Positions 1 to 64,000 of a DNA stretch of 64,000 nt are shown here, piece after piece. Source of the DNA: Bacillota bacterium (lineage in GTDB: Bacteria > Bacillota > Sulfobacillia > Sulfobacillales > Sulfobacillaceae); assembly GCA_021841025.1 (NCBI GenBank), contig JAKBWA010000070.1:1-64000 (forward strand), given 5' to 3'. The position numbers and the translations under genes are program-made. Every line of letters begins with the position of its first letter. The first letter of the stretch is position 1. The notes beneath the pieces are model-generated. The model saw only the letters and a list, made by a program, of their open reading frames with translations, had not been told where the DNA came from and ran no database searches.

Positions 1-234
1 TTACTTTTATTAAAGTTAATCCTAAGCTTATGGGTGCCCTGTCAATAATACAAGATACGCGAGATTGAGGGAGAGCTCGCGGTCGGCCCAAAGATCCGAC
101 CGTGGCGACGGATTTGTAGAAATATTATACAAAAACCTAGACAATTCTGAGAGAAAAAGGTAACATGTGCATTAGATTATATTGCGAACTAATTACTGTA
201 TCGTATGAATTTTTTTGACTCGAGGAGGTTCACG
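1..234. promoter_or_regulatory. xyl operon upstream region with two inverted repeats
   Basis: AT-rich upstream region of xylA with no gene seen. Two short inverted repeats are visible: GGTCGG (81-86) with CCGACC (96-101), a possible end hairpin of whatever lies upstream, and TTTGTA (113-118) with TACAAA (128-133), a dyad that could be an operator for a sugar-responsive repressor. No convincing -35/-10 pair was assigned. Confidence 0.3.
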
Positions 235-1371
235 ATGTCAATTCATTCACCATTAACTCCTTCACCAGCCGACGGTTTTACTTTTGGCTTGTGGACGGTA
301 GGCAACAGGGGTCGGGATCCTTTTGGCGATGCCGTCAGGGGAGTGTTGTCGCCGTTGACGGTGGTGCCAGAACTTCACAAACTCGGAGCTTATGGAGTCA
401 GTCTGCATGATAACGATCTTGTCCCCATGTCAGCGAGTTTGGCCGAACGAGATCGCATTGTGCGTGAATTTCAAGCTGTGTTAAAAGACTATCACATGCA
501 TGTGCCCATGGTCACTGTCAATCTGTTCTATGACCCCGTTTTCAAAGACGGCGCTTTGACGGCCAGGGCCTCACAAGTCAGACAGTTTGCCGTAGATAAA
601 GCCAAAAAGGCGATTGATTTGGGCGAAGAACTGGGGGCTGAAATTTTTGTGCTGTGGGGCGGCAGAGAAGGGGCGGAAGTGGATGCAGCGAAAGATCCGC
701 GGGACGCGCTTGGGTGGTATCGAGACGGCATTAATGCCTTAGTGGAGTATATTGTGAGTCAAGGCTATTCCATGTGTGTGGCCTTGGAACCCAAACCCAA
801 CGAACCGCGAGGCGACCTCTATTTGCCTACGGTAGGGTCGATGCTGGCGTTTATTCATACCTTGGATCACCCCGAGAAGGTGGGTGTGAATCCGGAAATT
901 GCTCACGCGAAAATGGCTGGTTTGAATCCAGTCCATGAAGTGGCACAAGCTATTGATCAAAACAAACTCTTTCACATTGATCTTAATGATCAGCGCATTG
1001 CTCGGTTTGATCAAGATTTGCGATTCGGTTCAGATGACATAAAAGGGGCCTTTTACCTGGTTAAACTCCTCGAAGACAGCGACTACAATGGTCCTCGTCA
1101 CTTTGACGCGCATCCCTACCGGAGTGAAGATGCCAAAGGGGTGTGGGATTTTGCCAGAGCGTCTATGCGCAGTTACCTGGCATATCGAGAGAAGGTCCAG
1201 CAATTTTACCAGGACTCGGAAATTCAATCCGCTTTAGAGCGTATTCGCTCCCTGAATCAAGAAGGTCCCGACCTCGGAAACGAGGAAGGTCTAAACTGGT
1301 GGCGTGAACGGGGTTATGCATACGAAGAGCTCGACCAGCTGGTGACTGAATTGCTGTTGGGATTGCGGTGA
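235..1371 (+). CDS. xylA: Xylose isomerase
   Basis: Interconverts D-xylose and D-xylulose, first step of the isomerase route to the pentose phosphate pathway; cytoplasmic, metal dependent. The 378-residue length and sequence fit the shorter Streptomyces-type (class I) isomerases. Expected active-site segments are present in order: SLHDND (catalytic His and Asp), VLWGGREG (Trp), LEPKPNEP (Glu and Lys), NPEIAHAKM (Glu and His), HIDLNDQ and [10 protein letters not shown] (metal Asp residues), [11 protein letters not shown] at 235 is preferred over ATG at 205 because GAGGAGG lies at 222-228. The stop overlaps the beginning of xylB, so the two are cotranscribed and coupled. Confidence 0.97.
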
Positions 1372-1376
1372 GACAG

Positions 1377-2843
1377 ATGAGCACACCAAGAGATCCGGAC
1401 GGATATATCGGCATCGATGTCGGAACCCAGGGTCTTAAAGCCGTTGTCGTGGACGATCACGGCCAAGTTGTATTCACGGCCTTTCATGCCTATGCTACCC
1501 ACTCACCTCAAGCAGGGTGGCGAGAACAAGATCCCCGCGATTGGGAAAAGGCCCTGACTCAAACTCTTCACAACATTAGCACAGCAGGCTTGCCTGTACG
1601 GTATCGAGGGATTGGAGTCAGTGGTCAAATGCATACCACGGTGGTGACCAATGAATCAGGTGATCCGCTTTATCCTGCGATGCTGTGGTCTGATCAAAGA
1701 ACAGCGAACTATGCCCGGCAATTGGAAACGCGATATGGCTTACAGGCTTTGCTTGAACTTACAGGCAATAAACCTTTGAGTAATTTTTCCCTATTAAGAG
1801 TGTTGTGGCTTCAAGAACAGCGCCATGACGTGTACCAGAACATTTCCCATGTGGCCGTAGCTAAGGACTGGATTCGATTTCAGTTAACGGGCCGATGGGC
1901 CACTGACGTGACCGATGCCTCAGGGACTTACCTCTTGAACGTGAAAAAGCGCCACTGGGCGGGAGAGTTGTTGTCGTCGCTGGATATTCCCGAGAAGTGG
2001 TGGGGGGCGGTATTTGAATCGGCAGAAATTGTGGGGACGATGCACTATGGCCCGCCAGAATTTCATGGTCTGCCGGTGGTGGCCGGATCCGGCGACCAAG
2101 CCGCTAGCGCTGTCGGAACAGGAATTGCCCTGGGTGATTTAGGGATATCCCTTGGAACCAGCGGCGTGCTATTTTGGCCCTTAGAGCGTTATCAGTTGCC
2201 ATCCCATCCGTCGGTGCACGTTTTTTGTCACGCAGAGGAAAAAACGTGGCACTGGATGAGTGTAACCCAGTCAGCCGCCTTGTCTTTGGCATGGCTACGC
2301 GATCAAATGTTTCCACTTAAATCATATCGAGATCTTGACCAAATCGCCGAAAGTGCGCCCCAGGGTTCAGAAGGACTGTTGTTCTTGCCCTATCTCAATG
2401 GGGAAAGAGCTCCTATTATGAACCCTGCGGCGGAAGGTGGATTTTTTGGCTTGTCCTACCGCCATCACCAGAGTCATGTGATCAGGGCTGTGCTCGAAGG
2501 CGTAGCCTATAGTCTCAGGCACTGCTACATGACGATGAACCCAGGCGGGTTGATGAATCCAATCCGTATGATCCTAACCGGCGGAGGAGCAAAAAGCCGC
2601 CTGTGGGCACAAATCCTAGCTGACGTCATGGGCCATGACATCATCGCTGCAGATGATCCGGGGGCCGCCGTTGGGGCGGCATGGTTAGTGCGTAGCGCAA
2701 TTACCGGCACACATGACAAGATGGCCGTAAAACAAACGTCGATATACCACCCTGAACATTGCAAAGTCTACGATCAAGGATTTCTCGACTATCAACGATT
2801 GGTCAATTCTTTGACACCCTTGTGGGATGGAAAACCTCACTAA
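1377..2843 (+). CDS. xylB: Xylulokinase
   Basis: Phosphorylates D-xylulose with ATP to xylulose 5-phosphate. FGGY/ribulokinase-type sugar kinase of about 488 residues: N-terminal phosphate-binding motif YIGIDVGTQGLKAVVVDD, substrate-region motifs SGQMHTTV and LWSDQRT, second-domain GSGDQAASAVGTG, and C-terminal adenosine motif LTGGGAKSRLW. It overlaps the 3' end of xylA. Start is ATG 1377 (GGTGAG at 1366-1371 as ribosome site) or GTG 1368; the difference is three residues. With xylA it makes a minimal xylose operon; no xylose transporter or XylR is adjacent. Confidence 0.95.
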   Translation: MSTPRDPDGYIGIDVGTQGLKAVVVDDHGQVVFTAFHAYATHSPQAGWREQDPRDWEKALTQTLHNISTAGLPVRYRGIGVSGQMHTTVVTNESGDPLYPAMLWSDQRTANYARQLETRYGLQALLELTGNKPLSNFSLLRVLWLQEQRHDVYQNISHVAVAKDWIRFQLTGRWATDVTDASGTYLLNVKKRHWAGELLSSLDIPEKWWGAVFESAEIVGTMHYGPPEFHGLPVVAGSGDQAASAVGTGIALGDLGISLGTSGVLFWPLERYQLPSHPSVHVFCHAEEKTWHWMSVTQSAALSLAWLRDQMFPLKSYRDLDQIAESAPQGSEGLLFLPYLNGERAPIMNPAAEGGFFGLSYRHHQSHVIRAVLEGVAYSLRHCYMTMNPGGLMNPIRMILTGGGAKSRLWAQILADVMGHDIIAADDPGAAVGAAWLVRSAITGTHDKMAVKQTSIYHPEHCKVYDQGFLDYQRLVNSLTPLWDGKPH

Positions 2844-3448
2844 GCAGTAAGAAATGGTAGAGGCATAGACTGTAATTTACGGCAATTTGCCTCAAATTGT
2901 GCCGTATAGACGGCATACCGGGCAGAACGGGTGTGTTTACGTAACACGGATCCACACGTGGAGTTCCGTTCCCTTCATCAGCCCATGAACCGATTGAACC
3001 ATCTCCTGTTGGCCGTAATGCCGAGGACAATCGATGCAAGGCCAAATGCGCTGGGGTTTCGGATCGCATGAACTCATCTTCCTTAGGATTTCTCATGGCC
3101 TTATAGACTGAGCTGGTATCTAACAAAGCAACTACCGCGTAAGCATCGCTGCGTCAATCTCATTCCCCTGATTATCCTGGGGACTTTCCAGCATTAATGT
3201 ACCGCGTGGGGAATATTTCTGTAATGGGAATGTTGACTACCGTAGAACGTTTATCACTTACCATGTGGAAGAAATCATTCATGGTATGGTGCAGGCCCCC
3301 AAGAGGGAGTGAGAGCCGCTTTAGAGGGTGAAAATCTAGGTTTTAGAGCCCCCGGATTTATCCGTGGGGAGGTTAAGTGGAAGTGCTGTGGGAGTGGCAC
3401 AAGAAGTGATAAACTATTCTCAGAGTCATGAGAATGAGGGTGCTACAT
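2844..3448. other. Gene-free stretch with probable decayed IS605-type right end
   Basis: No ORF with a ribosome site is convincing here. Short dyads: TGCCGT-ATAG-ACGGCA near 2905-2920 and the palindromic GTGTTTACGTAACAC near 2936. At about 3345-3370 a GC hairpin, CCCCCGGAT-TT-ATCCGTGGGG, follows a run of text (gagagccgctttagaggg and onwards) like the structured right ends next to tnpB genes of IS200/IS605 elements. No tnpB reading frame survives beside it, so this is read as a relic or an orphan end. Confidence 0.3.
3416..3435. promoter_or_regulatory. Dyad operator in front of fur-family gene
   Basis: Perfect 7-bp inverted repeat ATTCTCA-N6-TGAGAAT ending 13 bases before the chosen start of the Fur-family gene. 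The arms resemble Fur/PerR-box halves (TGATAAT/ATTATCA type) but in the outward arrangement. Position between promoter and ribosome site suggests autoregulation; this is inference. Confidence 0.4.
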
Positions 3449-3931
3449 ATGGTCCGCCTATCTTCTATCTACAGGAAGCTGGAGGAAGGGACTAAAAGAT
3501 TGACTCCTCAGCGAGAATTAGTGATCCGAATCTTTGCTGAACATCCTGGAGAGCATTTGTCGGCAGAAGAGGTCCATCAACTTGTTAAGAGCCGTTTTCA
3601 GGATATTGGGTTAGCGACCGTATATCGGTCGCTCGAATTATTAACCGATTTGGATATTCTTACCCGTATCAGTTTTGACGACGGGCGAGCCCGTTACGAA
3701 TTTAACCAGGAGGAAACTCATCACCACCATCATTTGGTTTGTGTAGAATGTGGCCATGTTGACGAGTATGGTGAAGATTTGCTCGATCCCCTGGAAGCCC
3801 GGATCCTTAAAGACCGGGGATTTCACGTGCTGGATCATGAATTGAAATTTTATGGATTGTGTCAGCGTTGTGCGCCTAAACGGAACAAGATTTCTGGACT
3901 GCCGCCTGTGAGAGGAGAGAAGGCTCGGTGA
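3449..3931 (+). CDS. Fur-family metalloregulator
   Basis: Metal-responsive winged-helix repressor of about 160 residues. N-terminal DNA-binding half contains RLTPQRELVIRIF and the recognition-helix segment GLATVYRSLELL; C-terminal dimerisation half has a His-rich metal site HHHHHLVCVECGHV and a second Cys pair LCQRC, i.e. two CxxC structural-zinc motifs as in Fur/PerR/Zur. Start ATG 3449 has GAGGG at 3436-3440; an upstream ATG (3428) lies inside the operator dyad. Whether it senses Fe, Zn or peroxide cannot be told from sequence. Its stop overlaps the GTG start of the next gene, so the redox protein is translationally coupled to it. Confidence 0.93.
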   Translation: MVRLSSIYRKLEEGTKRLTPQRELVIRIFAEHPGEHLSAEEVHQLVKSRFQDIGLATVYRSLELLTDLDILTRISFDDGRARYEFNQEETHHHHHLVCVECGHVDEYGEDLLDPLEARILKDRGFHVLDHELKFYGLCQRCAPKRNKISGLPPVRGEKAR

Positions 3932-4278
3932 CAACCGTGTTGTATTGTTACAAAAAATGAACGACCTGTGCCAAAGCGCGAGCGTGGCTCCGCACTCACG
4001 GGATTGATTTTCAAGAACACGATTTGATAGAAGACCCTTTATCACGTTCTGAGATCGAGGAGTTAGCCGAACAAGTTGGCGGTATCACGAACTTATTATC
4101 GCGAACCAGTCCTTCTTACCGGAAACTTAAGGACAGTGTGCGCTCAGATGAAGAGTGGCTTGATCATATGGTGGCCGAACCCCGGCTGATTAAACGGCCG
4201 ATTTGGATTATAGGAAGGGATATTGTGGTAGGGTTTTCAGAGCCGTCCTGGCAAGGATTGCGGGAGCATAACCTTTAA
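3928..4278 (+). CDS. ArsC/Spx-like thioredoxin-fold protein with in-frame UGA at catalytic Cys (candidate selenoprotein)
   Basis: Read from GTG 3928 (GAGGAGAG at 3912-3919) the frame encodes a complete 116-residue ArsC/YusI-family protein, except that codon 11 (3958-3960) is TGA. It falls exactly on the first Cys of the family CxxC motif: LYCYKK-[TGA]-TTC-AKARAWL. Downstream the family body is intact, including LIKRPIW and the C-terminal GFSEPSW segment, with no further lesion. Family members are arsenate-reductase-like or Spx-like thiol proteins. Because UxxC for CxxC is the classic selenoprotein substitution and a SECIS-like hairpin follows, selenocysteine is proposed; a nonsense pseudogene is the alternative. 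A TTG at 4024 would give an 84-residue protein lacking the redox motif, which makes little sense. Confidence 0.7.
3976..3993 (+). promoter_or_regulatory. Candidate bacterial SECIS hairpin
   Basis: Within the coding region just after the UGA: GCG (3976-3978), bulged C, GAGC (3980-3983), loop GTG (3984-3986), GCTC (3987-3990), CGC (3991-3993). Seven base pairs with one bulge and a loop starting GU. The loop begins 23 bases after the UGA; established bacterial SECIS rules call for an apical loop with G in its first two positions about 16-37 bases downstream. The region also encodes conserved residues, so chance is possible. Confidence 0.45.
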
Positions 4279-4491
4279 CCCGAGGCTTTTTCGGAAAAGA
4301 TATTGTATCGACACCCCCTCGATATGGCCCATTTCGAAAACTGTCACGTCTGTACGACTAGATTCTGCAGGCAGTTAACATTCTTTGTGCCACATTGTTC
4401 CTACGTGTTCTGAATCATTCACTTTTCTCCTTAGGATCGATGTTTGTTGCACGGATGGCAGAACAGATTTTCGCGTTCATTCTGCCTTACT

Positions 4492-4541
4492 CAGCCCATA
4501 CCCTGGGCCTTGAATCCTGACCAAGCCCAGGATGTGGGCTG
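4492..4541 (-). terminator. Inverted repeat after the beta-lactamase-like gene
   Basis: Arms CAGCCCA-TAC-CCTGGGC (4492-4508) and GCCCAG...TGGGCTG (4525-4541) pair over 7+7 bp around a 3-base internal mismatch. It lies 17 bases past the stop of the minus-strand hydrolase and could also end the fur-arsC transcript from the other side. No strong T-run on either side. Confidence 0.5.
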
Positions 4542-4557
4542 AGAGTATGTCTTAGGG

Positions 4558-5388
4558 TTATTCCCTGGGGAACGTGAAATAGTCAAAAACCAGACGGGTC
4601 AATTGGGGAAGCACAATGAATGCCTCCGTATCGACGTGAAAACGCAAGTCCTTAGATTTTTCGCTAAAAACAGCCAGCACGTAATCGCCCCAGGGAGTGG
4701 TTATGATCCCTACATCATTACGGACCCCTTCGAGAGAACCGCTTTTGCTCGCGACACGAACCAAGGGAGGCGCGTCCGTTTCACAAATCAAGTCATAAGG
4801 CAGATTGCGGGTCATAATGGTGTTGTACTGCTGCTGAGTTAAGATATCCCACATGACTTGAGACGCTGGGGGGCTGACCAGGGTACGGTGGTAAATGCGG
4901 GTTAATAACAGGGCCATTTCCTGAGCGGTCGTGAGGCCGATAGGTCCGGGAACACTAAAGTCGATGCGCTTCATCAGTTTTGTCTCAGTGAGGTTGCAAA
5001 GGGCGATAAAGTCGTTGACTGGACCTAGTCCCAGCCAGCGCAAGATCATGTTTGTAGCCGTGTTGTCACTGACAATGATCATGAGGGTGATGACATCCAA
5101 AACGGGTAAAGACAAGCCAGGAGACAAATGCTGCAAAACTCCCGATCCCTCTACGATGTCCTCTCTTTCCAAGTGTAAGGGATGCTCCCAAGAAACATGG
5201 TGATCATGGAGATACTGAAAGGCAGCCGCCATAATTGGCACTTTGACAACAGAGGCTGTTTCCATGACTGCCGAAGGGTCATGTTCCAGGGTATCGTGGC
5301 TTGTCATATGTTCAGCGTACAAGCTCACATGACCGGTAAAACCAGAGGCTATTGTCTCTATTTGCTTGGAAATTTCAGATTTATTCAA
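4558..5388 (-). CDS. Class A beta-lactamase-fold serine hydrolase
   Basis: About 276 residues. Serine-hydrolase motifs of the penicillin-binding/beta-lactamase fold are visible: SVVK (SxxK, around residue 46-49), SDN (around 107-109) and KSG near residue 210. The omega-loop region carries ETKLMKRIDF but the canonical class A Glu context is not obvious, so hydrolysis of beta-lactams is not assured; many such proteins are uncharacterised. No signal peptide is seen with the chosen start. TTG 5388 is preferred because AAGGCGG sits just upstream; the longer TTG at 5442 lacks this. Stands alone between convergent and divergent neighbours. Confidence 0.8.
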   Translation of the reverse strand: MNKSEISKQIETIASGFTGHVSLYAEHMTSHDTLEHDPSAVMETASVVKVPIMAAAFQYLHDHHVSWEHPLHLEREDIVEGSGVLQHLSPGLSLPVLDVITLMIIVSDNTATNMILRWLGLGPVNDFIALCNLTETKLMKRIDFSVPGPIGLTTAQEMALLLTRIYHRTLVSPPASQVMWDILTQQQYNTIMTRNLPYDLICETDAPPLVRVASKSGSLEGVRNDVGIITTPWGDYVLAVFSEKSKDLRFHVDTEAFIVLPQLTRLVFDYFTFPRE

Positions 5389-5664
5389 TGGTTCACCGCC
5401 TTGTGTATTTGCGAAAGTGCCGAGGAGAACCTGAGCGGGCAAAACGGTTTTTCTCAGTCCAGTTCTCCAAGCAACGCGCCTTAGGTCCTGCCGGGTTTAG
5501 ATTCTCGGTGATGATTCTTTGAAATCCGGTAGCCGTAGGCACTAAGATGCCGGCAGGCCTAAGAGGTTAATGACGATATTTTGTTGATCAGACAATCCAC
5601 ATGAATCTCGTGTCAAAAGCCGTTAGACATTTGTTTTATCCCAACCCTATGACTCCAACAAATT

Positions 5665-6891
5665 TCAGTTATCAGGTTCCCAGTTAAGCCCCGTTTGGCC
5701 TAGCCCGGGAATCATGAGAGCATTGAGCATCGTGTTGGCGGGAAGCTTAGGACTGCCTTGAGGAATGATGGCAAAAACGTCCGCTTGTCTATAGGGTGTA
5801 ATGATATCCGAGCCCTGAGGCAAGTTCTGGTCGAAAAATATTTCGCCATCCTTCACAACAAGCCGGGATCTTAGGTAGCGTGTTTCCCGGGTCACTTTGT
5901 TGAACGGATGCAAAAGCCGTCCCGTCACTTGGCGTACAGAAAGCCTGGCACCAAACAAAGAAACCAGGTAAGGCAGCACAACAAGGAACCATGCCGTCAA
6001 AGCTGCGCCTGGATTTCCGGATAGAGCCAGAATCGGAACGTTGTCCCTCTGAGCCGCTGCCATAGCTTTGCCAGGATGCATGTCAATCCACCGAAAAAGT
6101 ACGTGCGTATTCTCATTCAGATACTGGATGACGTGATCTTTATCGCCAACTGATACGCCGCCCGTCGAAATAACGAGATCGTAAGAGGACAAATCGGCAA
6201 ACGCTTTTTCAACGGATTGTAAGCAATCCATAGCGTGAGGCGTTTTGTCCACAATAGCTCCGGTTTCTGTCAACAAGGTCGTGAATAGATAGCGATTGAC
6301 ATTATATATGTGGGCCGGTCGTAATTTCTCGCCAGGGTTTTGCAGTTCATTGCCGGTCGTGATGAGAAGAACCCGGGGTCTGGTGTAGACCTTTACATAT
6401 TCATAACCTGACAATGCCAGGATCCCGATTTCGGGCGGGGCCAGACGTTGGCCAGGGCTTAAAACGATTTGGCCGGACGTGATTTCCGATCCTTTCTGAC
6501 TGATATTGCGTGACGTGGATACGGTTTTGTCGATGTCAATGGACTCATCATGCTTGATGACAGCTTCTTGTTCAATCACCGTATCCAGTTCCCAAGGAAT
6601 CGGAGCTCCTGTCATGATACGAACAGCATGACCCCCAGGGACCGGATTGGTGAATATGTCACCCGCGTTAATTTGTCCTTGGATTTTGAAGATTCCCGGC
6701 GTCTCTTGCGAACGTAGAGCATATCCGTCCATCGCTGCACGGGGAAACGGAGGGGCGTCGGCCCGTGCACGAATTGTTTGGGCCAAAGTTCTGCCCAGAG
6801 TGTGCTCGATAGGCACTTCTTCTATCTCTTGAATCGGGGAGCGGATGGTCTTAATGAGATTCAATGCTTCCATTACACTAATGTGACCCAT
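5665..6891 (-). CDS. moeA: Molybdopterin molybdenumtransferase MoeA
   Basis: Inserts molybdate into adenylated molybdopterin to make Mo cofactor. 408 residues, usual for MoeA. N-terminal segments PFPRAAMDGYALRS and VRIMTGAPIP, central MoCF-binding domain with TTGNEL and TGGVSVGDKDHV, and LSGNPGAALTAWF, followed by a C-terminal domain IV. Last gene of a minus-strand run with mobB and mobA upstream, so the operon covers Mo insertion and MGD formation. Confidence 0.96.
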   Translation of the reverse strand: MGHISVMEALNLIKTIRSPIQEIEEVPIEHTLGRTLAQTIRARADAPPFPRAAMDGYALRSQETPGIFKIQGQINAGDIFTNPVPGGHAVRIMTGAPIPWELDTVIEQEAVIKHDESIDIDKTVSTSRNISQKGSEITSGQIVLSPGQRLAPPEIGILALSGYEYVKVYTRPRVLLITTGNELQNPGEKLRPAHIYNVNRYLFTTLLTETGAIVDKTPHAMDCLQSVEKAFADLSSYDLVISTGGVSVGDKDHVIQYLNENTHVLFRWIDMHPGKAMAAAQRDNVPILALSGNPGAALTAWFLVVLPYLVSLFGARLSVRQVTGRLLHPFNKVTRETRYLRSRLVVKDGEIFFDQNLPQGSDIITPYRQADVFAIIPQGSPKLPANTMLNALMIPGLGQTGLNWEPDN

Positions 6892-6961
6892 AATCTCTGC
6901 CCTTCTTCAGAATTCCTTGGAGAATTAGACTGGCTATGACCGGGACCGTGGATTGTTAGTG

Positions 6962-7483
6962 TTAGAGGGACCCTTGGAAAAATTCGCTGGCCGAGGGATC
7001 CTTCCAGCAAAAACTGAGCTGGAGCTGGTGCTCAACAATGTATGCCGCAACTTCTTGGATGGCAGCCAAATTGAGAGGAAGCTCTGCTTTGTAGTAGTCG
7101 GTACCGGGTGTCGTCACCTCATGAGGACCGATTACCAACCGGACATTGACTAGCTGGTCCAAAATCTGTTGAGAATCCAAAACAATTTTAGGAGTGGGAA
7201 GATGTTTTCCTCCCTCCCATATCATCCACCTATAATAATGCGCCGTACTCTTCCAATCAATGGCTAAAGGGGCTGATCCTCGCCAGGTCATCTGGCCCGG
7301 TTGAAACAAGAATGTGTCCGCTTGTTGGGTAGCAAATCGGCTCGTATCCGATCCCGGACGATCAGAAGGAGGATGGTGCGAAAATTTCACGACAATGACC
7401 GGATGGGGCAAATTTGCGCACAATGCTTCGATAAGCCGGGTTTTTCCCGTATTGGAATACCCCGCAACCTGAATAATCTGCAT
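6962..7483 (-). CDS. mobB: Molybdopterin-guanine dinucleotide biosynthesis protein MobB
   Basis: GTP-binding adaptor for MobA. 173 residues; P-loop GYSNTGKT at residues 8-15, followed by VVKFSHHPP and the Asp-containing PGSDTSRF typical of MobB. Lies 6 bases after mobA and 70 bases before moeA on the same strand. The C-terminal half is divergent, as is usual in this family. Confidence 0.9.
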   Translation of the reverse strand: MQIIQVAGYSNTGKTRLIEALCANLPHPVIVVKFSHHPPSDRPGSDTSRFATQQADTFLFQPGQMTWRGSAPLAIDWKSTAHYYRWMIWEGGKHLPTPKIVLDSQQILDQLVNVRLVIGPHEVTTPGTDYYKAELPLNLAAIQEVAAYIVEHQLQLSFCWKDPSASEFFQGSL

Positions 7484-7489
7484 TTGCTC

Positions 7490-8074
7490 TCACGATCCTT
7501 TGCCGGGCCGGGGAGTGGGAATCCAGGATGCCCAGTCCTCGGGGGTATTAATATTCACCAGCCAGCTTTCCGGCACTTCAACCCAGTGAATGCGATGGGA
7601 AGCTAGAAAATGGCCAACCTTTTGTCCGCCATCCTGACGGTAACGGTGGAGATCGCCTAATAGCGTGAGGGACCAAAATCCGGCTAAGGGCTGCGTGAAA
7701 TCACGACTTCGGGGCAAAAGGGCCTCGTCTGGTTGGGCCCAGCGGGTTAACAGCCGGGAATAAAAATCCCAAGGCAGAGATGGGAGGTCGACCGCTAAGA
7801 TGGCCAAATAATCGGCCGTAGATACCCGCATGGCTTTCTCAATACCAGCTAGTGGGCCGGCATAAGGCTCGTCATCACACAACTCGTAAGATTCGCTGGG
7901 ATGATAGTCCCAGGGACGGGAAATCCATATGGAGCCATTGACGACACGCCTAAGCAACTCCTGGGCTCTGGCAAAAAGACTCATGCCATTAGGCAAAAGC
8001 AACTGGGATTTGTCCGTTCCCATGCGCGATGACCGCCCGCCTGTCAAAATCACTCCATCAATTATGGCTTGCAT
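7490..8074 (-). CDS. mobA: Molybdenum cofactor guanylyltransferase MobA
   Basis: Transfers GMP from GTP to Mo-molybdopterin giving MGD cofactor for DMSO-reductase-family enzymes. About 194 residues with the nucleotidyltransferase signature GVILTGGRSSRMGTDKSQL near the N-terminus, CDDEPYAGPLAGIEKAM and LAVDLPSLP (metal-binding Asp). ATG at 8074 has a strong AAGGGGGG ribosome site; the longer frame from 8110 is less likely. Presence of MobA implies a bis-MGD enzyme such as formate dehydrogenase or a related oxidoreductase elsewhere in the genome, which is relevant to the selenocysteine question. Confidence 0.94.
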   Translation of the reverse strand: MQAIIDGVILTGGRSSRMGTDKSQLLLPNGMSLFARAQELLRRVVNGSIWISRPWDYHPSESYELCDDEPYAGPLAGIEKAMRVSTADYLAILAVDLPSLPWDFYSRLLTRWAQPDEALLPRSRDFTQPLAGFWSLTLLGDLHRYRQDGGQKVGHFLASHRIHWVEVPESWLVNINTPEDWASWIPTPRPGKGS

Positions 8075-8110
8075 TCTTGTCCCCCCTTCACGATTATAGC
8101 TCACAGGCAA

Positions 8111-9031
8111 TTACAGAGGGGAATCGGCGGAACCCGGGACAGTCTCCGAATCTGATCTCAAGGTCATTATAATGCCTGCTGTGAGAAGGGAAAGGCTGAT
8201 CCATACGGGCCAAGGCGGCATTTGATGCAATATGGCCCAGGCCAATAAGGCCGATCCGGGAATTTCTCCAATCATGGCCATCGAGACCAAACGAACAGGC
8301 ATAAAACGCAAAAGCCAGTTGAAAGTGGTGTGCCCTCCCAAGGTAGGAATAATGGCCATCAATCCATAGAGGATTAATAACCGGGGATTGAGGGGCCCTA
8401 GAGGATCAGGATGGGTGAAATTGATTGCCAGAAGAATGAGGCTTGACATGAAATACGTGCCAAAGGAATACTGAGTGGCGGAAAGATAATGACGATAGTG
8501 CTGGCCGGAAAGGAGATAGAGTCCGGCGAATACCGAGCCCAAGAGGGCATCCAAGATTCCTGTCATTTGAACTGATGAAAATGAGGCCGTGAAGGGGAGA
8601 ATGCCTAGACCCAAGATGGTTGAAATCATCCCGGCTTTAGTGGAGCGAGAAAGGCGGTGTTTTTGTGAGTAGCGACCGTAGAAGGCCAGGAGAATGGGGT
8701 GCGTCGATACCAGGGCCGTAGACAGAGCGATGGGTAAAATCATGAGAGACTGAATCCAAAAAATGAAGTGCAGAGCCAAAAACCCACCCGACAAAGCAAA
8801 TCCGCGCATATGGGTCCACGACAGCCAGCCTTTGGGTTTTCTTAGGACCATGGGGAGCAAAACCAACGTAGTCAAAAATAGGCGCCAAAAAGCAATTGTT
8901 TGGGCCTGTACTAAAGCCATGCGAATGAGGATGGAAGCGCTAGAGATCGATAAAACCCCAACTGCTACAGCCCCGTAACGTTGCAGAGCAGTTGGGGCGG
9001 AAGGTGTTCCAGTTTCCTCAGACTTTAGCAT
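8111..9031 (-). CDS. EamA/DMT-superfamily membrane transporter
   Basis: About 306 residues, around ten hydrophobic segments in two EamA-like repeats, e.g. TIAFWRLFLTTLVLLPMVL and the second-half GLMAIIPTLGGHTTFNWLLRF. Substrate unknown; the family exports metabolites or amino acids. ATG 9031 overlaps the 3' end of the SirB1-like gene by 14 bases, and mobA follows, so it is an operon member. A link with Mo cofactor synthesis is not supported by sequence. Confidence 0.85.
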   Translation of the reverse strand: MLKSEETGTPSAPTALQRYGAVAVGVLSISSASILIRMALVQAQTIAFWRLFLTTLVLLPMVLRKPKGWLSWTHMRGFALSGGFLALHFIFWIQSLMILPIALSTALVSTHPILLAFYGRYSQKHRLSRSTKAGMISTILGLGILPFTASFSSVQMTGILDALLGSVFAGLYLLSGQHYRHYLSATQYSFGTYFMSSLILLAINFTHPDPLGPLNPRLLILYGLMAIIPTLGGHTTFNWLLRFMPVRLVSMAMIGEIPGSALLAWAILHQMPPWPVWISLSLLTAGIIMTLRSDSETVPGSADSPL

Positions 9032-9869
9032 AAGACTGAGTGAGCATATCCCGAAACCCGCTAAGCGAGTCGGCACGATCTGGGTCTTGGGTACTATAGA
9101 TTTGAATGAGATTGGTTAACATGCGGACGAGCATAAAACGCGTTGGAGTCGGGCTTAGATAAGCCGGATGGAAGCCAAAACCGTTGGTCATCAGGAACTG
9201 CACGCACTCTCCGCGGTTTAGCAACTGTCCTTTTTCAAACGCATCGATAAAAAGACTGTCGTTATACTGCAACAGAAAGTGTCCTGGCATGCTGATGCCC
9301 ACGACCGGAATCCGCAAGCGACGGGCAATGAGCAGATAAACTAACGAAAGACTGATGGGGATGCCAATCCGACGATCTAGCACCTGGTTGATATAGCTGT
9401 TATCAGGATCGTAATAGGCATCCTTGTTTCCGGCAAACCCGAGGTCATCGAAGAAGTAGTGATTCAGACTTTCGATGAGTTCCCGTCCCTTGAGATTTTG
9501 CCGATCCACCTGAGTTTTAAAGTTTTGTGACATGGAATCGAGCACATCTCGGTAGTGTTGCCGATTAATTGTTGGATAGCCGGATTCAGCTATGAGAAAG
9601 GCACCTTCTTCCAGGTCAATCCAAGCGGACGGCATGGCAGCAAAACGCTGGAAGCGTTCTCCCAGTTCGTCAAGACGTAATCGTTCAAGAATGCTGTAGA
9701 CCCGTGTTCGCACATGCGGATCTAATGACGTTCTGGCTTCTTCCAGAAATGGCTGAGCCTCCTGACGAGATTCGATTAATCGCTGTCGCGCTATTTGCGC
9801 GGTTTTGATATCATCATCCCCCAAGAGATGAATCAGTGCTCTAATTTGCCTCTCGGTTAATGTATTCAT
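9018..9869 (-). CDS. SirB1/transglutaminase-like family protein
   Basis: About 283 residues. The centre, YYDPDNSYINQVLDRRIGIPISLSLVYLLIARRL followed by VVGISMPGHFLLQY (given here in pieces around residues 150-200), is the signature of the transglutaminase-like SirB1 N-terminal domain family. The first 70 residues look like helical repeats (HEAT-like). Biochemical role is unknown. ATG 9869 is chosen because GAAAGGAG lies 9 bases upstream. First gene of the minus-strand operon leading into mob/moe genes. Confidence 0.85.
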   Translation of the reverse strand: MNTLTERQIRALIHLLGDDDIKTAQIARQRLIESRQEAQPFLEEARTSLDPHVRTRVYSILERLRLDELGERFQRFAAMPSAWIDLEEGAFLIAESGYPTINRQHYRDVLDSMSQNFKTQVDRQNLKGRELIESLNHYFFDDLGFAGNKDAYYDPDNSYINQVLDRRIGIPISLSLVYLLIARRLRIPVVGISMPGHFLLQYNDSLFIDAFEKGQLLNRGECVQFLMTNGFGFHPAYLSPTPTRFMLVRMLTNLIQIYSTQDPDRADSLSGFRDMLTQSYAKV

Positions 9870-10300
9870 GGCCGCCGCTCCTTTCTTCATGGCTCAATTG
9901 CGGCCGAGGTACTTAGTATACCTCCACTGTATGGGATAGCGGTCGATAAGGTTCTTGCCGCCACCAGCCGTTAACATACTATTCGCGGTCGTTCGTATTT
10001 CTCCTGCCTCTTTTTTCGCCCCGGCTGTCAAGGAATCACGGGGTCGTATTGTTATTATACAAGGCATTGCAAGTGGATAGCACTACTGTTTGGATCTGTT
10101 GTTCCATTTTTCCCCGAATTTTCTAACATAAAACCTGCCGCGTGCACAAAATCTTCCCTGACATGCTGAGAGAAAAACAGGGAGTGAGTCTTAGGGCTTG
10201 GGAAACGTTCTGGGGGCGTTTTTTCACCGCGCTCAAGTTTTTATGCTATGCTGAAAGCAACTCAGCCAGACAGATTAGACAGCGAAAGGGGGGGCGGTTC
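9870..10300. other. Divergent intergenic region
   Basis: Region between the divergent SirB1-like and encapsulin-operon transcripts. A weak open frame from 10142 runs into the next gene but has no ribosome site until GAAAGGGGGGG before 10301. A likely -10 for the minus strand and plausible plus-strand promoter sequence (e.g. TATGCTAT at 10243-10250) are visible; no other feature seen. Confidence 0.3.
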
Positions 10301-10894
10301 TTGGCTACAGACAACCAGAAAGTGCTTGTCTACATCGGAAGGATTGCGCAACAAAACCCTTCAATTCAAACGATTGTAGGATATTTAATGGCCGATCCCA
10401 GGCGGTTGCGTCTCGTTTACCACTTGAAAGACGACTTTACCTTGAGTATGGCCATTTCTATCCACCGCCGAATTGAAATTCCCTTGGCACCATGGCAAGG
10501 ATTTATCAAAGGAGTGCCCGTGCCCGATCCCTTGGTCTGGATTCAGGCTGCTCAAAACCACCCGAGTGAACCAGTCATGGTGCGTATTTCGACAGATGAC
10601 CCTGTCCTTTTGCAACTGCTCAACCAGATACTCAAGGATGAAAAAGACCAGGAGTACCGCCAGCAGTTGAAGGAAAGAATGGATGGGGTCAGGCAGGAAC
10701 TCGACCGTGCCCTGGATCTTTACAACGAGGTGCGCAACATAATGGAAGTGGATCGCGACCGTCAAAGTGAATTGGTAAAATTTTTGGCTTTGGCCGAGAG
10801 TCAAATGCAGGGAATGGGTCAAGAGCTTAAAGCTTTAAAAGCTCACATGGAAGACGACAAGTCCACACTTTCGCCGCCTGAGGGAGATGATTAG
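10301..10894 (+). CDS. UPF0302/YpiB-like protein heading the encapsulin operon
   Basis: About 197 residues from TTG 10301 (GAAAGGGGGGG upstream). The N-terminal half (IVGYLMADPRRLRLVYHL to about PVMVRIS) has the alpha/beta layout of the UPF0302 (YpiB/ReoY) fold, and the C-terminal half is strongly helical, with a stretch LDRALDLYNEV that resembles an IDEAL-type helix, then charged coiled coil. The match is by pattern only. It is immediately followed by the encapsulin cargo gene and is likely cotranscribed. No cargo-loading peptide is seen at its C-terminus, so it is not obviously a second cargo. Confidence 0.5.
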   Translation: MATDNQKVLVYIGRIAQQNPSIQTIVGYLMADPRRLRLVYHLKDDFTLSMAISIHRRIEIPLAPWQGFIKGVPVPDPLVWIQAAQNHPSEPVMVRISTDDPVLLQLLNQILKDEKDQEYRQQLKERMDGVRQELDRALDLYNEVRNIMEVDRDRQSELVKFLALAESQMQGMGQELKALKAHMEDDKSTLSPPEGDD

Positions 10895-10923
10895 CCATCA
10901 ATCGCACGGAACTGGTTGAGCTA

Positions 10924-11781
10924 TTGAATGCCGATATACAGGGCGAACATGATGCTGTTGTCCATTATTTGATGCACGCGTGGACGGTGGCCCAGGTTTA
11001 TGGCCCCCAAATTGAAGCCATTGCCCGAGATGAAATGCAACATCTAAAATGGTTGGCCCACACCGTGGTGCATTTGCGCGGAACTCCGGACTTTTCGCCA
11101 CGCATGGTTTCTCCCGTTAGTGATTTAAAGTCGGCCGTAACAGCGGATATCGCCGCAGAGAATGCAGCAATTGCTCAATATGAGGATCATATTCGTCAAA
11201 TTTCGGACATGACAGTGCAAAACTTGTTGCGGCGAATTGTCTTGGATGAAAGAGATCATCGGCGACAATTCGAAGAAATGCTAAGCAAAATCGATGAGAC
11301 TGATGGTGAGTTGGCTGGTCCTAGCATGGTAGCCACTAAAGAGGTCGCGCAAAATTTGCAGAAGTTGCTGAGTTACGAATATGGACAGGTTTTGGAATTT
11401 TTGTTTCGGTATTTCGTCGAGCGGCATAACGAGACCATAGGCATGGGGGATGAAGACCGGGCAATCGAAGAAATGAAACACTTGGGATGGATTGCGGAAT
11501 CCATGGTGGCTTTGGGGACGACGCCTTCGTGGCTTCCTGAAGACAATCAAACCGGATCGATTGAGGATGGAAGTGACGAAGTGAAAGCGTATGAAAGACT
11601 CGCCGAATGGGCACAAAATGCCTATCCTGAGATGATCCCCCGTCTTCACCGCATTATTGGACACGAACAATATCAGAACCTTACTCGGCATATACGCCTC
11701 TTTACGGTAGGATCATTGAAAGAATCTGTGTCAAATCCCTGGCACAAAGATGTATCACAGGAAAAAGAAAGGAAGAATTGA
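10924..11781 (+). CDS. Tandem ferritin-like encapsulin cargo protein
   Basis: 285-294 residues made of two ferritin-like four-helix modules. Module 1 has the di-iron pattern E..ExxH..E..ExxH: GEHDAVVHY, RDEMQHLKW, AAENAAIAQYE, DERDHRRQ. Module 2 repeats it: YEYGQVLEF, EEMKHLGW, DEVKAYE, but the last ExxH is HEQYQN, so one ligand is changed. The C-terminal tail holds LFTVGSLK (11698-11721), matching the LTVGSL-type cargo-loading peptides of family 1 encapsulins; the shell gene follows by 2 bases. Expected role: ferroxidase/iron storage inside the shell. Homology-like sequence (NRTELVELL) continues upstream of TTG 10924 to an ATC at 10897, see findings. Confidence 0.9.
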   Translation: MNADIQGEHDAVVHYLMHAWTVAQVYGPQIEAIARDEMQHLKWLAHTVVHLRGTPDFSPRMVSPVSDLKSAVTADIAAENAAIAQYEDHIRQISDMTVQNLLRRIVLDERDHRRQFEEMLSKIDETDGELAGPSMVATKEVAQNLQKLLSYEYGQVLEFLFRYFVERHNETIGMGDEDRAIEEMKHLGWIAESMVALGTTPSWLPEDNQTGSIEDGSDEVKAYERLAEWAQNAYPEMIPRLHRIIGHEQYQNLTRHIRLFTVGSLKESVSNPWHKDVSQEKERKN

Positions 11782-11783
11782 CC

Positions 11784-12635
11784 ATGGACTATCTCATGCG
11801 GAAGGATTCTCCATTAACCGAACGCGAATGGTCTGAAGTGGATGAAGTCGTGAGGCGGGTCATCACAGCTCAGCTGGTTGGGCGCCGTTTTCTGTCCCTC
11901 TTTGGTCCCATGGGTCCCGGCTCTCAAGTTGTTCCTGTTGATCTTTCCTTACCCTTTGACACCGGCGAAAGTAACATGCTGGGTCAAAGTGATGAGGCTG
12001 TAACGATTTCAAGCCGTGTTTATCAAAAGATGCCCATGCTCTACCGGGATTTTATTCTCTTTTGGCGAGACATTGAAGCCTCCCGGACTCAAGGAACGCC
12101 AATTGATTGGTCTTCAGCCGAAAGAGCGGCCAGTGATGTGGCCCGAGCGGAAGATCGGCTGATTTTACTGGGAGGCAAGACAGACAATTTGCCCGGCTTG
12201 TTAAATGTTGAGGGCCGGCGTGTTATTGAACACGAAGATTGGAGCCTCGGCGGAAAAGGATTTCAGAGTGTGGTCGAGGCTCTGAATATTTTGAGCACCC
12301 TGGGGTTTTATCCTCCATACACTGTCATTGTCAGTCCTTCTACTTTCGCCATATGGCACCGGCTTTATGGCAATAGTGGCGTCTTGGAAGTGAATCAAAT
12401 CCGTGAACTGGTCCAAGGCGGAGTTTATGTGAGTCTGTTTATGCCGAGAGATGAAGCCCTGGTTGTAGCTAATGCCGCGGAAAATCTGGATTTGGCTATT
12501 GGAGTGGACACCTCAATTGCTTTTTTGGAATCCAGCGCCATGAATTACCGGTTTAGAGTTTTGGAAACCCTGAGTTTGCGGGTGAAGCAACCGGCATCGG
12601 TGTGTCATCTTATCCCTTTATCCCCATCGGCTTAA
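11784..12635 (+). CDS. Family 1 encapsulin shell protein
   Basis: 283-residue HK97-fold shell protein (linocin M18/encapsulin family; Thermotoga shell is about 265). Family landmarks: N-terminal SPLTEREWSEVDEVVRRV, where TFT-like N-terminal helix binds cargo peptide; AERAASDVARAEDRLILLGG (A-rich helix of the P-domain); PPYTVIVSPSTFAIWHRL; EALVVANAAENLDLAIGVDTSIAF in the A-domain; C-terminal LETLSLRVKQPASVCHL. ATG 11784 has AAAGGAAG upstream. Self-assembles into an icosahedral nanocompartment in the cytoplasm; the upstream tandem ferritin-like protein is the obvious cargo. Shell pores and E-loop cannot be judged from sequence alone. Confidence 0.95.
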   Translation: MDYLMRKDSPLTEREWSEVDEVVRRVITAQLVGRRFLSLFGPMGPGSQVVPVDLSLPFDTGESNMLGQSDEAVTISSRVYQKMPMLYRDFILFWRDIEASRTQGTPIDWSSAERAASDVARAEDRLILLGGKTDNLPGLLNVEGRRVIEHEDWSLGGKGFQSVVEALNILSTLGFYPPYTVIVSPSTFAIWHRLYGNSGVLEVNQIRELVQGGVYVSLFMPRDEALVVANAAENLDLAIGVDTSIAFLESSAMNYRFRVLETLSLRVKQPASVCHLIPLSPSA

Positions 12636-12662
12636 ACTGATACAATAGCCGAGGTGAGTAAT

Positions 12663-13238
12663 ATGTCCGATTCCAAAGAGGAGCAAACCAACGGTTTTGT
12701 GCAATGGAGACACGCCCCTGCCAGACTTTGGCTGTATTGTCCGTTATGTCGTGAGTCCTTGTCAAACCAAATCTGGGACGGACAAGAACGGCGCTACTGT
12801 GCCCATTGCGGATTTGTCTATTGGGAACGCGCCTTGCCTGCAGCCGCTGTGCTCGTGTTTGAACCTACCCGTCAGGAAATCTTGTTGGTCACCCGCCGCT
12901 ATCCGCCTTTTGCGGGAGGATTGACATTTCCTGGCGGAGGCATTGAGATTGGTGAAAGTGTGGCCCAGGCTGCCGTGCGAGAGGTGCAGGAAGAAACCGG
13001 AGTCTTGGTGTCATTGGATCACCAATTTGGAACGTGGTCGACACCTGACAACCACACCATTATTACATTTTATCAGGCTCATCCTATTGATGGTGAAATT
13101 CGAGCAGGCAGTGATGCTCTGGAGGCGGGTTTCTACCATTGGGACAACGCACCGTCACTCGCGTTTAGTCTGCACGACAGGGTGTTGCAATTGTTTCGCG
13201 CGAAGATGCGGATGATGAACCTGGGGACGCAACCGTAA
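12663..13238 (+). CDS. Nudix hydrolase with N-terminal zinc ribbon
   Basis: About 191 residues. A zinc ribbon, LYCPLCRESL then RRYCAHCGFV, precedes a Nudix domain whose box is GGGIEIGESVAQAAVREVQEETGV (residues about 80-103, catalytic REVQEE). This order resembles NADH pyrophosphatase-type or general nucleotide-diphosphate hydrolases. Substrate unknown. ATG 12663 has CGAGG at 12649-12653; GTG 12654 abuts it and is unlikely. Follows the encapsulin gene by 27 bases, so may be the last operon gene, though a functional link to the compartment is unproven. Confidence 0.88.
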   Translation: MSDSKEEQTNGFVQWRHAPARLWLYCPLCRESLSNQIWDGQERRYCAHCGFVYWERALPAAAVLVFEPTRQEILLVTRRYPPFAGGLTFPGGGIEIGESVAQAAVREVQEETGVLVSLDHQFGTWSTPDNHTIITFYQAHPIDGEIRAGSDALEAGFYHWDNAPSLAFSLHDRVLQLFRAKMRMMNLGTQP

Positions 13239-13430
13239 GGGATTCGGATCAGGGATTTGGACCACGAGAGCATCTAGCATTGCATAAAGGGCAGCAATCG
13301 TACAATAGAATGGCTCTGATTGCGGATTTTGATGATATTCTCGGGATAATGACGCCAGGGTTTGTTCTATTACGGTAAAAAGAATATCGATATGCCACGG
13401 ATCGCTGGAGTGTGATTGATGAATTTCCAT
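13155..13430 (-). CDS. Small hypothetical protein, antisense-overlapping the Nudix gene end
   Basis: 91 residues starting MEIHQSHSSDPW. A near-perfect ribosome site GAGGAGG lies 7 bases before ATG 13430, the main reason to accept it. The N-terminal 60 residues look like a short helical protein (ILFTVIEQTLASLSREY, CTIAALYAMLDAL); the last 30 residues are low-complexity His/Arg/Gln and lie antisense to the Nudix 3' end by 84 bases, suggesting read-through of a lost stop or a genuine convergent overlap. No family recognised. Confidence 0.55.
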   Translation of the reverse strand: MEIHQSHSSDPWHIDILFTVIEQTLASLSREYHQNPQSEPFYCTIAALYAMLDALVVQIPDPNPLRLRPQVHHPHLRAKQLQHPVVQTKRE

Positions 13431-13523
13431 AGTCTGTCCTCCTCGAGTTCTTCGTTGGTTCACCCTATGTTAAAAAATCCTTAGGGGTGAACCAGACAAA
13501 AATTTTGAGGAAATGACTTTAAA

Positions 13524-13545
13524 CCCCTCAAACTTTCCTGAGGGG
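13524..13545. other. Hairpin CCCCTCA/TGAGGGG
   Basis: Perfect 7-bp stem with 8-base loop in the gap between the small minus-strand gene and the ytxG operon end. Could be an attenuator or a transcription stop; no T-run on the plus side. Confidence 0.35.
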
Positions 13546-13555
13546 AGTCTTCACG

Positions 13556-13591
13556 AAAAACCTAGCGCCTTCTGTTTAAGAAAGGCGCTAG
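13556..13591 (-). terminator. Terminator of ytxH-ytxG operon
   Basis: CTAGCGCCTT (13562-13571) pairs with AAGGCGCTAG (13582-13591), 10 bp; on the minus strand it is followed by GTTTTTCG. It lies just after the stop of the DUF948 gene. Confidence 0.85.
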
Positions 13592-13596
13592 CCGGT

Positions 13597-14028
13597 TTAA
13601 GATGAAACACCCGAAGAAGGTGGGTGTCGTTTGGTTTTTCGCCTTCTTTTCCATAGGGAGTACCCCAAAGCCAAGCCCGATATCCACCACGGGCGTACAT
13701 TGGATTTCTTCGGGGCAATAGAGGATTTGCTATCTCTGTGCTTGCGCGCTTCTAAAATTCCGGCCAATCCAGTGGCAGCCAGTCCCATTCGGTAAGCTGA
13801 TTGTTTGAATTCTTTCAGGGTTTCTCCCAAGCGGGACGAAGAATCGCGTGCCGTGTGGATCAATTCTCCGAGTTGTAAGCGCAGTGTGGAAATTTCGTGG
13901 GTGATGGTTTTTTCTAAACGGATAACACGTAAGCCCACAACCAACAGCACAATACCCAGCCCGATGACTAACAGGGTTAAGACCGCAAAACAGATCGCAA
14001 TGATCGTAAGCGCGGTGCTAATGGTCAT
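13597..14028 (-). CDS. DUF948/YtxG-like membrane protein
   Basis: 143 residues: one N-terminal membrane helix (LTIIAICFAVLTLLVIGLGI region, residues 6-33), a long amphipathic helical segment like DUF948 proteins (RVIRLEKTITHEISTLRLQL), and a basic C-terminal tail with WKRRRKTKR. Start overlaps the stop of the YtxH-like gene (ATGA type), so the pair is coupled. Function unknown; in Bacillus the ytxG-ytxH genes belong to the general stress regulon. Confidence 0.75.
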   Translation of the reverse strand: MTISTALTIIAICFAVLTLLVIGLGIVLLVVGLRVIRLEKTITHEISTLRLQLGELIHTARDSSSRLGETLKEFKQSAYRMGLAATGLAGILEARKHRDSKSSIAPKKSNVRPWWISGLALGYSLWKRRRKTKRHPPSSGVSS

Positions 14029-14294
14029 GCACCCTGATCCTCGGGAGAGGTATCATTGCCATCGAGGGGAATTTCCGTCACGGATTTTTTGAACAGCGAC
14101 TGACTCTTTTGAGTCAGTGAATCCCGAATATCCCTAACATTTTTTTGAATTTGGTCTAAAGAATCTTGAGTTTTCTTTTTGATTGTTCCTCGTGTTTCAG
14201 CTCCAGCATTGGGTGCCAAAAGAATTCCCGCGAGAACTCCTAATGCAGCGCCCACTACTAAACCGCTTAATCTATCCCATGTTCGGTCGTTCAT
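14025..14294 (-). CDS. YtxH-domain protein
   Basis: 89 residues. N-terminal GLVVGAALGVLAGILLAPNAG is the YtxH signature (glycine-rich membrane segment ending LLAPxxG), then a helical region with repeated Lys/Asp (KKKTQDSLDQIQKNVRDIRD). GGAGGCGAAACA ribosome site upstream of ATG 14294. Likely envelope stress associated; real function unknown. Confidence 0.85.
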   Translation of the reverse strand: MNDRTWDRLSGLVVGAALGVLAGILLAPNAGAETRGTIKKKTQDSLDQIQKNVRDIRDSLTQKSQSLFKKSVTEIPLDGNDTSPEDQGA

Positions 14295-15138
14295 TGTTTC
14301 GCCTCCTTATGTATTTTGTTCCTATTGTGACATAACTGGCTGATATGGAAAAGCCCCAGAGCATGAGTTTACATCATTTCTGTTAAGAGGCTAGGCGCTG
14401 GTTTGTTCTTCGCGCAGGCTTAAACTGGCTGGTGTGCCGAGGACACTCAGAGTACCTTATCGTGAGGTGAAGAATCCTCAGTGGCTGGCTTTTAGTTGCA
14501 GTGACTGCGCTTTTGCGATGGCGTTCATACTGAATAACAGTCGGTCGTCAGCTTTTCCGAATTCTTGCCAAATGACAGCGTATCCGATTGAGTGGCAGCC
14601 GATCCGGAAATATAGGTAAGTGTCCAGTCATTGTGCCGAGAATGCCATGTTGGGACCGAAAACGAGGACTCAGTAGTCCTCCCCGCCCCTCGTTGTAGTG
14701 TTGGTATGTCAATGCATGTCATGAGAAGATTGCGGGGAACGGCATTGGGTGCAAGTTGTCCTGTTTCGGCACGTGTGTGCCGGGCATATGTATGGTCAGC
14801 AGTGCCATGGGGCTGGATTTAAGAAAAAGCCTTGAGGTGTATGCTAGTTCTGGGACTTTTCCTGTTCTTGGCTCAATAACAAGGAATACCCTATAGAACC
14901 AGCTGATATCCAACCAGGAGGTGAATGGTAACGTGGGGGAGAATAAATCTGCAAGTCAAGCTGGGGAGTCTGAACGCCGGGAAAGAAAGTCGGCTGGGGA
15001 AGTGTGTCAGCACTGCGGCGGGGAGGAGGAAAAGGACAGGACAGACTGGCTATGGTATACTATGCTGGTTCATAGAAGAGTCGATCTATACATGGTGGGA
15101 TTTGGTGTGCAAACAATGCACTTTTGGACGTTGAACCT
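14295..15138. other. 840-base gap without a convincing gene
   Basis: Several short frames exist on both strands but none is recognisable. The best candidate is ATG 14925 (69 codons) with AGGAGG at 14914-14919; its product is not similar to anything recognised. A TATACT at 15055-15060 could be a -10 for the downstream glycosyltransferase. The stretch 14434-14830 has Cys-rich frames that may be decayed coding DNA. Confidence 0.3.
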
Positions 15139-16269
15139 ATGAGAATTGCGTTTGTGACGGAAACGTGGCTTCCTTCGACGGACGGCGTGGTAACACGTGT
15201 GAGAGAAACGGTCCGCGAACTGAAACGCCGAGGACATGAAATACTGATTGTGGCACCCCAAGGGGGCGAGTCCACTTTTGAGGGCATTACGGTGAAGTCT
15301 GTGCCTACTTTTTCTGTGTCATTCGTCTATGGAGGAAAGCCTTGGGGGATCCCCTTGCCCAGAGTGCAAAAATTCTTAGACGACTTTCGTCCGGATGTGG
15401 TTCACGTGGTCAACCCTTTTATATTGGGGATAGCCGGGGTGTACGCGGCTAAGCGCCGACGTTATCCCTTAGTGGCATCTTATCACACCAATATTGCCCA
15501 ATATGCGGAATTTTACCACTTGGGATTCACGAAACCGGCCATATGGGGCATTCTCCGTCAGCTGCACAACCAAGCTGCGTTTAATTTGGCGACTTCTGAG
15601 GCAATTATGCAAGACATCACTTCTCATGGCATTAAAAATGCACGTGTGTGGAGACGAGGGGTAGATCTGACCCAATTTCATCCGCGTCTCCGCAGCGAAT
15701 CGATGCGGGAGAGAGTAAGTGAAGGCCATGGAGATCGGTTGATCGCACTATATGTGGGCCGAATTGCCAAGGAAAAGGGATTGGAGCGACTTTTGTCGCT
15801 ATTTCTCGGCAATTCCGGACTGCACTTAGCGATGGTGGGAGAAGGACCGGCGGAGGACTATTTTCGTGAGCGCTTTCAAAACACACCGACAACTTTTGTT
15901 GGCCGTCTTTTGGGAGAAGAACTGACCACAGCCTATGCGTCCGCTGATTTTTTTGTTTTCCCTAGCACCACAGAAACACTAGGCTTGGTCTTGTTAGAAG
16001 CGATGGCCTCAGGATTGCCAATTGTTGCGGCAGAATCGGCCCCATCACACGAGCTCATTGACTCTAGCGGGGCCGGTAAGCTTTTCCCTAGTACACAACC
16101 GTATCAACTCGCCAAATTGGCACGCGAGTTTCTAGAGAATCGCAGTGAACTAAGAGAATTAGCCCTCAAAGCACGCGTAGAAGCGGAGAAATGGGGATGG
16201 AAAGAACCTACGGACGAGCTGGAGGATTTGTATCGGCAGACAATCAGCATGGCAAAGGAACGGCAATGA
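15139..16269 (+). CDS. GT4-family glycosyltransferase
   Basis: About 376 residues, GT-B fold. N-terminal MRIAFVTETWLPSTDGVVTRV is typical of glycosyltransferases acting on diacylglycerol/phosphatidylinositol-type lipids or sugar acceptors (start box WLPxxDGV). Middle: HVVNPFILG, SYHTNIAQYA. C-terminal donor domain: ALYVGRIAKEKGLERLL, FVGRLLGEEL and the E-x7-E motif TETLGLVLLEAMASGLP. Probably transfers a hexose to a membrane lipid on the cytoplasmic face. Start ATG 15139 fits the family; TTG 15124 is an alternative. Overlaps gtrA by ATGA. Confidence 0.9.
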   Translation: MRIAFVTETWLPSTDGVVTRVRETVRELKRRGHEILIVAPQGGESTFEGITVKSVPTFSVSFVYGGKPWGIPLPRVQKFLDDFRPDVVHVVNPFILGIAGVYAAKRRRYPLVASYHTNIAQYAEFYHLGFTKPAIWGILRQLHNQAAFNLATSEAIMQDITSHGIKNARVWRRGVDLTQFHPRLRSESMRERVSEGHGDRLIALYVGRIAKEKGLERLLSLFLGNSGLHLAMVGEGPAEDYFRERFQNTPTTFVGRLLGEELTTAYASADFFVFPSTTETLGLVLLEAMASGLPIVAAESAPSHELIDSSGAGKLFPSTQPYQLAKLAREFLENRSELRELALKARVEAEKWGWKEPTDELEDLYRQTISMAKERQ

Positions 16270-16691
16270 GGCGGTTGTGGCAATTTGCTCAATTCGTCTC
16301 TGTGGGAATGGGAAATGCCGTGATTGACCTGGCGGTGTTTAATGGGCTGTACTGGATTTTTCCCACGCGCAATGTGGATCAGCTGGTCGTCTATAACACG
16401 GTAGCTGTAATTGCGGCCATTTCTAACAGTTATGTTTGGAACACACGGTGGACCTTCCGGAAGAACGTTCGGCAACACGGCAAACAGGCGATCCGTCAGC
16501 GGACTTTGTTTGTGATTCAATCCTTGATTAACATTGTGGTTAATGATCTAATTTTATGGCTGATTGCCCCTCTCGTTTTGCAAGTTCATGCTATTCCTCA
16601 TGTAATGGCTAACAACATTGCAAAATTGGCGGCTATGTTCTTAGCGTCTTTGACCAGCTTCATCATGATGAAGCTTATTGTATTCACTTGA
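16266..16691 (+). CDS. GtrA-family membrane protein
   Basis: 141 residues, four hydrophobic segments (FAQFVSVGMGNAVIDLAVFNGL; NTVAVIAAISNSYVWN; LFVIQSLINIVVNDLILWLIAPL; KLAAMFLASLTSFIMMKLIVF). GtrA proteins are thought to flip or help move lipid-linked sugars; N-terminal FVSVGMGNAVID and WNTRWTFR are family features. AAGGA ribosome site before ATG 16266, which overlaps the glycosyltransferase stop. The two likely cooperate in making a surface or lipid glycan. Confidence 0.9.
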   Translation: MRRLWQFAQFVSVGMGNAVIDLAVFNGLYWIFPTRNVDQLVVYNTVAVIAAISNSYVWNTRWTFRKNVRQHGKQAIRQRTLFVIQSLINIVVNDLILWLIAPLVLQVHAIPHVMANNIAKLAAMFLASLTSFIMMKLIVFT

Positions 16692-16800
16692 AATTAGCCC
16701 ATGGAAAATAATGATTGAGCATATGAGAAATTCATTCCAGTAATCACTATAAGAAGATGTTGAATTTTCCAATGACTAGAGATAAGTAATACGACCATGT

Positions 16801-17000
16801 ACCCCGCTTGCGCTGTCACCCGGGATGCGGCAGTCATCTGGGCGCGTATGGGGCTTGGCCATGACCGGGATTTAAATTCGTTTTCAGCCAAGCAGAAAGC
16901 CGTCGAGGTGAGTATGCTTAAAACTATTGTTATGACCAGAAACGTTGGGGATGCCCAAGGAATGAACGTTAATGTGCCGGCAAAGATCGTAGTGCCAATG
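16801..17000 (+). pseudogene. Possible tnpB C-terminal remnant
   Basis: The plus-strand frame reads ...MGLGHDRDLNSFSAKQKA... with the GxxxDRDLN pattern of the last RuvC/zinc-ribbon segment of TnpB (usually CGxxxDRDLNAA). No upstream tnpB body remains. Downstream, GCCCGCTGCGCCGCCTTGCGGGGTTTTT (about 17021-17049, shown split in the sequence) is hairpin-like with a T-run, like an element end. Weak similarity. Confidence 0.35.
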
Positions 17001-17456
17001 TAGGCAAATTGAACATAATGCCCGCTGCGCCGCCTTGCGGGGTTTTTCTTTCATCCCTTGAGCCTCCACATAGTGTTTTACCGTTGCCAAAGAGGCATGG
17101 CCAACGCTCCCGACATAATATGCGCGGTGCCAACAGTACGGTTTCCCGTAAAATTTCGCGAGAGGGGGAGCAAACCGGTTGCGCATGCGTCGAGAACTGG
17201 CCGACTTGAGATTATTGATTAACGTGGAGATATGGAGTGCTGGATGGATGCCCCCCAGAAGATGGACATGATCGGCGTCCCCGCCGAATTCGATCAGGGT
17301 ACAACGCCAGTCGGTCAGAATCTCCGCGAACGTCTCCCGCAAGGCGTCTAACAATTCTGGCGTCAAGGTCGTCCGCCGGTATTTGGTCACAAAGACAATA
17401 GGTAACCGAAGAGAGTATACCGCGTGCGATGCAGACATCATTTCTGTTTTCTTCAT
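16884..17456 (-). CDS. tnpA: IS200/IS605 Y1 transposase TnpA
   Basis: Single-strand transposase of the HUH class. SHAVYSLRLPIVFVTKYRR start, HUH motif as DHVHLL, and the catalytic Tyr in VKHYVEAQG; segment NNLKSASSRRMRNRF is also typical. These family elements are complete within about 140 residues, but the frame continues for roughly 50 more residues through antisense of the tnpB-like relic before a stop, so the normal stop seems lost. ATG 17456 is preceded by AGGTG. Probably still functional in its core. Confidence 0.88.
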   Translation of the reverse strand: MKKTEMMSASHAVYSLRLPIVFVTKYRRTTLTPELLDALRETFAEILTDWRCTLIEFGGDADHVHLLGGIHPALHISTLINNLKSASSRRMRNRFAPPLAKFYGKPYCWHRAYYVGSVGHASLATVKHYVEAQGMKEKPRKAAQRALCSICLHWHYDLCRHINVHSLGIPNVSGHNNSFKHTHLDGFLLG

Positions 17457-17507
17457 AGTCACCTAAGGATATAAGGGCAATACGAACCAACGCCAGAGGG
17501 TGAGTGC

Positions 17508-18839
17508 ATGCTGAACGGTTACCCGTTTCGTCTGTACCCTAACCCGGAGCAGGAACAGATCTTGCTCCCGTGGATCGGATGCCCACGACTGATCTATAAC
17601 GCCAAGGTCCAAGAAGATCGCTATTTTCACCGATTTGCGCAACGGTGCGGTCAAATTCCGACAATCCTACAGCCGCTTCTTCCAGAAGCTCGGAGGGCAT
17701 CCCAAGTTCAAGAAGAAAACTGGAAGGCAAGCGGTGTGGCTTACCAAAGAATTATTTGTAGTCATTCCGCCAATCGATGAGACCGGCGCGATCGCATCCT
17801 ATCAACTCAGCCTCGGTACGAAGAAGTTCCCGGTAGGAGTTATTCCTTACATGGCGCATCGGCCCCATTCGGTGCCGTCTTCCCTTCATATTGCCGTGGA
17901 AGGCGGCCATTGGTGGCTGTCTTTCGCAGCCGAGGATGACACCGTAGGGATGTCCGAGACAACAGCGGACGCCACCATGAAACAGAGCGCCGAAGACTTG
18001 CGCCAGCTTTCGGTAGACCAGCTCGTTGAACGCACGCTCGGTGGGGATCGGAGTATCGCGCAGCCTTTGATGACCTCCGACGGCCAAGCCTTACCCGTAC
18101 AGAAAAAACGGATTAAGAAGGCCCGACGACAACAGGAAAAATGGCCGCGGCGGGCTTCTCGCAGGAAGCCAGGATCGCAAAATCAGAAGACAGCCTATCG
18201 CAAAGTGGCAAAGTCTCAGCAAGACGAAAAGAACGTCCGTCAAGACTAGGCCCATCAAACGAGTCAGCAGCTGGTCGACAATGAGGCTTATGATGGGTAT
18301 GTGTTCGAGGCCTGCTCATCCAAAACATGACCAAGCGGCCCAAGGCAAAACAGGACGCCAACGGGAGGTTTCTTTCTAATGGGGTTAAAGCCAAAGCGGG
18401 GCTGAACCGCGCCATCTTGGCCTCCGCGTGGGGACAAGTCGTTTTGTTGACGACCTATATAGCCTTGCGTAACCGAAAACTCGTCATCACAGTTCCCTTC
18501 GCGTATAGTTCGCAGGAATGTGCCGTCTGCCCATTCCCTTCCCCGGACAATCGACCTTCACAGGCTGTGTGTGTCTGTCACCGCTGGGGACACATCGATA
18601 ACGCGGACCACAATGCAGCCGTGGTGATCGCGAAGCGGGGGATCACAAAGCTCCTGTCCGGCGATCCGCTCACGAAATCTCACAAAACCACGCGGATTTT
18701 TCGGAAGCTAGGGCCGGAACGGTCCGAAGTCACGCCTGGGGAGATCACCCAAGACGCCGGAGGCCCCAGGTCTCCAGCGCAGCGGTCGGCGAACCAGGAA
18801 CTTCTGGGAGCGATCCCGGAACCCTCCGCCTCGGCGTAG
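17508..18839 (+). pseudogene. tnpB: tnpB (IS605 OrfB) pseudogene
   Basis: Three pieces in different frames: 17508-17650 (GYPFRLYPNPEQEQILLPWIG, the usual N-terminus), 17640-18250 (FKKKTGRQAVW ... RTLGGDRSIAQPLMTSDG with first RuvC Asp, then a basic bridge) and 18327-18839 (SSQECAVC ... DNADHNAAV with last RuvC Asp). Lesions: frameshift near 17650, frameshift at the catalytic Glu region near 18300 (VFEACSS), and loss of one zinc Cys (VCHRWGH where CxxC is expected). TnpB is the RNA-guided nuclease ancestor of Cas12; this copy should be inactive. Confidence 0.88.
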
Positions 18840-18860
18840 CCAGGGGGGGGGGAGAGTTCA
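18825..18860 (+). other. Right-end hairpin region of the IS605-type element
   Basis: CCCTCCGCC-TC-GGCGTAGCCAGGGG forms an imperfect stem just after the tnpB frame, in the position of the omega-RNA/right-end structure of IS605-type elements. An intact guide RNA is not claimed. Confidence 0.4.
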
Positions 18861-18872
18861 TGAAGGATGATA

Positions 18873-19770
18873 TTATCCAGCCGTGCAATGACTCGGAGCA
18901 AAGAGCCCCGTGACGAACGCGGCTAACATAACGACGAAAAAGAACCAAGCAAAGTGATCAGGAGAGAATTTGATGCCGATGGCGTAGCTCAGCAATGCAA
19001 ACCTGGCGGTATTGTTCAAAGAAAACACACCGGATACTATGAGCCGAAGCCACAATCGTGCGGGGATTTGAACCTTCGCTGGCCTAGAACGGAGTTCCGG
19101 GGACTTCGGCGAATCCACCAGAGTATGGGAGCCAGTCCTGTCGGGATGGCCGCGAGAAGCCAGGGGGGTTGGTTTACGGGACCCGTTAAAATTCCCAACA
19201 GGCTTAAGATAAGCCTATCGAGATTGGAAAAATTCATCATTGCATAAAATGCTGATTTTCTGATAGGGGGTGAAAACGTTTTTGGTCATAGGTCATGATG
19301 GCAATGCTTTCACTGCCCGCTGCCACGAGCAACAAGGTGCAGCCTATGAGAATGATGACACGGTTGGACAATCCGGCGATCAAAGGTCCGCTTAGGAAAT
19401 ATCCTGCTGGAGTTACAAGGAGAAGGGGCTTTCGCCCCAGATGGTCCGCGGCCCATCCTCCAATCGCCAAACCGATGGCGAGACCGACAGGTGCTACGGA
19501 GAGGTGAGCGAGAATACCTAGCGGTGTCTGGAGGAAGTGGACATCTAATATAGCAGCCACGCCATAACTATAAGCACCGAGAAAAATCCCTAAGGAGAGC
19601 CGCCACGACCTGGTCGAGCAAAGAATCATGAAAGAGGACAATCTTTGCGGTCTCCTTCTTGTAAGAGGTTGTCCCGTTACCGAGAAGGCCACGGGCATAG
19701 TTGTCAGTGGAGCAAAACAAAAGGGTGAAGCAGGGGCGTTTGTACCAGAACCTTTCTGAGCGGCTATCAA
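18873..19770 (-). pseudogene. Broken MFS transporter gene
   Basis: Three minus-strand frames together resemble an MFS sugar/metabolite transporter: 19770-19237 carries GGWAADHLGRKPLLL (MFS motif A) and several membrane segments; 19240-19037 continues with LLAAIPTGLAPILWWIRRSP; 19118-18873 holds ARFALLSYAIGIKF and FAWFFFVVMLAAFVTGLFAP. Stops and frame changes separate them, and the 3' end abuts the IS element, which probably truncated it. Likely dead. Confidence 0.65.
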
Positions 19771-20259
19771 GGAAATTTGGCCTTCCTGTTAAAAGTGTAT
19801 CGACGTCCCTTGGGATTTTTCTTCAAATTCGGCGGAAAAAATCCCTAAGCGAGTCATGAAGCAGACCTGCGCATCACCAGGCGTCGCGACTGGCGATAGG
19901 GAATGTGCAATTGTGTCATGAAGGCATATCTATGGCCGAAAGCAACAAATATTGTGCCTGCAGGCGGGGTCAAATAAACGTGGCTGCGACAAGATGAGAA
20001 GTGGGCCTGGTGAGTTTGGCTCGTGTCGTTGCCAATTGTTAGCATTTATTTTCCATCTAAGATCCAGCGAGTAACAATAATCGGCATTTTTCTCGTGTTT
20101 TTGCATCATTTCATCATCCTTCCTAACCCTATGGAACTAAAAAATGGAATGATATCGCAATCATGAATAAATATTAAAGCAGAAGGTCCAGGAACAAGAT
20201 GAATGTACGTCACGAATCGACAATGTCTCATATGCTCGCTGACAGCCTGAACAATCTTT
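19771..20259. other. Gap without a supported gene
   Basis: Only short frames without ribosome sites (for example 19854-20045 minus). The 3' part leads into the c-di-AMP riboswitch and probably contains its promoter; TTAAAG/TAATAT-like sequence is present but not assigned. Confidence 0.3.
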
Positions 20260-20390
20260 CCTACACTGACGCCAGCCAAATTGTCGATGTCTCGACAACC
20301 GGGGGAACCACATTTGGGGTGAATCGACGGATTTTGTCGACGGGGACGTTCTCCCAAACCGAACCCGACAGCTAACTCCGGAGGCAAAAA
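20260..20390 (+). ncRNA. c-di-AMP (ydaO/yuaA) riboswitch
   Basis: Contains the conserved strings of the ydaO class in order: CCGGGGGAACCA (20300-20312 area), TTTGGGGTGAATC (about 20314-20326), and CCGAACCCGACAGCTAAC (20358-20376) followed by CCGGAGGC. A 7-bp hairpin TTGTCGA-TGTC-TCGACAA precedes the core. In other Bacillota this riboswitch turns off cell-wall hydrolase, potassium and osmolyte genes when c-di-AMP is high; here it sits 20 bases before a peptidoglycan-binding 3D-domain gene, which fits. The exact 5' boundary is uncertain. Confidence 0.85.
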
Positions 20391-20410
20391 TTCCGAGGGG
20401 AGATTGGTGA

Positions 20411-21547
20411 ATGCATTCTCGCTTTTTGCAAGGGGCTGTGATGACGGGCGCCGCGGCAGTGTTGGGCATGGTGCTGTCGAATTCGGCTCAGGCCGCTTCG
20501 GTTTCTCAGACCACAGACCAGCTAGCCCAGAAACATCCCGCGATGAATCAAATCCTTCAACAAGGCAGTACCGGCCATTGGGTAGCTACGTTGCAGGCCG
20601 ATTTGTATCAACTGGGTTATCACAGTGTAGGGATAGATGATGGTATTTTTGGACCCCAAACGTTAGGGGCTTTAAAAGCTTTTCAAGAGGCCAACGGGTT
20701 TAAGCCAACTGGAGTCACCTCCGCACCTGTCTGGCAAGACATTCTTGCTGGGTTTCACTTGACTCCCAAGTACATGGGCCCTATGACATTTAGTGTGAAT
20801 ATGCCGCCCGTACCGGCCAGTTCGCATCCCGCGTTATTTCAGCGCTTGTCTTTAGGATCTCGCGGACACTGGGTCGCAACATTTCAAGCCGATTTGAAGT
20901 GGCTCGGATATTCCCAAATCAAGACGGCTAACGGGGTTTTTGGCCAGAATACTCTGCAGGCAATGCAAGCCTTTCAAAAGGCCCATGGTATTGCTATTTC
21001 CAACGACACGACATTTGAGACTTGGAAACAAGTTTTAACAAATTTAGGTGTGTTAGGGCCACAAACACGGTTGTCAGGAGTTAATTCCGCCCCTAAGACG
21101 CACCAGACGTCTCATCAGGCAGATGAAGCGAGTGCGACGAAGTCCTCTTCGGCCTCCTCGAGTTCTCCTTCACAAGTTTCACAAACTCCCTCGGGGAAGA
21201 CCAAAACCATTGATGGACGTCCGGTCATTGCCGTTTATCATATGAGAGCCACCGCATACGGCCCCAGTCTTAAAGACAATTATCCCTATGGACCCGTCGA
21301 TGCCTTCGGACAACCATTGGCACGAGGCATGGTCGCTGTTGACCCGAGGCTCATTCCTTTGAAGTCCTATGTTTACGTGAAGGGATATACGGATCCTCGA
21401 TTGCCGCAAGGTGGCTTTCTAGGCCGTGCTATGGATACCGGGGGAGCCATCAAAGGGCACCGTATCGACATCTTTATGAATGCCAATTCTCAAACGGTAT
21501 CAAATTTTGGCATTGAGCCAGTGACGGTCTATGTGTTAGGAAAATAA
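20411..21547 (+). CDS. Secreted cell-wall protein: signal peptide, two PG-binding domains, 3D domain
   Basis: 378 residues. Signal peptide about residues 1-28 (GAAAVLGMVLSNSAQA). Two PG_binding_1 repeats, each with GSxGHWVATxQADLxxLGY and GxFGxxTLxAxxAFQ (about 50-115 and 147-212). Ser/Thr-rich linker about 228-265. C-terminal 3D domain about 275-378 with ATAYGP, ARGMVAVDPRLIPL and AMDTGGAIKGHRIDIFM, whose Asp residues define the YabE/YocH/MltA-like barrel of wall hydrolases. Probably cleaves or remodels peptidoglycan. GAGGGGAG ribosome site at 20395-20402. Controlled by the upstream c-di-AMP riboswitch. Confidence 0.92.
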   Translation: MHSRFLQGAVMTGAAAVLGMVLSNSAQAASVSQTTDQLAQKHPAMNQILQQGSTGHWVATLQADLYQLGYHSVGIDDGIFGPQTLGALKAFQEANGFKPTGVTSAPVWQDILAGFHLTPKYMGPMTFSVNMPPVPASSHPALFQRLSLGSRGHWVATFQADLKWLGYSQIKTANGVFGQNTLQAMQAFQKAHGIAISNDTTFETWKQVLTNLGVLGPQTRLSGVNSAPKTHQTSHQADEASATKSSSASSSSPSQVSQTPSGKTKTIDGRPVIAVYHMRATAYGPSLKDNYPYGPVDAFGQPLARGMVAVDPRLIPLKSYVYVKGYTDPRLPQGGFLGRAMDTGGAIKGHRIDIFMNANSQTVSNFGIEPVTVYVLGK

Positions 21548-21574
21548 TCCTGTGTAACACATGAATAGTCAGAG

Positions 21575-21614
21575 CATGGGAGCGCCCGGGGCGGTGCCCC
21601 CATGTTTTTTTTTT
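21575..21614 (+). terminator. Rho-independent terminator
   Basis: CATGGG (21575-21580) pairs with the CCCATG at 21599-21604, with extra internal GC pairs, then ten T residues. Confidence 0.9.
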
Positions 21615-21780
21615 GCATGAATTTTTATTCGCCGCCCTTTTTTTCTATGGCTCTGAAACAAGTTCAGCACGTTTCAGCACGTTAATGAAGGGATAAGGGG
21701 AAGAACTAAGATATCTTAGGGGACCTTGGGGAAGGATTTTCCACATTTTTCGCGAAATGTTATAGCGAGGTGAAAAAAAG

Positions 21781-22119
21781 ATGAGAATCCATTCATTCGA
21801 GGAATTCTGGCCCTATTATCTTTCTCAGCATCGTGGGCCCAGGACTCGTTTAATGCATTTTATCGGCAGCGGAACCGCTTTAATTGCGATGTTGTTAGGA
21901 GTTTTGACCTTGAATGGCTGGTATTTTGTGGTGGCCGTGGTTTTGGGCTATGGATTTTCATGGTACGGCCATGTTTTTTTTGAAAAAAACCGTCCGGCGA
22001 CATGGCGTTTCCCCTTATTCTCCTTGGAAGCGGATCTTCTTTTGTTTTGGGTGATGCTGACGCGAGGTTTTGCTTTTGAAGACGGATCTTTGCCTAAAAA
22101 CCTTCTCAAAGGCAAATAG
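21781..22119 (+). CDS. DUF962/Mpo1-like membrane protein
   Basis: 112 residues. HSFEEFWPYYLSQHRGPRTRLMHFIGS is the DUF962 N-terminal signature, followed by two or three membrane segments with GYGFSWYGHVFFEKNRPATW. In yeast, Mpo1 of this family is an iron-dependent dioxygenase of 2-hydroxy fatty acids and the conserved His residues (here in FIGS/HF and WYGHVFFEKNRP) are its ligands; bacterial role is unproven. GAGGTGA ribosome site before ATG 21781. Confidence 0.85.
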   Translation: MRIHSFEEFWPYYLSQHRGPRTRLMHFIGSGTALIAMLLGVLTLNGWYFVVAVVLGYGFSWYGHVFFEKNRPATWRFPLFSLEADLLLFWVMLTRGFAFEDGSLPKNLLKGK

Positions 22120-22202
22120 GGATTCATCCTTTGTCCATGCCGTTTTAAGAACATAGTCCGACCTTCCTCCCGATATACATAGAGGAAGAGGAGGGGAGGG
22201 CG

Positions 22203-22712
22203 ATGTCATCGAGACGGCACTTTAGGCTGGCCACTGTCGTGGGAATCAGTTTTTTGGCGATGGGATTATCCGGCTGTGGAACCCGGAACACCATTGGGAA
22301 TATGCCTCTGACTGTGCGCAAGATAGTCAATACTTCTACCTTGTCCGGACAAAACATTGGAACCAATATTTTAAAAGTTACGGGTAACGGAAGTTATATT
22401 GGGAGCGGCCAAATTCCGGGTTATTACAATTACGGCCCTGCTTATTATAATGGGTCCGATGCCTATTATGTGAGTCTTGAGGTCCCCATTAATGTAGCAG
22501 GAATCGAAAAGAGTCTCCACTATATGCCTCACGTTATCGCATCGACGACACTGGTAGGGCAGGTTTACATTTATTTGCCCCCTTTGCCCAATGAGGCCTA
22601 TGACCGTCTCTATTTTAACCCGAGTACTCGTCTGGCATTATTCAAATTCAAGTTATTGCCTACAGGACAGGTTTTGGATGTCTCATGGGACGCGGTATTG
22701 GTAAACAGTTGA
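22203..22712 (+). CDS. Putative lipoprotein
   Basis: 169 residues. Signal peptide with lipobox LSGC (Cys about residue 25: GLSGCGTRN). The mature part is Tyr/Gly-rich (GSGQIPGYYNYGPAYYNGSDAYY) with beta-strand character. No family recognised. GGAGGGGAGG ribosome site. Stands between DUF962 and the PLP enzyme on the same strand. Confidence 0.75.
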   Translation: MSSRRHFRLATVVGISFLAMGLSGCGTRNTIGNMPLTVRKIVNTSTLSGQNIGTNILKVTGNGSYIGSGQIPGYYNYGPAYYNGSDAYYVSLEVPINVAGIEKSLHYMPHVIASTTLVGQVYIYLPPLPNEAYDRLYFNPSTRLALFKFKLLPTGQVLDVSWDAVLVNS

Positions 22713-22773
22713 GTTTTTGTCCGTGCATTGTTTAAATATTTGATAGACAAACAGAAATAACGGGAAAGAGGCG

Positions 22774-23928
22774 GTGAACACGGCGCACATATCTGATGAG
22801 GACTGGGGATTCGGCACACAAGCCATCCATCAGTCGAGGTCGTCTTTAGACCAATCGCGATCGGTGACGATGCCGATCTATCAAACCAGTACATACACAA
22901 GGGATCTAGACGGCAATGCCCTGCAATATGAGTACGCGCGTGGTGATTCGCCCAATCGCGAAGCCTTGGAAGATACGCTGGCATCATTAGAGCACGGTCT
23001 ATTTGCGGTCGTATTTGGATCGGGAATGGCGGCATGCGACGCAATTTTACGCCGCCTCCACCCCGGTGAACATATTTTAGCGGGTCACGATCTATATGGA
23101 GGAGTGTACCGGTTATTTGAGACGGTGTACCGTCCCCAGGGATATGGTATTGACTATTGTGATTTTGACAGCAACGGAACATGGACCGAGAAAATTCGGC
23201 CGCAAACCCGTGTAGTCTGGTTAGAAACTCCCACGAATCCCTTGCTCCAAGTGAGTGATATAGAAAAAGTGGCCCAAGAAGCCCATCGTCATCAACTCAC
23301 CGTCGTCATCGACAATACGTTTGCTTCCCCTTATCTGCAAAATCCTTTGAGCCTGGGCGCCGATTTGGTAGTCCATTCCATGACCAAGTATATTGCTGGG
23401 CATTCTGACGTGATAGGAGGAGCTGTGATCGGCAATGATCCCAGTTGGCATGATCACTTGACATTTCTGCGTAATGCCGCCGGACCCACTTTGGGGCCTT
23501 TTGATGCTTGGTTGATTCTTAGAGGTCTGAAGACTTTGGCTTTAAGGATGGAACAGCATTGCCGCAATGCTGAACAACTGGTGGAATTCCTTGGTAATCA
23601 TGCGCGGGTTGGAGAAGTCTATTATCCCTCGACGCATCCGGTGAGCCATAAGCAGATGCGCCGAGGAGGCGGCATGATAGCGTTCGTACTCAGAGGAGGA
23701 ACGGTCGAAGAGGTTTATGAGGTGTTGCGGAACTTGCGGTTGTTTCAGGTAGCCGAAAGTTTGGGCGGAGTCGAATCCTTGGTGAGCCATCCTGCAACCA
23801 TGACTCATAGCGCAGTGCCGGAAAAGGAGCGAAATCGCAGGGGGATTGTTCCGGGGCTTATCAGGCTATCTGTGGGCATTGAGGAGGCCAGAGATTTGAT
23901 TCAGGATTGGGATAACGCCCTGTCTTAA
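22774..23928 (+). CDS. Cystathionine gamma-synthase/lyase-family PLP enzyme
   Basis: 384 residues, Cys/Met-metabolism PLP family. Markers: TQAIHQSRSSLDQ, PIYQTSTY, YEYARGDSPNREALE, FGSGMAA, HDLYGGVYRLFE, LETPTNPLL, DNTFASPYLQNPL (PLP Asp), VHSMTKYIAGHSDVIGG (PLP-Lys in SMTKY), GGVESLVSHPATMTH. Either cystathionine gamma-synthase, O-acetylhomoserine-type or gamma-lyase; sequence alone does not separate them. GTG start with GAAAGAGG upstream. No SAM riboswitch or T-box was seen. Confidence 0.92.
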   Translation: MNTAHISDEDWGFGTQAIHQSRSSLDQSRSVTMPIYQTSTYTRDLDGNALQYEYARGDSPNREALEDTLASLEHGLFAVVFGSGMAACDAILRRLHPGEHILAGHDLYGGVYRLFETVYRPQGYGIDYCDFDSNGTWTEKIRPQTRVVWLETPTNPLLQVSDIEKVAQEAHRHQLTVVIDNTFASPYLQNPLSLGADLVVHSMTKYIAGHSDVIGGAVIGNDPSWHDHLTFLRNAAGPTLGPFDAWLILRGLKTLALRMEQHCRNAEQLVEFLGNHARVGEVYYPSTHPVSHKQMRRGGGMIAFVLRGGTVEEVYEVLRNLRLFQVAESLGGVESLVSHPATMTHSAVPEKERNRRGIVPGLIRLSVGIEEARDLIQDWDNALS

Positions 23929-23964
23929 GACTTTTTTGGGTTGAGTTTCGGATGGAAATCTTTC

Positions 23965-23988
23965 GATTCTTGGCGTATGCCAAGAATC
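23965..23988. promoter_or_regulatory. Perfect 10-bp inverted repeat upstream of aldehyde dehydrogenase
   Basis: GATTCTTGGC (23965-23974), loop GTAT, GCCAAGAATC (23979-23988); extends by one more C-G pair. Lies 78 bases before the ALDH start and could be an operator or the terminator stem of the preceding gene (no T-run follows). Confidence 0.5.
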
Positions 23989-24066
23989 GCACGGGCTGGG
24001 AAACGAAACAATCACGAAGAATGGGAAGACCAAAAAAGGCCAAAGAAATCGTGGAGGCGATATGAT

Positions 24067-25476
24067 ATGGCGGAAGTGTGGATTGACGGGAGAGCTGTGA
24101 CGACTCCCCGAGGCTATCCAGTTTACAATAAGTATCGTCAAACAGTTATCGGCGAAGCGGGAGAGGCAGATGCTGACACGATCCGCTTAGCGGTGGATAG
24201 TGCCGAGCATGCACAACGTCACTCTATCAGTGTTCACGAACGTGCGAGAATATTGGAACGCACGGCGGATCTTTTGCAAGCTGAGCACGAGATGTTGGCG
24301 CGTCTTATCTCACAAGAGGCGGGCAAACCTTTAAAAGATGCCAAAGCCGAAGTGAGCCGGGGGCAACAGACCTTGCGATATGCTGCTGTGGCCACAAGAA
24401 CTTTGCATGGCGAAGAAGTTCCGGTGAGGGGCAATCCCGGGTCGGAAAACCGTCTAGCTTTTACGTTGCGTAAACCGTACGGCACTGTATTGGCGATTAC
24501 GCCTTTTAACTTTCCTCTCAACCTTGTTTTGCATAAGGTTGCGCCGGCGATCGCCGGGGGCAACGCGGTAATTTTGAAGCCCGCGGTGCAAACCCCCTTG
24601 ACTGCTATGAAATTGGCCGCGATTATGACTGAAGCGGGATTGCCTAAAGGCTGGCTGAATGTTTTGACGGCATCGGGTCCGGAGTTGGGCCAAGAACTGG
24701 TTGCCCATCGGGGCATTCAGTTGATCAGTTTTACGGGATCTCAAACAGTCGGACAAGATATTCGCTCGCATGCGGGGATCAAACCGGTGATTCTGGAATT
24801 GGGCAATAATTCGGCGAATATCGTCCATCAAGATGCGGATTTGGATTTAGCAGCCAGAACTCTGGCCGCCCGGGCCTTTGGGTACGCGGGACAGGTGTGT
24901 ATTGCCGTGCAGAGGATATATGTTCAGCGTCAAATCTTCGAGACTTTTCAGGACAAATTGATTCGCGCTTCTTCGGCGTTGATGGTGGGTGATCCGGAGG
25001 ATCCACGCACCGATGTTGGACCGATGATTTCCCTTGATGCGGCCACAAGAGCCTGGTCATGGTATACCGAGGCATTGGACCAGGGAGCTAAGGCCGTCCT
25101 TTCCCCTGAAAGAAACGGGGCTTTGATAACCCCAGCCGTGTTGGTGGACGTCGAGCCGTCAATGCGGGTCATGGCAGAAGAAGTGTTTGCACCTTTGGCG
25201 GGACTCGTTCCCTATGACGATATTGAAGAGGCTATCGAATGGGCCAATGAGAGCCGATATGGGTTGCAAGCCGGGGTTTTTACAACCTCTTTGTCTGTGG
25301 CTATGACCTGTGCCGAGAAGCTTCAAGTCGGCGGGGTTATCATTAATGATTCATCCTCGTATCGCGCCGACAATATGCCCTATGGCGGCGTTAAGGATTC
25401 CGGTCTGGGGCGCGAAGGGCCGGAATATGCGATTTTGGAAATGACCTACCCGCGTGTGGTCGTCTTCAATCTTTAA
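24067..25476 (+). CDS. NAD(P)-dependent aldehyde dehydrogenase
   Basis: 469 residues. ALDH-superfamily landmarks: AITPFNFPLNLVLHKVAPAIAGGNAVILKP (Asn catalytic region, NAD binding), SFTGSQTVGQDI, LELGNNS (general-base Glu), FGYAGQVCIAVQRI (catalytic Cys), EEVFAPLAG, PYGGVKDSGLGREG. Best fit is the succinate-semialdehyde/glyceraldehyde-3-phosphate (non-phosphorylating, GapN-like) branch; the substrate is not determined. ATG 24067 is preceded by GTGGAGGCG; the in-frame extension upstream to 23941 spans the dyad and is not likely coding. Confidence 0.93.
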   Translation: MAEVWIDGRAVTTPRGYPVYNKYRQTVIGEAGEADADTIRLAVDSAEHAQRHSISVHERARILERTADLLQAEHEMLARLISQEAGKPLKDAKAEVSRGQQTLRYAAVATRTLHGEEVPVRGNPGSENRLAFTLRKPYGTVLAITPFNFPLNLVLHKVAPAIAGGNAVILKPAVQTPLTAMKLAAIMTEAGLPKGWLNVLTASGPELGQELVAHRGIQLISFTGSQTVGQDIRSHAGIKPVILELGNNSANIVHQDADLDLAARTLAARAFGYAGQVCIAVQRIYVQRQIFETFQDKLIRASSALMVGDPEDPRTDVGPMISLDAATRAWSWYTEALDQGAKAVLSPERNGALITPAVLVDVEPSMRVMAEEVFAPLAGLVPYDDIEEAIEWANESRYGLQAGVFTTSLSVAMTCAEKLQVGGVIINDSSSYRADNMPYGGVKDSGLGREGPEYAILEMTYPRVVVFNL

Positions 25477-25485
25477 AAGAATGGC

Positions 25486-25525
25486 AAGGCTAGAGTGAAG
25501 TCGTACGCTCTAGCCTTTTTCTTTT
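25486..25525 (+). terminator. Terminator of aldehyde dehydrogenase
   Basis: AAGGCTAGAG (25486-25495) pairs with CTCTAGCCTT (25508-25517), followed by TTTTTCTTTT. It shows that an apparent start of the next frame at 25495 is not real. Confidence 0.93.
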
Positions 25526-25581
25526 GGGTGAGGTGTCCTGTGGGGACAGGAACTTCTGGGACTTATGGCGAATTAAGAATC

Positions 25582-27717
25582 ATGGACAGAATAGGCATCT
25601 CCGAGTCAATGCATAAAAAAATATTCTCCACGCTTCATCATGTGTTTCATCTATCCCAGTTTCGCCCTTTGCAACAGGAAATTATTGCTCAAATTTTTAT
25701 GGGTTATTCGCAGTTGGCCATCTTGCCGACAGGCGCTGGCAAATCTCTTTGCTATCAGTTGCCCAGCGTGCTGTTGCCAGGGCCCACTGTGGTGATTTCG
25801 CCTTTGTTGAGTTTGATGCAGGAACAAGCCCAGCGCATGCAATCTCTGGGAATTAACGCAATGACCTGGAGTCATTGGGACAGCCCGCAACAACGCCGCA
25901 ACGTCTTAAAGGACTGGCGTTTACGAAAGTTGCAAGTGGTCTTTTTGGCCCCGGAGCGGCTTAGGCATCCAGAATTGCTTCGGCAACTCAACACCTTGCC
26001 TTGCAGCTTGCTGGTCGTCGATGAAGCTCATTCGATTTCCGAATGGGGACATGACTTTCGCCCAGACTACCGGCGAATCAGTCATTTTCGGCATCAAATG
26101 GGCGATCCTCCCATTTTAGCCTTGACGGCTACGGCAACTCCCCGAGTGGAAGAGGATATTCTTCGGCATCTGGGACTGAGTGCACAAAATTTCCGCATCA
26201 TTCGGCAAGCCATGGACCGCCCCAACATCTTTTTGGGAGTGCAGGTGGCACAAACTCATCAGGAAAAACATCGAAACGTTTTTGAAGCCATTCGTCAGGA
26301 GTCCGGAGCCGTTATCATATATACCTGGACACGCCGGCAAGCTGAATATTGGGGACAATGGCTAAGCCGTGCATTTGCGGAAAAGGTTGGCATCTACCAC
26401 GCCGGATTAAGTCAAGAAGATCGCATCCAGGTGCATCAAGAGTTTTCTAAGGGAACGCTGCGCCTTGTGGCGGCCACGACGGCCTTCGGTATGGGGATTG
26501 ACCGCAGTGATGTCAGGGGCGTGTTAAATATTGGCATGCCGCCATCAGTGGATGCTTACACCCAACAATGGGGCCGAGCCGGACGCGATGGCAATAAAGC
26601 CTGGGCAAGACTTATTGTCACTCCCGGCGATATTGCCCAGCGTTACCGGATGCTCTTGCAAGAAAAGCCCCAAATTCAAGCCGTTGAGCGGGTGATGAGC
26701 ATTTTAAGCAGGGGGCCTTTGCACAAATCCTGGTGGTGGGATGTCGGATCCAGCGAAAAAAATAGCGGCCCGGACGAAAGCATCGGGGAGGCCGTATTAA
26801 TCTCATTGGAAGAAATGGGAGTACTCGAAGTCGTGGCGAAAACCGGGCACCAGGCCCTGATTACCGTGAAACAACCGGTTCAGTCCTGGATGGCAGCAGC
26901 TATGAAGGATCGGCTTGACCAGCGCTATAAGCAGCGTCTGAGCCAATATGAAAGTATGAAGAGCTATATCGAAGCCAACAGGTGTCGGCGAGAAGAGACT
27001 TTAGCCTATTTTGGACAATCTTCCTCGTCTTCGTCCTGGGTCGCGAATCAAGACTGTTGCGATGTCTGTCTGGAGGGGATGCCCAAAAGCAGTGATACCG
27101 AAACAACATCTCTTGAGACATGGCCGAGACTCGTAGCATGGCGTCAAAGGATAGCACAACGCGACAGTGTCAGGCCCTATATTATTTTTAGCGATAAGAC
27201 GTTGCGTTTATTGGCTAGCCGGGCTCCCAAGACTCTGGACGAATTGCGTCAATGTCCTGGCATCGGGCCAATCAAATTGGCCCGTTATGGGAAAGATCTT
27301 CTGGCGTTGCTGCAGCATGACCCCCTTTCAGTCAGAGTTGAGAGTGCTAAAACAGCCAAAGAGCAATCGTGGGATTTGTTTCGGGAAGGCATACCATTGG
27401 ATCAAGTTGCTCTTCGGGTTAATCGAAAGCCATCGACGGTCATCGGGTATTTGGAAGAATGGATCCAATATGATACCACGTTGTCCTGGCGTTGGTACGG
27501 GGAGAGTATCGTTCATCCCCGGGTGCGGGAGAAGCTCGAGCCAATATTGACCCAAAACCCGGAGATGACGCTGAAGTCGCTGTTTGTCCTTTTAAAAGGT
27601 GAATACTCTTACGGAGAGTTGCGTATAGCTCTGGCCTTGATCAAGAAATCATGGCGCTCGTCCCACGTGGGCTGCAAGCCAGACCCCAATGCTCACACTG
27701 CCTCCGGTGGCGAGTAA
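25582..27717 (+). CDS. recQ: RecQ-family ATP-dependent DNA helicase
   Basis: About 711 residues. Superfamily 2 helicase motifs in order: FRPLQQEII (motif 0), LPTGAGKSLCYQLPS (I), VISPLLSLMQEQ (Ia), VVDEAHSISEWGHDFRPDY (II, DEAH plus aromatic loop), ALTATATPRV (III), IYHAGLS and TTAFGMGIDRSDVRGVL (V), QQWGRAGRDG (VI). RecQ zinc site: CRREETLAYFGQ ... CCDVC. Then a winged-helix/RQC region, an HRDC domain (LRLLASRAPKTLDELRQCPGIG) and a C-terminal helix-turn-helix like Bacillus RecQ. Start chosen at ATG 25582 because the terminator covers upstream codons; ATG 25609 is possible. Confidence 0.94.
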   Translation: MDRIGISESMHKKIFSTLHHVFHLSQFRPLQQEIIAQIFMGYSQLAILPTGAGKSLCYQLPSVLLPGPTVVISPLLSLMQEQAQRMQSLGINAMTWSHWDSPQQRRNVLKDWRLRKLQVVFLAPERLRHPELLRQLNTLPCSLLVVDEAHSISEWGHDFRPDYRRISHFRHQMGDPPILALTATATPRVEEDILRHLGLSAQNFRIIRQAMDRPNIFLGVQVAQTHQEKHRNVFEAIRQESGAVIIYTWTRRQAEYWGQWLSRAFAEKVGIYHAGLSQEDRIQVHQEFSKGTLRLVAATTAFGMGIDRSDVRGVLNIGMPPSVDAYTQQWGRAGRDGNKAWARLIVTPGDIAQRYRMLLQEKPQIQAVERVMSILSRGPLHKSWWWDVGSSEKNSGPDESIGEAVLISLEEMGVLEVVAKTGHQALITVKQPVQSWMAAAMKDRLDQRYKQRLSQYESMKSYIEANRCRREETLAYFGQSSSSSSWVANQDCCDVCLEGMPKSSDTETTSLETWPRLVAWRQRIAQRDSVRPYIIFSDKTLRLLASRAPKTLDELRQCPGIGPIKLARYGKDLLALLQHDPLSVRVESAKTAKEQSWDLFREGIPLDQVALRVNRKPSTVIGYLEEWIQYDTTLSWRWYGESIVHPRVREKLEPILTQNPEMTLKSLFVLLKGEYSYGELRIALALIKKSWRSSHVGCKPDPNAHTASGGE

Positions 27718-28707
27718 TTGGCATGCGGGGCGGTTTAAGTCCCGGCGGACTTTACGGTCAGAAAGATAAAAACCTAAAAGACCTCGAGCTACGTAGCGGT
27801 GAAAGGCGGCATCCGGAACTGACTTGGCCTGATGCACAATATGACGATAGATCTTTTGTAAACGGTGTGTCGCCTGTTCCCGGTCTTGGTAGTAAGTGAC
27901 AAAGTTCAAGTCGCCGCCTTCTAAGTCCTCTTTTTGGTCTATCAGGTAATCCAGCAAGATATGTAAAGCGCCAATCCAGGGGAAATATAAATCGTATAGG
28001 GATTCAATGCTCTCTCGTTTGGGACTGGGTTCCAGTGCCAGGGTAAGCAGTGCGAAAATGCCTAAGGTGCTCCCTGATGCGGCTGCAAATTCCCACCAGA
28101 ATAACCCATCTTGCGGATCCGATTCCTTGTGAAACCATTTTGTTAATCTGTCGAGCCGTGTGGATACGGGTCCATGTTTGTAGACTTGCAAGTCTATATA
28201 CAGCTGGACTAAGCGCATGATCCTGTCTTGAACTTTCGCGTAACCGGGAAACCGAGCCAGGGCTTGTTGCGAACGCAGCACCAGCGAAGCCATATAGCCC
28301 CCGTCGTCATTATAGGGATGATCGCGGTAATAGTCGCGAACGGGCGCGTAAGGGGTGGTCGCATCAACTAATGCTTGGTGAAGCCAGCGCAGGTTATCCG
28401 GATCTTGCGACGGTCCCCGGTCCGTCACGGTGTCCAGATAGTCGCACAAACTCTGATAGGGAACTAAAAATTCCAGCAAATACCCATGGGGATCGCGTGA
28501 GGGACCGCCATACACCCCGCCGCCTTCACAATGAAACTGTTTCGTCCGAAGGGAACTGAGAGCTTGGTCACGCAAATCCGAATCAGGGATATCTTGTGCC
28601 TGTTGATGCAATTGGGCAATGAGATGAATGACACGGGGGCGAACCACACGAAAATATTCTGCTCCCCACTGCCACGGGCGCATGAAATCCCATAATTTTC
28701 CCGACAT
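27649..28707 (-). CDS. Tetraprenyl-beta-curcumene synthase-like (DUF2600/YtpB)
   Basis: About 352 residues. Large terpene synthase family without the usual DDxxD; the family-typical acidic motif DYLDTVTDRG is at about residue 90, with YNDDGGYMASLV and LDYLIDQKEDLEGGDLNFVTYY further on. Bacillus YtpB makes C35 tetraprenyl-beta-curcumene from heptaprenyl diphosphate, a precursor of sesquarterpenes. AAGGAG ribosome site before ATG 28707. The 3' end overlaps the RecQ gene end by 69 bases, convergently. No squalene-hopene-type cyclase lies next to it. Confidence 0.88.
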   Translation of the reverse strand: MSGKLWDFMRPWQWGAEYFRVVRPRVIHLIAQLHQQAQDIPDSDLRDQALSSLRTKQFHCEGGGVYGGPSRDPHGYLLEFLVPYQSLCDYLDTVTDRGPSQDPDNLRWLHQALVDATTPYAPVRDYYRDHPYNDDGGYMASLVLRSQQALARFPGYAKVQDRIMRLVQLYIDLQVYKHGPVSTRLDRLTKWFHKESDPQDGLFWWEFAAASGSTLGIFALLTLALEPSPKRESIESLYDLYFPWIGALHILLDYLIDQKEDLEGGDLNFVTYYQDREQATHRLQKIYRHIVHQAKSVPDAAFHRYVARGLLGFYLSDRKVRRDLNRPACQLLATGGSVSIGVWLAAHVGRAP

Positions 28708-29187
28708 AAGTAATCTCCTTAACAATGCCATTCTTATCCCTAAGCCTACCACAGTGTATGCTCAAGAAGCGCGGCTAGACCAATTCTCTTAATCCCAGAC
28801 ATCAAGTGAACACCGATCCATGATACCCAAAAATATTTGCCCCGTCCCTATTTTCGCCAGTCAGGCAGACAATCTCAAGATGTCTTAGACATACGTGCTA
28901 CTTTATCCCTTGCCGCTTATGGGGCACGAGATGCAATGCGGCACTGTGGTGCTATTCCTGTTCTTTGCACAAGTTCAAGGCACAGAAGAATCTGGAAAAG
29001 GTTGCAAGCTAAAGCGATGCAAGACGCCATCTCAATGACGCGAAAGGGAAAAACCCCAGGTGGTCCGATCTGTGCCTGGGGGTCTATTCTCAAAACAGCG
29101 AAGGCGGTGAAAGGCCGGAAGATTTTTCTTTCACCGCCCCTGGATTAAGTACAGGATTCAAGGCCAGATAGCGCGCACAACCCGTCA
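28708..29187. other. Gap with two hairpins, no supported gene
   Basis: A plus-strand frame at 28837-29148 has no ribosome site and crosses two hairpins, so it is not accepted. CCCCAGG...CCTGGGG near 29053-29083 is a 7-bp stem. Confidence 0.35.
29103..29138 (-). terminator. Hairpin downstream of tricorn gene
   Basis: GGCGGTGAAAG (29103-29113) pairs perfectly with CTTTCACCGCC (29128-29138), 50 bases after the tricorn stop. No clear T-run on the minus strand, so it may be a 3' end processing or stabilising stem. Confidence 0.6.
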
Positions 29188-32100
29188 TTAGTGCCTGGGT
29201 GGCAGGGGCGGCGGGGAGAGGTTGGGTTTTTCAGTGAAATCCGGTACTACAGGCGGTTCAGAACTCAGTCGGTCTAATGCTTCCCGAATGGCGCGGTCCA
29301 ACTGGTTGTCTTTGTTATCACGATAGTCTTCCGGGGTGTTTTGGACGGGAATAGTGGGGTCAGTGCCATAGTTCTCCACTCCCCATCCCACATCTTTAAA
29401 CCAAAACGAAAACTCGGGCTGGGTTGTGACGCTGCCGTCGACGAGACGGTGACGCACCGATATTCCAATGACTCCACCCCATGTTCTTTGTCCCACCAAA
29501 GGGCCCAAGCCCATAAGCTTAAATGAATGGGAAAAGATATCCCCGTCAGATCCCGCGTACTCATTGGTTAAAGCCACGATGGGACCCAACACGCTGTCCT
29601 GGGGATAGGGTTCGGGCTGTCCGTGCCGGGAAACATCGTAACCCAAGCGGCGCCGCTGCAGGTTTTCTAAAATTAGCTGCGAAACATGGCCGCCTCCATT
29701 GAAGCGAACGTCTACAACGAGTCCCTCATATTCGCATTCACGGAGATAAGCCCGGTAAAATTCAGCAAAACCGCGCGGCCCCATATCGGGAATGTGGACA
29801 TAGCCTAACCGGCCATGAGACAACTTATGCACTTTTTCACGGTTCTCGTTCACCCATTGCCGGTAATACACGGGCATTTCTTGTGTCAGCGGCACGACAA
29901 TGGGGGTGTGCACCGAGCGATCTTGAGGACGGATAATAGTCAGTTGAACTTCTCGTGCAGCTTTGTTGATCAGTTGAGCTTCGGGAGCAAGTTTCGGATC
30001 AAGAGGCCTATTATCCACTAAAGTGATCACGTCGCCTTCCCTGATTTCCACACCCGGTGCCAACAGCGGCGAATTTTCGTCTTCATATGTATTGTCTCCT
30101 CGTGCAATATGCCTAATCTCGTAACCGTTAAATTCTTGATTCCATCGGTAGGTCGAGGCAAGGAAACCAATACGGTGGTTTGGCTCGGGATGGTAGTCTC
30201 CTCCCAGTTCATAAGCATGTGAGGTACCCAGTTCCCCTTGCATCTCCCAAACCAAATCGGAAAATTCGGAGCGTGTAGCGACTTTTGGCAATAACTCTTG
30301 ATATCGGCGAAAGATTTCCTCCCAATCGATTCCGGACATACTCTCGGACCAAAAGTTGTCTCGCATCAACCGCCACGCCTCGCGCAGCATTTGTTCCCAT
30401 TCCGCTCGCCGGTTGACAGACAAGGCAATACGGTCAAGATCGACCCATCCCGATTCGCGCCCGGGTTTGGTGGAATTTTTGTCCTCAAGTTTGTCTGTAG
30501 CTTTGCCCACATGCAAAGTCTTGCCTTGACGAATAGCTAACGTATCGCGTTTGGCATTGAGGCTAAAGTTCGTAATACGGGATGCCAGGACGTCTTCTTT
30601 TAAGTCCTTAAACGAATAGACGTGCAAGGTGGCATCCTTGGCGATGCGCGTGTCAAACGAAGATCGTCCTAAACTGCCATGCGGTTCGACAGTAGTCCAG
30701 TACACTTTGTCACGTCCAGCTTCTAGTTGGCGATAGATGCCTTCGGGAACCGGAAAGGGGATGGCTCTTTCCAATATCCCGTCAAAGTCAATGACGACCT
30801 CCAAATTGGCGTCGTTCTCCTGATTGTCTGTTTTGTCAACGGACTCCAAGAGCGGGTGAATTTCAGGAAGAAAGGGAGATCTTTGGTTCTTGCGCAGAGG
30901 AATCACGTAAGGATGCATTCCGCTCGGGAAGCCTAAATCAAAGCGCAAATTGTCATAGACGGGATCAAAGACCCGGTAGGACAGGAAATAGAGAAAGTGA
31001 CCAGCCCTATCGAACACCGGATCCGTATCGATAAGCACGGGTCGGGAAATCCAACGTGATTCCTCAGAGACAAGATCATAGATCTTGATTCCGCAGGTTT
31101 TCGACGACTCGTGAATGCCGTAACAGACCCAGCGGCTGTCAGGAGAAATGTCCACTCCCCGAATTGGTCCGAAATCCGAAGAATCCAAAAGAGTAAGCTT
31201 CATCGTATTGAGATCCGCCATCCACAATTCGTGACGCTGATTGGCCAAAATAGCGAATTGGCCGTTGGCAGAGATCTTCAACAATTCTGCTTGACCAATG
31301 TTTCCTGGTATGGCCCTTCTGGCATTGGTGGCGATATCGATAATTTCCAGGCCTTCTTCACCCCCGTCATCGGAAATTGTCAGCACCTGGGAATGATTCG
31401 CAATCCAGTGGATGAGGCGATAACGGACACCGTCTTGAGCTCCTAACGGCTTGATCGGGCCCTCCCAGTTGCCCATATGATACAGCTTGCCCCGGGTGGT
31501 TATTAAAAGTTGGGAACCATCCGGATTGAGGGCATATTCGGTCCAGAAATTACGCGCTTTCGCATAGTAGGGCTCGATTTCGGTGCGTTGGCTGTGATAT
31601 TCAATGTCCAAACGGGAATTCTTTCCCGTTTGGGGATCCAAAACATATAAATCTCCTCCAGCATGGTAGGCAATGTAGTGCCCATCGGTGGAAGCATTGC
31701 GCACATAATATCGTTCATGATCGGTATGTCTGAGTAAATGGCTGCCGTCAGGGTCAATGGAATAGATATTGGCATATCCCTCATGATCGGAAATGAAATA
31801 GATCCGGTGTCCGACCCACATGGGGCATGCAAAATTTCCATTGACCCCTTCATAACGATAAAATGAACCTAGTCCGTCCTGATCAATCCATAACTGGCCC
31901 ACGGTTCCTCCGCGGTATCTTTTCCAACGCGCCGGATCGGCGGTGTTGCGTCCTAGTACGATCTGACCTTTGGGGCCAAACGCGATATTGTTGGCTGGGC
32001 CGAGATTCATGGCCTCAGGCTCTCCCCCGGTCAAAGGGAGCTTGTAAAGCATAAAGAGAGATCGGAAGGGCTGAGCATGATTGGATGAGATTATCAAAGA

Positions 32101-32394
32101 TCCATCGGGATGAAAAGCCACAGGGTAGGTTGTTGCGCCCCAATAGGTTAGCCGTGTGACTTCTCCGCCTTCCTTCGGCATGATATAAACCTCGTTGTCT
32201 CCTTCCTCACGCCCTACAAAGCAGATCCATTGCCCGTCCGAAGAAAGTATGGGGCGCAGGGCGGAACCCCATCCCGCCGTGAGGCGGCGAGCCAACCCTC
32301 CTTCCTGATCGACACTCCACAAATCGTCTTCACTGACAAAGACAATGAGATGGTGCGCAATAGCCGGATACCGGTAGTAGCCAGAAATAGACAT
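29188..32394 (-). CDS. Tricorn protease homologue
   Basis: 1068 residues, the full size of Thermoplasma tricorn core protease. N-terminal two thirds: two beta-propellers with repeated LTxxxGG/SPDGxxI units (e.g. RLTAGWGSALRPILSSDGQWICF). C-terminal: core with GTSHAYE (catalytic His region), PDZ domain around residues 760-850 (APGVEIREGDVITLVDNRPL), and S41 peptidase domain VRFNGGG and EYAGSDGDIFSHSFK with the nucleophilic Ser before Asp, then GQRTWGGVIG. Tricorn trims peptides to 2-4 residues downstream of the proteasome or other proteases. GAGGAGG before ATG 32394. Neighbouring peptidases suggest peptide catabolism. Confidence 0.95.
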   Translation of the reverse strand: MSISGYYRYPAIAHHLIVFVSEDDLWSVDQEGGLARRLTAGWGSALRPILSSDGQWICFVGREEGDNEVYIMPKEGGEVTRLTYWGATTYPVAFHPDGSLIISSNHAQPFRSLFMLYKLPLTGGEPEAMNLGPANNIAFGPKGQIVLGRNTADPARWKRYRGGTVGQLWIDQDGLGSFYRYEGVNGNFACPMWVGHRIYFISDHEGYANIYSIDPDGSHLLRHTDHERYYVRNASTDGHYIAYHAGGDLYVLDPQTGKNSRLDIEYHSQRTEIEPYYAKARNFWTEYALNPDGSQLLITTRGKLYHMGNWEGPIKPLGAQDGVRYRLIHWIANHSQVLTISDDGGEEGLEIIDIATNARRAIPGNIGQAELLKISANGQFAILANQRHELWMADLNTMKLTLLDSSDFGPIRGVDISPDSRWVCYGIHESSKTCGIKIYDLVSEESRWISRPVLIDTDPVFDRAGHFLYFLSYRVFDPVYDNLRFDLGFPSGMHPYVIPLRKNQRSPFLPEIHPLLESVDKTDNQENDANLEVVIDFDGILERAIPFPVPEGIYRQLEAGRDKVYWTTVEPHGSLGRSSFDTRIAKDATLHVYSFKDLKEDVLASRITNFSLNAKRDTLAIRQGKTLHVGKATDKLEDKNSTKPGRESGWVDLDRIALSVNRRAEWEQMLREAWRLMRDNFWSESMSGIDWEEIFRRYQELLPKVATRSEFSDLVWEMQGELGTSHAYELGGDYHPEPNHRIGFLASTYRWNQEFNGYEIRHIARGDNTYEDENSPLLAPGVEIREGDVITLVDNRPLDPKLAPEAQLINKAAREVQLTIIRPQDRSVHTPIVVPLTQEMPVYYRQWVNENREKVHKLSHGRLGYVHIPDMGPRGFAEFYRAYLRECEYEGLVVDVRFNGGGHVSQLILENLQRRRLGYDVSRHGQPEPYPQDSVLGPIVALTNEYAGSDGDIFSHSFKLMGLGPLVGQRTWGGVIGISVRHRLVDGSVTTQPEFSFWFKDVGWGVENYGTDPTIPVQNTPEDYRDNKDNQLDRAIREALDRLSSEPPVVPDFTEKPNLSPPPLPPRH

Positions 32395-32534
32395 CAGAAA
32401 CCTCCTCAGTTGATCCCTGTTCCGAAATGGGGAAAGTCAGGGGTTTTGCTCCGTTAACATGTATTTTTCTAGTATCAAAAATGTTCACGCTTTTATGTGC
32501 TCACCAGGATGGCACTAAGAACACAAACCAGCAG

Positions 32535-33131
32535 TTAAACTTCATGGTTTAGCCATTTCTTCATCACATCCAGGGTAATGCGGACGACGGCAATTTGATC
32601 ATCGAGGCCCATGCTCGGGACATGAGACATTTGGGCTGCCTGACTAGGTAGCACAGGCAGGTGCAAAAATCCTGCGGGAATATCGGGCGCACTATGACGC
32701 ATTAAGTACAGCGCTTGATTGCACATAAAGGTTCCTGCAGATAAAGAGAGCTCTAGAGGCAAGTTGTGATCATGAACCTCAGTGAGGATAGGGCCAAGAG
32801 GCAAGGTGCTAAAGTAGGCGCTGGGACCTTCTCGGACGACAGGCTCCTCGGTGTGGATTGCATTGCGATTGTCTTTGAGTGGGGAATCAATTAGGTTGAT
32901 GCCAATGCGTTCCAAAGTAGGCACGGAGCGTCCTTGGGCTTGGCCCAGTCCTAAAATCGCATCAGGTTTAACCTGGGCAATCCACTGGGGAAGTTGTTCT
33001 TCAACATCTTGCTTGGACGTGTGAAGCTCTTTAATGGCCACATCGTCCAGGCGGGGAAGACGCGTGGCGACTTCTTGCGATACATTGACCAAATGATTGC
33101 CAAACGGATCAAAAAACGTTACAAGAATCAC
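32535..33131 (-). CDS. pcp: Pyroglutamyl-peptidase I (peptidase C15)
   Basis: Removes N-terminal pyroglutamate from peptides. 198 residues, a little short of the usual 200-215. Starts MILVTFFDPFGNH (family VTGFxPFG, here F for G). Catalytic Glu, Cys and His segments: LERIGINL, SAGTFMCNQALY (nucleophile Cys), AGFLHLPVLP (His). GTG 33131 has GAAGGCGG upstream. Lies 140 bases before tricorn on the same strand, so cotranscription is plausible. Confidence 0.92.
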   Translation of the reverse strand: MILVTFFDPFGNHLVNVSQEVATRLPRLDDVAIKELHTSKQDVEEQLPQWIAQVKPDAILGLGQAQGRSVPTLERIGINLIDSPLKDNRNAIHTEEPVVREGPSAYFSTLPLGPILTEVHDHNLPLELSLSAGTFMCNQALYLMRHSAPDIPAGFLHLPVLPSQAAQMSHVPSMGLDDQIAVVRITLDVMKKWLNHEV

Positions 33132-33551
33132 AATTAATCCGCCTTCCGTTAAAATATCGGATAGTATCTTGCCATAGATTTATACATGGCGCACAAATAA
33201 TCTCTGTTGTTTTAGATTTGGAATTTGTCTCTTTTATGTCCAATTGTTGTCTTCTGATTATATCATTAAGAAATTTTACAATACTACTGTCACGAAGGGT
33301 GGGCGAGGTCATGTGATGTCCTTGTGAATTGCCGGAGATTTGAATTTGCACCACTAGACGTTTCGTTTATGTGAAGATACGGGGGATATTGCGCTGATCA
33401 AGATTGGCAAGAAATCGGGTAGGATAAAGTGCCTTCTTAAAGACCGGAAAACGAGCAATGCCCCTTTCTCACCCCTTTTTTCCCCCCTTTCCTCGGGAAA
33501 GGGGGGAAAGGGGTCAGGATGTGAGTTTGTGTTGGAAAGATAGAGACTCGT
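33132..33551. other. Gap with a long hairpin, otherwise no gene
   Basis: Short minus frame at 33109-33354 has no ribosome site and overlaps the pcp start. AT-rich sequence here probably holds the pcp-tricorn promoter. Confidence 0.35.
33471..33514 (-). terminator. Long GC/purine hairpin after the zinc-ribbon gene
   Basis: CCCCCCTTTCC (33482-33492) pairs with GGAAAGGGGGG (33496-33506) and, outside a 3-T bulge, ACCCCTTT pairs with AAAGGGGT (33507-33514). About 19 bp of stem with a 3-base loop. Arms are all-pyrimidine and all-purine. Lies 37 bases past the stop of the minus-strand small gene. Confidence 0.7.
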
Positions 33552-33749
33552 TTAGGCTGTGTGGCGCGTTGTAGGAGAATTCGTCCGATCCGCTTGTATC
33601 AAGTCTACGGGAATCCACGGTTCCAAGTCTTCCACATAGGCGCAGATCGGATAGTTGTCACAAATCTTGTAGACATCACTAGAAAGGTGATTGGTCACAG
33701 TGCGTAATGGATGACGACGGCATTTGGGACAAATCATAATTGTTAACAT
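33552..33749 (-). CDS. Small zinc-ribbon protein
   Basis: 65 residues with CPKC (residues 7-10) and C...C in KICDNYPICAYVE, a four-Cys zinc ribbon like the short topoisomerase-type zinc fingers. AAGGAGG lies 10 bases before ATG 33749. No specific function known; could bind nucleic acid. Tail is polar and disordered. Confidence 0.7.
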   Translation of the reverse strand: MLTIMICPKCRRHPLRTVTNHLSSDVYKICDNYPICAYVEDLEPWIPVDLIQADRTNSPTTRHTA

Positions 33750-33963
33750 CAGCCCAAAACCTCCTTTGATTGAGACCCAAATCCCTAAATCCAGCGAAAC
33801 CGTTTGGTCCTCCCAGACAAATAGCTATCTCTTTTTAAACATGGGTTCTTCACTCAACCACTGTCTTTACTTGTCATTAAACACGTTAGTTGTTTCCAAT
33901 CTGTTTCAAATCACGAAAGATTTGCTGAACACGATAACAATTACGCATCACCATCTCCTCTTC

Positions 33964-33984
33964 ATACCAGGCAGGGTATATAAT
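33964..33984 (+). promoter_or_regulatory. Promoter with overlapping CsoR-type operator
   Basis: ATACC-AGGCAG-GGTAT (33964-33979) is a G/C-centred dyad like CsoR/RcnR-family operators and overlaps a perfect -10 box TATAAT (33979-33984), 75 bases before the CsoR-family gene. Suggests autoregulation. Confidence 0.55.
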
Positions 33985-34058
33985 AGTAAAATAAGACGGC
34001 ATTTTTTTACCCTAAGCCGGATATCCTACAGACGCAAAGGGCGGTGAACCTGTATTCC

Positions 34059-34352
34059 ATGGACACAGAGAAACGCCCAGTAATTGCAAAATATTGGGAC
34101 CGAGATGACTTAATACGCCGAATGCGCCGAATTGAAGGGCAGGCCCGCGGAGTGCAAGCAATGCTGGAGCGAGATGAAGACTGTAAAGCAATATTGACTC
34201 AACTGGCTGCAATTTCCGGAGCTTTGGGCCAGGTGGCCCGAGTGGTCAGCGCATGCGGGGTGGTGGACGGTATTGAACAAGCTGCAGGACCACTGGATAG
34301 TGATCAGGTTCGGGCAATTTTAGCTGAACTGAATGCGAAGGGTCGATTATAG
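34059..34352 (+). CDS. CsoR/RcnR/CstR-family regulator with unusual ligand set
   Basis: 97 residues, all-helical DUF156 repressor: LIRRMRRIEGQARGVQAML, then DCKAILTQLAAISGALGQVARVVSAC. The first metal/thiol Cys (EDC) is kept, but the His and second Cys of copper CsoR (positions +25 and +29 after the first Cys) are replaced by Gly; instead a Cys is present at +24. Copper sensing by the normal site is therefore unlikely; a thiol/persulfide or other-metal role is possible. ATG 34059 chosen (AAGGGCGGTG upstream); GTG 34044 is alternative. Target genes unknown apart from its own promoter dyad. Confidence 0.87.
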   Translation: MDTEKRPVIAKYWDRDDLIRRMRRIEGQARGVQAMLERDEDCKAILTQLAAISGALGQVARVVSACGVVDGIEQAAGPLDSDQVRAILAELNAKGRL

Positions 34353-34396
34353 AACCCCGAAAGACTAGCTACCGAATAGTGTCATAAAGAGATCGG

Positions 34397-35959
34397 GTGA
34401 GAAGAATTCATTGGCTGGGCAGAACCGGAATCTTGTTGCTGATCGCAGGAGGGTGTAGCGCCCTCGATTTGGGGTCGTCTCGTTATGTCATGATGCCACA
34501 GATTTCACCGGAGAATTTTAAGATCCCTGGTGCCTTAGGCCCTTATTCCACGTTCGCCAATCATGGCTATGAATCTTTGAATATGATTAGTCCTGTTATT
34601 CCCCAGCCTTATGATGCTGTTGCCCCTCCCGGATTTCTGGGGGTGCAATTTGTACGAGATAGTCCCAGAAATCTGGCTTTGGATCATTTTCGTTTGACCG
34701 TATCGGATCCAAAGGGAAAAGTGGCGACAGGAAAAATCATATACACAGCGAACGGGTTTGTAGGCGTGCGCCCAATCCGAGAATTGGTTGTAGGATCTTA
34801 CCGGGTTCGATTTGTCGCTCCGGGATTTCAAACTCCCGTGTCCGTTTGGCAGATCCGGGTGAAAAGATGGAAGAGGAATAAATGGAAAAAATTGCGGCCT
34901 TATGAAGCGAACGCCTCGAAACCCTCATATTTAAATGCCTTAAACACCTTGCGTGCTGGGCTTAATGAACCTCCTGTGGTATGGAGCCCGTCATTAGCGT
35001 TAGCTAGTGCCGCTCATGTCCGTTATATCAGGAAAAACGGTTATAACTCACCCTCTTTTCATGTGGAAACACATTTAAGACCGGGTTTTACCGGAACCAA
35101 GCCGTGGGACCGGGATATGACTTTTGGCTGGCAAAGTCCATTGGATGGTGAGGTCGGCATAGAATGGAGCCATCCCGAAATTCCGTTGCGAGTGATCCAA
35201 AATCTCACCGATACGGTATTTCACCGCCTGGCCCTTCTCTCTCCCAATGTGGTGGCCGTGGGAGCGGGGCAAATAGCCGGTGTCAACGGATCTACGGTCA
35301 TGGATTTGGGTTTTGGATACCGTCCAGCTTTGCCCTATGCTGTCGTGTATCCCTTTCCAGGGCAATGGGGAGTGCCGACGGGGTGGACTGATATAGAAAA
35401 TCCGGATCCCGTATCAGAAGGGTCAAGAAAACAGTTTGGCTATCCTATTACGGTGGATTTTCCGACAGTCGCCCGTTTAATGAATGTGCATGTTCTCTTG
35501 CGGCAGGCCAGTGCGGCTATTCCTGCGGTTATTGATGATCCCGGGGAAAATGGCATGGATTGGAATCAATTAGGCATTGTGCCGTCGCACCCATTGTGGC
35601 CCGCCATGCGATATGATGTGTCCGTCACGGCGCAAGCACAGTTTAGTAACCAGAAACAACATCAGATTCATTTGACGTGGCATTTTACCACCGGGGGCCG
35701 TGATGAATCCGTAGCGGCCAATGTCTTGAAAACTCAAGATAAACTGAGTGTTTCTGTGGTCCAGGCGGGAACAGGCATGCCTATTCAAAACGAGGCACTT
35801 CAGATTTATGCTGCCGGAAAACACTCGAAGCCTTATGTCCTCGGCCAAGCTTTCACCAATGCGCAAGGAATAATGACGTGTTTTTTGCCTCCGCCCCGCA
35901 TTGGTGAAATTGTGGACGTTGTGACCGCGGCAGGCAACAGTACGCAGTTTAGGTGGTGA
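34397..35959 (+). CDS. CAP/SCP-domain lipoprotein
   Basis: 520 residues, exported: N-terminal LLLIAGGCSA with Cys at about residue 20 suits a lipobox. After a roughly 170-residue N-terminal beta-rich part, residues about 178-320 hold a CAP-like domain: YLNALNTLRAGLNEPPVVWSPSLALASAAHVRYI is the usual N(L)xxRxxxGLPPL...A..HxxY pattern, with HVETHLRPGFTG after it. The C-terminal 200 residues resemble Ig-like/bacterial surface modules. Function unknown; CAP proteins in bacteria are wall or spore associated. GTG 34397 start. The next gene begins right at its stop. Confidence 0.8.
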   Translation: MRRIHWLGRTGILLLIAGGCSALDLGSSRYVMMPQISPENFKIPGALGPYSTFANHGYESLNMISPVIPQPYDAVAPPGFLGVQFVRDSPRNLALDHFRLTVSDPKGKVATGKIIYTANGFVGVRPIRELVVGSYRVRFVAPGFQTPVSVWQIRVKRWKRNKWKKLRPYEANASKPSYLNALNTLRAGLNEPPVVWSPSLALASAAHVRYIRKNGYNSPSFHVETHLRPGFTGTKPWDRDMTFGWQSPLDGEVGIEWSHPEIPLRVIQNLTDTVFHRLALLSPNVVAVGAGQIAGVNGSTVMDLGFGYRPALPYAVVYPFPGQWGVPTGWTDIENPDPVSEGSRKQFGYPITVDFPTVARLMNVHVLLRQASAAIPAVIDDPGENGMDWNQLGIVPSHPLWPAMRYDVSVTAQAQFSNQKQHQIHLTWHFTTGGRDESVAANVLKTQDKLSVSVVQAGTGMPIQNEALQIYAAGKHSKPYVLGQAFTNAQGIMTCFLPPPRIGEIVDVVTAAGNSTQFRW

Positions 35960-36007
35960 ATTTCGATTAAACTCTCCGATATCAGAAAACGAGTCACAAC
36001 CATCACT

Positions 36008-36820
36008 ATGCGAGGGCGTCGTGTGCGCCTGGCCTGGTCTTTGTGGCCAGGAACTGAGGAAAAAACTTGGGTATTTATTCATGGAATGGGGTCTTCTCGC
36101 TGGGCCTTTGCTGAGCTTCTGGAAAGATACCCCGTAACCGGACAATATCTCGCTGTCGATCTGCCAGGTTTTGGAGATTCTCAGTTGCCTCGATTTACTC
36201 AAAGCCTTGAGGATTTTACCGACGCTTTGCACCAATTGATAAGGCAGTTGGATTTAAATAAACCTGTGTTAGTCGGGCATTCTTTTGGAGGCATGGTAGC
36301 CGGAGAGTTGGTGAGTTATTATCCTAAGGAAGCAGGGGGATTGGTTCTTGTCGCCAGTGCCGGATATTTTCCGCCTCGCAATGCGATGAAGACGTTGCCC
36401 TGGCCTTGGCTGAACCGCATAGGGATTTTGGCAAGCAGTGTGGATATATACGGCAATCAGATATTAAGGGCGTTAGGTCTCAATCCCGCAAGCATTCCTG
36501 CAGAGGTGCGCCAGAGGATGCGCTGGGGGTGGCGAAGAGCTCGGGAGATGGCGCGAATGCGGCAGTTTTATGATGCGCCGCAATTTGTCTCCCGGATTGT
36601 CGAAAGTCAAGTGCCGACAGTGGCAATTCACGGAGAAAATGATATTCTCTTTCCGTTGCCCGAGGTGCTCAAGAGGGTGAATTCGGCTTTTCCCGTATTA
36701 GTTCTGCCGGGGGCCGGTCATCTTCCCTATGATTACGATTTGCCAGGGTTTGTCAGTCTGTTGCAGAAAGCCGAGAAGATAATCGAGAAGGAGAATGAGA
36801 AGAGAGCGCGAAGCGATTGA
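36008..36820 (+). CDS. Alpha/beta hydrolase
   Basis: About 270 residues. HGMGSSRWAF oxyanion loop, VDLPGFGDS, nucleophile elbow GHSFGG, acid HGENDILFP and His GAGHLPY make a complete triad. Substrate unknown; possibilities include esterase, prolyl-iminopeptidase-like aminopeptidase or lactonase. The frame remains open upstream to 35960, directly after the previous stop, where AGGTGG precedes an ATT codon, so the product may be 16 residues longer (see findings). Sits among peptidase genes, but the context is only suggestive. Confidence 0.88.
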   Translation: MRGRRVRLAWSLWPGTEEKTWVFIHGMGSSRWAFAELLERYPVTGQYLAVDLPGFGDSQLPRFTQSLEDFTDALHQLIRQLDLNKPVLVGHSFGGMVAGELVSYYPKEAGGLVLVASAGYFPPRNAMKTLPWPWLNRIGILASSVDIYGNQILRALGLNPASIPAEVRQRMRWGWRRAREMARMRQFYDAPQFVSRIVESQVPTVAIHGENDILFPLPEVLKRVNSAFPVLVLPGAGHLPYDYDLPGFVSLLQKAEKIIEKENEKRARSD

Positions 36821-36992
36821 GAGATCCGTTCTTTGGGCAAAAAGGCTTGAGGAGAGTAAGTCTTTTTGCAAATGGGCGTTTACTTTCGGGTATCAGGATG
36901 TCTTTGGATTGAAGCCTTCTGATTCTGAACCAAGCCGGAACTGCGGCGGGATCGGCGTCAACCTTTATCCGAAGCCGCAATTGGATAGGGGA

Positions 36993-37059
36993 GGGTTCAC
37001 GAACCCAAGGCGAGAAGCCGGCAGAATCAGCCAGCATCATCGCTAGGGGTTCGTGAACC
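36993..37059. repeat. Pair of palindromes GGGTTC-N2-GAACCC
   Basis: GGGTTCACGAACCC (36993-37006) and GGGTTCGTGAACC (37047-37059), each palindromic and inverted with respect to each other, separated by 40 bases, located between two convergent gene ends. Together they can form one large hairpin (terminator) or two small ones, or be binding sites. Confidence 0.5.
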
Positions 37060-37069
37060 TGTGGGACGT

Positions 37070-39091
37070 TTAGAGATATTCTTTTAGCCAATCCGTGAAA
37101 CTGTTGAGACGAAAAATTCTATGCCAAGGTTTGCCGTTGCGGCTCATACCGTGAAATTCGCCAGGATAGCGAATGAATTTCACGGGGGCCTTATTCAGGT
37201 ATTTAACGGCCGTATAAAGAATTTCACCTTGTTCGATGGGACAGCGTAAATCGCCTTCTTGGTGTTCGATCAACAAGGGGGTCGTGATATTTTCCACATA
37301 AGTAATGGGACTTTGACGGCGGTACCAGGCGTCATCAGCCTGCCATGGCGCCACGCCTGCCCGGCGCATCCAATGCCAGCCTCCGTCTCCTGTGCCGACC
37401 ATAGCTTTCCAGTCTACCACAGAGCGCATGGTGATGGCGGCTTTGAAGCGGTTTGTATGACTCACAATCCAGTTGGTCATAAAGCCGCCGTAAGACCCTC
37501 CTGCTACAGCCAGTCTCTGTTTATCAATCCAGGGGTACTTCTCTAAAGCTGTGTCAAGACCCGCCATAATATCTTCGTAGTCGAGATGGCCCCACTCTTT
37601 TTGAATGGCCCGGCAAAAATCACGGCCATATCCTTGAGATCCGCGAGGGTTGGTGTAGATCACGGCGTAACCGTGTTGGGCCAACCACTGGAACTCCAGA
37701 AAGAAGCTGTCGGCATACATCATCATAGGCCCGCCATGAATGGCGAGGACTGCAGGATATTTTCTTTCGTCTTTTTGATCTTTCTCTTCGCTGAGGCCGA
37801 CGGGAGGAAGGACCCACCCGTCGATTTCGGGACCTTCGGGGGCTCGACAGTGAAAACGTCGGGGGGAAGAGAGCTGGATTGATCGCAATAGCCCCTGGTT
37901 GGGGTTTGTCAGCTGAGCCGGTTCGGTCGGCAGTGAAGAGAAGTCCAGCCATACGAGCTGGGAGGGATTGGTTGGCGTGTTCATGGCTAATATTGCTAAA
38001 GAGCGGTGAGGATCCACATCATAACTATAATAGGCGTGAGATCCTCTGGTTAAGAGTTCGACGGTGTCATGTTGCCAATCGATACGAGCCAGTTGCACGG
38101 TCCCCTTGTCGCTGGTCAAAGAAAAAATGTGGCTTCCGTCGTGATCAAAACACAAAGGATTGCTAGCTGGCCCCAGCATATCGGACAGCGATTCATCGGC
38201 GAAAGGACGATCCCAATTCGGAGCAATCCGACGGTAGTTTTCTGGCTGGTCGAGCGGGATGACGAATAATGAAGGATTATCGTAACCGAGATCTTCCGTG
38301 TGCGATCCAATAAAGAAGAGATGCGATCCTTCTGGATGGACACAAGGCGAATAGGCATTGATTCCTTTCCCCGAAAGTCTCTGGGGTGTTGAGCGGCTCT
38401 CGCTAACGTTCAGGGAATAGATGTGTTGTTCGAAGGGCTCCCGGTCATAGTCGTCGCCATAACGAGAAGTGAAGAAGAGGCGAAGCCCATCGGGAGAAAT
38501 TGCTAGCTGAGAGTGGCGGTAAGGGCCAAATGTCAGTTGTACCGGTTCTTGGCTGAGGTCTCGGCTGAGAGCAACAATATGAGGCCTTCGGTTGCCATAA
38601 AAGCCGACTCCGTCCATTTTGTGAGCTAGCTCGGTAATGACTTTAACATCCTGGTTGAATTTCACGTATTCGTCTTGGGTTTCAGGGGAATTTTCTTTCC
38701 GGATACCGTCTTCAGTGAGAAAAGCGGTGGCATAAAGCGTGAAAGAGTCTGGAGCCCAAATAAAGGAGTCGATCCCCCCGTCGATGAAGGTGAGTTGCTG
38801 GGCTTCTCCTCCCTGGGTCGGCATGATCCAAATCTGGTCCTGATTGCTACGCTTCGAGATGAAGGCCAGCCATTGGCCGTCGGGTGAAAAACGGGGAGAA
38901 TGATCCTTAGGTCCTTGGGTGAAGAGTACGGGATCTTTTCCCTTCCAGATTTGCATAATATGAGTCTGGTAGCCATTAGTTACGCGGTCGGCCTGATTTT
39001 CCACGTAAACTGCCAGGTTCTTGCCCGGGCAAATGTGGATGTCTCCTCCGAGCTTGAACTGGAAGAGATCGTCAAGCATTATATGTTTCAT
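37070..39091 (-). CDS. S9-family prolyl oligopeptidase/acylaminoacyl peptidase
   Basis: About 673 residues. N-terminal beta-propeller with PD40-like repeats (FSPDGQWLAFISKRSNQDQIWIMP), then an alpha/beta hydrolase catalytic domain: AIHGGPMMMYADSF, GSQGYGRDF, nucleophile AGGSYGGFMTNW, Asp EGDLRCPIEQ and His PGEFHGMSRNG. Acts on short peptides released by other proteases. ATG 39091 with CCAAGGGGG upstream; the longer frame is unlikely. Together with tricorn and Pcp gives a peptide-degrading set. Confidence 0.94.
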   Translation of the reverse strand: MKHIMLDDLFQFKLGGDIHICPGKNLAVYVENQADRVTNGYQTHIMQIWKGKDPVLFTQGPKDHSPRFSPDGQWLAFISKRSNQDQIWIMPTQGGEAQQLTFIDGGIDSFIWAPDSFTLYATAFLTEDGIRKENSPETQDEYVKFNQDVKVITELAHKMDGVGFYGNRRPHIVALSRDLSQEPVQLTFGPYRHSQLAISPDGLRLFFTSRYGDDYDREPFEQHIYSLNVSESRSTPQRLSGKGINAYSPCVHPEGSHLFFIGSHTEDLGYDNPSLFVIPLDQPENYRRIAPNWDRPFADESLSDMLGPASNPLCFDHDGSHIFSLTSDKGTVQLARIDWQHDTVELLTRGSHAYYSYDVDPHRSLAILAMNTPTNPSQLVWLDFSSLPTEPAQLTNPNQGLLRSIQLSSPRRFHCRAPEGPEIDGWVLPPVGLSEEKDQKDERKYPAVLAIHGGPMMMYADSFFLEFQWLAQHGYAVIYTNPRGSQGYGRDFCRAIQKEWGHLDYEDIMAGLDTALEKYPWIDKQRLAVAGGSYGGFMTNWIVSHTNRFKAAITMRSVVDWKAMVGTGDGGWHWMRRAGVAPWQADDAWYRRQSPITYVENITTPLLIEHQEGDLRCPIEQGEILYTAVKYLNKAPVKFIRYPGEFHGMSRNGKPWHRIFRLNSFTDWLKEYL

Positions 39092-39296
39092 TCGGTAGCC
39101 CCCTTGGCAAAAATTATGTAAGATTTTAGTGCTATACATCCTCTTACGACTATATCACGGCAAGAGTTCCCTGGACCCGTGTTGTGGCGCTTTTCAAGAG
39201 GCCCGAGAGTCTTCTCAGATCACGGCATTATCTTCTACGCACAACCCAAGCTTTGTTACAATAGAGGCAAGGACTGAGGCGGGAGGGGAAGACACA

Positions 39297-39785
39297 GTGC
39301 GGGTCAAACCCGAAGGAATGAAAGCTGCTTCGGTTGCGGTCTTGGTTTTCCACGAACAAGGGCAATGGTGGACTTTGATTATTCAGCGTCCATCATGGAT
39401 GCGCGAACATCCTGCCGAGTTGGCCTTTCCCGGTGGCAAAAGAGATGCAGCTGACAAAACTTTGTGGGAGACAGCGCAACGGGAAACTCAAGAAGAAGTC
39501 GGTATATCTCTTTGCACTTCACAATGCCTCGGATGTCTTGAGCCGGTTGTCATTGCTCCCACCGGCTACTGGATATGGCCGTGGCTCGTGGGCGTTCCCG
39601 CCCGTATCGAACCCCATCCCAATTCCCATGAAGTCGTGCAAGCCCTGTGGATACGCTTGGAAAATTTGTGGAGGGCGAGTGAGAGAGGGGCTTGGGGAAT
39701 GATGTATCCCACGGACGTTGGCGTTATTTGGGGTGCCAGTGCTCGCATTATTGGTCAGCTTTGTCCAGATGACAATGATACGTAA
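39297..39785 (+). CDS. NudL-like CoA-pyrophosphatase-type Nudix hydrolase
   Basis: About 162 residues. RPSWMREHPAELAFPGGKRDAADKTLWETAQRETQEEVGI combines the UPF0035 CoA-pyrophosphatase motif (here residues about 33-72) with the Nudix box RETQEEVGI; the first box residue is D for E. Likely hydrolyses CoA or its derivatives to phosphopantetheine and ADP. GTG 39297 has GGGAGGGG upstream; the longer frame from 39129 lacks support. Confidence 0.87.
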   Translation: MRVKPEGMKAASVAVLVFHEQGQWWTLIIQRPSWMREHPAELAFPGGKRDAADKTLWETAQRETQEEVGISLCTSQCLGCLEPVVIAPTGYWIWPWLVGVPARIEPHPNSHEVVQALWIRLENLWRASERGAWGMMYPTDVGVIWGASARIIGQLCPDDNDT

Positions 39786-40081
39786 TTTTGAGGGTCGTTG
39801 TCATGATGGAGTGTCGTCTTGCGCCTTGCACGGCAAGAGGTGCCGGCAGTTGAATAGCCGAAATGGGGGGAGGGATAGGGCGCTCGTCAGTTTGCCGGGA
39901 GTTTTTTAGGCACAAGGCTTGGCATTGGAAATCTCACAACGAAGATGACTTGTGGCCCGTGGAATCGTGGCCTTTTGCCCGCTCTCTATGGTTCTGGTTC
40001 GCAGCACCCGGGGAAATAGGCCGTGACACCCCCATCGAGGCTTAATCCATTCGGTAATGGGCAATGAAGGAGGCAAGGGTT
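39786..40081. other. Gap, no supported gene
   Basis: Frames here (e.g. 39863-40045) have no ribosome site or family. A small dyad CCATT-CGGT-AATGG (40047-40060) precedes the next ribosome site. Confidence 0.3.
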
Positions 40082-41245
40082 ATGCGTCTTGAACAAGTGG
40101 TGATGCAATTTATTTCGCTCCCTTTAAAGACTCCTTTTGAGACCTCTTTCGGCATGGAGGATACCAAACGGGCCTGGCTTGTTGCCGTGACGGGCGAAGG
40201 CATTACGGGCTACGGGGAATGCGTGAGCTTCGATCAACCTTTATACACCGAGGAAACTCATGCTTCCTGCTATTATGCCATACGCGATCATATTCTTCCC
40301 CGGTTAAGAGGAGAGATAGGCCATCCCCGGGAAGTTTTCACCCGACTTCAGCAGATTCGAGGGAATTTTATGGCTAAGGCCGCAGTGGAAACGGCTATAT
40401 GGGATTGGTGGGCAAAATCCCAATCGCGCCCCTTATACCAAATATTAGGAGGAGATAATAGGCGCATTCCCGTAGGGGTGGCGATTGGCATTCAGCCGGA
40501 TGTGCAACAACTGTGTCAAGCAGCAGAAGGTTTTTGGGAACAAGGTTACCGCCGGTTGAAGATAAAAATCCGCCCCCAATGGGATGTGGAGCCTCTTGCG
40601 GCAGTGCGCCGGCATCTTGGGTCTGAGGTGCCCATCATGGCCGATGCTAATTCAGCTTACACCCTTGGTGAGGCCGATCATTTGAGGCAGCTCGATCCCT
40701 TGGGGCTGATGATGATTGAGCAGCCCTTAGCGTATGATGATATTATCGAACACGGCAAACTCGCGCAGAAGATCATCACGCCAATTTGTTTGGATGAGTC
40801 GCTCCGTACCCTGGACAACGTGGCTCAAGCTTGGAAAATTGGTGCTTTGGGAGTAGTCAATTTGAAGCTCGGACGTGTGGGGGGATATGTTCCCGCGCTG
40901 GCCATTGAAAAATTTGCCCGAAGCCGCCAAATTCCTTTATGGTGTGGAGGCATGCTCGAGACGGGAATAGGGCGGGCACACAATTTGCATTTGGCGACGT
41001 TGTCCGGTTTTACCCTGCCGGGGGATACCTCTGCCAGCACCCGTTATTTTGATCATGACATTATTACGGATCCCTTTGTACTGAATTCGGACGGGACTTT
41101 GACGGTACCTGAAAAGCCCGGGATTGGTGTATCTCCCGACATGAAAAGAATTAGGGATGTTCTGGTTTACGAGGAAGTGTTTCGTGTTCCTGCCGAATCT
41201 TTGTCAGCCGCCGCACAACACGAAAGGAGGTTCCCCGAAAGGTGA
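40082..41245 (+). CDS. N-acylamino-acid (N-succinylamino-acid) racemase / o-succinylbenzoate synthase family
   Basis: About 387 residues, enolase superfamily, muconate-cycloisomerase group. Loop residues and catalytic segments: FSFG... as FETSFGMED, KAAVETAIWDWW, RLKIKIRPQWD (KxK), MADANSAY (metal Asp), IEQPLAYDD (metal Glu), CLDESLRT (metal Asp), NLKLGRVGGY (second catalytic Lys), CGGMLETGIGRAHNLHLA. MenC and N-acylamino-acid racemase share this sequence; the adjacent M20 deacylase favours the N-succinylamino-acid racemase role, converting D- to L-amino acids, as in Geobacillus. AAGGAGG (40070-40076) fixes ATG 40082. Confidence 0.9.
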   Translation: MRLEQVVMQFISLPLKTPFETSFGMEDTKRAWLVAVTGEGITGYGECVSFDQPLYTEETHASCYYAIRDHILPRLRGEIGHPREVFTRLQQIRGNFMAKAAVETAIWDWWAKSQSRPLYQILGGDNRRIPVGVAIGIQPDVQQLCQAAEGFWEQGYRRLKIKIRPQWDVEPLAAVRRHLGSEVPIMADANSAYTLGEADHLRQLDPLGLMMIEQPLAYDDIIEHGKLAQKIITPICLDESLRTLDNVAQAWKIGALGVVNLKLGRVGGYVPALAIEKFARSRQIPLWCGGMLETGIGRAHNLHLATLSGFTLPGDTSASTRYFDHDIITDPFVLNSDGTLTVPEKPGIGVSPDMKRIRDVLVYEEVFRVPAESLSAAAQHERRFPER

Positions 41246-42375
41246 TATGGGACGATGATAAATGGAAAAGGCTCTTAGGTGATCTCGTTCAGATAGAGTC
41301 TCCTTCAGGATTTATGGAGGGAATTGAAAAGGTTGACCAACGTATTGTGAATGAGTTATCTGCTGTGGGCTTGCAACATCGTTTTCATGCGAGTGACAAA
41401 GGACCGATTCTTGAGATCTTTCGGGAAGTTGAAGGGAAAAGAGGAGCACTTGTGCTAGGTCATGCCGATACTGTGTGGCCTTTGGGCACACTGGAACAAA
41501 GACCCTTTCGTGACGAAGGGAACCATCTGTACGGTCCGGGTGTGTTGGACATGAAGGCCGGTTTGGTCCTTGGTGTTGCGGCCATAAAAGATCTGGCAGC
41601 TAAGACGCCTTTTTGCTGGTTGATTACTCCAGATGAGGAAATTGGCAGTGAGGTGAGCTTGCGAATTATTCAAAAACGCGCACGCGAGGCATCAGTGACC
41701 TTAGTTTTGGAACCGGGGGGTGAAGATGGCGCTTTAAAAATTGGCCGATCCGGAGTGGGAAATTACCGAATGATAATTTCCGGACGGGAAAGCCATGCGG
41801 GATTGGACCCCGAGCAAGGAGCCAGTGCCATTAGGGAATTGGCACAGCAAATATTATGGCTCCATAGTTTGGAAAACCGGGTTCTGGGTACGACCATCAA
41901 TGTCGGGGTAGTAAAAGGCGGCATCCGCCCTAACGTGATAGCGGGTTCGGCAGAGGCTTTAATTGACATTCGAGTGCGGACGAAAAAAGAAAGAAACCGT
42001 CTTGAACAGCTATTGAGTGCACCGCCAAAGTTCGACAGCCGGGTTCGGATTGAATACCACGGATCTTTTTCGAGACCTCCCATGGATCACAACAGCCGCA
42101 GTGAGGATTGGTTTGGTCTGGCCAAACAAATTTGGGAGAGGATCAGTGGCAAAGACTTGTCCGGGGTAAATGTCGGGGGAGCCAGCGACGGCAATTTCAC
42201 GGCGAAACTCTCACCGACCCTAGACGGGCTCGGGGCCGTGGGTGAAGGGGCGCATGCCCCCCATGAGCATGTCCGGTGGGAGTTTATGAAATGGCGCTAC
42301 GCCTTGTTAAAAGCACTAATGGAACAAGCTGAGGACGATGAAAAAGATGAGGATTTACGCGCTAATTGGACCTAG
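41242..42375 (+). CDS. M20-family metallopeptidase (N-acyl-amino-acid hydrolase type)
   Basis: 377 residues. Zinc-binding motifs: GHADTVWP (His, Asp), GPGVLDMKAGL (bridging Asp), TPDEEIGS (catalytic Glu plus Glu), then SHAGLDPEQGASAIREL (dimerisation domain) and C-terminal GEGAHAPHEHV (His). Resembles glutamate carboxypeptidase/CPG2-type enzymes. GTG start overlaps the racemase stop, so the two are translationally coupled; this supports a deacylation step acting on the racemase product. AAAGGAGG lies 12 bases upstream. Confidence 0.9.
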   Translation: MIWDDDKWKRLLGDLVQIESPSGFMEGIEKVDQRIVNELSAVGLQHRFHASDKGPILEIFREVEGKRGALVLGHADTVWPLGTLEQRPFRDEGNHLYGPGVLDMKAGLVLGVAAIKDLAAKTPFCWLITPDEEIGSEVSLRIIQKRAREASVTLVLEPGGEDGALKIGRSGVGNYRMIISGRESHAGLDPEQGASAIRELAQQILWLHSLENRVLGTTINVGVVKGGIRPNVIAGSAEALIDIRVRTKKERNRLEQLLSAPPKFDSRVRIEYHGSFSRPPMDHNSRSEDWFGLAKQIWERISGKDLSGVNVGGASDGNFTAKLSPTLDGLGAVGEGAHAPHEHVRWEFMKWRYALLKALMEQAEDDEKDEDLRANWT

Positions 42376-43276
42376 CGGAACGGGAAAGAGTCACCGCGCC
42401 TCGATGGTGGCCATGGAAAAGAATGTGGAAGCCATCATCGATGATGGCTTATTGATCACAGGCGGGAGAATTGTAGCGGGGTATTCCGCCAAGAGAGAGT
42501 CGACGCGCATAGCCGCAGTCAAACGGGCAATTTTTTTAGATCCCCACCATGCTTCGGAGGTGAGGGAAGCCATGAACAACTTGCAGTTGAATGCTGTGCT
42601 GATTTTGGGCACCTCGATGAATATGATTCGCCACATTACGGATGCCCTGCATTTGGATTTCAATGCGGTCACGTGGATTCCGATTGAAACCGTCAGCTCT
42701 TTGGAAGAACGGGATTTGGCAAAAAAAATTCGCCAACAACAAGGCAAACATGTGATTCCTGCGCCGACCATGGAAGTGCGCAAGAGTTTTTCAGGTTATC
42801 TGATTGATCCGTTGCGCTTTATCTTTAACCGCAAGGGTCGGTCAGTTTTGGTGGAAAAATCGATTGTACGCCCGACGTATTCCGGACTCGGGCGGTTCTA
42901 CATTTCAGACACGGTAATAACGGCCATTGTGGTTCATGCGGCGTGCCAGCACCCGGGAGTATTTTCCGTCTACCGGGTCACGGTTCATACTACTTCAGCC
43001 GGCCTCAGCATTTCACTGGAAATCGATGCAATTTCCCGAGTCAGGCTGTTTGAAATGCTCGAAGACGTGCAAAATCAAATTCGCCGGGCGGTGGAAGACA
43101 TGACAGCCTTAAATGTGTTAGTGCTTGATGTGGAAGCCAGACATTGCTGGCCCCGCCCGGCCGAGACCTCGGGCACGGTCAACCAGGAGCCGTCCGATAA
43201 AGGGTCGTGTGATGGGCTTTCAAAAAATGAAGGAGGAGGGCAATATGCCACAGCGCGTATTGGTCGTGGACGATGA
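42338..43276 (+). CDS. P-loop NTPase fused to Asp23/Gls24 domain
   Basis: 312 residues. N-terminal P-loop GPSGTGKS (residues 12-19) with a nucleotide-kinase-like domain to about residue 150 (IIDDGLLITGG). C-terminal about 175-265 is an Asp23/Gls24-like domain: RFYISDTVITAIVVHAACQHPGVFSVY and VQNQIRRAVEDMTALNVLVLDV. The last 45 residues run antisense-free but low-similarity and overlap the phoP start. Asp23 proteins are membrane-stress associated in Gram-positives. The start overlaps the M20 gene by 38 bases. Role unknown; fusion is seen in Clostridia-like groups. Confidence 0.8.
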   Translation: MKKMRIYALIGPSGTGKSHRASMVAMEKNVEAIIDDGLLITGGRIVAGYSAKRESTRIAAVKRAIFLDPHHASEVREAMNNLQLNAVLILGTSMNMIRHITDALHLDFNAVTWIPIETVSSLEERDLAKKIRQQQGKHVIPAPTMEVRKSFSGYLIDPLRFIFNRKGRSVLVEKSIVRPTYSGLGRFYISDTVITAIVVHAACQHPGVFSVYRVTVHTTSAGLSISLEIDAISRVRLFEMLEDVQNQIRRAVEDMTALNVLVLDVEARHCWPRPAETSGTVNQEPSDKGSCDGLSKNEGGGQYATARIGRGR

Positions 43277-43958
43277 AAGCAGTATCGTTGAATTAGTCGC
43301 CTATAATCTCAGACGGGAAGGGTTCGAGGTTATCACGGAAAATGACGGGCAACAGGGATTAAAAAGGGCATTAAGTGATAAACCGGATCTGGTGGTGCTC
43401 GATGTGATGCTGCCGAGTTTATCCGGTCTGGATGTCTGTCGTTCCATTCGCCATGAAAGTGATATTCCGGTGATCATGCTGACGGCTCGCAAAGATGAGT
43501 TAGATCGCATTTTGGGGCTCGAGCTGGGTGCAGACGATTATGTCACGAAACCATTTTCCCCGCGTGAACTGGTGGCCAGAGTCAAAGCCATTCTGCGCCG
43601 AGCCAAGCGCCCCTTGGACAAAGAGACGGTAGAAAGCGATGTTGCAGTGGAGCACCATGGACTCAAAATTGCTTTTGACAAGCGGGAAGTGATGCTGGAT
43701 AACGTTCCACTACAGCTAACATTTACAGAGTTCGAGTTGCTGGCGATTTTAGCCAGAAATCCTGGCCGAGCTTTTACCCGTGATGACTTACTGGTAAAAG
43801 TGTGGGGCCAGGATTTTTTTGGTGATGCCCGCACCGTCGATGTGCACATCCGGCATTTGCGGGAAAAGCTCCAGGAAGATCCGCAGTCTCCACGATTTAT
43901 TGAGACAGTTCGTGGGGTGGGGTACCGCTTTAGGGAAATGTCGACGGCTTCATCCTAA
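43245..43958 (+). CDS. phoP: PhoP/PhoB-like response regulator
   Basis: 237 residues. OmpR-type: receiver with VLVVDDESSIVELVAYNLRREG, phosphoacceptor Asp in DLVVLDVMLPSLSGLDVC, Thr and Lys (VIMLTARK, GADDYVTKPFSPRELVARV); winged-helix DNA-binding C-terminus with LTFTEFELLAILARNPGRAFTRDDLL and RTVDVHIRHLREKL. AAGGAGGAGGG ribosome site before ATG 43245. Followed by its histidine kinase and the pst genes, so it is assigned as the phosphate regulator PhoP. Confidence 0.92.
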   Translation: MPQRVLVVDDESSIVELVAYNLRREGFEVITENDGQQGLKRALSDKPDLVVLDVMLPSLSGLDVCRSIRHESDIPVIMLTARKDELDRILGLELGADDYVTKPFSPRELVARVKAILRRAKRPLDKETVESDVAVEHHGLKIAFDKREVMLDNVPLQLTFTEFELLAILARNPGRAFTRDDLLVKVWGQDFFGDARTVDVHIRHLREKLQEDPQSPRFIETVRGVGYRFREMSTASS

Positions 43959-44073
43959 AGGATTTACTTCGAACCTTTCTCGCCCGACCCGATCGGAGGA
44001 GTTAGAGAAAATCGGCATGGTTGAGCAGAAAAAGGCATTGAAATAGTTAGCACCTAAGAAAGGAGCAGCGGGA

Positions 44074-44097
44074 AACTATCCCTTTTGGGGTGGATAG
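44074..44097 (+). promoter_or_regulatory. Dyad in the phoR leader
   Basis: ACTATCC and GGATAGT arms (7 bp) around a 10-base loop, starting between a strong AGGAG (44060-44065 area) and the phoR start. Could control phoR translation or be part of an operator. Confidence 0.35.
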
Positions 44098-44119
44098 TGC
44101 AAGGATCCCGCGCCATGAG

Positions 44120-45505
44120 ATGAAAAAATGCCGCCAATGTTTTCTGGTCCCATTGATGTTGTTGATGGTGGCTACCGTAAGCAGTCTGATCATTTCCGGT
44201 CCTCACGGACCCTTGGAGGCGGTGATTCTTCTTGGGGTTGCTTGGATTTGGGGTATCCATTTTTCCAATTGGCTACGGAAGCGGGACAGACTACTGGATG
44301 AGACAGTTGTGCAGTTGACCGAAACGGTGGATCGGTGGGCTTGCGGCGACTTGCAGGCCCGGGTTTATTTAGACCAGGCGGATCCGCTGGATTCTCTGGC
44401 TCACGGCATGAACCGGGTAGCGGAGGTGTTGGCTGAACGGACCCGCGATTTGCAACAGGACAAAGAACGGCTAGAAGCAATTCTTAGCAGCATGGCTAAC
44501 GGAATAATTATTTTGGGACATGGCTTAAGTATTACTTTGATTAATGATGCGGCTATCGAATTATTTGGATTGGGACAAGAACCCGTTATCGGCAAACACC
44601 TTCTCGAGGTCATTCGTGATGTGGCACTGGATGACGCGGTCACGAAAGTGACAAGGGAAGGAGGCAGTGATACGGTACTCTGGAGCCCGCCAGACAACGA
44701 AAACATGGTGGTGGAAGTCACAATTGGGGCTTTGAATCAGCCGATTGGCGGCTTAGGCGCCGTATTGGTTGCACGAAATGTTTCGACTCAAAGGCAGGTC
44801 GAACGAATGCGGCAGGATTTCGTGGCAAATGTTAGCCACGAGCTGCAGACACCATTGACAGTCATTCGCGGCTTTACGGAAACGCTGTTGGATAATCCAG
44901 ATGATCCCTCCCGGCAGCGGTTCTTGCAATTAATCTACGAAGAAGCCAACCGCATGAGCCGGCTCGTTGACGATTTACTGACGTTGTCACGTATGGAACA
45001 TCATTCGATGCCGATGTCTACGGAAGGGGTGGATGTTCCAGTGCTTATTGATTCGGTTGTGGTGAAACTCCAGCCGCGCATTGACAGGGCACATTTGCGC
45101 CTGGAAAACCGCATTCCGTCTCATATGCCGCTTGTGGCAGGAGACCCTGATTTGTTGGCGGAAGTATTTATGAACTTGGTTGCCAATGCCGTACAATATA
45201 CGCCACAAGGGGGGAGCATTACCCTGGACATGGCTTTGGATGTAGCCAATCACATGGTGGGTATATCGATTAAGGATACGGGAATCGGAATTCCGGCTCA
45301 GGATGTTCCCCGTATTTTTGAGCGTTTTTACCGTGTTGACCGCGCCAGGTCCCGTGCCTCTGGCGGAACGGGCCTGGGACTTGCCATTGTAAAACATATC
45401 ATGGAACTCCACCAGGGCCGCATAGAAGTAAATAGTGTGGTGGGTAAGGGTACAGAATTTTTGCTCTGGTTGCCGGAATTCGAGAGTGAGTTGGATGGTG
45501 AATGA
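44120..45505 (+). CDS. phoR: PhoR-type sensor histidine kinase
   Basis: About 461 residues. Two N-terminal membrane helices (FLVPLMLLMVATVSSLII; AVILLGVAWIWGIHFSNWL), HAMP-like segment with LTETVDRWACGDLQARV, a PAS domain (LEAILSSMANGIIILGHGLSITLINDAA), HisKA with phospho-His VANVSHELQTPLTVIRGF, and HATPase boxes FMNLVANAVQYTP, IKDTGIGIPAQDV, GGTGLGLAIVKH. No large extracytoplasmic domain, typical of PhoR that senses through PstSCAB-PhoU. The start could be GTG 44090 or ATG 44120. Ends overlapping pstS (ATGA). Confidence 0.93.
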   Translation: MKKCRQCFLVPLMLLMVATVSSLIISGPHGPLEAVILLGVAWIWGIHFSNWLRKRDRLLDETVVQLTETVDRWACGDLQARVYLDQADPLDSLAHGMNRVAEVLAERTRDLQQDKERLEAILSSMANGIIILGHGLSITLINDAAIELFGLGQEPVIGKHLLEVIRDVALDDAVTKVTREGGSDTVLWSPPDNENMVVEVTIGALNQPIGGLGAVLVARNVSTQRQVERMRQDFVANVSHELQTPLTVIRGFTETLLDNPDDPSRQRFLQLIYEEANRMSRLVDDLLTLSRMEHHSMPMSTEGVDVPVLIDSVVVKLQPRIDRAHLRLENRIPSHMPLVAGDPDLLAEVFMNLVANAVQYTPQGGSITLDMALDVANHMVGISIKDTGIGIPAQDVPRIFERFYRVDRARSRASGGTGLGLAIVKHIMELHQGRIEVNSVVGKGTEFLLWLPEFESELDGE

Positions 45506-46341
45506 TTTCACGCCGTCAATTTGTCATCGGGGTGCTGGGCGTACCTCTTTTTGGAGCCATGATCTCACTGGGTCAGGCATTGCGCCTAGAAGACAGACCC
45601 CGTCTTCTGAGTATCATGGGTGCTAGCTCTTTAATGGGATATGTCAAGGCTTCGCTGCCACAGTGGGAAAGACAGCATGATTTTGTTCGGGTCGCTCTCA
45701 GCCCGGGAGGATCGTATGCTGGCTTAAAGGCCGTGGCCAGTGGACATATTGATCTGGCTTTATCCGATATTGAGCCGCCTCCGGGCTACATCGCGGTTCC
45801 CTTGCGCCGATTTCGCTTGGGACGCATCGCCATTGTGATTGTTGCTTACCCAGGTGTGGGCGTAAAGGGTCTTCAGCGGGACCAAGTTCGGGCATTGTTT
45901 GCAGGCACGATCGCAAACTGGAGGGAGGTTGGCGGTCAAAACCTTTCTGTCATCCCGGTCTCCCGGCCTTTGAGTTCTGGCGCGAGACAAGTCCTTTCCA
46001 GCCGGTTGATGAAAGGTACCGAGTTTTCCTCTCAGGCGATTATTCAATTATCCAACGGGGCAGTAGCCAAGACGGTGAGGGGAAGCCCTGGAGCTGTCGG
46101 TTATGTGGAGGCCGTTATGCCCTTATCCCAAATTCTCGTGATGGATTTAGGCCAATATCACTATTGTCCCGCAAATCCTCATTCCTGGCCGCTTTATGCC
46201 GAGCCCAGCATTTACGTGCGCGAAGACGCACAACCTTTGGCGTACAATTTGGCAGAATATCTGTCCCATGGTTCTCAAAAATCGCGGTTTGGCATTTATT
46301 CGGGGCCAGGGGAAGGAGGTGCGGTGGATGAAAATCGATAA
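45502..46341 (+). CDS. pstS: Phosphate ABC transporter substrate-binding protein
   Basis: 279 residues. N-terminus MISRRQFVIGVLGVPLFGAM has a twin-arginine (SRRQF) plus hydrophobic segment, so export may go by Tat. Body has the PstS folds: SPGGSYAGLKAVASGHIDLALSD (phosphate loop), LFAGTIANWREVGGQNLSVIPVSRPLSSGARQVLSSRL. Shorter than classic PstS (300-340). Start overlaps phoR, so its expression is coupled to the regulators. Ends beside pstC with overlap of its frame. Confidence 0.88.
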   Translation: MISRRQFVIGVLGVPLFGAMISLGQALRLEDRPRLLSIMGASSLMGYVKASLPQWERQHDFVRVALSPGGSYAGLKAVASGHIDLALSDIEPPPGYIAVPLRRFRLGRIAIVIVAYPGVGVKGLQRDQVRALFAGTIANWREVGGQNLSVIPVSRPLSSGARQVLSSRLMKGTEFSSQAIIQLSNGAVAKTVRGSPGAVGYVEAVMPLSQILVMDLGQYHYCPANPHSWPLYAEPSIYVREDAQPLAYNLAEYLSHGSQKSRFGIYSGPGEGGAVDENR

Positions 46342-47164
46342 GGTCATGGATCAAGTGACCCATATGGTATTAGCTTTGTTTATCGTGGTATGGGGATTCA
46401 TTGCCGTCATAATTGTTTGGGGATCGTGGCGGTTTACTCGTCAGCACGGATTTTTGTCTCCCATTTTGTCATCCCGCTGGAACCCCTTGACCGGGCATTT
46501 CGGACTAGCTTCCTTCATTCTCGGCAGTCTCACCGTCACCGTGTTGGCTGTGGTCATCGTTTCGCCTTGGAGTCTCGGCTTGTCGGTGTTGGGCGCCCGG
46601 ATCTTGCAAGGAAGTTGGCAGAGATATTTTGTGAGGTTTTTGACCGTTTTTGTCTCATTGCCTTCTGTTCTTTATGGTTGGTGGGGATTGACGGTGATTG
46701 TGCCCGGAATCCGGCGGTTGACCGGGAGTTCGGGTTACGGGGTACTCTCAGCCAGTCTTGTCGTAGCGCTGATGATTTTACCCACCTTTAGCATCCTGTC
46801 ATTGAAAGCAATTAGACAGGTTCCCGAATCTTACGTGGAGGGATCGGTGGGATTGGGCGCGAGTGAAGATCAAACCCTGTGGCACATTATTCTGCCCACG
46901 GCTCGTCCGCGCCTGGCCCAGGCAGCCTTGATCGCAATAGCCCGAGCACTGGGGGAAACGATTGCAGTGCAAATGGTTATTGGGGGTCAATTTGGACGCC
47001 CTGGTCTACTTCATCCGGCAGCGACACTCACCACTCAATTGCTAACTGACCTTCCCTTATTGCCTCCGGGTACCGCCGGACATTTTGTGCTGGATTATAT
47101 GGCCTTTCTCCTGATGTTGTTAATGACGGTCATTGTGGGTCTTGAAATGCGAATGGGAGAATAG
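46328..47164 (+). CDS. pstC: Phosphate ABC transporter permease PstC
   Basis: About 278 residues, six membrane helices (e.g. VMLALFIVVWGFIAVIIVWGSW). Permease EAA loop: YVEGSVGLGASEDQTLWHIILPTARPRL. GAAGGAGGTG ribosome site before ATG 46328; the longer frame overlaps pstS and is rejected. Pairs with PstA as the transmembrane channel. Confidence 0.92.
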   Translation: MKIDKVMDQVTHMVLALFIVVWGFIAVIIVWGSWRFTRQHGFLSPILSSRWNPLTGHFGLASFILGSLTVTVLAVVIVSPWSLGLSVLGARILQGSWQRYFVRFLTVFVSLPSVLYGWWGLTVIVPGIRRLTGSSGYGVLSASLVVALMILPTFSILSLKAIRQVPESYVEGSVGLGASEDQTLWHIILPTARPRLAQAALIAIARALGETIAVQMVIGGQFGRPGLLHPAATLTTQLLTDLPLLPPGTAGHFVLDYMAFLLMLLMTVIVGLEMRMGE

Positions 47165-47169
47165 GAATT

Positions 47170-48036
47170 ATGAGCCAAGGCGATTTATCTCCTAAGACCT
47201 TAAAACCTGTTTCTCAAGGGCGTTTGGCCCATCATGTGCTAGCGGTCATAGGAATGGGGGCTATATTGGCCTTGTTGTCCGTGGTGATACCACTGGCAAT
47301 CGAAGGGCTGCCTCGTCTAAGCATGGAATTTTTGTTCAAGTCTCCTCAGGAATTAGGCCGGGGAGGCATTGGACCAGAAATTTTCAATACCCTCGTTATG
47401 GTTGGCTTAAGCCAGGGGATTTCCTTGCCGTTGGCCATTATGGTTGCGATTTACCGGGTGGAGTATGCTCATGCCCCTCATCTGGCTCAGTGGTTCGATC
47501 GTGCACTGCATGTTGTGCTTAGTTTACCGACGGTGGTCATCGGGTTGATCGTGGTAGATTATGCGGTTATTCGCTGGCACTGGCCGGTATCCGTGGAAAC
47601 AGGGATTTTGGCATTTTCTCTTATTAACTGGCCCTACGCCCTCTCTTTGGCCATTGAGGCGTTTCAGCACATTCCTGATGAATGGCGCGAAGCGTCTAGG
47701 GCACTGGGCGCATCTCGCTGGCAGACTATAACGCGTTTGATTTTACCCGTAATTTGGCCTGATATCATCGAACTGACTGGTCTTGCTACCGCCAGACTGA
47801 TGGGGGAAACGGCTGCACTTATTTACACGGCCGGTATTAATGTGTCGGGCCGATTTGCCTTTTCGGCACCCGGTGAAACGGTGGCGGTTCACTTGTGGTA
47901 CATACGCACAGAGGGATTGATGCCGAATGCGGATCAGGAGGCTGCAGCCACGGGTCTGGTCTTGTTATTGCTGGTGATTGCAGTGCTGTGGGTGAGTCAA
48001 AAATTTGCCGAATGGGTAAAAAACGCGAATCTCTAA
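47170..48036 (+). CDS. pstA: Phosphate ABC transporter permease PstA
   Basis: 288 residues. Six hydrophobic helices, with the EAA loop EWREASRALGASRWQTITRLILPVIWPDIIELTGL. Starts 5 bases after pstC (ATAGGAATT ribosome-like). The second half contains TARLMGETAALIYTAG typical for PstA. Confidence 0.92.
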   Translation: MSQGDLSPKTLKPVSQGRLAHHVLAVIGMGAILALLSVVIPLAIEGLPRLSMEFLFKSPQELGRGGIGPEIFNTLVMVGLSQGISLPLAIMVAIYRVEYAHAPHLAQWFDRALHVVLSLPTVVIGLIVVDYAVIRWHWPVSVETGILAFSLINWPYALSLAIEAFQHIPDEWREASRALGASRWQTITRLILPVIWPDIIELTGLATARLMGETAALIYTAGINVSGRFAFSAPGETVAVHLWYIRTEGLMPNADQEAAATGLVLLLLVIAVLWVSQKFAEWVKNANL

Positions 48037-48344
48037 ATGCTACGATGAGAGCCCATGCCTGGTCTGGTTTGTCGCGGGGTGAAATCGGTTTTGGGGCCGG
48101 TATTATGGAGAGGCTCAGAGTGCAAACGACTTATGCACAAAAGGGCGAAACGTCTTTCCAGCCCTGTATCGGGATTTCACAATCCACGCGTACAGTTATC
48201 TTAGGACGCAGGATTTCTTTTCAGCCCCAGAGGTTTTTGGGGGTGAACGCCTGGTTTGCCGTGTTTTGACCCAGGAAACTGAAGTAGAGTATATTTTTAA
48301 CATATGGGGGTTGCGAATTTTGAAGGTGGAAGAAGGCAAAATCG
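48037..48344. promoter_or_regulatory. Internal promoter region before pstB
   Basis: A 308-base gap within the pst cluster holds TTGACC (48266-48271), 18-base spacer, TATATT (48290-48295), a good sigma-A-like promoter 50 bases before pstB. It would let pstB and phoU be expressed apart from pstSCA. Frames here have no ribosome site. Confidence 0.6.
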
Positions 48345-49121
48345 TTGGGGCAATGGGATGACAACGCGGCACCCGACATCGAAGTGCGGCAGTTATCGGT
48401 ATGGTACAATCAAAGTGCCGCACTTCAGGACATTAACCTCAAGGTAGCGGCCGGTCAGATTCTCGCTGTCATCGGGCCGTCGGGTTGCGGCAAATCCACT
48501 TTTCTCCGAGTCTTAAACCGGATGATCGAGCGTTTCTCCAGTGTGAGGGTCAAGGGCATGGTGCGAATCGGGCCTTTTAATGTGCTCGATGAGCATGTTG
48601 ACGTGACCCGGCTCAGGCGAGCCGTAGGCATGGTCTTTCAGCATCCTAACCCTTTTCCCATGACAATATTCGATAATGTCGCTTATGGCCCTCGTATCTT
48701 TGGCATCAGATCTCCTACGCAATTACGGAAAACCGTGGAAGATAGTCTAAAGCTGGCCGCCTTATGGGATGAAGTCCGGGGAAAATTGCGCCGAGGCGCC
48801 AATACACTGTCAGGAGGACAACAGCAGCGACTGTGCATTGCTCGCGCCTTGGCTGTCAATCCGCGTGTGCTGTTGTTGGATGAGCCCACGGCGTCTCTTG
48901 ATCCGGTGTCCGCAGCAAAAATCGAGGAATTAATTGTTCAACTCAAATCGCAATACACTATGGTCATTGTTACCCATAATTTACAACAGGCGGCTCGGAT
49001 TTCTGACATGGTGGCTTTTTTTGAACAAGGCCGTTTGGTCGAGATGGGAAATACCCAAGATATGTTTACGGCACCCAGGGAACGCAGAACTGAAGAATTT
49101 CTGACCGGGCGCTTTGATTAG
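48345..49121 (+). CDS. pstB: Phosphate ABC transporter ATP-binding protein
   Basis: 258 residues. Walker A GPSGCGKST, Q-loop MVFQHPNPFPM, signature LSGGQQQRLCIARAL, Walker B VLLLDEPTASLD, His switch VTHNLQQAAR. The Q-loop ending NPFPMTIFDNVAYGPR is PstB-specific. TTG 48345 with GAAGG 8 bases upstream; upstream stop at 48321 rules out a longer start. Confidence 0.96.
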   Translation: MGQWDDNAAPDIEVRQLSVWYNQSAALQDINLKVAAGQILAVIGPSGCGKSTFLRVLNRMIERFSSVRVKGMVRIGPFNVLDEHVDVTRLRRAVGMVFQHPNPFPMTIFDNVAYGPRIFGIRSPTQLRKTVEDSLKLAALWDEVRGKLRRGANTLSGGQQQRLCIARALAVNPRVLLLDEPTASLDPVSAAKIEELIVQLKSQYTMVIVTHNLQQAARISDMVAFFEQGRLVEMGNTQDMFTAPRERRTEEFLTGRFD

Positions 49122-49177
49122 AATGCCGTCTCACGGTTTAGTAAGGGGGGCTTGGCGAAAGACTGAGAGGAGTGTCT

Positions 49178-49837
49178 ATGATGGTCCGTCAGACTTTCCA
49201 TCATGAGTTAACGGATTTGGAACAAGAATTAATTCGCATGGGGGCTTTGGTTGAAGACCAACTGCGCCGAGCGGTGCGGTCATTAACAGAACACGATGTC
49301 ATCTTAGCACACCAGGTGATTCGAGACGATGACCGGGTTGATGCGATGGAAATGGATATCGAACGCCGGTGTCTGACCCTTTTGGCGTTGCAGCAGCCAT
49401 TGGCCAGCGATCTAAGAGTCGTGTCGACGGTGCTCAAGATTATCACGGATTTGGAACGCATGGCGGATCATGCCTCCGATATCGCTAAGGTGACGGTGCG
49501 CCTGAACCAAGAACCGTTGATCAAACCGTTGGTGGATATCCCGGAAATGGCCAGACTAACCAGTTCGATGGTGCGTTTGGCGTTAAATGCGTATATTCAT
49601 CGCAGCATCGAGGAAGCTCTGACAATGATTCGACTCGATGACGATGTCGATCATTTATATGCACGCGTGTTTCGAGAATTGCTGGAAATAATGAGGGGGC
49701 AGCCCGAAGCAGTGGCCCAAGGCACCTACCTTTTGTTTGTGGCGAACTATATCGAACGTGTTGCCGACCATGCCACAAATCTTGGAGAGTGGGTGATTTA
49801 TATGGTCACCGGACGGCGACAAGAGCTCAACCAGTAA
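49178..49837 (+). CDS. phoU: Phosphate transport regulator PhoU
   Basis: 219-221 residues, two repeated helical bundles. Family motifs RxxxxD/E: RVDAMEMDIERRCLTLLALQQP and repeat LEIMRGQPEAVAQGTYLLFVANYIERVADHATNLGEW (in pieces, residues 155-205), with DLERMADHASDI. Metal-binding EADE-like acidic residues. AGAGGAG ribosome site before ATG 49178. Links PstSCAB state to PhoR. Confidence 0.95.
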   Translation: MMVRQTFHHELTDLEQELIRMGALVEDQLRRAVRSLTEHDVILAHQVIRDDDRVDAMEMDIERRCLTLLALQQPLASDLRVVSTVLKIITDLERMADHASDIAKVTVRLNQEPLIKPLVDIPEMARLTSSMVRLALNAYIHRSIEEALTMIRLDDDVDHLYARVFRELLEIMRGQPEAVAQGTYLLFVANYIERVADHATNLGEWVIYMVTGRRQELNQ

Positions 49838-49888
49838 CACCATGCGATACAAAATTGAGAAAACTCTATGCATTCTATCAGGAAATAG

Positions 49889-50971
<1,083 letters not shown>

Positions 50972-50972
50972 G

Positions 50973-52175
50973 ATGGCTGATGCATTTCGCCGCATGGAGG
51001 AAATGGGGGAGATCTCAAACAAGCGGGTTCTCGTACGAGTCGACTTCAACATTCCCCTTGATCCGGCTACCGGCCAGATTATGGATGACAGCCGAATTCA
51101 GGGCTCGTTGCCCACTCTCGTTCGTCTGTTAGAACAAGGAGGCCGTGTTATTGCCATCAGCCACCGGGGACGGCCTAAAGAACCCAATCGTAAGGATTCG
51201 CTGCGGCCGGTGGCAGATTATCTGCAAGATCATCTGGCATTTCCCGTCTACTTTCAACCGGACATCCTATCCGACCAAGTCCGTCAGGATAGCCAGGATT
51301 TGAAACCCGGTGAATTGCTGGTATTGGAAAATCTGCGGTTTCATCCCGGAGAAAAGACCAATTCCCGTGAGTTCGCACAATTATTAGCCTCCCTGGCCGA
51401 TGTCTATGTCAATGATGCGTTTGGCACAGCTCACCGTGAAGATGCCTCGATTGTCGGTGTGCCCGAATTGCTGCCAGCTTATGCCGGTTTGTTGATGGCT
51501 CGGGAACTGGATCAGTTGAACCAAATCTTAAATCACCCTGAGCGTCCTTATTGGGCAATTATCGGCGGTGCCAAAGTCAGTGATAAAGTGAAGCTTTTGG
51601 GCCGCTTGCTGGAGTTGGTGAATGGCTTGGTCATTGGTGGTGGCATGGCGAACACATTTTTGAAGGCCCAGGGTTATGACATGGGCCAATCCCTCGTGGA
51701 GCCGGATGCTTTGAACACTGCGAAGGAGCTTTTGGAGAGGTCTCAAGCCCAAGGCATTCCCGTGATTTTGCCGACCGATTTGATTGTGGCCGAGAGATTT
51801 GCGGCCGATGCTCCCTTGCGTCAGACAAAGGTAGAGGACATCCAAGCGCAAGACATGGCCCTGGATATTGGCCCGATGACCATCCAAACGATCACGGAGG
51901 TCTTATCCTCAGCGAAAACTGTGTTGTGGAACGGACCTATGGGGGTATTTGAATTTGACCGGTTTGCCCAGGGGACTCTGGCTGTTGCCCGGGAACTGGC
52001 CCGACTCTCGGCTGCAGTTGTCGTGGGCGGCGGCGATTCGGTGGCGGCTGTGAATAAAGCCGGAGTTAAAGACAAACTGACCCATATTTCCACGGGCGGG
52101 GGGGCTACCTTGCGGTATCTCGAAGGGGAAGACTTGCCGGGGATTCGCGCCCTCAAAGACGCAGTGAGAAAATAG
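50973..52175 (+). CDS. pgk: Phosphoglycerate kinase
   Basis: About 400 residues. RVDFNIPLD, DDSRIQGSLPTLVRLLEQG, SHRGRPK, LRPVADYL, LLENLRFHPGE, VNDAFGTAHRED; nucleotide part AIIGGAKVSDKVKLL, GGGMANTFLKAQGYD, VLWNGPMGVFEFDRF, GGGDSVAAV, STGGGATLRYLEG. ATG 50973 with AAAAGGGTG; the longer frame from 50949 overlaps gap. Confidence 0.97.
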   Translation: MADAFRRMEEMGEISNKRVLVRVDFNIPLDPATGQIMDDSRIQGSLPTLVRLLEQGGRVIAISHRGRPKEPNRKDSLRPVADYLQDHLAFPVYFQPDILSDQVRQDSQDLKPGELLVLENLRFHPGEKTNSREFAQLLASLADVYVNDAFGTAHREDASIVGVPELLPAYAGLLMARELDQLNQILNHPERPYWAIIGGAKVSDKVKLLGRLLELVNGLVIGGGMANTFLKAQGYDMGQSLVEPDALNTAKELLERSQAQGIPVILPTDLIVAERFAADAPLRQTKVEDIQAQDMALDIGPMTIQTITEVLSSAKTVLWNGPMGVFEFDRFAQGTLAVARELARLSAAVVVGGGDSVAAVNKAGVKDKLTHISTGGGATLRYLEGEDLPGIRALKDAVRK

Positions 52176-52181
52176 AAGGAG

Positions 52182-52970
52182 GTGGGAAGGACGCGCGAAC
52201 GTTTTTTGATTGCAAATTGGAAGATGCATAAAACCGTGGAGGAGAGCCGGGCATTTGCCCGCGAACTCGTACGCCGCATGTCTCGGAGTGCTCCTTCCAC
52301 CCAGTTGATAATCTGTCCGACAGCTTTGAGCCTATGGGCTGTCGGACAGGAATTGATTGGCTCCAGGGTGATGTTGGGAGGGCAAAATCTCGATTTGGGC
52401 CGAGAAGGAGCCTTTACCGGAGCGGTTTCGGGATATTTGCTTCATGAAGCGGGGGCAAAGTGGGTGATTGTAGGCCATTCCGAACGCCGGCAGTATTTTG
52501 GCGAAAGTGATAGTCTTGTCAGCCAAAAGGTGGCGCAAGCGTGGGAATCGCATCTGCGGCCTATTGTGTGCGTGGGGGAATCACTGAACGATTATCGGGA
52601 AGCGCGCACGATTTCCGTGATTACCCGTCAAATTGAGGCGTTATTTAAGGAAACCTCGCGAGAAGCTCTGAGGAACATTATTGTGGCCTATGAGCCGATA
52701 TGGGCGATAGGAACCGGGGAAGTGCCCCAGCCATCTCAAGCTAATGACGTGGCGGCATTAATACGAGAGATTCTTGCTCAAAAGATTCCTGATGACCGTG
52801 ATGATGTCCCGGTTTTATATGGAGGAAGCGTGTCCTCCAAAAATATCCATCAATTTCTCAGCCAGCCGCATATTGACGGAGCTTTGGTGGGCGGGGCATC
52901 ATTGCATGTGGAGGAATTTTTGAAAATGGCGGATATTGCTCCTTACGAGAATACCAACCAGGAGCAATAG
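52182..52970 (+). CDS. tpiA: Triosephosphate isomerase
   Basis: About 260 residues. FLIANWKMHKT (catalytic Lys), GGQNLDLGREGAFTGAVS, VIVGHSERRQYFGESD (catalytic His), catalytic Glu in VAYEPIWAIGTG, phosphate loop LYGGSVSSKNI. The annotated GTG 52182 lies inside the Shine-Dalgarno run GAAGGAGGTG, so initiation at ACG 52191 (spacing 7) is a credible alternative; see findings. A frame before 52182 is not supported. Confidence 0.95.
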   Translation: MGRTRERFLIANWKMHKTVEESRAFARELVRRMSRSAPSTQLIICPTALSLWAVGQELIGSRVMLGGQNLDLGREGAFTGAVSGYLLHEAGAKWVIVGHSERRQYFGESDSLVSQKVAQAWESHLRPIVCVGESLNDYREARTISVITRQIEALFKETSREALRNIIVAYEPIWAIGTGEVPQPSQANDVAALIREILAQKIPDDRDDVPVLYGGSVSSKNIHQFLSQPHIDGALVGGASLHVEEFLKMADIAPYENTNQEQ

Positions 52971-52993
52971 CGGGAAAGAAGGGTACAACCAGC

Positions 52994-54544
52994 GTGGTGC
53001 GACCGACGGTGCTCATGGTATTGGACGGATGGGGAATGGCCCCCCCATCCTCTACCAATGCCATAACCAAAGCGCCAGATTCCAATATGCAGGCTTTACA
53101 ACAGCAATATTTATTCTCTTCGCTTGAGGCTCACGGCCGTGCCGTAGGGCTTATGGCGGGACAGATGGGCGACTCCAATGTCGGCCATTTAACCTTGGGC
53201 GCGGGAAGAATAGTTCCCCAGAACTTGGTGAGAGTTTTTGACGCCATCGAAAACGGCGAATTATCGCAAAATCCTGTCATTCAGGACATTATTCGTTATG
53301 GTCAAACTCGTGCGGTCCATATCATGGGCCTTTTGTCGGCAGGTGGTGTCCACAGTCATCAAGAGCATTTGAAAGCTTTGTTGGAGGTATTGGCTAAAAA
53401 AGGTCTCACCCAGGTCTATTTGCATTTATGGCTCGACGGGCGGGATGTGGATCCCCACAGTGCCCCGTCATCCTTGGATTTTTTGGCTGGCGTTCTCAAT
53501 GAATTAGGTGTGGGTCGTATCGCCAGCGTATGCGGGCGCTATTATGCCATGGACCGGGATAAAAGATGGGATCGGACGGAAAAAGCCTATCGAGCTATGG
53601 TCGAGGGCAAAGGCAAACCGGCCTCCAGTGCTGTAGAAGCGGTTTTAACATCGTACGAGGAAGGCATGGGGGACGAATTCATCACCCCCAGTACCATCGT
53701 CGATTCTGAGGGAAAACCAGTGGTCTTGATAAAAGAAGATGACGTCGTGCTGGTCTTCAATTTTCGTGCCGATAGGGTCAGGCAAATGACTCGGGCTTTG
53801 GCCGATCCGGATTTTGAGTTCTTCTCCAGGCCCATGAAGCGCGTTCATTATTTGGCTGGCATGACCCAATACGATGAAAATTTTGTTTTGCCGCATATCT
53901 TTGCGCCTATCACTGTGACTAATAACCTGGCTGAGTGGTTGAGTCGCCAAGGGCTTTCACAATTGCACGTGGCAGAAACTGAAAAATATGCGCATGTAAC
54001 GTTCTTTTTCAATGGCGGTGTCGAACGGGTGTATGACGGGGAGTCTCGTGTCTTGATCCCTTCTCCTAAGGTCGCTACTTATGACCTTCAGCCCGAGATG
54101 AGTGCCACTCGTATTGCTGATACGGTGATCCAAAATCTCAATGAGGGTGAAAATGATTTTATCTTGTTGAATTTCGCCAACAGTGATATGGTCGGACATA
54201 CTGGGGACCTAAAGGCGGCTTCCGAAGCCGTTCGGGTGGTTGACACTCAAATCGGACGGATTGCTGATGCGGTTCTGGAACAAGGAGGGCTTTTGGCCAT
54301 TGTGGCTGATCACGGCAATGCGGAAGTCATGGTGGCGCAGCATGGGGAGAAGCATACCCAACACACCACGAATCCGGTGCCATTTGTCTTGGTGGGACCC
54401 AAATCCTTGTTGGACCATTGGAAACTGAGGCCTACAGGGGGACTCAAAGATGTCGCTCCCACCTTACTAGATGCCATGGGGTTGCCAAAGCCCTTTGAGA
54501 TGACTGGAGAGTCTTTGCTGATAAGAGGGGGCACAAGCGCTTGA
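52994..54544 (+). CDS. gpmI: 2,3-bisphosphoglycerate-independent phosphoglycerate mutase
   Basis: 516 residues; Mn-dependent alkaline-phosphatase-fold enzyme. [11 protein letters not shown], nucleophile Ser in [78 protein letters not shown] and [17 protein letters not shown] 52994 or 52997. Last codon overlaps eno by 4 bases (TTGA). Confidence 0.96.
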
Positions 54545-55815
54545 CGAAAGACCGTATAAAGACGTTGCAAGCTATGGAGATTCTGGATTCACGGGGAAAT
54601 CCGACCGTGGCCGTCCATTTGGAACTGGAGGACGGGACACAAATCATCTCGCGAATTCCTTCTGGGGCGTCCACGGGAGCTCATGAAGCGGTGGAGTTGC
54701 GAGATAACGATCCGGCGCGTTTTGGAGGGAAAGGGGTGCTGGGGGCTGTCAAAAATGTTAATGAAGTCATTGCTCCGGCTTTAGTGGGTCAATCCGTTTC
54801 CGATCAAGCAGCCGTTGATCAACGTCTTCTGGAGTTAGATGGCGATCCCCGCAAAGCGAAACTTGGCGCCAATGCCATATTGGCCGTGTCCCAAGCTGTG
54901 CTAGGGGCTGCGGCTCAAGTCCATGCCGAGCCGTTATACCGGTATCTTGGCGGCTTAAACGCGTCAGTCTTGCCCGTGCCTTTGTTGAATGTTCTCAACG
55001 GCGGCGCGCATGCTGACAACAATGTTGACATTCAAGAATTCATGCTGGCTCCTGTGGGCGCCGCGAGTTTTCACGAAGCCATGCGTATGGCCCAGGAAAG
55101 TTATCAAGCGCTAAAAAAAATTTTACAGGAAAAGACATTGCGAACGGCTGTCGGAGATGAAGGCGGATTTGCCCCGGATTTGGATTCTAACCGCGCTGCA
55201 TTGGATTTATTGATTCAAGCTCTGGAGAGAGCGGGACTCCAACCCGGCCAGGACATCGTTTTGGCTTTGGACGTGGCCGCGACAGAACTCAAGCGTGAGG
55301 CTGGCTACGCTTTTGAAGGATCGATTAAAACCGGTCCTCAGTTGATTGATTATTATCACCGGCTGATTCGTGACTATCCCATCATTTCGATTGAGGATGG
55401 ATTAGCGGAAGACGATTGGGAGAACTGGCAATTAATGACCGAACGCTTAGGCGATCAAATTCAGCTAGTGGGTGATGACATCTTCGTAACCAATGTCGAC
55501 CGCATTCAAAAAGGCATTGAAGAGGCCTGTGCTAACGCTGTATTAATTAAATTAAACCAGATTGGCACGGTCTCGGAAACGTTGCAAGCCATTCGGTTGA
55601 CCCATCACGCCGGATGGAAGGCGATTGTCTCCCACCGTTCGGGAGAAACGGAAGACACAACTATAGCTGATTTAGCGGTGGCCATCAATGGGACGCAGAT
55701 TAAGACGGGAGCTCCAGCTAGAGGAGAGAGAATCGCCAAATATAACCGGCTTTTGGCCATAGAACAGATGGATCCCACGCTCGAATATGCGGGATGGGAG
55801 GCCTTTCGCCCATGA
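54541..55815 (+). CDS. eno: Enolase
   Basis: 424 residues. [95 protein letters not shown] (metal site), [44 protein letters not shown] start overlapping gpmI end; coupling likely. Confidence 0.97.
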
Positions 55816-56822
55816 ATTTGGAATTAAGACGGGTGGGCGAAGGGGTTTTTGCGACCAATCGCGCGGTGATGCAAGCAGAGGTGGCGGATGCCGTCATCTT
55901 TGATATGGACGGCGTGTTGATTGATGTTCACTCGTCATACCCCCTGGCGATTTGTCAAGCGGTGACCCATTACCTGAAGGAAACGGGCTTTGAGGGGGAA
56001 AATCTGGCGTGTACGCCCGAGGAGACCACGTATTTCAAGGCGGCGGGGGGATTCAATAACGACTGGGCTTTGGCTCAGGGCATGGCGTTGGTATTTCTCG
56101 TCAAGGCCGTTATGGCAGGAAGTCGTGACTATTCGCTGCTGCAGCAGTCATCTCCCGATATCCTGACTTTATCCCGAGCTATTGCTCAACATGGCGGCGG
56201 GCTGGGAGGGCTGGTACGGGCTCTTGAGGGACTGGTAGACGAAAAGGATTTCGAGACGATTTCCCAAAATTGGGATAAAGACCGCATTATGCGTTTGGCG
56301 ATGGAATATTATGCGGGAGACGAGTGCCCCAAAGTTTTTGGGGTCCCTAATGAAACCGTTAGAGGGCCGGGGTTGATTGTCCAAGAACGGCCTTTAATTT
56401 CCCGTGAGGACTTATTGAGGACCCCCTTTCGATATGGATTGTATACGGGACGAAACCAAGGGGAAGCCGTGGTGGCAATGAATAGCGCGGGTCTTGACGG
56501 CATTTGGGATGATGAAGCGATGATTACCGAGGACAAAGGAATTCACAAACCGGACCCTGCAGGTCTGGTAGCGATTGCTAAGACACTATCGCCAAGGTTG
56601 ATGATCTATGCGGGTGATAACCTGGATGACTGGCAGGCTCAGGCGCGATATGAGGCTGAACGCGCTTTAGACGATCCCCCCTGTTTGTTTTGCGGGATTC
56701 TCGGCGGCTCTCCGGGTCCTCTCGCCTACTCTTTGTTTTTGGATCGCGGAGTAGACTTTATGGCTGAGAGCGCGAGAGAGCTGCTCGAGTGGCTGAACTT
56801 GCGGCGGCAATATACGTCTTAA
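55812..56822 (+). CDS. HAD-superfamily phosphatase (TIGR01548-like)
   Basis: About 336 residues. HAD motif [11 protein letters not shown], motif [10 protein letters not shown], motif III Lys in [12 protein letters not shown], motif [12 protein letters not shown]. The long cap and the [19 protein letters not shown] start resemble the HAD-SF-IA TIGR01548 group, linked in some genomes to amino-acid or sugar-phosphate metabolism. ATGA overlap with eno, so cotranscribed with glycolysis; a role in sugar-phosphate housekeeping is possible. Confidence 0.85.
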
Positions 56823-56951
56823 GGGACACGGGTGGTGAACATGTCATTGTCAATTCCCGGGGATAATCTGTCCCAGTGTTTGCCTAAATTCTCCAAACAA
56901 GGGTAACAAAATATGCAGGTTATTCTTTATTTCCAGGATCCAAATTGACTG

Positions 56952-56979
56952 GTGGTTTTTGCCGCTTCCGAAAAACCAC
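56952..56979 (+). promoter_or_regulatory. First leader hairpin before MFS gene
   Basis: GTGGTTTTT (56952-56960) and AAAAACCAC (56971-56979), 9 bp perfect. Precedes the ribosome-site hairpin by 11 bases. Confidence 0.55.
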
Positions 56980-56990
56980 GCACATAGCGG

Positions 56991-57027
56991 GCCCTCCTTC
57001 GTATTATGCAGTATTGCGAAGGAGGGC
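56991..57027 (+). promoter_or_regulatory. Hairpin sequestering the ribosome binding site of the MFS gene
   Basis: GCCCTCCTTCG (56991-57001) pairs perfectly with CGAAGGAGGGC (57017-57027), 11 bp with a 15-base loop; the 3' arm contains the AAGGAGGG ribosome site of ATG 57034. Translation should be blocked unless an alternative fold or factor opens the stem. Could be a translational riboswitch or thermosensor, or just chance strong pairing. Confidence 0.7.
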
Positions 57028-57033
57028 AAAATC

Positions 57034-58347
57034 ATGCAATTGGAGCAAGACCTAGACCGACTGCCTTTAACCCGCTTTCACTACCGCTTAATTACAGTCG
57101 CGGGTCTGGGTACGCTATTTGACTCAATGGATGTTGGGATCATTTCATTCGTTTTGGCGGCCTTAATTGCCGCATGGCATTTAAACAGTATGATGATCGG
57201 GGTTGTGGCTTCGATTAGTTTGGTAGGTATGGCCCTGGGAGCGGCGTTGGCCGGAACAATGGCCGACCGTTTGGGCCGTCGCCGCATTTTTGTTTTGACC
57301 CTCGCTATCTATAGTCTGGGCACGGGCCTTTCGGCAGCTGCCTTCGCAGTGTGGATGTTGGTGGTGTTTCGCTTTATTGTCGGAATCGGGTTAGGTGGAG
57401 AGTTGCCTGTAACCAGTACAATGGTTACGGAATTTCTGCCTCGCAAGCATCGTGGCAGGGGTATCGTGCTGCTGGAGAGTTTTTGGGCTGTGGGATGGTT
57501 GATTGCTGCTTTAGTCTCTTACTTCCTGATCCCGCGTTACGGATGGCGTGCAGGATTTCTCTTTGGTATGCTGCCTGCTTTGTACATTTTGTATTTGCGC
57601 CGGCACATTCCTGAATCCCCTCGGTTTCTCTTACGCACGGGCAAGTTGGCAGAAGCCCGCAATGTCTTGTCTTTGGTCGCGGGACATGAGGTGGCTGCAA
57701 CTAACACGGATTCGCCGCTCGCTTCGACTGGTGCCTCGTTTCGGGAATTGTTTCACTCGGGACAAACGAAGAAGACGCTAATGCTTTGGATTCTATGGTT
57801 AGGGATGAATTTTGCCTACTATGGCATGTTTTTGTGGCTGCCGTCTGTTTTAGTCACCCATGGGTATTCGTTGGTCAATTCGTTGAAGTACACCTTGATT
57901 GTCACTATTGTCCAGTTACCGGGGTACTTTTCCGCGGGCTTCTTAGTTGATCGCATTGGGCGCAAGCCTGTTCTTGTGAGCTATATTATATTGTCGGCCG
58001 TTTTTGCTTACCTATTTGGGCATGCGCATGGAGTGGAACAAATCTTACTCTTTGGATCCGCCTTGTCTTTCTTCAATTTGGGCGCTTGGGGCGTTACTTA
58101 CGCCTATACGGTTGAGCAATATTCTACGATGAACCGTGGCACTGGAGCAGGGTGGGCCATGGGCGTCGGCCGTGTGGGCGGTATTGTCGGTCCTGCCATC
58201 GTGGGAGTATTGTTAACGATGAAATTGGGACTGGGGGACATTTTTGGGGTCTTTACGGCGATTTTGTTAATTGCTGCCTTAGCCGTTGCTCTTTTCGGCA
58301 AAGAAACCAAAGGCCAGGCGCTTGAAACCGTGGGTCATGAGATATAG
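57034..58347 (+). CDS. MFS transporter, sugar/organic-acid:proton symporter type
   Basis: About 437 residues, 12 membrane helices. Motif A GTMADRLGRRRIFVL after TM2, PESPRFL after TM6, second-half FLVDRIGRKPVL. N-terminal FDSMDVGIISFVLAALI and GGELPVTSTMVTEFLPRKHRGRG resemble the SV2/niacin/4-hydroxybenzoate (AAHS-like) group; substrate unknown. Leader holds two hairpins, one hiding the ribosome site, which suggests regulated translation. Confidence 0.9.
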   Translation: MQLEQDLDRLPLTRFHYRLITVAGLGTLFDSMDVGIISFVLAALIAAWHLNSMMIGVVASISLVGMALGAALAGTMADRLGRRRIFVLTLAIYSLGTGLSAAAFAVWMLVVFRFIVGIGLGGELPVTSTMVTEFLPRKHRGRGIVLLESFWAVGWLIAALVSYFLIPRYGWRAGFLFGMLPALYILYLRRHIPESPRFLLRTGKLAEARNVLSLVAGHEVAATNTDSPLASTGASFRELFHSGQTKKTLMLWILWLGMNFAYYGMFLWLPSVLVTHGYSLVNSLKYTLIVTIVQLPGYFSAGFLVDRIGRKPVLVSYIILSAVFAYLFGHAHGVEQILLFGSALSFFNLGAWGVTYAYTVEQYSTMNRGTGAGWAMGVGRVGGIVGPAIVGVLLTMKLGLGDIFGVFTAILLIAALAVALFGKETKGQALETVGHEI

Positions 58348-58480
58348 AAAAGTTAGGCGAAGGCGGTTTTGATTGAAGAGTGCTTTGTCCCACAAGGTGC
58401 TTGCGTCATCTTTAGTCCATAAAGCCTATAGCCTGTGTTGATGGGCGTGAGGTGGGGGTGGCTTTTGTTGCAGAGGGGAT

Positions 58481-58490
58481 GTGATATAAT
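58481..58490 (+). promoter_or_regulatory. Extended -10 promoter of secG
   Basis: TGTGATATAATG contains TG-N-TATAAT, an extended -10, about 55 bases before the secG start. A -35 was not assigned. Confidence 0.5.
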
Positions 58491-58543
58491 GAAGTAACTT
58501 ATAAAGCGGGCCTGGCTTGCGCAAAATGGGGAAGGATGTTTCA

Positions 58544-58777
58544 GTGATAACGGTATTAGCGATTTTGGAAGTGTTGTTATCGGCAGCGGTCATTGCCGCC
58601 ATTATTTTACAGACTGGGTACAGTGCGGGTATTTCTGGTGCCTTTGGCGGCGGTAGCGGGCCCTCTGGATATACCGGCAAGAAACAAGGGGTTGACCAGC
58701 TTCTGGAAAAGGCTTCCCTTTACCTGTCTATCGCATTGGCAATCGTGACCTTGTTAATGGTTCATTATTGGCGGTAG
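58544..58777 (+). CDS. secG: Preprotein translocase subunit SecG
   Basis: About 77 residues, two membrane helices: ITVLAILEVLLSAAVIAAIILQTGYSAG and SLYLSIALAIVTLLMVHYW, with the SecG middle SGAFGGGSGPSGYTGKKQGVDQLLEK. GTG 58544 has GGGGAAGG upstream. Alternative ATG 58526 adds residues without improving the family match. Sits before rnr, a common order in Bacillota (secG-rnr-smpB). Confidence 0.9.
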   Translation: MITVLAILEVLLSAAVIAAIILQTGYSAGISGAFGGGSGPSGYTGKKQGVDQLLEKASLYLSIALAIVTLLMVHYWR

Positions 58778-58805
58778 CATGTGAATACTATCTTGAGTTG
58801 TATGT

Positions 58806-58842
58806 TTAGAACCTCTGAAAGGGCGGTAGCCGGGCAGAGGTT
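58806..58842 (+). terminator. Terminator-like hairpin between secG and rnr
   Basis: AGAACCTCTG (58806-58815) pairs with CAGAGGTTCT (58833-58842). Weak T-run only. Confidence 0.6.
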
Positions 58843-58897
58843 CTCTGTGTTCGAAGGCTGATAAAATAGAGACTAGTATGAACTAAGGAGGTGGAAT

Positions 58898-61087
58898 ATG
58901 CCTAGGAAAAAGAAATCGGCATCCAATCCCCGCCGCCCGGTCCATTCTCGCGCTGTGCATCCGTCGCACCGAGATTCCAAGCGGTTGCCAGAACGGATAT
59001 TTGCGCTTTTGTCCAATGGACAACCCTTGTTGGAAGAACAATTGTTCAAGAAATTGAACAAGGGACAGGGTTTTGATAAGGCACTGTTTAGGATTTACAC
59101 ACAGTATCGCAAGGAAGGCTGGCTAATGCGCGCGGATACGGGGCATATCAGCATCCGGGTACGTACGGGTCATTTGCGCATTAATCCGCGCGGATACGGG
59201 TTTGTGGTCAGTTCCGATTATCCGCAGAACGATGTGTTTGTTCCGGCCCGGTGGTTTCAAGGTGCTCAGCATGACGATCAGGTGTTGGTTTGGTACCGTG
59301 AGACATCGGACGGCCTGGAAGGCAGAGTTATGGACGTTATTCAACGCGCTACCATTTCTGTAACCGGACGCTTGGAAAAAAGTCGGTCGGGATGGAAGGT
59401 CGTGCCTGATGATCCCCGAAAGCCCTCTGTGGAAGTGTCGGTCTCCAAACACCAAAAAATGCACCCAGGAGATATCGCGCAAGCGACGATTACGGAATGG
59501 CCTCTGGATCCCAAACGCACTGTGCGCGGAGAATTGACCACTAATTTAGGGAATCCCTTTGTGCCTGGCGTTGATGTGTCTGTGATCGCGTTGGAGCACC
59601 ATTTGCCTTTAGACTTTCCCCCAGCTGTTAAAAAGGCCGCGGAAAAGTTGCCCCGGGCGGTTAGAGAAGAAGATAAAACCGGACGGCTGGATTTGAGTCG
59701 TGAACTGATTGTGACGATTGATGGCGCTGATGCCAAAGACCTGGATGATGCCATTTCGGTCAAACGTTTGGATTCAGGGGGATTTGAAGTCGGCGTCCAC
59801 ATTGCCGATGTCAGTTATTACGTTGAAGAGAACTCGCTTTTGGATATGGAAGCCATGGAAAGGGGCACGAGTGTGTATCTCGTGGACCGGGTGATTCCGA
59901 TGTTGCCAGAGCGTCTCTCCAATGGAATTGCCAGTTTAAATCCAGGCGTTTCCCGCCTCACGGTGTCGGCTCTGATAACACTGGACCGAACGGGTGAGGT
60001 TACGCACGTTGAATTTCACCGTTCGGTGATTCGCTCAAAATTCCGACTGACGTATGAGGGTGTCAATGCTGTTTTGAAGGATGAACAGGAGGATGAGCAT
60101 CATTTGAAGCCATTCTTGGAAAACGCCTTGGCTGTTCGCAATATACTGCGAGCCAAGAGAATGGCGAGAGGTGCCATCGACTTTGATATTCCAGAATCTA
60201 AGGTGATTTTGGACAGCAGTGGGTTTGTTGTAGATGTGGTGGTGCGAGAACGGGGGCTGGCGGAAAGCATTATCGAAGAATTGATGCTTTTGGCTAATGA
60301 AATGGTGGCTAGAGAAATAATTGCCAAAAAACTGCCGGGACTTTTTCGTGTCCATGAACCTCCGGGTGAACGGCTTGAACAGTTTCGGGAAATGATCGGG
60401 GTTCTTGGATACCGACTGCCTGAAGCCTTGAAACCCAAGCATTTGCAGGATCTGATCAACCATGTGCAAGGGAAATCCGAAGAGAGAGTTGTTAACACGG
60501 CTCTTTTACGGACCATGAAACAAGCACGCTATCACAGTGAAAATGCGGGACATTTTGGACTGGCAACCAAGGAATACACGCATTTTACCTCACCGATCCG
60601 GCGCTACCCGGATCTTTGGGTGCACCGCGTGCTCACAGCCTATTTGCAAGGAACCGCTGATGAAGAAACACTTAATAGATGGCGATCAAAGCTCAACGTG
60701 GTTGCGGAACTGACCTCACAACGGGAGCGGGAGGCGATGGATGCCGAACGTGACTCCGTGGCCTTAAAAGAGGCACAATTTATGGCGGACAAATTAGGAG
60801 AGCAATATGAAGCCATCATTTCCGGCGTCACTAATTTTGGTCTCTTTGTTGAATTGCCTAACTTGATAGAGGGATTAGTGCGGCTGGAAGATTTGCCTCC
60901 AGATTACTGGATTTTTGATCCTGTGCATTACCGGCTTAAGGGTCAGCGCACAGGACGTGAATATCTGTTGGGACAAGCGGTGCGAGTGGAAGTTATTCGG
61001 GTTGACGTGGCCTTGAAACGCATTGATTTTCGCTTGATCCACGAACATTCCAGCCGCATCCACCCTAAACGAAGGCAGCGTGTTTAG
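58898..61087 (+). CDS. rnr: Ribonuclease R
   Basis: 729 residues, 3'-5' exoribonuclease. Basic N-terminus (MPRKKKSASNPRRP), winged-helix region, OB cold-shock domains, RNB domain with DLSRELIVTIDGADAKDLDDAISV (metal Asp residues) and DVSYYVEENSLLDMEAMERGTSVYL, FTSPIRRYPDLWVHR, C-terminal S1 domain GVTNFGLFVELPNLIEGLV. TAAGGAGGT ribosome site before ATG 58898. Lies next to smpB-ssrA in many Bacillota; here a permease and a hypothetical intervene. RNase R degrades trans-translation targets. Confidence 0.95.
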   Translation: MPRKKKSASNPRRPVHSRAVHPSHRDSKRLPERIFALLSNGQPLLEEQLFKKLNKGQGFDKALFRIYTQYRKEGWLMRADTGHISIRVRTGHLRINPRGYGFVVSSDYPQNDVFVPARWFQGAQHDDQVLVWYRETSDGLEGRVMDVIQRATISVTGRLEKSRSGWKVVPDDPRKPSVEVSVSKHQKMHPGDIAQATITEWPLDPKRTVRGELTTNLGNPFVPGVDVSVIALEHHLPLDFPPAVKKAAEKLPRAVREEDKTGRLDLSRELIVTIDGADAKDLDDAISVKRLDSGGFEVGVHIADVSYYVEENSLLDMEAMERGTSVYLVDRVIPMLPERLSNGIASLNPGVSRLTVSALITLDRTGEVTHVEFHRSVIRSKFRLTYEGVNAVLKDEQEDEHHLKPFLENALAVRNILRAKRMARGAIDFDIPESKVILDSSGFVVDVVVRERGLAESIIEELMLLANEMVAREIIAKKLPGLFRVHEPPGERLEQFREMIGVLGYRLPEALKPKHLQDLINHVQGKSEERVVNTALLRTMKQARYHSENAGHFGLATKEYTHFTSPIRRYPDLWVHRVLTAYLQGTADEETLNRWRSKLNVVAELTSQREREAMDAERDSVALKEAQFMADKLGEQYEAIISGVTNFGLFVELPNLIEGLVRLEDLPPDYWIFDPVHYRLKGQRTGREYLLGQAVRVEVIRVDVALKRIDFRLIHEHSSRIHPKRRQRV

Positions 61088-61111
61088 ATGAAATTGGGCT
61101 GAATACCTGCC

Positions 61112-62020
61112 TCAACGATTTCTCGCCACAAGGTTTTTGGCTTTGTGCAGGGACCGAATGAGAGAGCCGACTCCTACGATTAACACGGTAAATGCGACCA
61201 AAACAAATCCCATGCCGAGAGTATGCAGATTGTGGATATGAAGGGGACTGATCCAAGCCACCTTTTCCAATCCTGGAAAAGCCAAAGTCAAGACGCCTGT
61301 GACGGCGAAAGCGATGCCTCCATAAAGCAAAGTGGCCGAAGCGGTGCTCTTGGCCACGCTTTTCGCCATTTCTGCAGGGATATGGGCCCGGGCCATCCAG
61401 TGACCGAATAATGCCGCGGCACTGGCTTGGATGGTCATTGTGCCCAAGCCGAAACATGTGCCGGGAACCCATCCAAGCCATGGATTATTCATGCTGGGGG
61501 CGAGGACGGTATAGATAATGATGGCAAAGGCGCCAAATCCCCATCCGGCGATAAAACCATGGCCCATCGCCATCCACGGTGAAAGATCTCGCATCGGCCC
61601 AAAACTCTCCTTCTGTTCCTGATGGTGAAAAGCTTTCAGTCCGTGGACATGAAAAACCCGCCCGGTTGACCGAATATACCATCCTGCCAAAAACATAGCC
61701 AGTCCAACGAAAACGTAAACGGGGGCATCCATTTTCGGGTTTTGCATCCACTTTGCCAGAGGCAGATAAGCGAGTTCGGAAGCGATTGCGCGCTGCACAG
61801 TAAAGGCCAAGGAAAATGAGAGTCCCGCTTTCAGCCCGCCCTGGGTTGAATAAGCACCAATGGCGTAACTAAAAGTAATAGGCCAGGTATGTTCATCTGG
61901 CGTAACTCCGTGGACCATGCCTAATAAGAAGGCGGTAAGGATGATGCCTGCCACAGGAAGCCCGGTATGAGGATTCCATAGATTGATGGATGACAGCAAT
62001 GGGACTCCCTCCTTTTTCAT
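61112..62020 (-). CDS. NicO/RcnA-like metal transporter (putative)
   Basis: 302 residues, about seven to eight hydrophobic helices. GMVHGVTPDEHTWPITFSYAIG has the H-x4-DxH-like signature near the first helix of NicO/UreH-type nickel/cobalt permeases, and His residues (FHVHGLKAFHH, GHWMARAHIP, HIHNLHTLG) are common in the loops. Family assignment is moderate; transport of Ni or Co is inferred. Convergent with rnr. ATG 62020 with GGAGGGAGT upstream. Confidence 0.55.
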   Translation of the reverse strand: MKKEGVPLLSSINLWNPHTGLPVAGIILTAFLLGMVHGVTPDEHTWPITFSYAIGAYSTQGGLKAGLSFSLAFTVQRAIASELAYLPLAKWMQNPKMDAPVYVFVGLAMFLAGWYIRSTGRVFHVHGLKAFHHQEQKESFGPMRDLSPWMAMGHGFIAGWGFGAFAIIIYTVLAPSMNNPWLGWVPGTCFGLGTMTIQASAAALFGHWMARAHIPAEMAKSVAKSTASATLLYGGIAFAVTGVLTLAFPGLEKVAWISPLHIHNLHTLGMGFVLVAFTVLIVGVGSLIRSLHKAKNLVARNR

Positions 62021-62146
62021 TCGACAGTATGAGCAAAAAAGTCAAAAGGGACTTGCCAAAAATTTTTTATGAAGTTGGCTGCCAGGAAGCCGGGGGATGA
62101 AACCTTTTTGCCGTGCTTGGCGTTAACAATGGTAGAGGTGAGTTCC

Positions 62147-62545
62147 ATGAAATTATGGAAAGCGTGGCATATCGGAAATCCTAAGAATGTCACAATGCCT
62201 TACAAGGCCCATATTTTACTGCGTTTTAATAGAACCCGCATCCTTTGGACCGAGTTCGGGTCGGCCCCCATATGGACCGAGGGTAAAATAATTTGGAAAA
62301 AAGAATCTCCGTCATGGCAACGCCTGCAATTTGCGGACAGCACCTGGTGGTGCGGGCAGAAAGGGCGGACGGTGGCTTTAGTCGGTCGGGGTCAGCGACC
62401 GCCTGTGGTGATTGCACAAGGAGATTGGCTAGGAGTTTTGCCTCCCGGACGAGGATCGTGCAGTGGCCTATTGCCTTTTGATAAGCTCTGCACAGCAAAA
62501 GTTCGTGAGCCGAAGTCCGATCGACACCAGCGAATTGCCAGGTAA
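62147..62545 (+). CDS. Hypothetical protein, Trp-rich
   Basis: About 132 residues; ATG 62147 has AGAGGTGAG upstream. Trp- and Arg-rich (IIWKKESPSW, DSTWWCGQKG), three Cys. No family recognised. Located between the permease and the smpB region. Confidence 0.5.
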   Translation: MKLWKAWHIGNPKNVTMPYKAHILLRFNRTRILWTEFGSAPIWTEGKIIWKKESPSWQRLQFADSTWWCGQKGRTVALVGRGQRPPVVIAQGDWLGVLPPGRGSCSGLLPFDKLCTAKVREPKSDRHQRIAR

Positions 62546-62818
62546 ATGGTTTTTGGGGAGAGAACGCCTCTGTTCGTGTTGTCTTTCAGGATGATTACGT
62601 TAAAGGTCTTGCACGTGGAAGTTTTGCGACGCGATGAAAAATCTTCTTTTTGAGGTTTGTTGCTTTTCCGTTGAATGATCAACCCTTGTTTTTACTCAGA
62701 ATATGAATCGCAGAAAGAACAATGTCCTTGGTGTGTCTTCGCTCTTTCATTCTATGCACACAACTGCTTCGGGCGGAATCAGGGCACGATGATTCGGCGA
62801 ACGGCCAACGCGGCTCAT
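62546..62818. other. Gap, no supported gene
   Basis: A 66-codon frame at 62675-62875 has no ribosome site and runs through the smpB promoter, so it is not annotated. Confidence 0.3.
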
Positions 62819-62847
62819 TTGATATTTTGTGCGCGGGGTTATATAAT
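62819..62847 (+). promoter_or_regulatory. smpB-ssrA promoter
   Basis: TTGATA (62819-62824), 17-base spacer, TATAAT (62842-62847): near-consensus sigma-A promoter 33 bases before smpB. Confidence 0.85.
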
Positions 62848-62879
62848 TTTAACGCACTACGTGACGGGGGTTTGATTTC

Positions 62880-63341
62880 ATGGCGAGAAATGAAAGAGCT
62901 ATTGCCGAAAACAGAAAAGCTCGTCACGATTACTTTATCGATGAGGTGATCGAGGCCGGTATGGTGCTGACCGGGACCGAAGTGAAGTCATTGAGGGCAG
63001 GACGCGTGAACTTGCGCGATAGTTTTGCCCGGTTCGATAAGGGAGAGTTGTATCTTTTTAATTGTCATATTGCTCCGTACGATCATGGTAATCGGTATAA
63101 CCATGATCCGTATCGAAACCGTAAGCTGTTAGTGCACCGAAAACAGTTGCGGGAGTTGTCTGCACGCGTGAAACAGGAAGGGATGACATTGATTCCGGTC
63201 CGGTTGTATTTTGACCGGAGAGGACGCGCAAAACTTGCTTTAGGAGTGGCTCGAGGAAAAAAGCATTATGACAAGCGGCAGACGATAGCCAAGCGTGATG
63301 CCAATCGGCGTATAGAACGGGCACTGAAGCAGCGCGTCTAG
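62880..63341 (+). CDS. smpB: tmRNA-binding protein SmpB
   Basis: 153 residues, needed for trans-translation. IAENRKARHDYFIDEVIEAGMVLTGTEVKSLRAGRVNLRDSFARF and HIAPYDHGNRYNHDPYRNRKLLVHRKQL, C-terminal ALGVARGKKHYDKRQTIAKRD (tail that enters the A site). ATG 62880 with GGGGG spaced upstream. Immediately followed by ssrA, 20 bases after. Confidence 0.97.
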   Translation: MARNERAIAENRKARHDYFIDEVIEAGMVLTGTEVKSLRAGRVNLRDSFARFDKGELYLFNCHIAPYDHGNRYNHDPYRNRKLLVHRKQLRELSARVKQEGMTLIPVRLYFDRRGRAKLALGVARGKKHYDKRQTIAKRDANRRIERALKQRV

Positions 63342-63361
63342 ATGTGGATGGGATATAGCAT

Positions 63362-63716
63362 GGGGGCGAACTAGATTCGACGGGGATGAACGGGGTGTTG
63401 GAACGCGAGTCGAGGTCCTGTGCCTCGTTAAACAGCAGGAAAACAATAAGTGCCAACAACACTGAAGAAAACTACGCTTTAGCTGCTTAATCCCAGCTAA
63501 CGCCTGAGTCCCAAGTTCCTACCTTCGGATTCGTGGCGTAAAAATGTAGGATACCTCGGTATCTTGTCCGCGATATTGAGGGAATACTAGGACTGGCCGT
63601 GCAGAGGCCGCGCTGTGTACGACACTGCATGGTGAGACGAATTTCACAGCTACGCTCGTAGGGTTCCGCACGACGTATCCTCGGACGGGACGGGCAGCAC
63701 GTCCCCGCCTCCACCA
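63362..63716 (+). ncRNA. ssrA: tmRNA (SsrA)
   Basis: About 355 nt. 5' GGGGGCG (63362-63368) pairs with CGCCTCC (63706-63712) as acceptor stem, then A and CCA (63714-63716). D-arm-like GAACTAGATTCGACGGGG. Tag frame: GCC resume codon at 63452, peptide ANNTEENYALAA, stop TAA at 63488-63490, preceded by ATAAGT as in other Bacillota. T-arm region GGGAC (63687-63691) and GTCCC (63701-63705) encloses GGGCAGCAC, with no TTCRA. Charged with Ala and acting with SmpB, it rescues stalled ribosomes. Confidence 0.95.
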
Positions 63717-63723
63717 AGTTTTT

Positions 63724-63751
63724 CTCCCGCCAATGGGTGGGAGTTTTTTTT
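63724..63751 (+). terminator. Terminator of ssrA
   Basis: CTCCCGCC (63724-63731) with GGGTGGGAG (63735-63743, including one G-U pair), then TTTTTTTT. Confidence 0.88.
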
Positions 63752-63780
63752 AGACTGTTTGAATGAGAGGGGTCTGTCTC

Positions 63781-64000
63781 ATGATTCGACGCGACGGGCG
63801 AAGCAATGATGCTATTCGGCCTGTAGATTTTCAGTTGGGTTTTAATGCCTGGGCAGAGGGTTCTTGCTTGATTTCTGTCGGGAATACCCGGGTTTTAGTG
63901 ACGGCAACAGTGGAAGATAAAGTGCCGCCATTTGTGCGGGGAAGTGGTCAAGGATGGGTATCGGCCGAATATGGTATGTTGCCTCGGGCTACCCATGAAA
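63781..64000 (+). CDS. rph: RNase PH (partial, runs off the window)
   Basis: First 73 residues visible: [21 protein letters not shown] then [25 protein letters not shown] and [14 protein letters not shown], all standard for the phosphorolytic tRNA 3'-end exoribonuclease. GAGAGGGG ribosome site. 3' end lies outside the window. Confidence 0.93.

Follow-up and report, generated by a model that had tools for sequence, protein, structure and literature searches.

A fur-linked gene of the ArsC/Spx superfamily in Sulfobacillales is very probably a selenoprotein gene with an in-frame UGA

The apparently broken gene that overlaps the end of fur in the draft genome of an acidophilic, Sulfobacillus-type member of the Sulfobacillaceae is, with high probability, an intact selenoprotein gene, in which UGA codon 11 inserts selenocysteine (Sec) in a small redox protein of ArsC/Spx type. 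The gene was studied in a window of 64,000 nucleotides (contig JAKBWA010000070.1 of assembly GCA_021841025.1, here G000). Judged by sequence comparison, the overlapping arrangement of fur and the UGA-containing gene is kept across a bacterial order. The finding adds a well-supported selenoprotein subfamily, which is cut at its UGA by standard gene finding and missed by the curated model of ArsC selenoproteins. This subfamily is retained throughout an order whose members are mostly acidophilic, all orthologues examined having Sec and none cysteine, and is tied to fur, so that a role of selenium chemistry in the control of iron and oxidative stress becomes testable.

The interrupted frame and its conservation

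Translation with TGA read as U gave VTTVLYCYKKUTTCAKARAWL...HNL, with a single in-frame TGA at codon 11 (Table 1). For profile scoring C was substituted for U, and the read-through protein matched both the ArsC family PF03960 (47.8 bits, cut-off 24) and the NCBIfam Spx/MgsR family TIGR01617 (90.7 bits, cut-off 75.05), confirming the first-pass annotation of a TGA that interrupts an ArsC/Spx-like frame at the catalytic cysteine. The GTG start, good ribosome-binding site and stop-start overlap with fur that had been described there were also recovered. The best NCBIfam match of the upstream gene was the Fur of Bacillus type (176.6 bits, under the cut-off of 220). Because their coding sequences overlap, fur and the Sec gene probably share one mRNA and a common control. 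No sigma-70-type promoter or convincing terminator was found around the pair, and the two terminator-like matches near it sit inside the gene, at chance level. When the window was scanned for further read-through selenoproteins, this gene was the only credible one by motif context alone.

Table 1. Features of the fur/Sec gene pair in the window, and genes for Sec-like tRNA-Cys(GCA) in relatives
Feature	Position	Strand	Remarks
fur, Fur-family regulator	3428..3931	+	Pfam FUR, 129.9 bits; upstream, overlapping member of the pair
AGGAG ribosome-binding site of the Sec gene	3913..3917	+	read from sequence; 10 nt 5' of GTG
ArsC/Spx/YffB-type selenoprotein gene (very probable)	3928..4278	+	GTG start, TAA stop (4276-4278), 116 aa including Sec11
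Start-stop overlap	3928..3931	+	GTG start 3928-3930, fur stop TGA 3929-3931
In-frame UGA, read as selenocysteine (residue 11)	3958..3960	+	at the position of Spx Cys10 / ArsC Cys12 (alignment to Spx)
SECIS-like hairpin	3976..3993	+	7 base pairs, one bulged C, GUG loop 3984-3986; predicted by folding
Sec-like tRNA-Cys(GCA) genes	L197:1927-2019; L203-L211, L213		in relatives G001, G003, G004, G005, G011, G014, G017, G022, G027, G029, G035

A search with the read-through protein through 61 genomes of the same genus, family, order and class gave a match in 40 of them. Each match below 1e-13 within the order (n=36, the window's own included) contained exactly one in-frame stop, always TGA. Outside the order two matches fell below this value, one with TGA (G048) and one without a stop (G043); weaker matches within the order (E 1e-5 to 1e-3) had no stop and resemble distant paralogues. 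The TGA stood at the identical alignment column in all 30 order loci that were fetched, with a conserved strand before it and a conserved helix after it, and no cysteine version was found among these homologues. They belong to many genera, were independently sequenced, share 41-79% protein identity with the window's protein and carry no other lesions. Both the earlier observation that the frame shows no decay downstream of the TGA and the expectation that a true Sec codon would recur in relatives are thereby upheld, since the TGA recurs in relatives both near and far and no Cys codon turned up in close strains.

The same column holds TGA in four near-complete genomes of one to three contigs, complete chromosomes among them (G003, G004, G005 and G011), and draft-assembly error is therefore no general cause of it. 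The chromosome of Sulfobacillus thermotolerans Kr1 carries the gene at about 507570-507902. The idea that UGA has been reassigned in general was rejected, as fur and several orthologues end on TGA; five orthologues (L032, L035, L039, L047 and L049) have one UGA that is translated and, at their end, a normal TGA that terminates, which makes the recoding context-dependent. Directly upstream of the Sec gene, fur was found in 28 of the 30 order loci. No fur was found close to the Sec homologues from outside the order, so the linkage is a feature of the order; a distant fur-like match, on the other strand, was seen near one of 64 Cys homologues.

Reading of the UGA codon

The UGA is followed by a hairpin (-9.3 kcal/mol in the window, 16-33 nt behind the UGA, with the GUG loop 23 nt after it) that has the shape of a bacterial SECIS, is missing from Cys homologues and is a putative target of SelB. 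Behind each UGA the hairpin begins at position 19, counting from U. Its four inner pairs are formed in 33-34 of 34 Sulfobacillus-group sequences and its GUG loop is invariant, a conservation partly forced by the protein (Ala-Trp-Leu), for which reason three controls were applied. Among 31 sequences, including distant Sec homologues, 29 double-sided compensatory changes were counted against 9.1 in shuffles (0/500 reached 29), and 83.9% of stem cells were paired against 27-48% for slid versions; both numbers lean towards the stem, as this set was hand-picked, the stem was drawn from the same sequences, and a few Sec homologues with the hairpin in another register (e.g. L117 and L175) were left out. 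The second control involved no hand selection and compared stability with that of synonymous recodings, giving a mean z of -1.47 for 34 Sulfobacillus-group genes and -2.06 for 23 other Sec genes; the third applied this comparison to 64 Cys homologues and gave -0.30. The corresponding Mann-Whitney p values, 4.5e-6 for the Sulfobacillus group and 1.4e-7 for the other Sec genes, should be read as underestimates of uncertain size, since related sequences are non-independent. Taken alone, the window's own hairpin is modestly better than chance (z -1.49, p 0.117), and the case for a SECIS thus rests on the whole sequence set.

The machinery for Sec insertion is partly present in the draft of G000 (118 contigs, 97% complete), which encodes SelA (539 bits) and SelD (362 bits; L016:1501-2460, minus strand, at G000:C20:22752-23687). 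The SelD is itself UGA-encoded, with the UGA at its classical place (GUGCK). SelB and an intact tRNA-Sec were searched for in this draft and not found, so that the sel gene search suggested in the first-pass annotation succeeded for selA and selD. Among the 61 genomes searched, SelB is present in 47 and tRNA-Sec in 45, both occur in nearly all close relatives and in near-complete ones, and the tRNA-Sec of relatives have UCA anticodons. The true UCA-type tRNA-Sec gene of the close relative G002 stands at L199:6981-7076, and the alignment of contig C22 of G000 with L199 stops at base 7061 of L199, where C22 itself ends (at its base 23646). This point is 16 nt inside the gene, and the last 16 bases of C22, GGGAGTAGTTGGGGGC, are the start of tRNA-Sec. 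From the 20 kb around selB of G002, only the first 1 kb was found in G000, besides tRNA-like or short weak matches. The secD gene, a neighbour of selB in G004 as judged by eye, is missing from the G000 draft too, where only weak transporter-like matches were obtained. Since a contig ends within tRNA-Sec and secD is likewise missing, the absence of SelB and tRNA-Sec from the draft is best explained by assembly gaps; for this very strain, a SelB and a full tRNA-Sec are predicted from the relatives and the truncated tRNA-Sec gene.

Two members of the same family (G010 and G019, genus g4; 96-97% complete) are without SelB, tRNA-Sec and the Sec gene, which looks as if the entire Sec trait had been lost, with no change to a Cys form. 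Use of Sec in Sulfobacillus has been described for formate dehydrogenase (PMC4378227) and for the peroxiredoxin PrxU (PMC7409299). In the proposed mechanism, SelB would deliver Sec-tRNA(UCA) to codon 11, guided by the hairpin behind it, and translation would then run on to the TAA codon.

A different decoding, in which UGA is recoded as cysteine via SelB by a Sec-tRNA-like tRNA-Cys (selC*/tRNA-ReC type), either always or when selenium is scarce, is very improbable. Such tRNAs have been described in Firmicutes (PMC7609411), and a tRNA-Cys(GCA) with an 8-bp acceptor stem, a long variable arm and U73 accompanies a true tRNA-Sec(UCA) in 11 relatives (Table 1). No tRNA of this type was detected, however, in G000 or its two nearest relatives, G002 and G006, and as all three keep the UGA, it is unnecessary for the Sec reading; SelA and SelD in G000 and the true tRNA-Sec(UCA) in G002 also argue against cysteine. 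That codon 11 reflects a nonsense mutation, a pseudogene or a sequencing error is hardly credible: table 11 does list TGA as a stop, and the genome is a draft in which SelB and an intact tRNA-Sec were not found, but the TGA shared by 30/30 homologues, all otherwise intact, and the lack of a Cys codon in close strains refute it, bearing out the earlier judgement that a random nonsense mutation is less likely than Sec. Equally remote is translation from downstream of the TGA (e.g. from TTG at 4024), which would give the 84-aa protein of the mechanical ORF list, without the active site; the stretch leading up to and surrounding the TGA is no less conserved than the rest, and the short form would lack two elements of the fold, its first strand and the helix with the active site.

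Fold and possible function of the probable Sec protein

An AlphaFold model based on 19 homologues reached a pLDDT of 95. Foldseek ranked Spx first, with several of the top matches in complex with alpha-CTD, and VIA-align gave Z scores of 17.6 for YffB, 16.8 for Spx and 13.8 for E. coli ArsC, YffB and Spx being tied. Sequence profiles placed Spx first among solved structures. We infer a small product with a thioredoxin fold, belonging to the ArsC/Spx/YffB superfamily and using a selenol as its nucleophile. The residue three places past U is Cys, Ser or Ala among the orthologues, with Ser or Ala in many; the UxxC motif of the first-pass annotation therefore describes the window protein and only part of its family, the other orthologues being UxxS or UxxA.

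Fold and motif point, with moderate confidence, to a reductase or repair enzyme that is thiol/selenol-dependent and works under iron or oxidative stress. Such a selenol reductase is favoured over a strict Spx-type switch because the residue paired with Sec varies and the protein is shorter than Spx. Sec11 would attack an oxidised substrate, forming a selenenylsulfide, which would be resolved by Cys14 in UxxC forms and by an external thiol in UxxS and UxxA orthologues.

A Sec-containing Spx-like regulator, binding the alpha-CTD of RNA polymerase and acting with Fur through a Sec11-Cys14 redox switch, is the chief competitor of the reductase reading and is fairly unlikely. The leading Spx matches in solved structures and in Foldseek, several of them with alpha-CTD, the membership in the Spx/MgsR family and the strict co-location with fur are consistent with it. 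Against it, the two-residue switch is not conserved in the many orthologues with Ser or Ala, the C-terminal tail of Spx is missing (131 aa in Spx, 116 here), and YffB fits the fold equally well. It is doubtful, then, that an Spx-type Sec sensor couples a selenol/selenenylsulfide signal to iron regulation together with Fur; if it did, selenium supply, peroxide and iron status would converge on transcription in acidophiles.

A Sec-dependent arsenate reductase is improbable. The ArsC-family fold, with Sec at the position of the ArsC catalytic Cys, would suit this function, and Sec-containing proteins resembling arsenate reductase have been described (PMC1088965). S. thermotolerans grows on arsenopyrite with no arsC identified (PMC7409299); strain Kr1, reported to be without arsC in that work, does carry the ArsC-superfamily Sec gene. 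The score under the arsenate reductase model TIGR00014 is nevertheless 43.4, far from the cut-off of 106.05, the gene adjoins fur and not ars genes, and the protein is more similar to Spx/YffB than to the ArsC of E. coli.

Relation to known families and wider distribution

Selenoproteins of the ArsC family as a kind, which reviews also list, are already known (PMC1088965, a Sargasso Sea study, and PMC13188914). The Sec arsenate reductases of marine bacteria reported there belong to the same superfamily and likewise use Sec as nucleophile, but they are listed, with UxxS, under TIGR00014, whose cut-off the window protein does not reach. The NCBIfam model NF041106 (ArsC_rel_Se_1) also shares with the window protein the ArsC superfamily, Sec at the catalytic Cys and UxxC. 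The window protein scored 35.8 bits against its cut-off of 85, none of 10 other Sec homologues tested passed, and the window gene further differs in its linkage to fur and in having orthologues that are often UxxS or UxxA.

The likeness to Spx/MgsR is closer, with about 30% identity to Spx, the same fold and a TIGR01617 score above the cut-off, just under which several orthologues fall (71-73 bits). The protein differs from Spx in having Sec for Cys10, a shorter C-terminus and a second Cys that is not conserved among its orthologues. YffB (PA3664, 1rw1) is the best structural match (over 111 residues), with 30% identity, but carries Cys. YffB is not known to be fur-linked.

The novelty is thus the subfamily, nearest to Spx/YffB and under the NF041106 cut-off, together with its fur linkage. 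No description of Spx-type or Sulfobacillus ArsC selenoproteins was found in the literature searched, which covered only a minority of subscription papers, and none of the texts found on ArsC-like selenoproteins mentions a Sulfobacillus ArsC or fur. The earlier statement that a Sec redox protein beside a Fur-family regulator is undescribed accordingly stands for the pairing, while ArsC-family selenoproteins are not new in kind.

The wider family was surveyed in the best 80 loci of a contig search and in 398 genomes of the phylum. Sec forms with U at the same place also occur in Chloroflexota and other Bacillota, beside many Cys forms. In a quick tree a branch with support 94 set the Sulfobacillus-group Sec proteins apart, with Chloroflexota Sec forms and one Cys form as neighbours (support 90); the alignment is short and does not resolve the deeper forks. 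UGA-containing ArsC/Spx-like genes were seen in L106, L111, L117, L118, L125, L126, L134, L137, L147, L150 and L162, mostly Chloroflexota by title, and, from other Bacillota, in L169-L172, L174, L175, L177, L180, L188-L190 and L192. The UGA genes of these two groups are not fur-linked, most are followed by a hairpin, and those tested score under the NF041106 cut-off.

On the 3' side of the Sec gene in the window, a beta-lactamase-like gene is encoded on the opposite strand (4558-5442, minus strand), and a gene resembling it stands one gene further on in the S. thermotolerans genome G005 (L215:8994-9830, minus strand).
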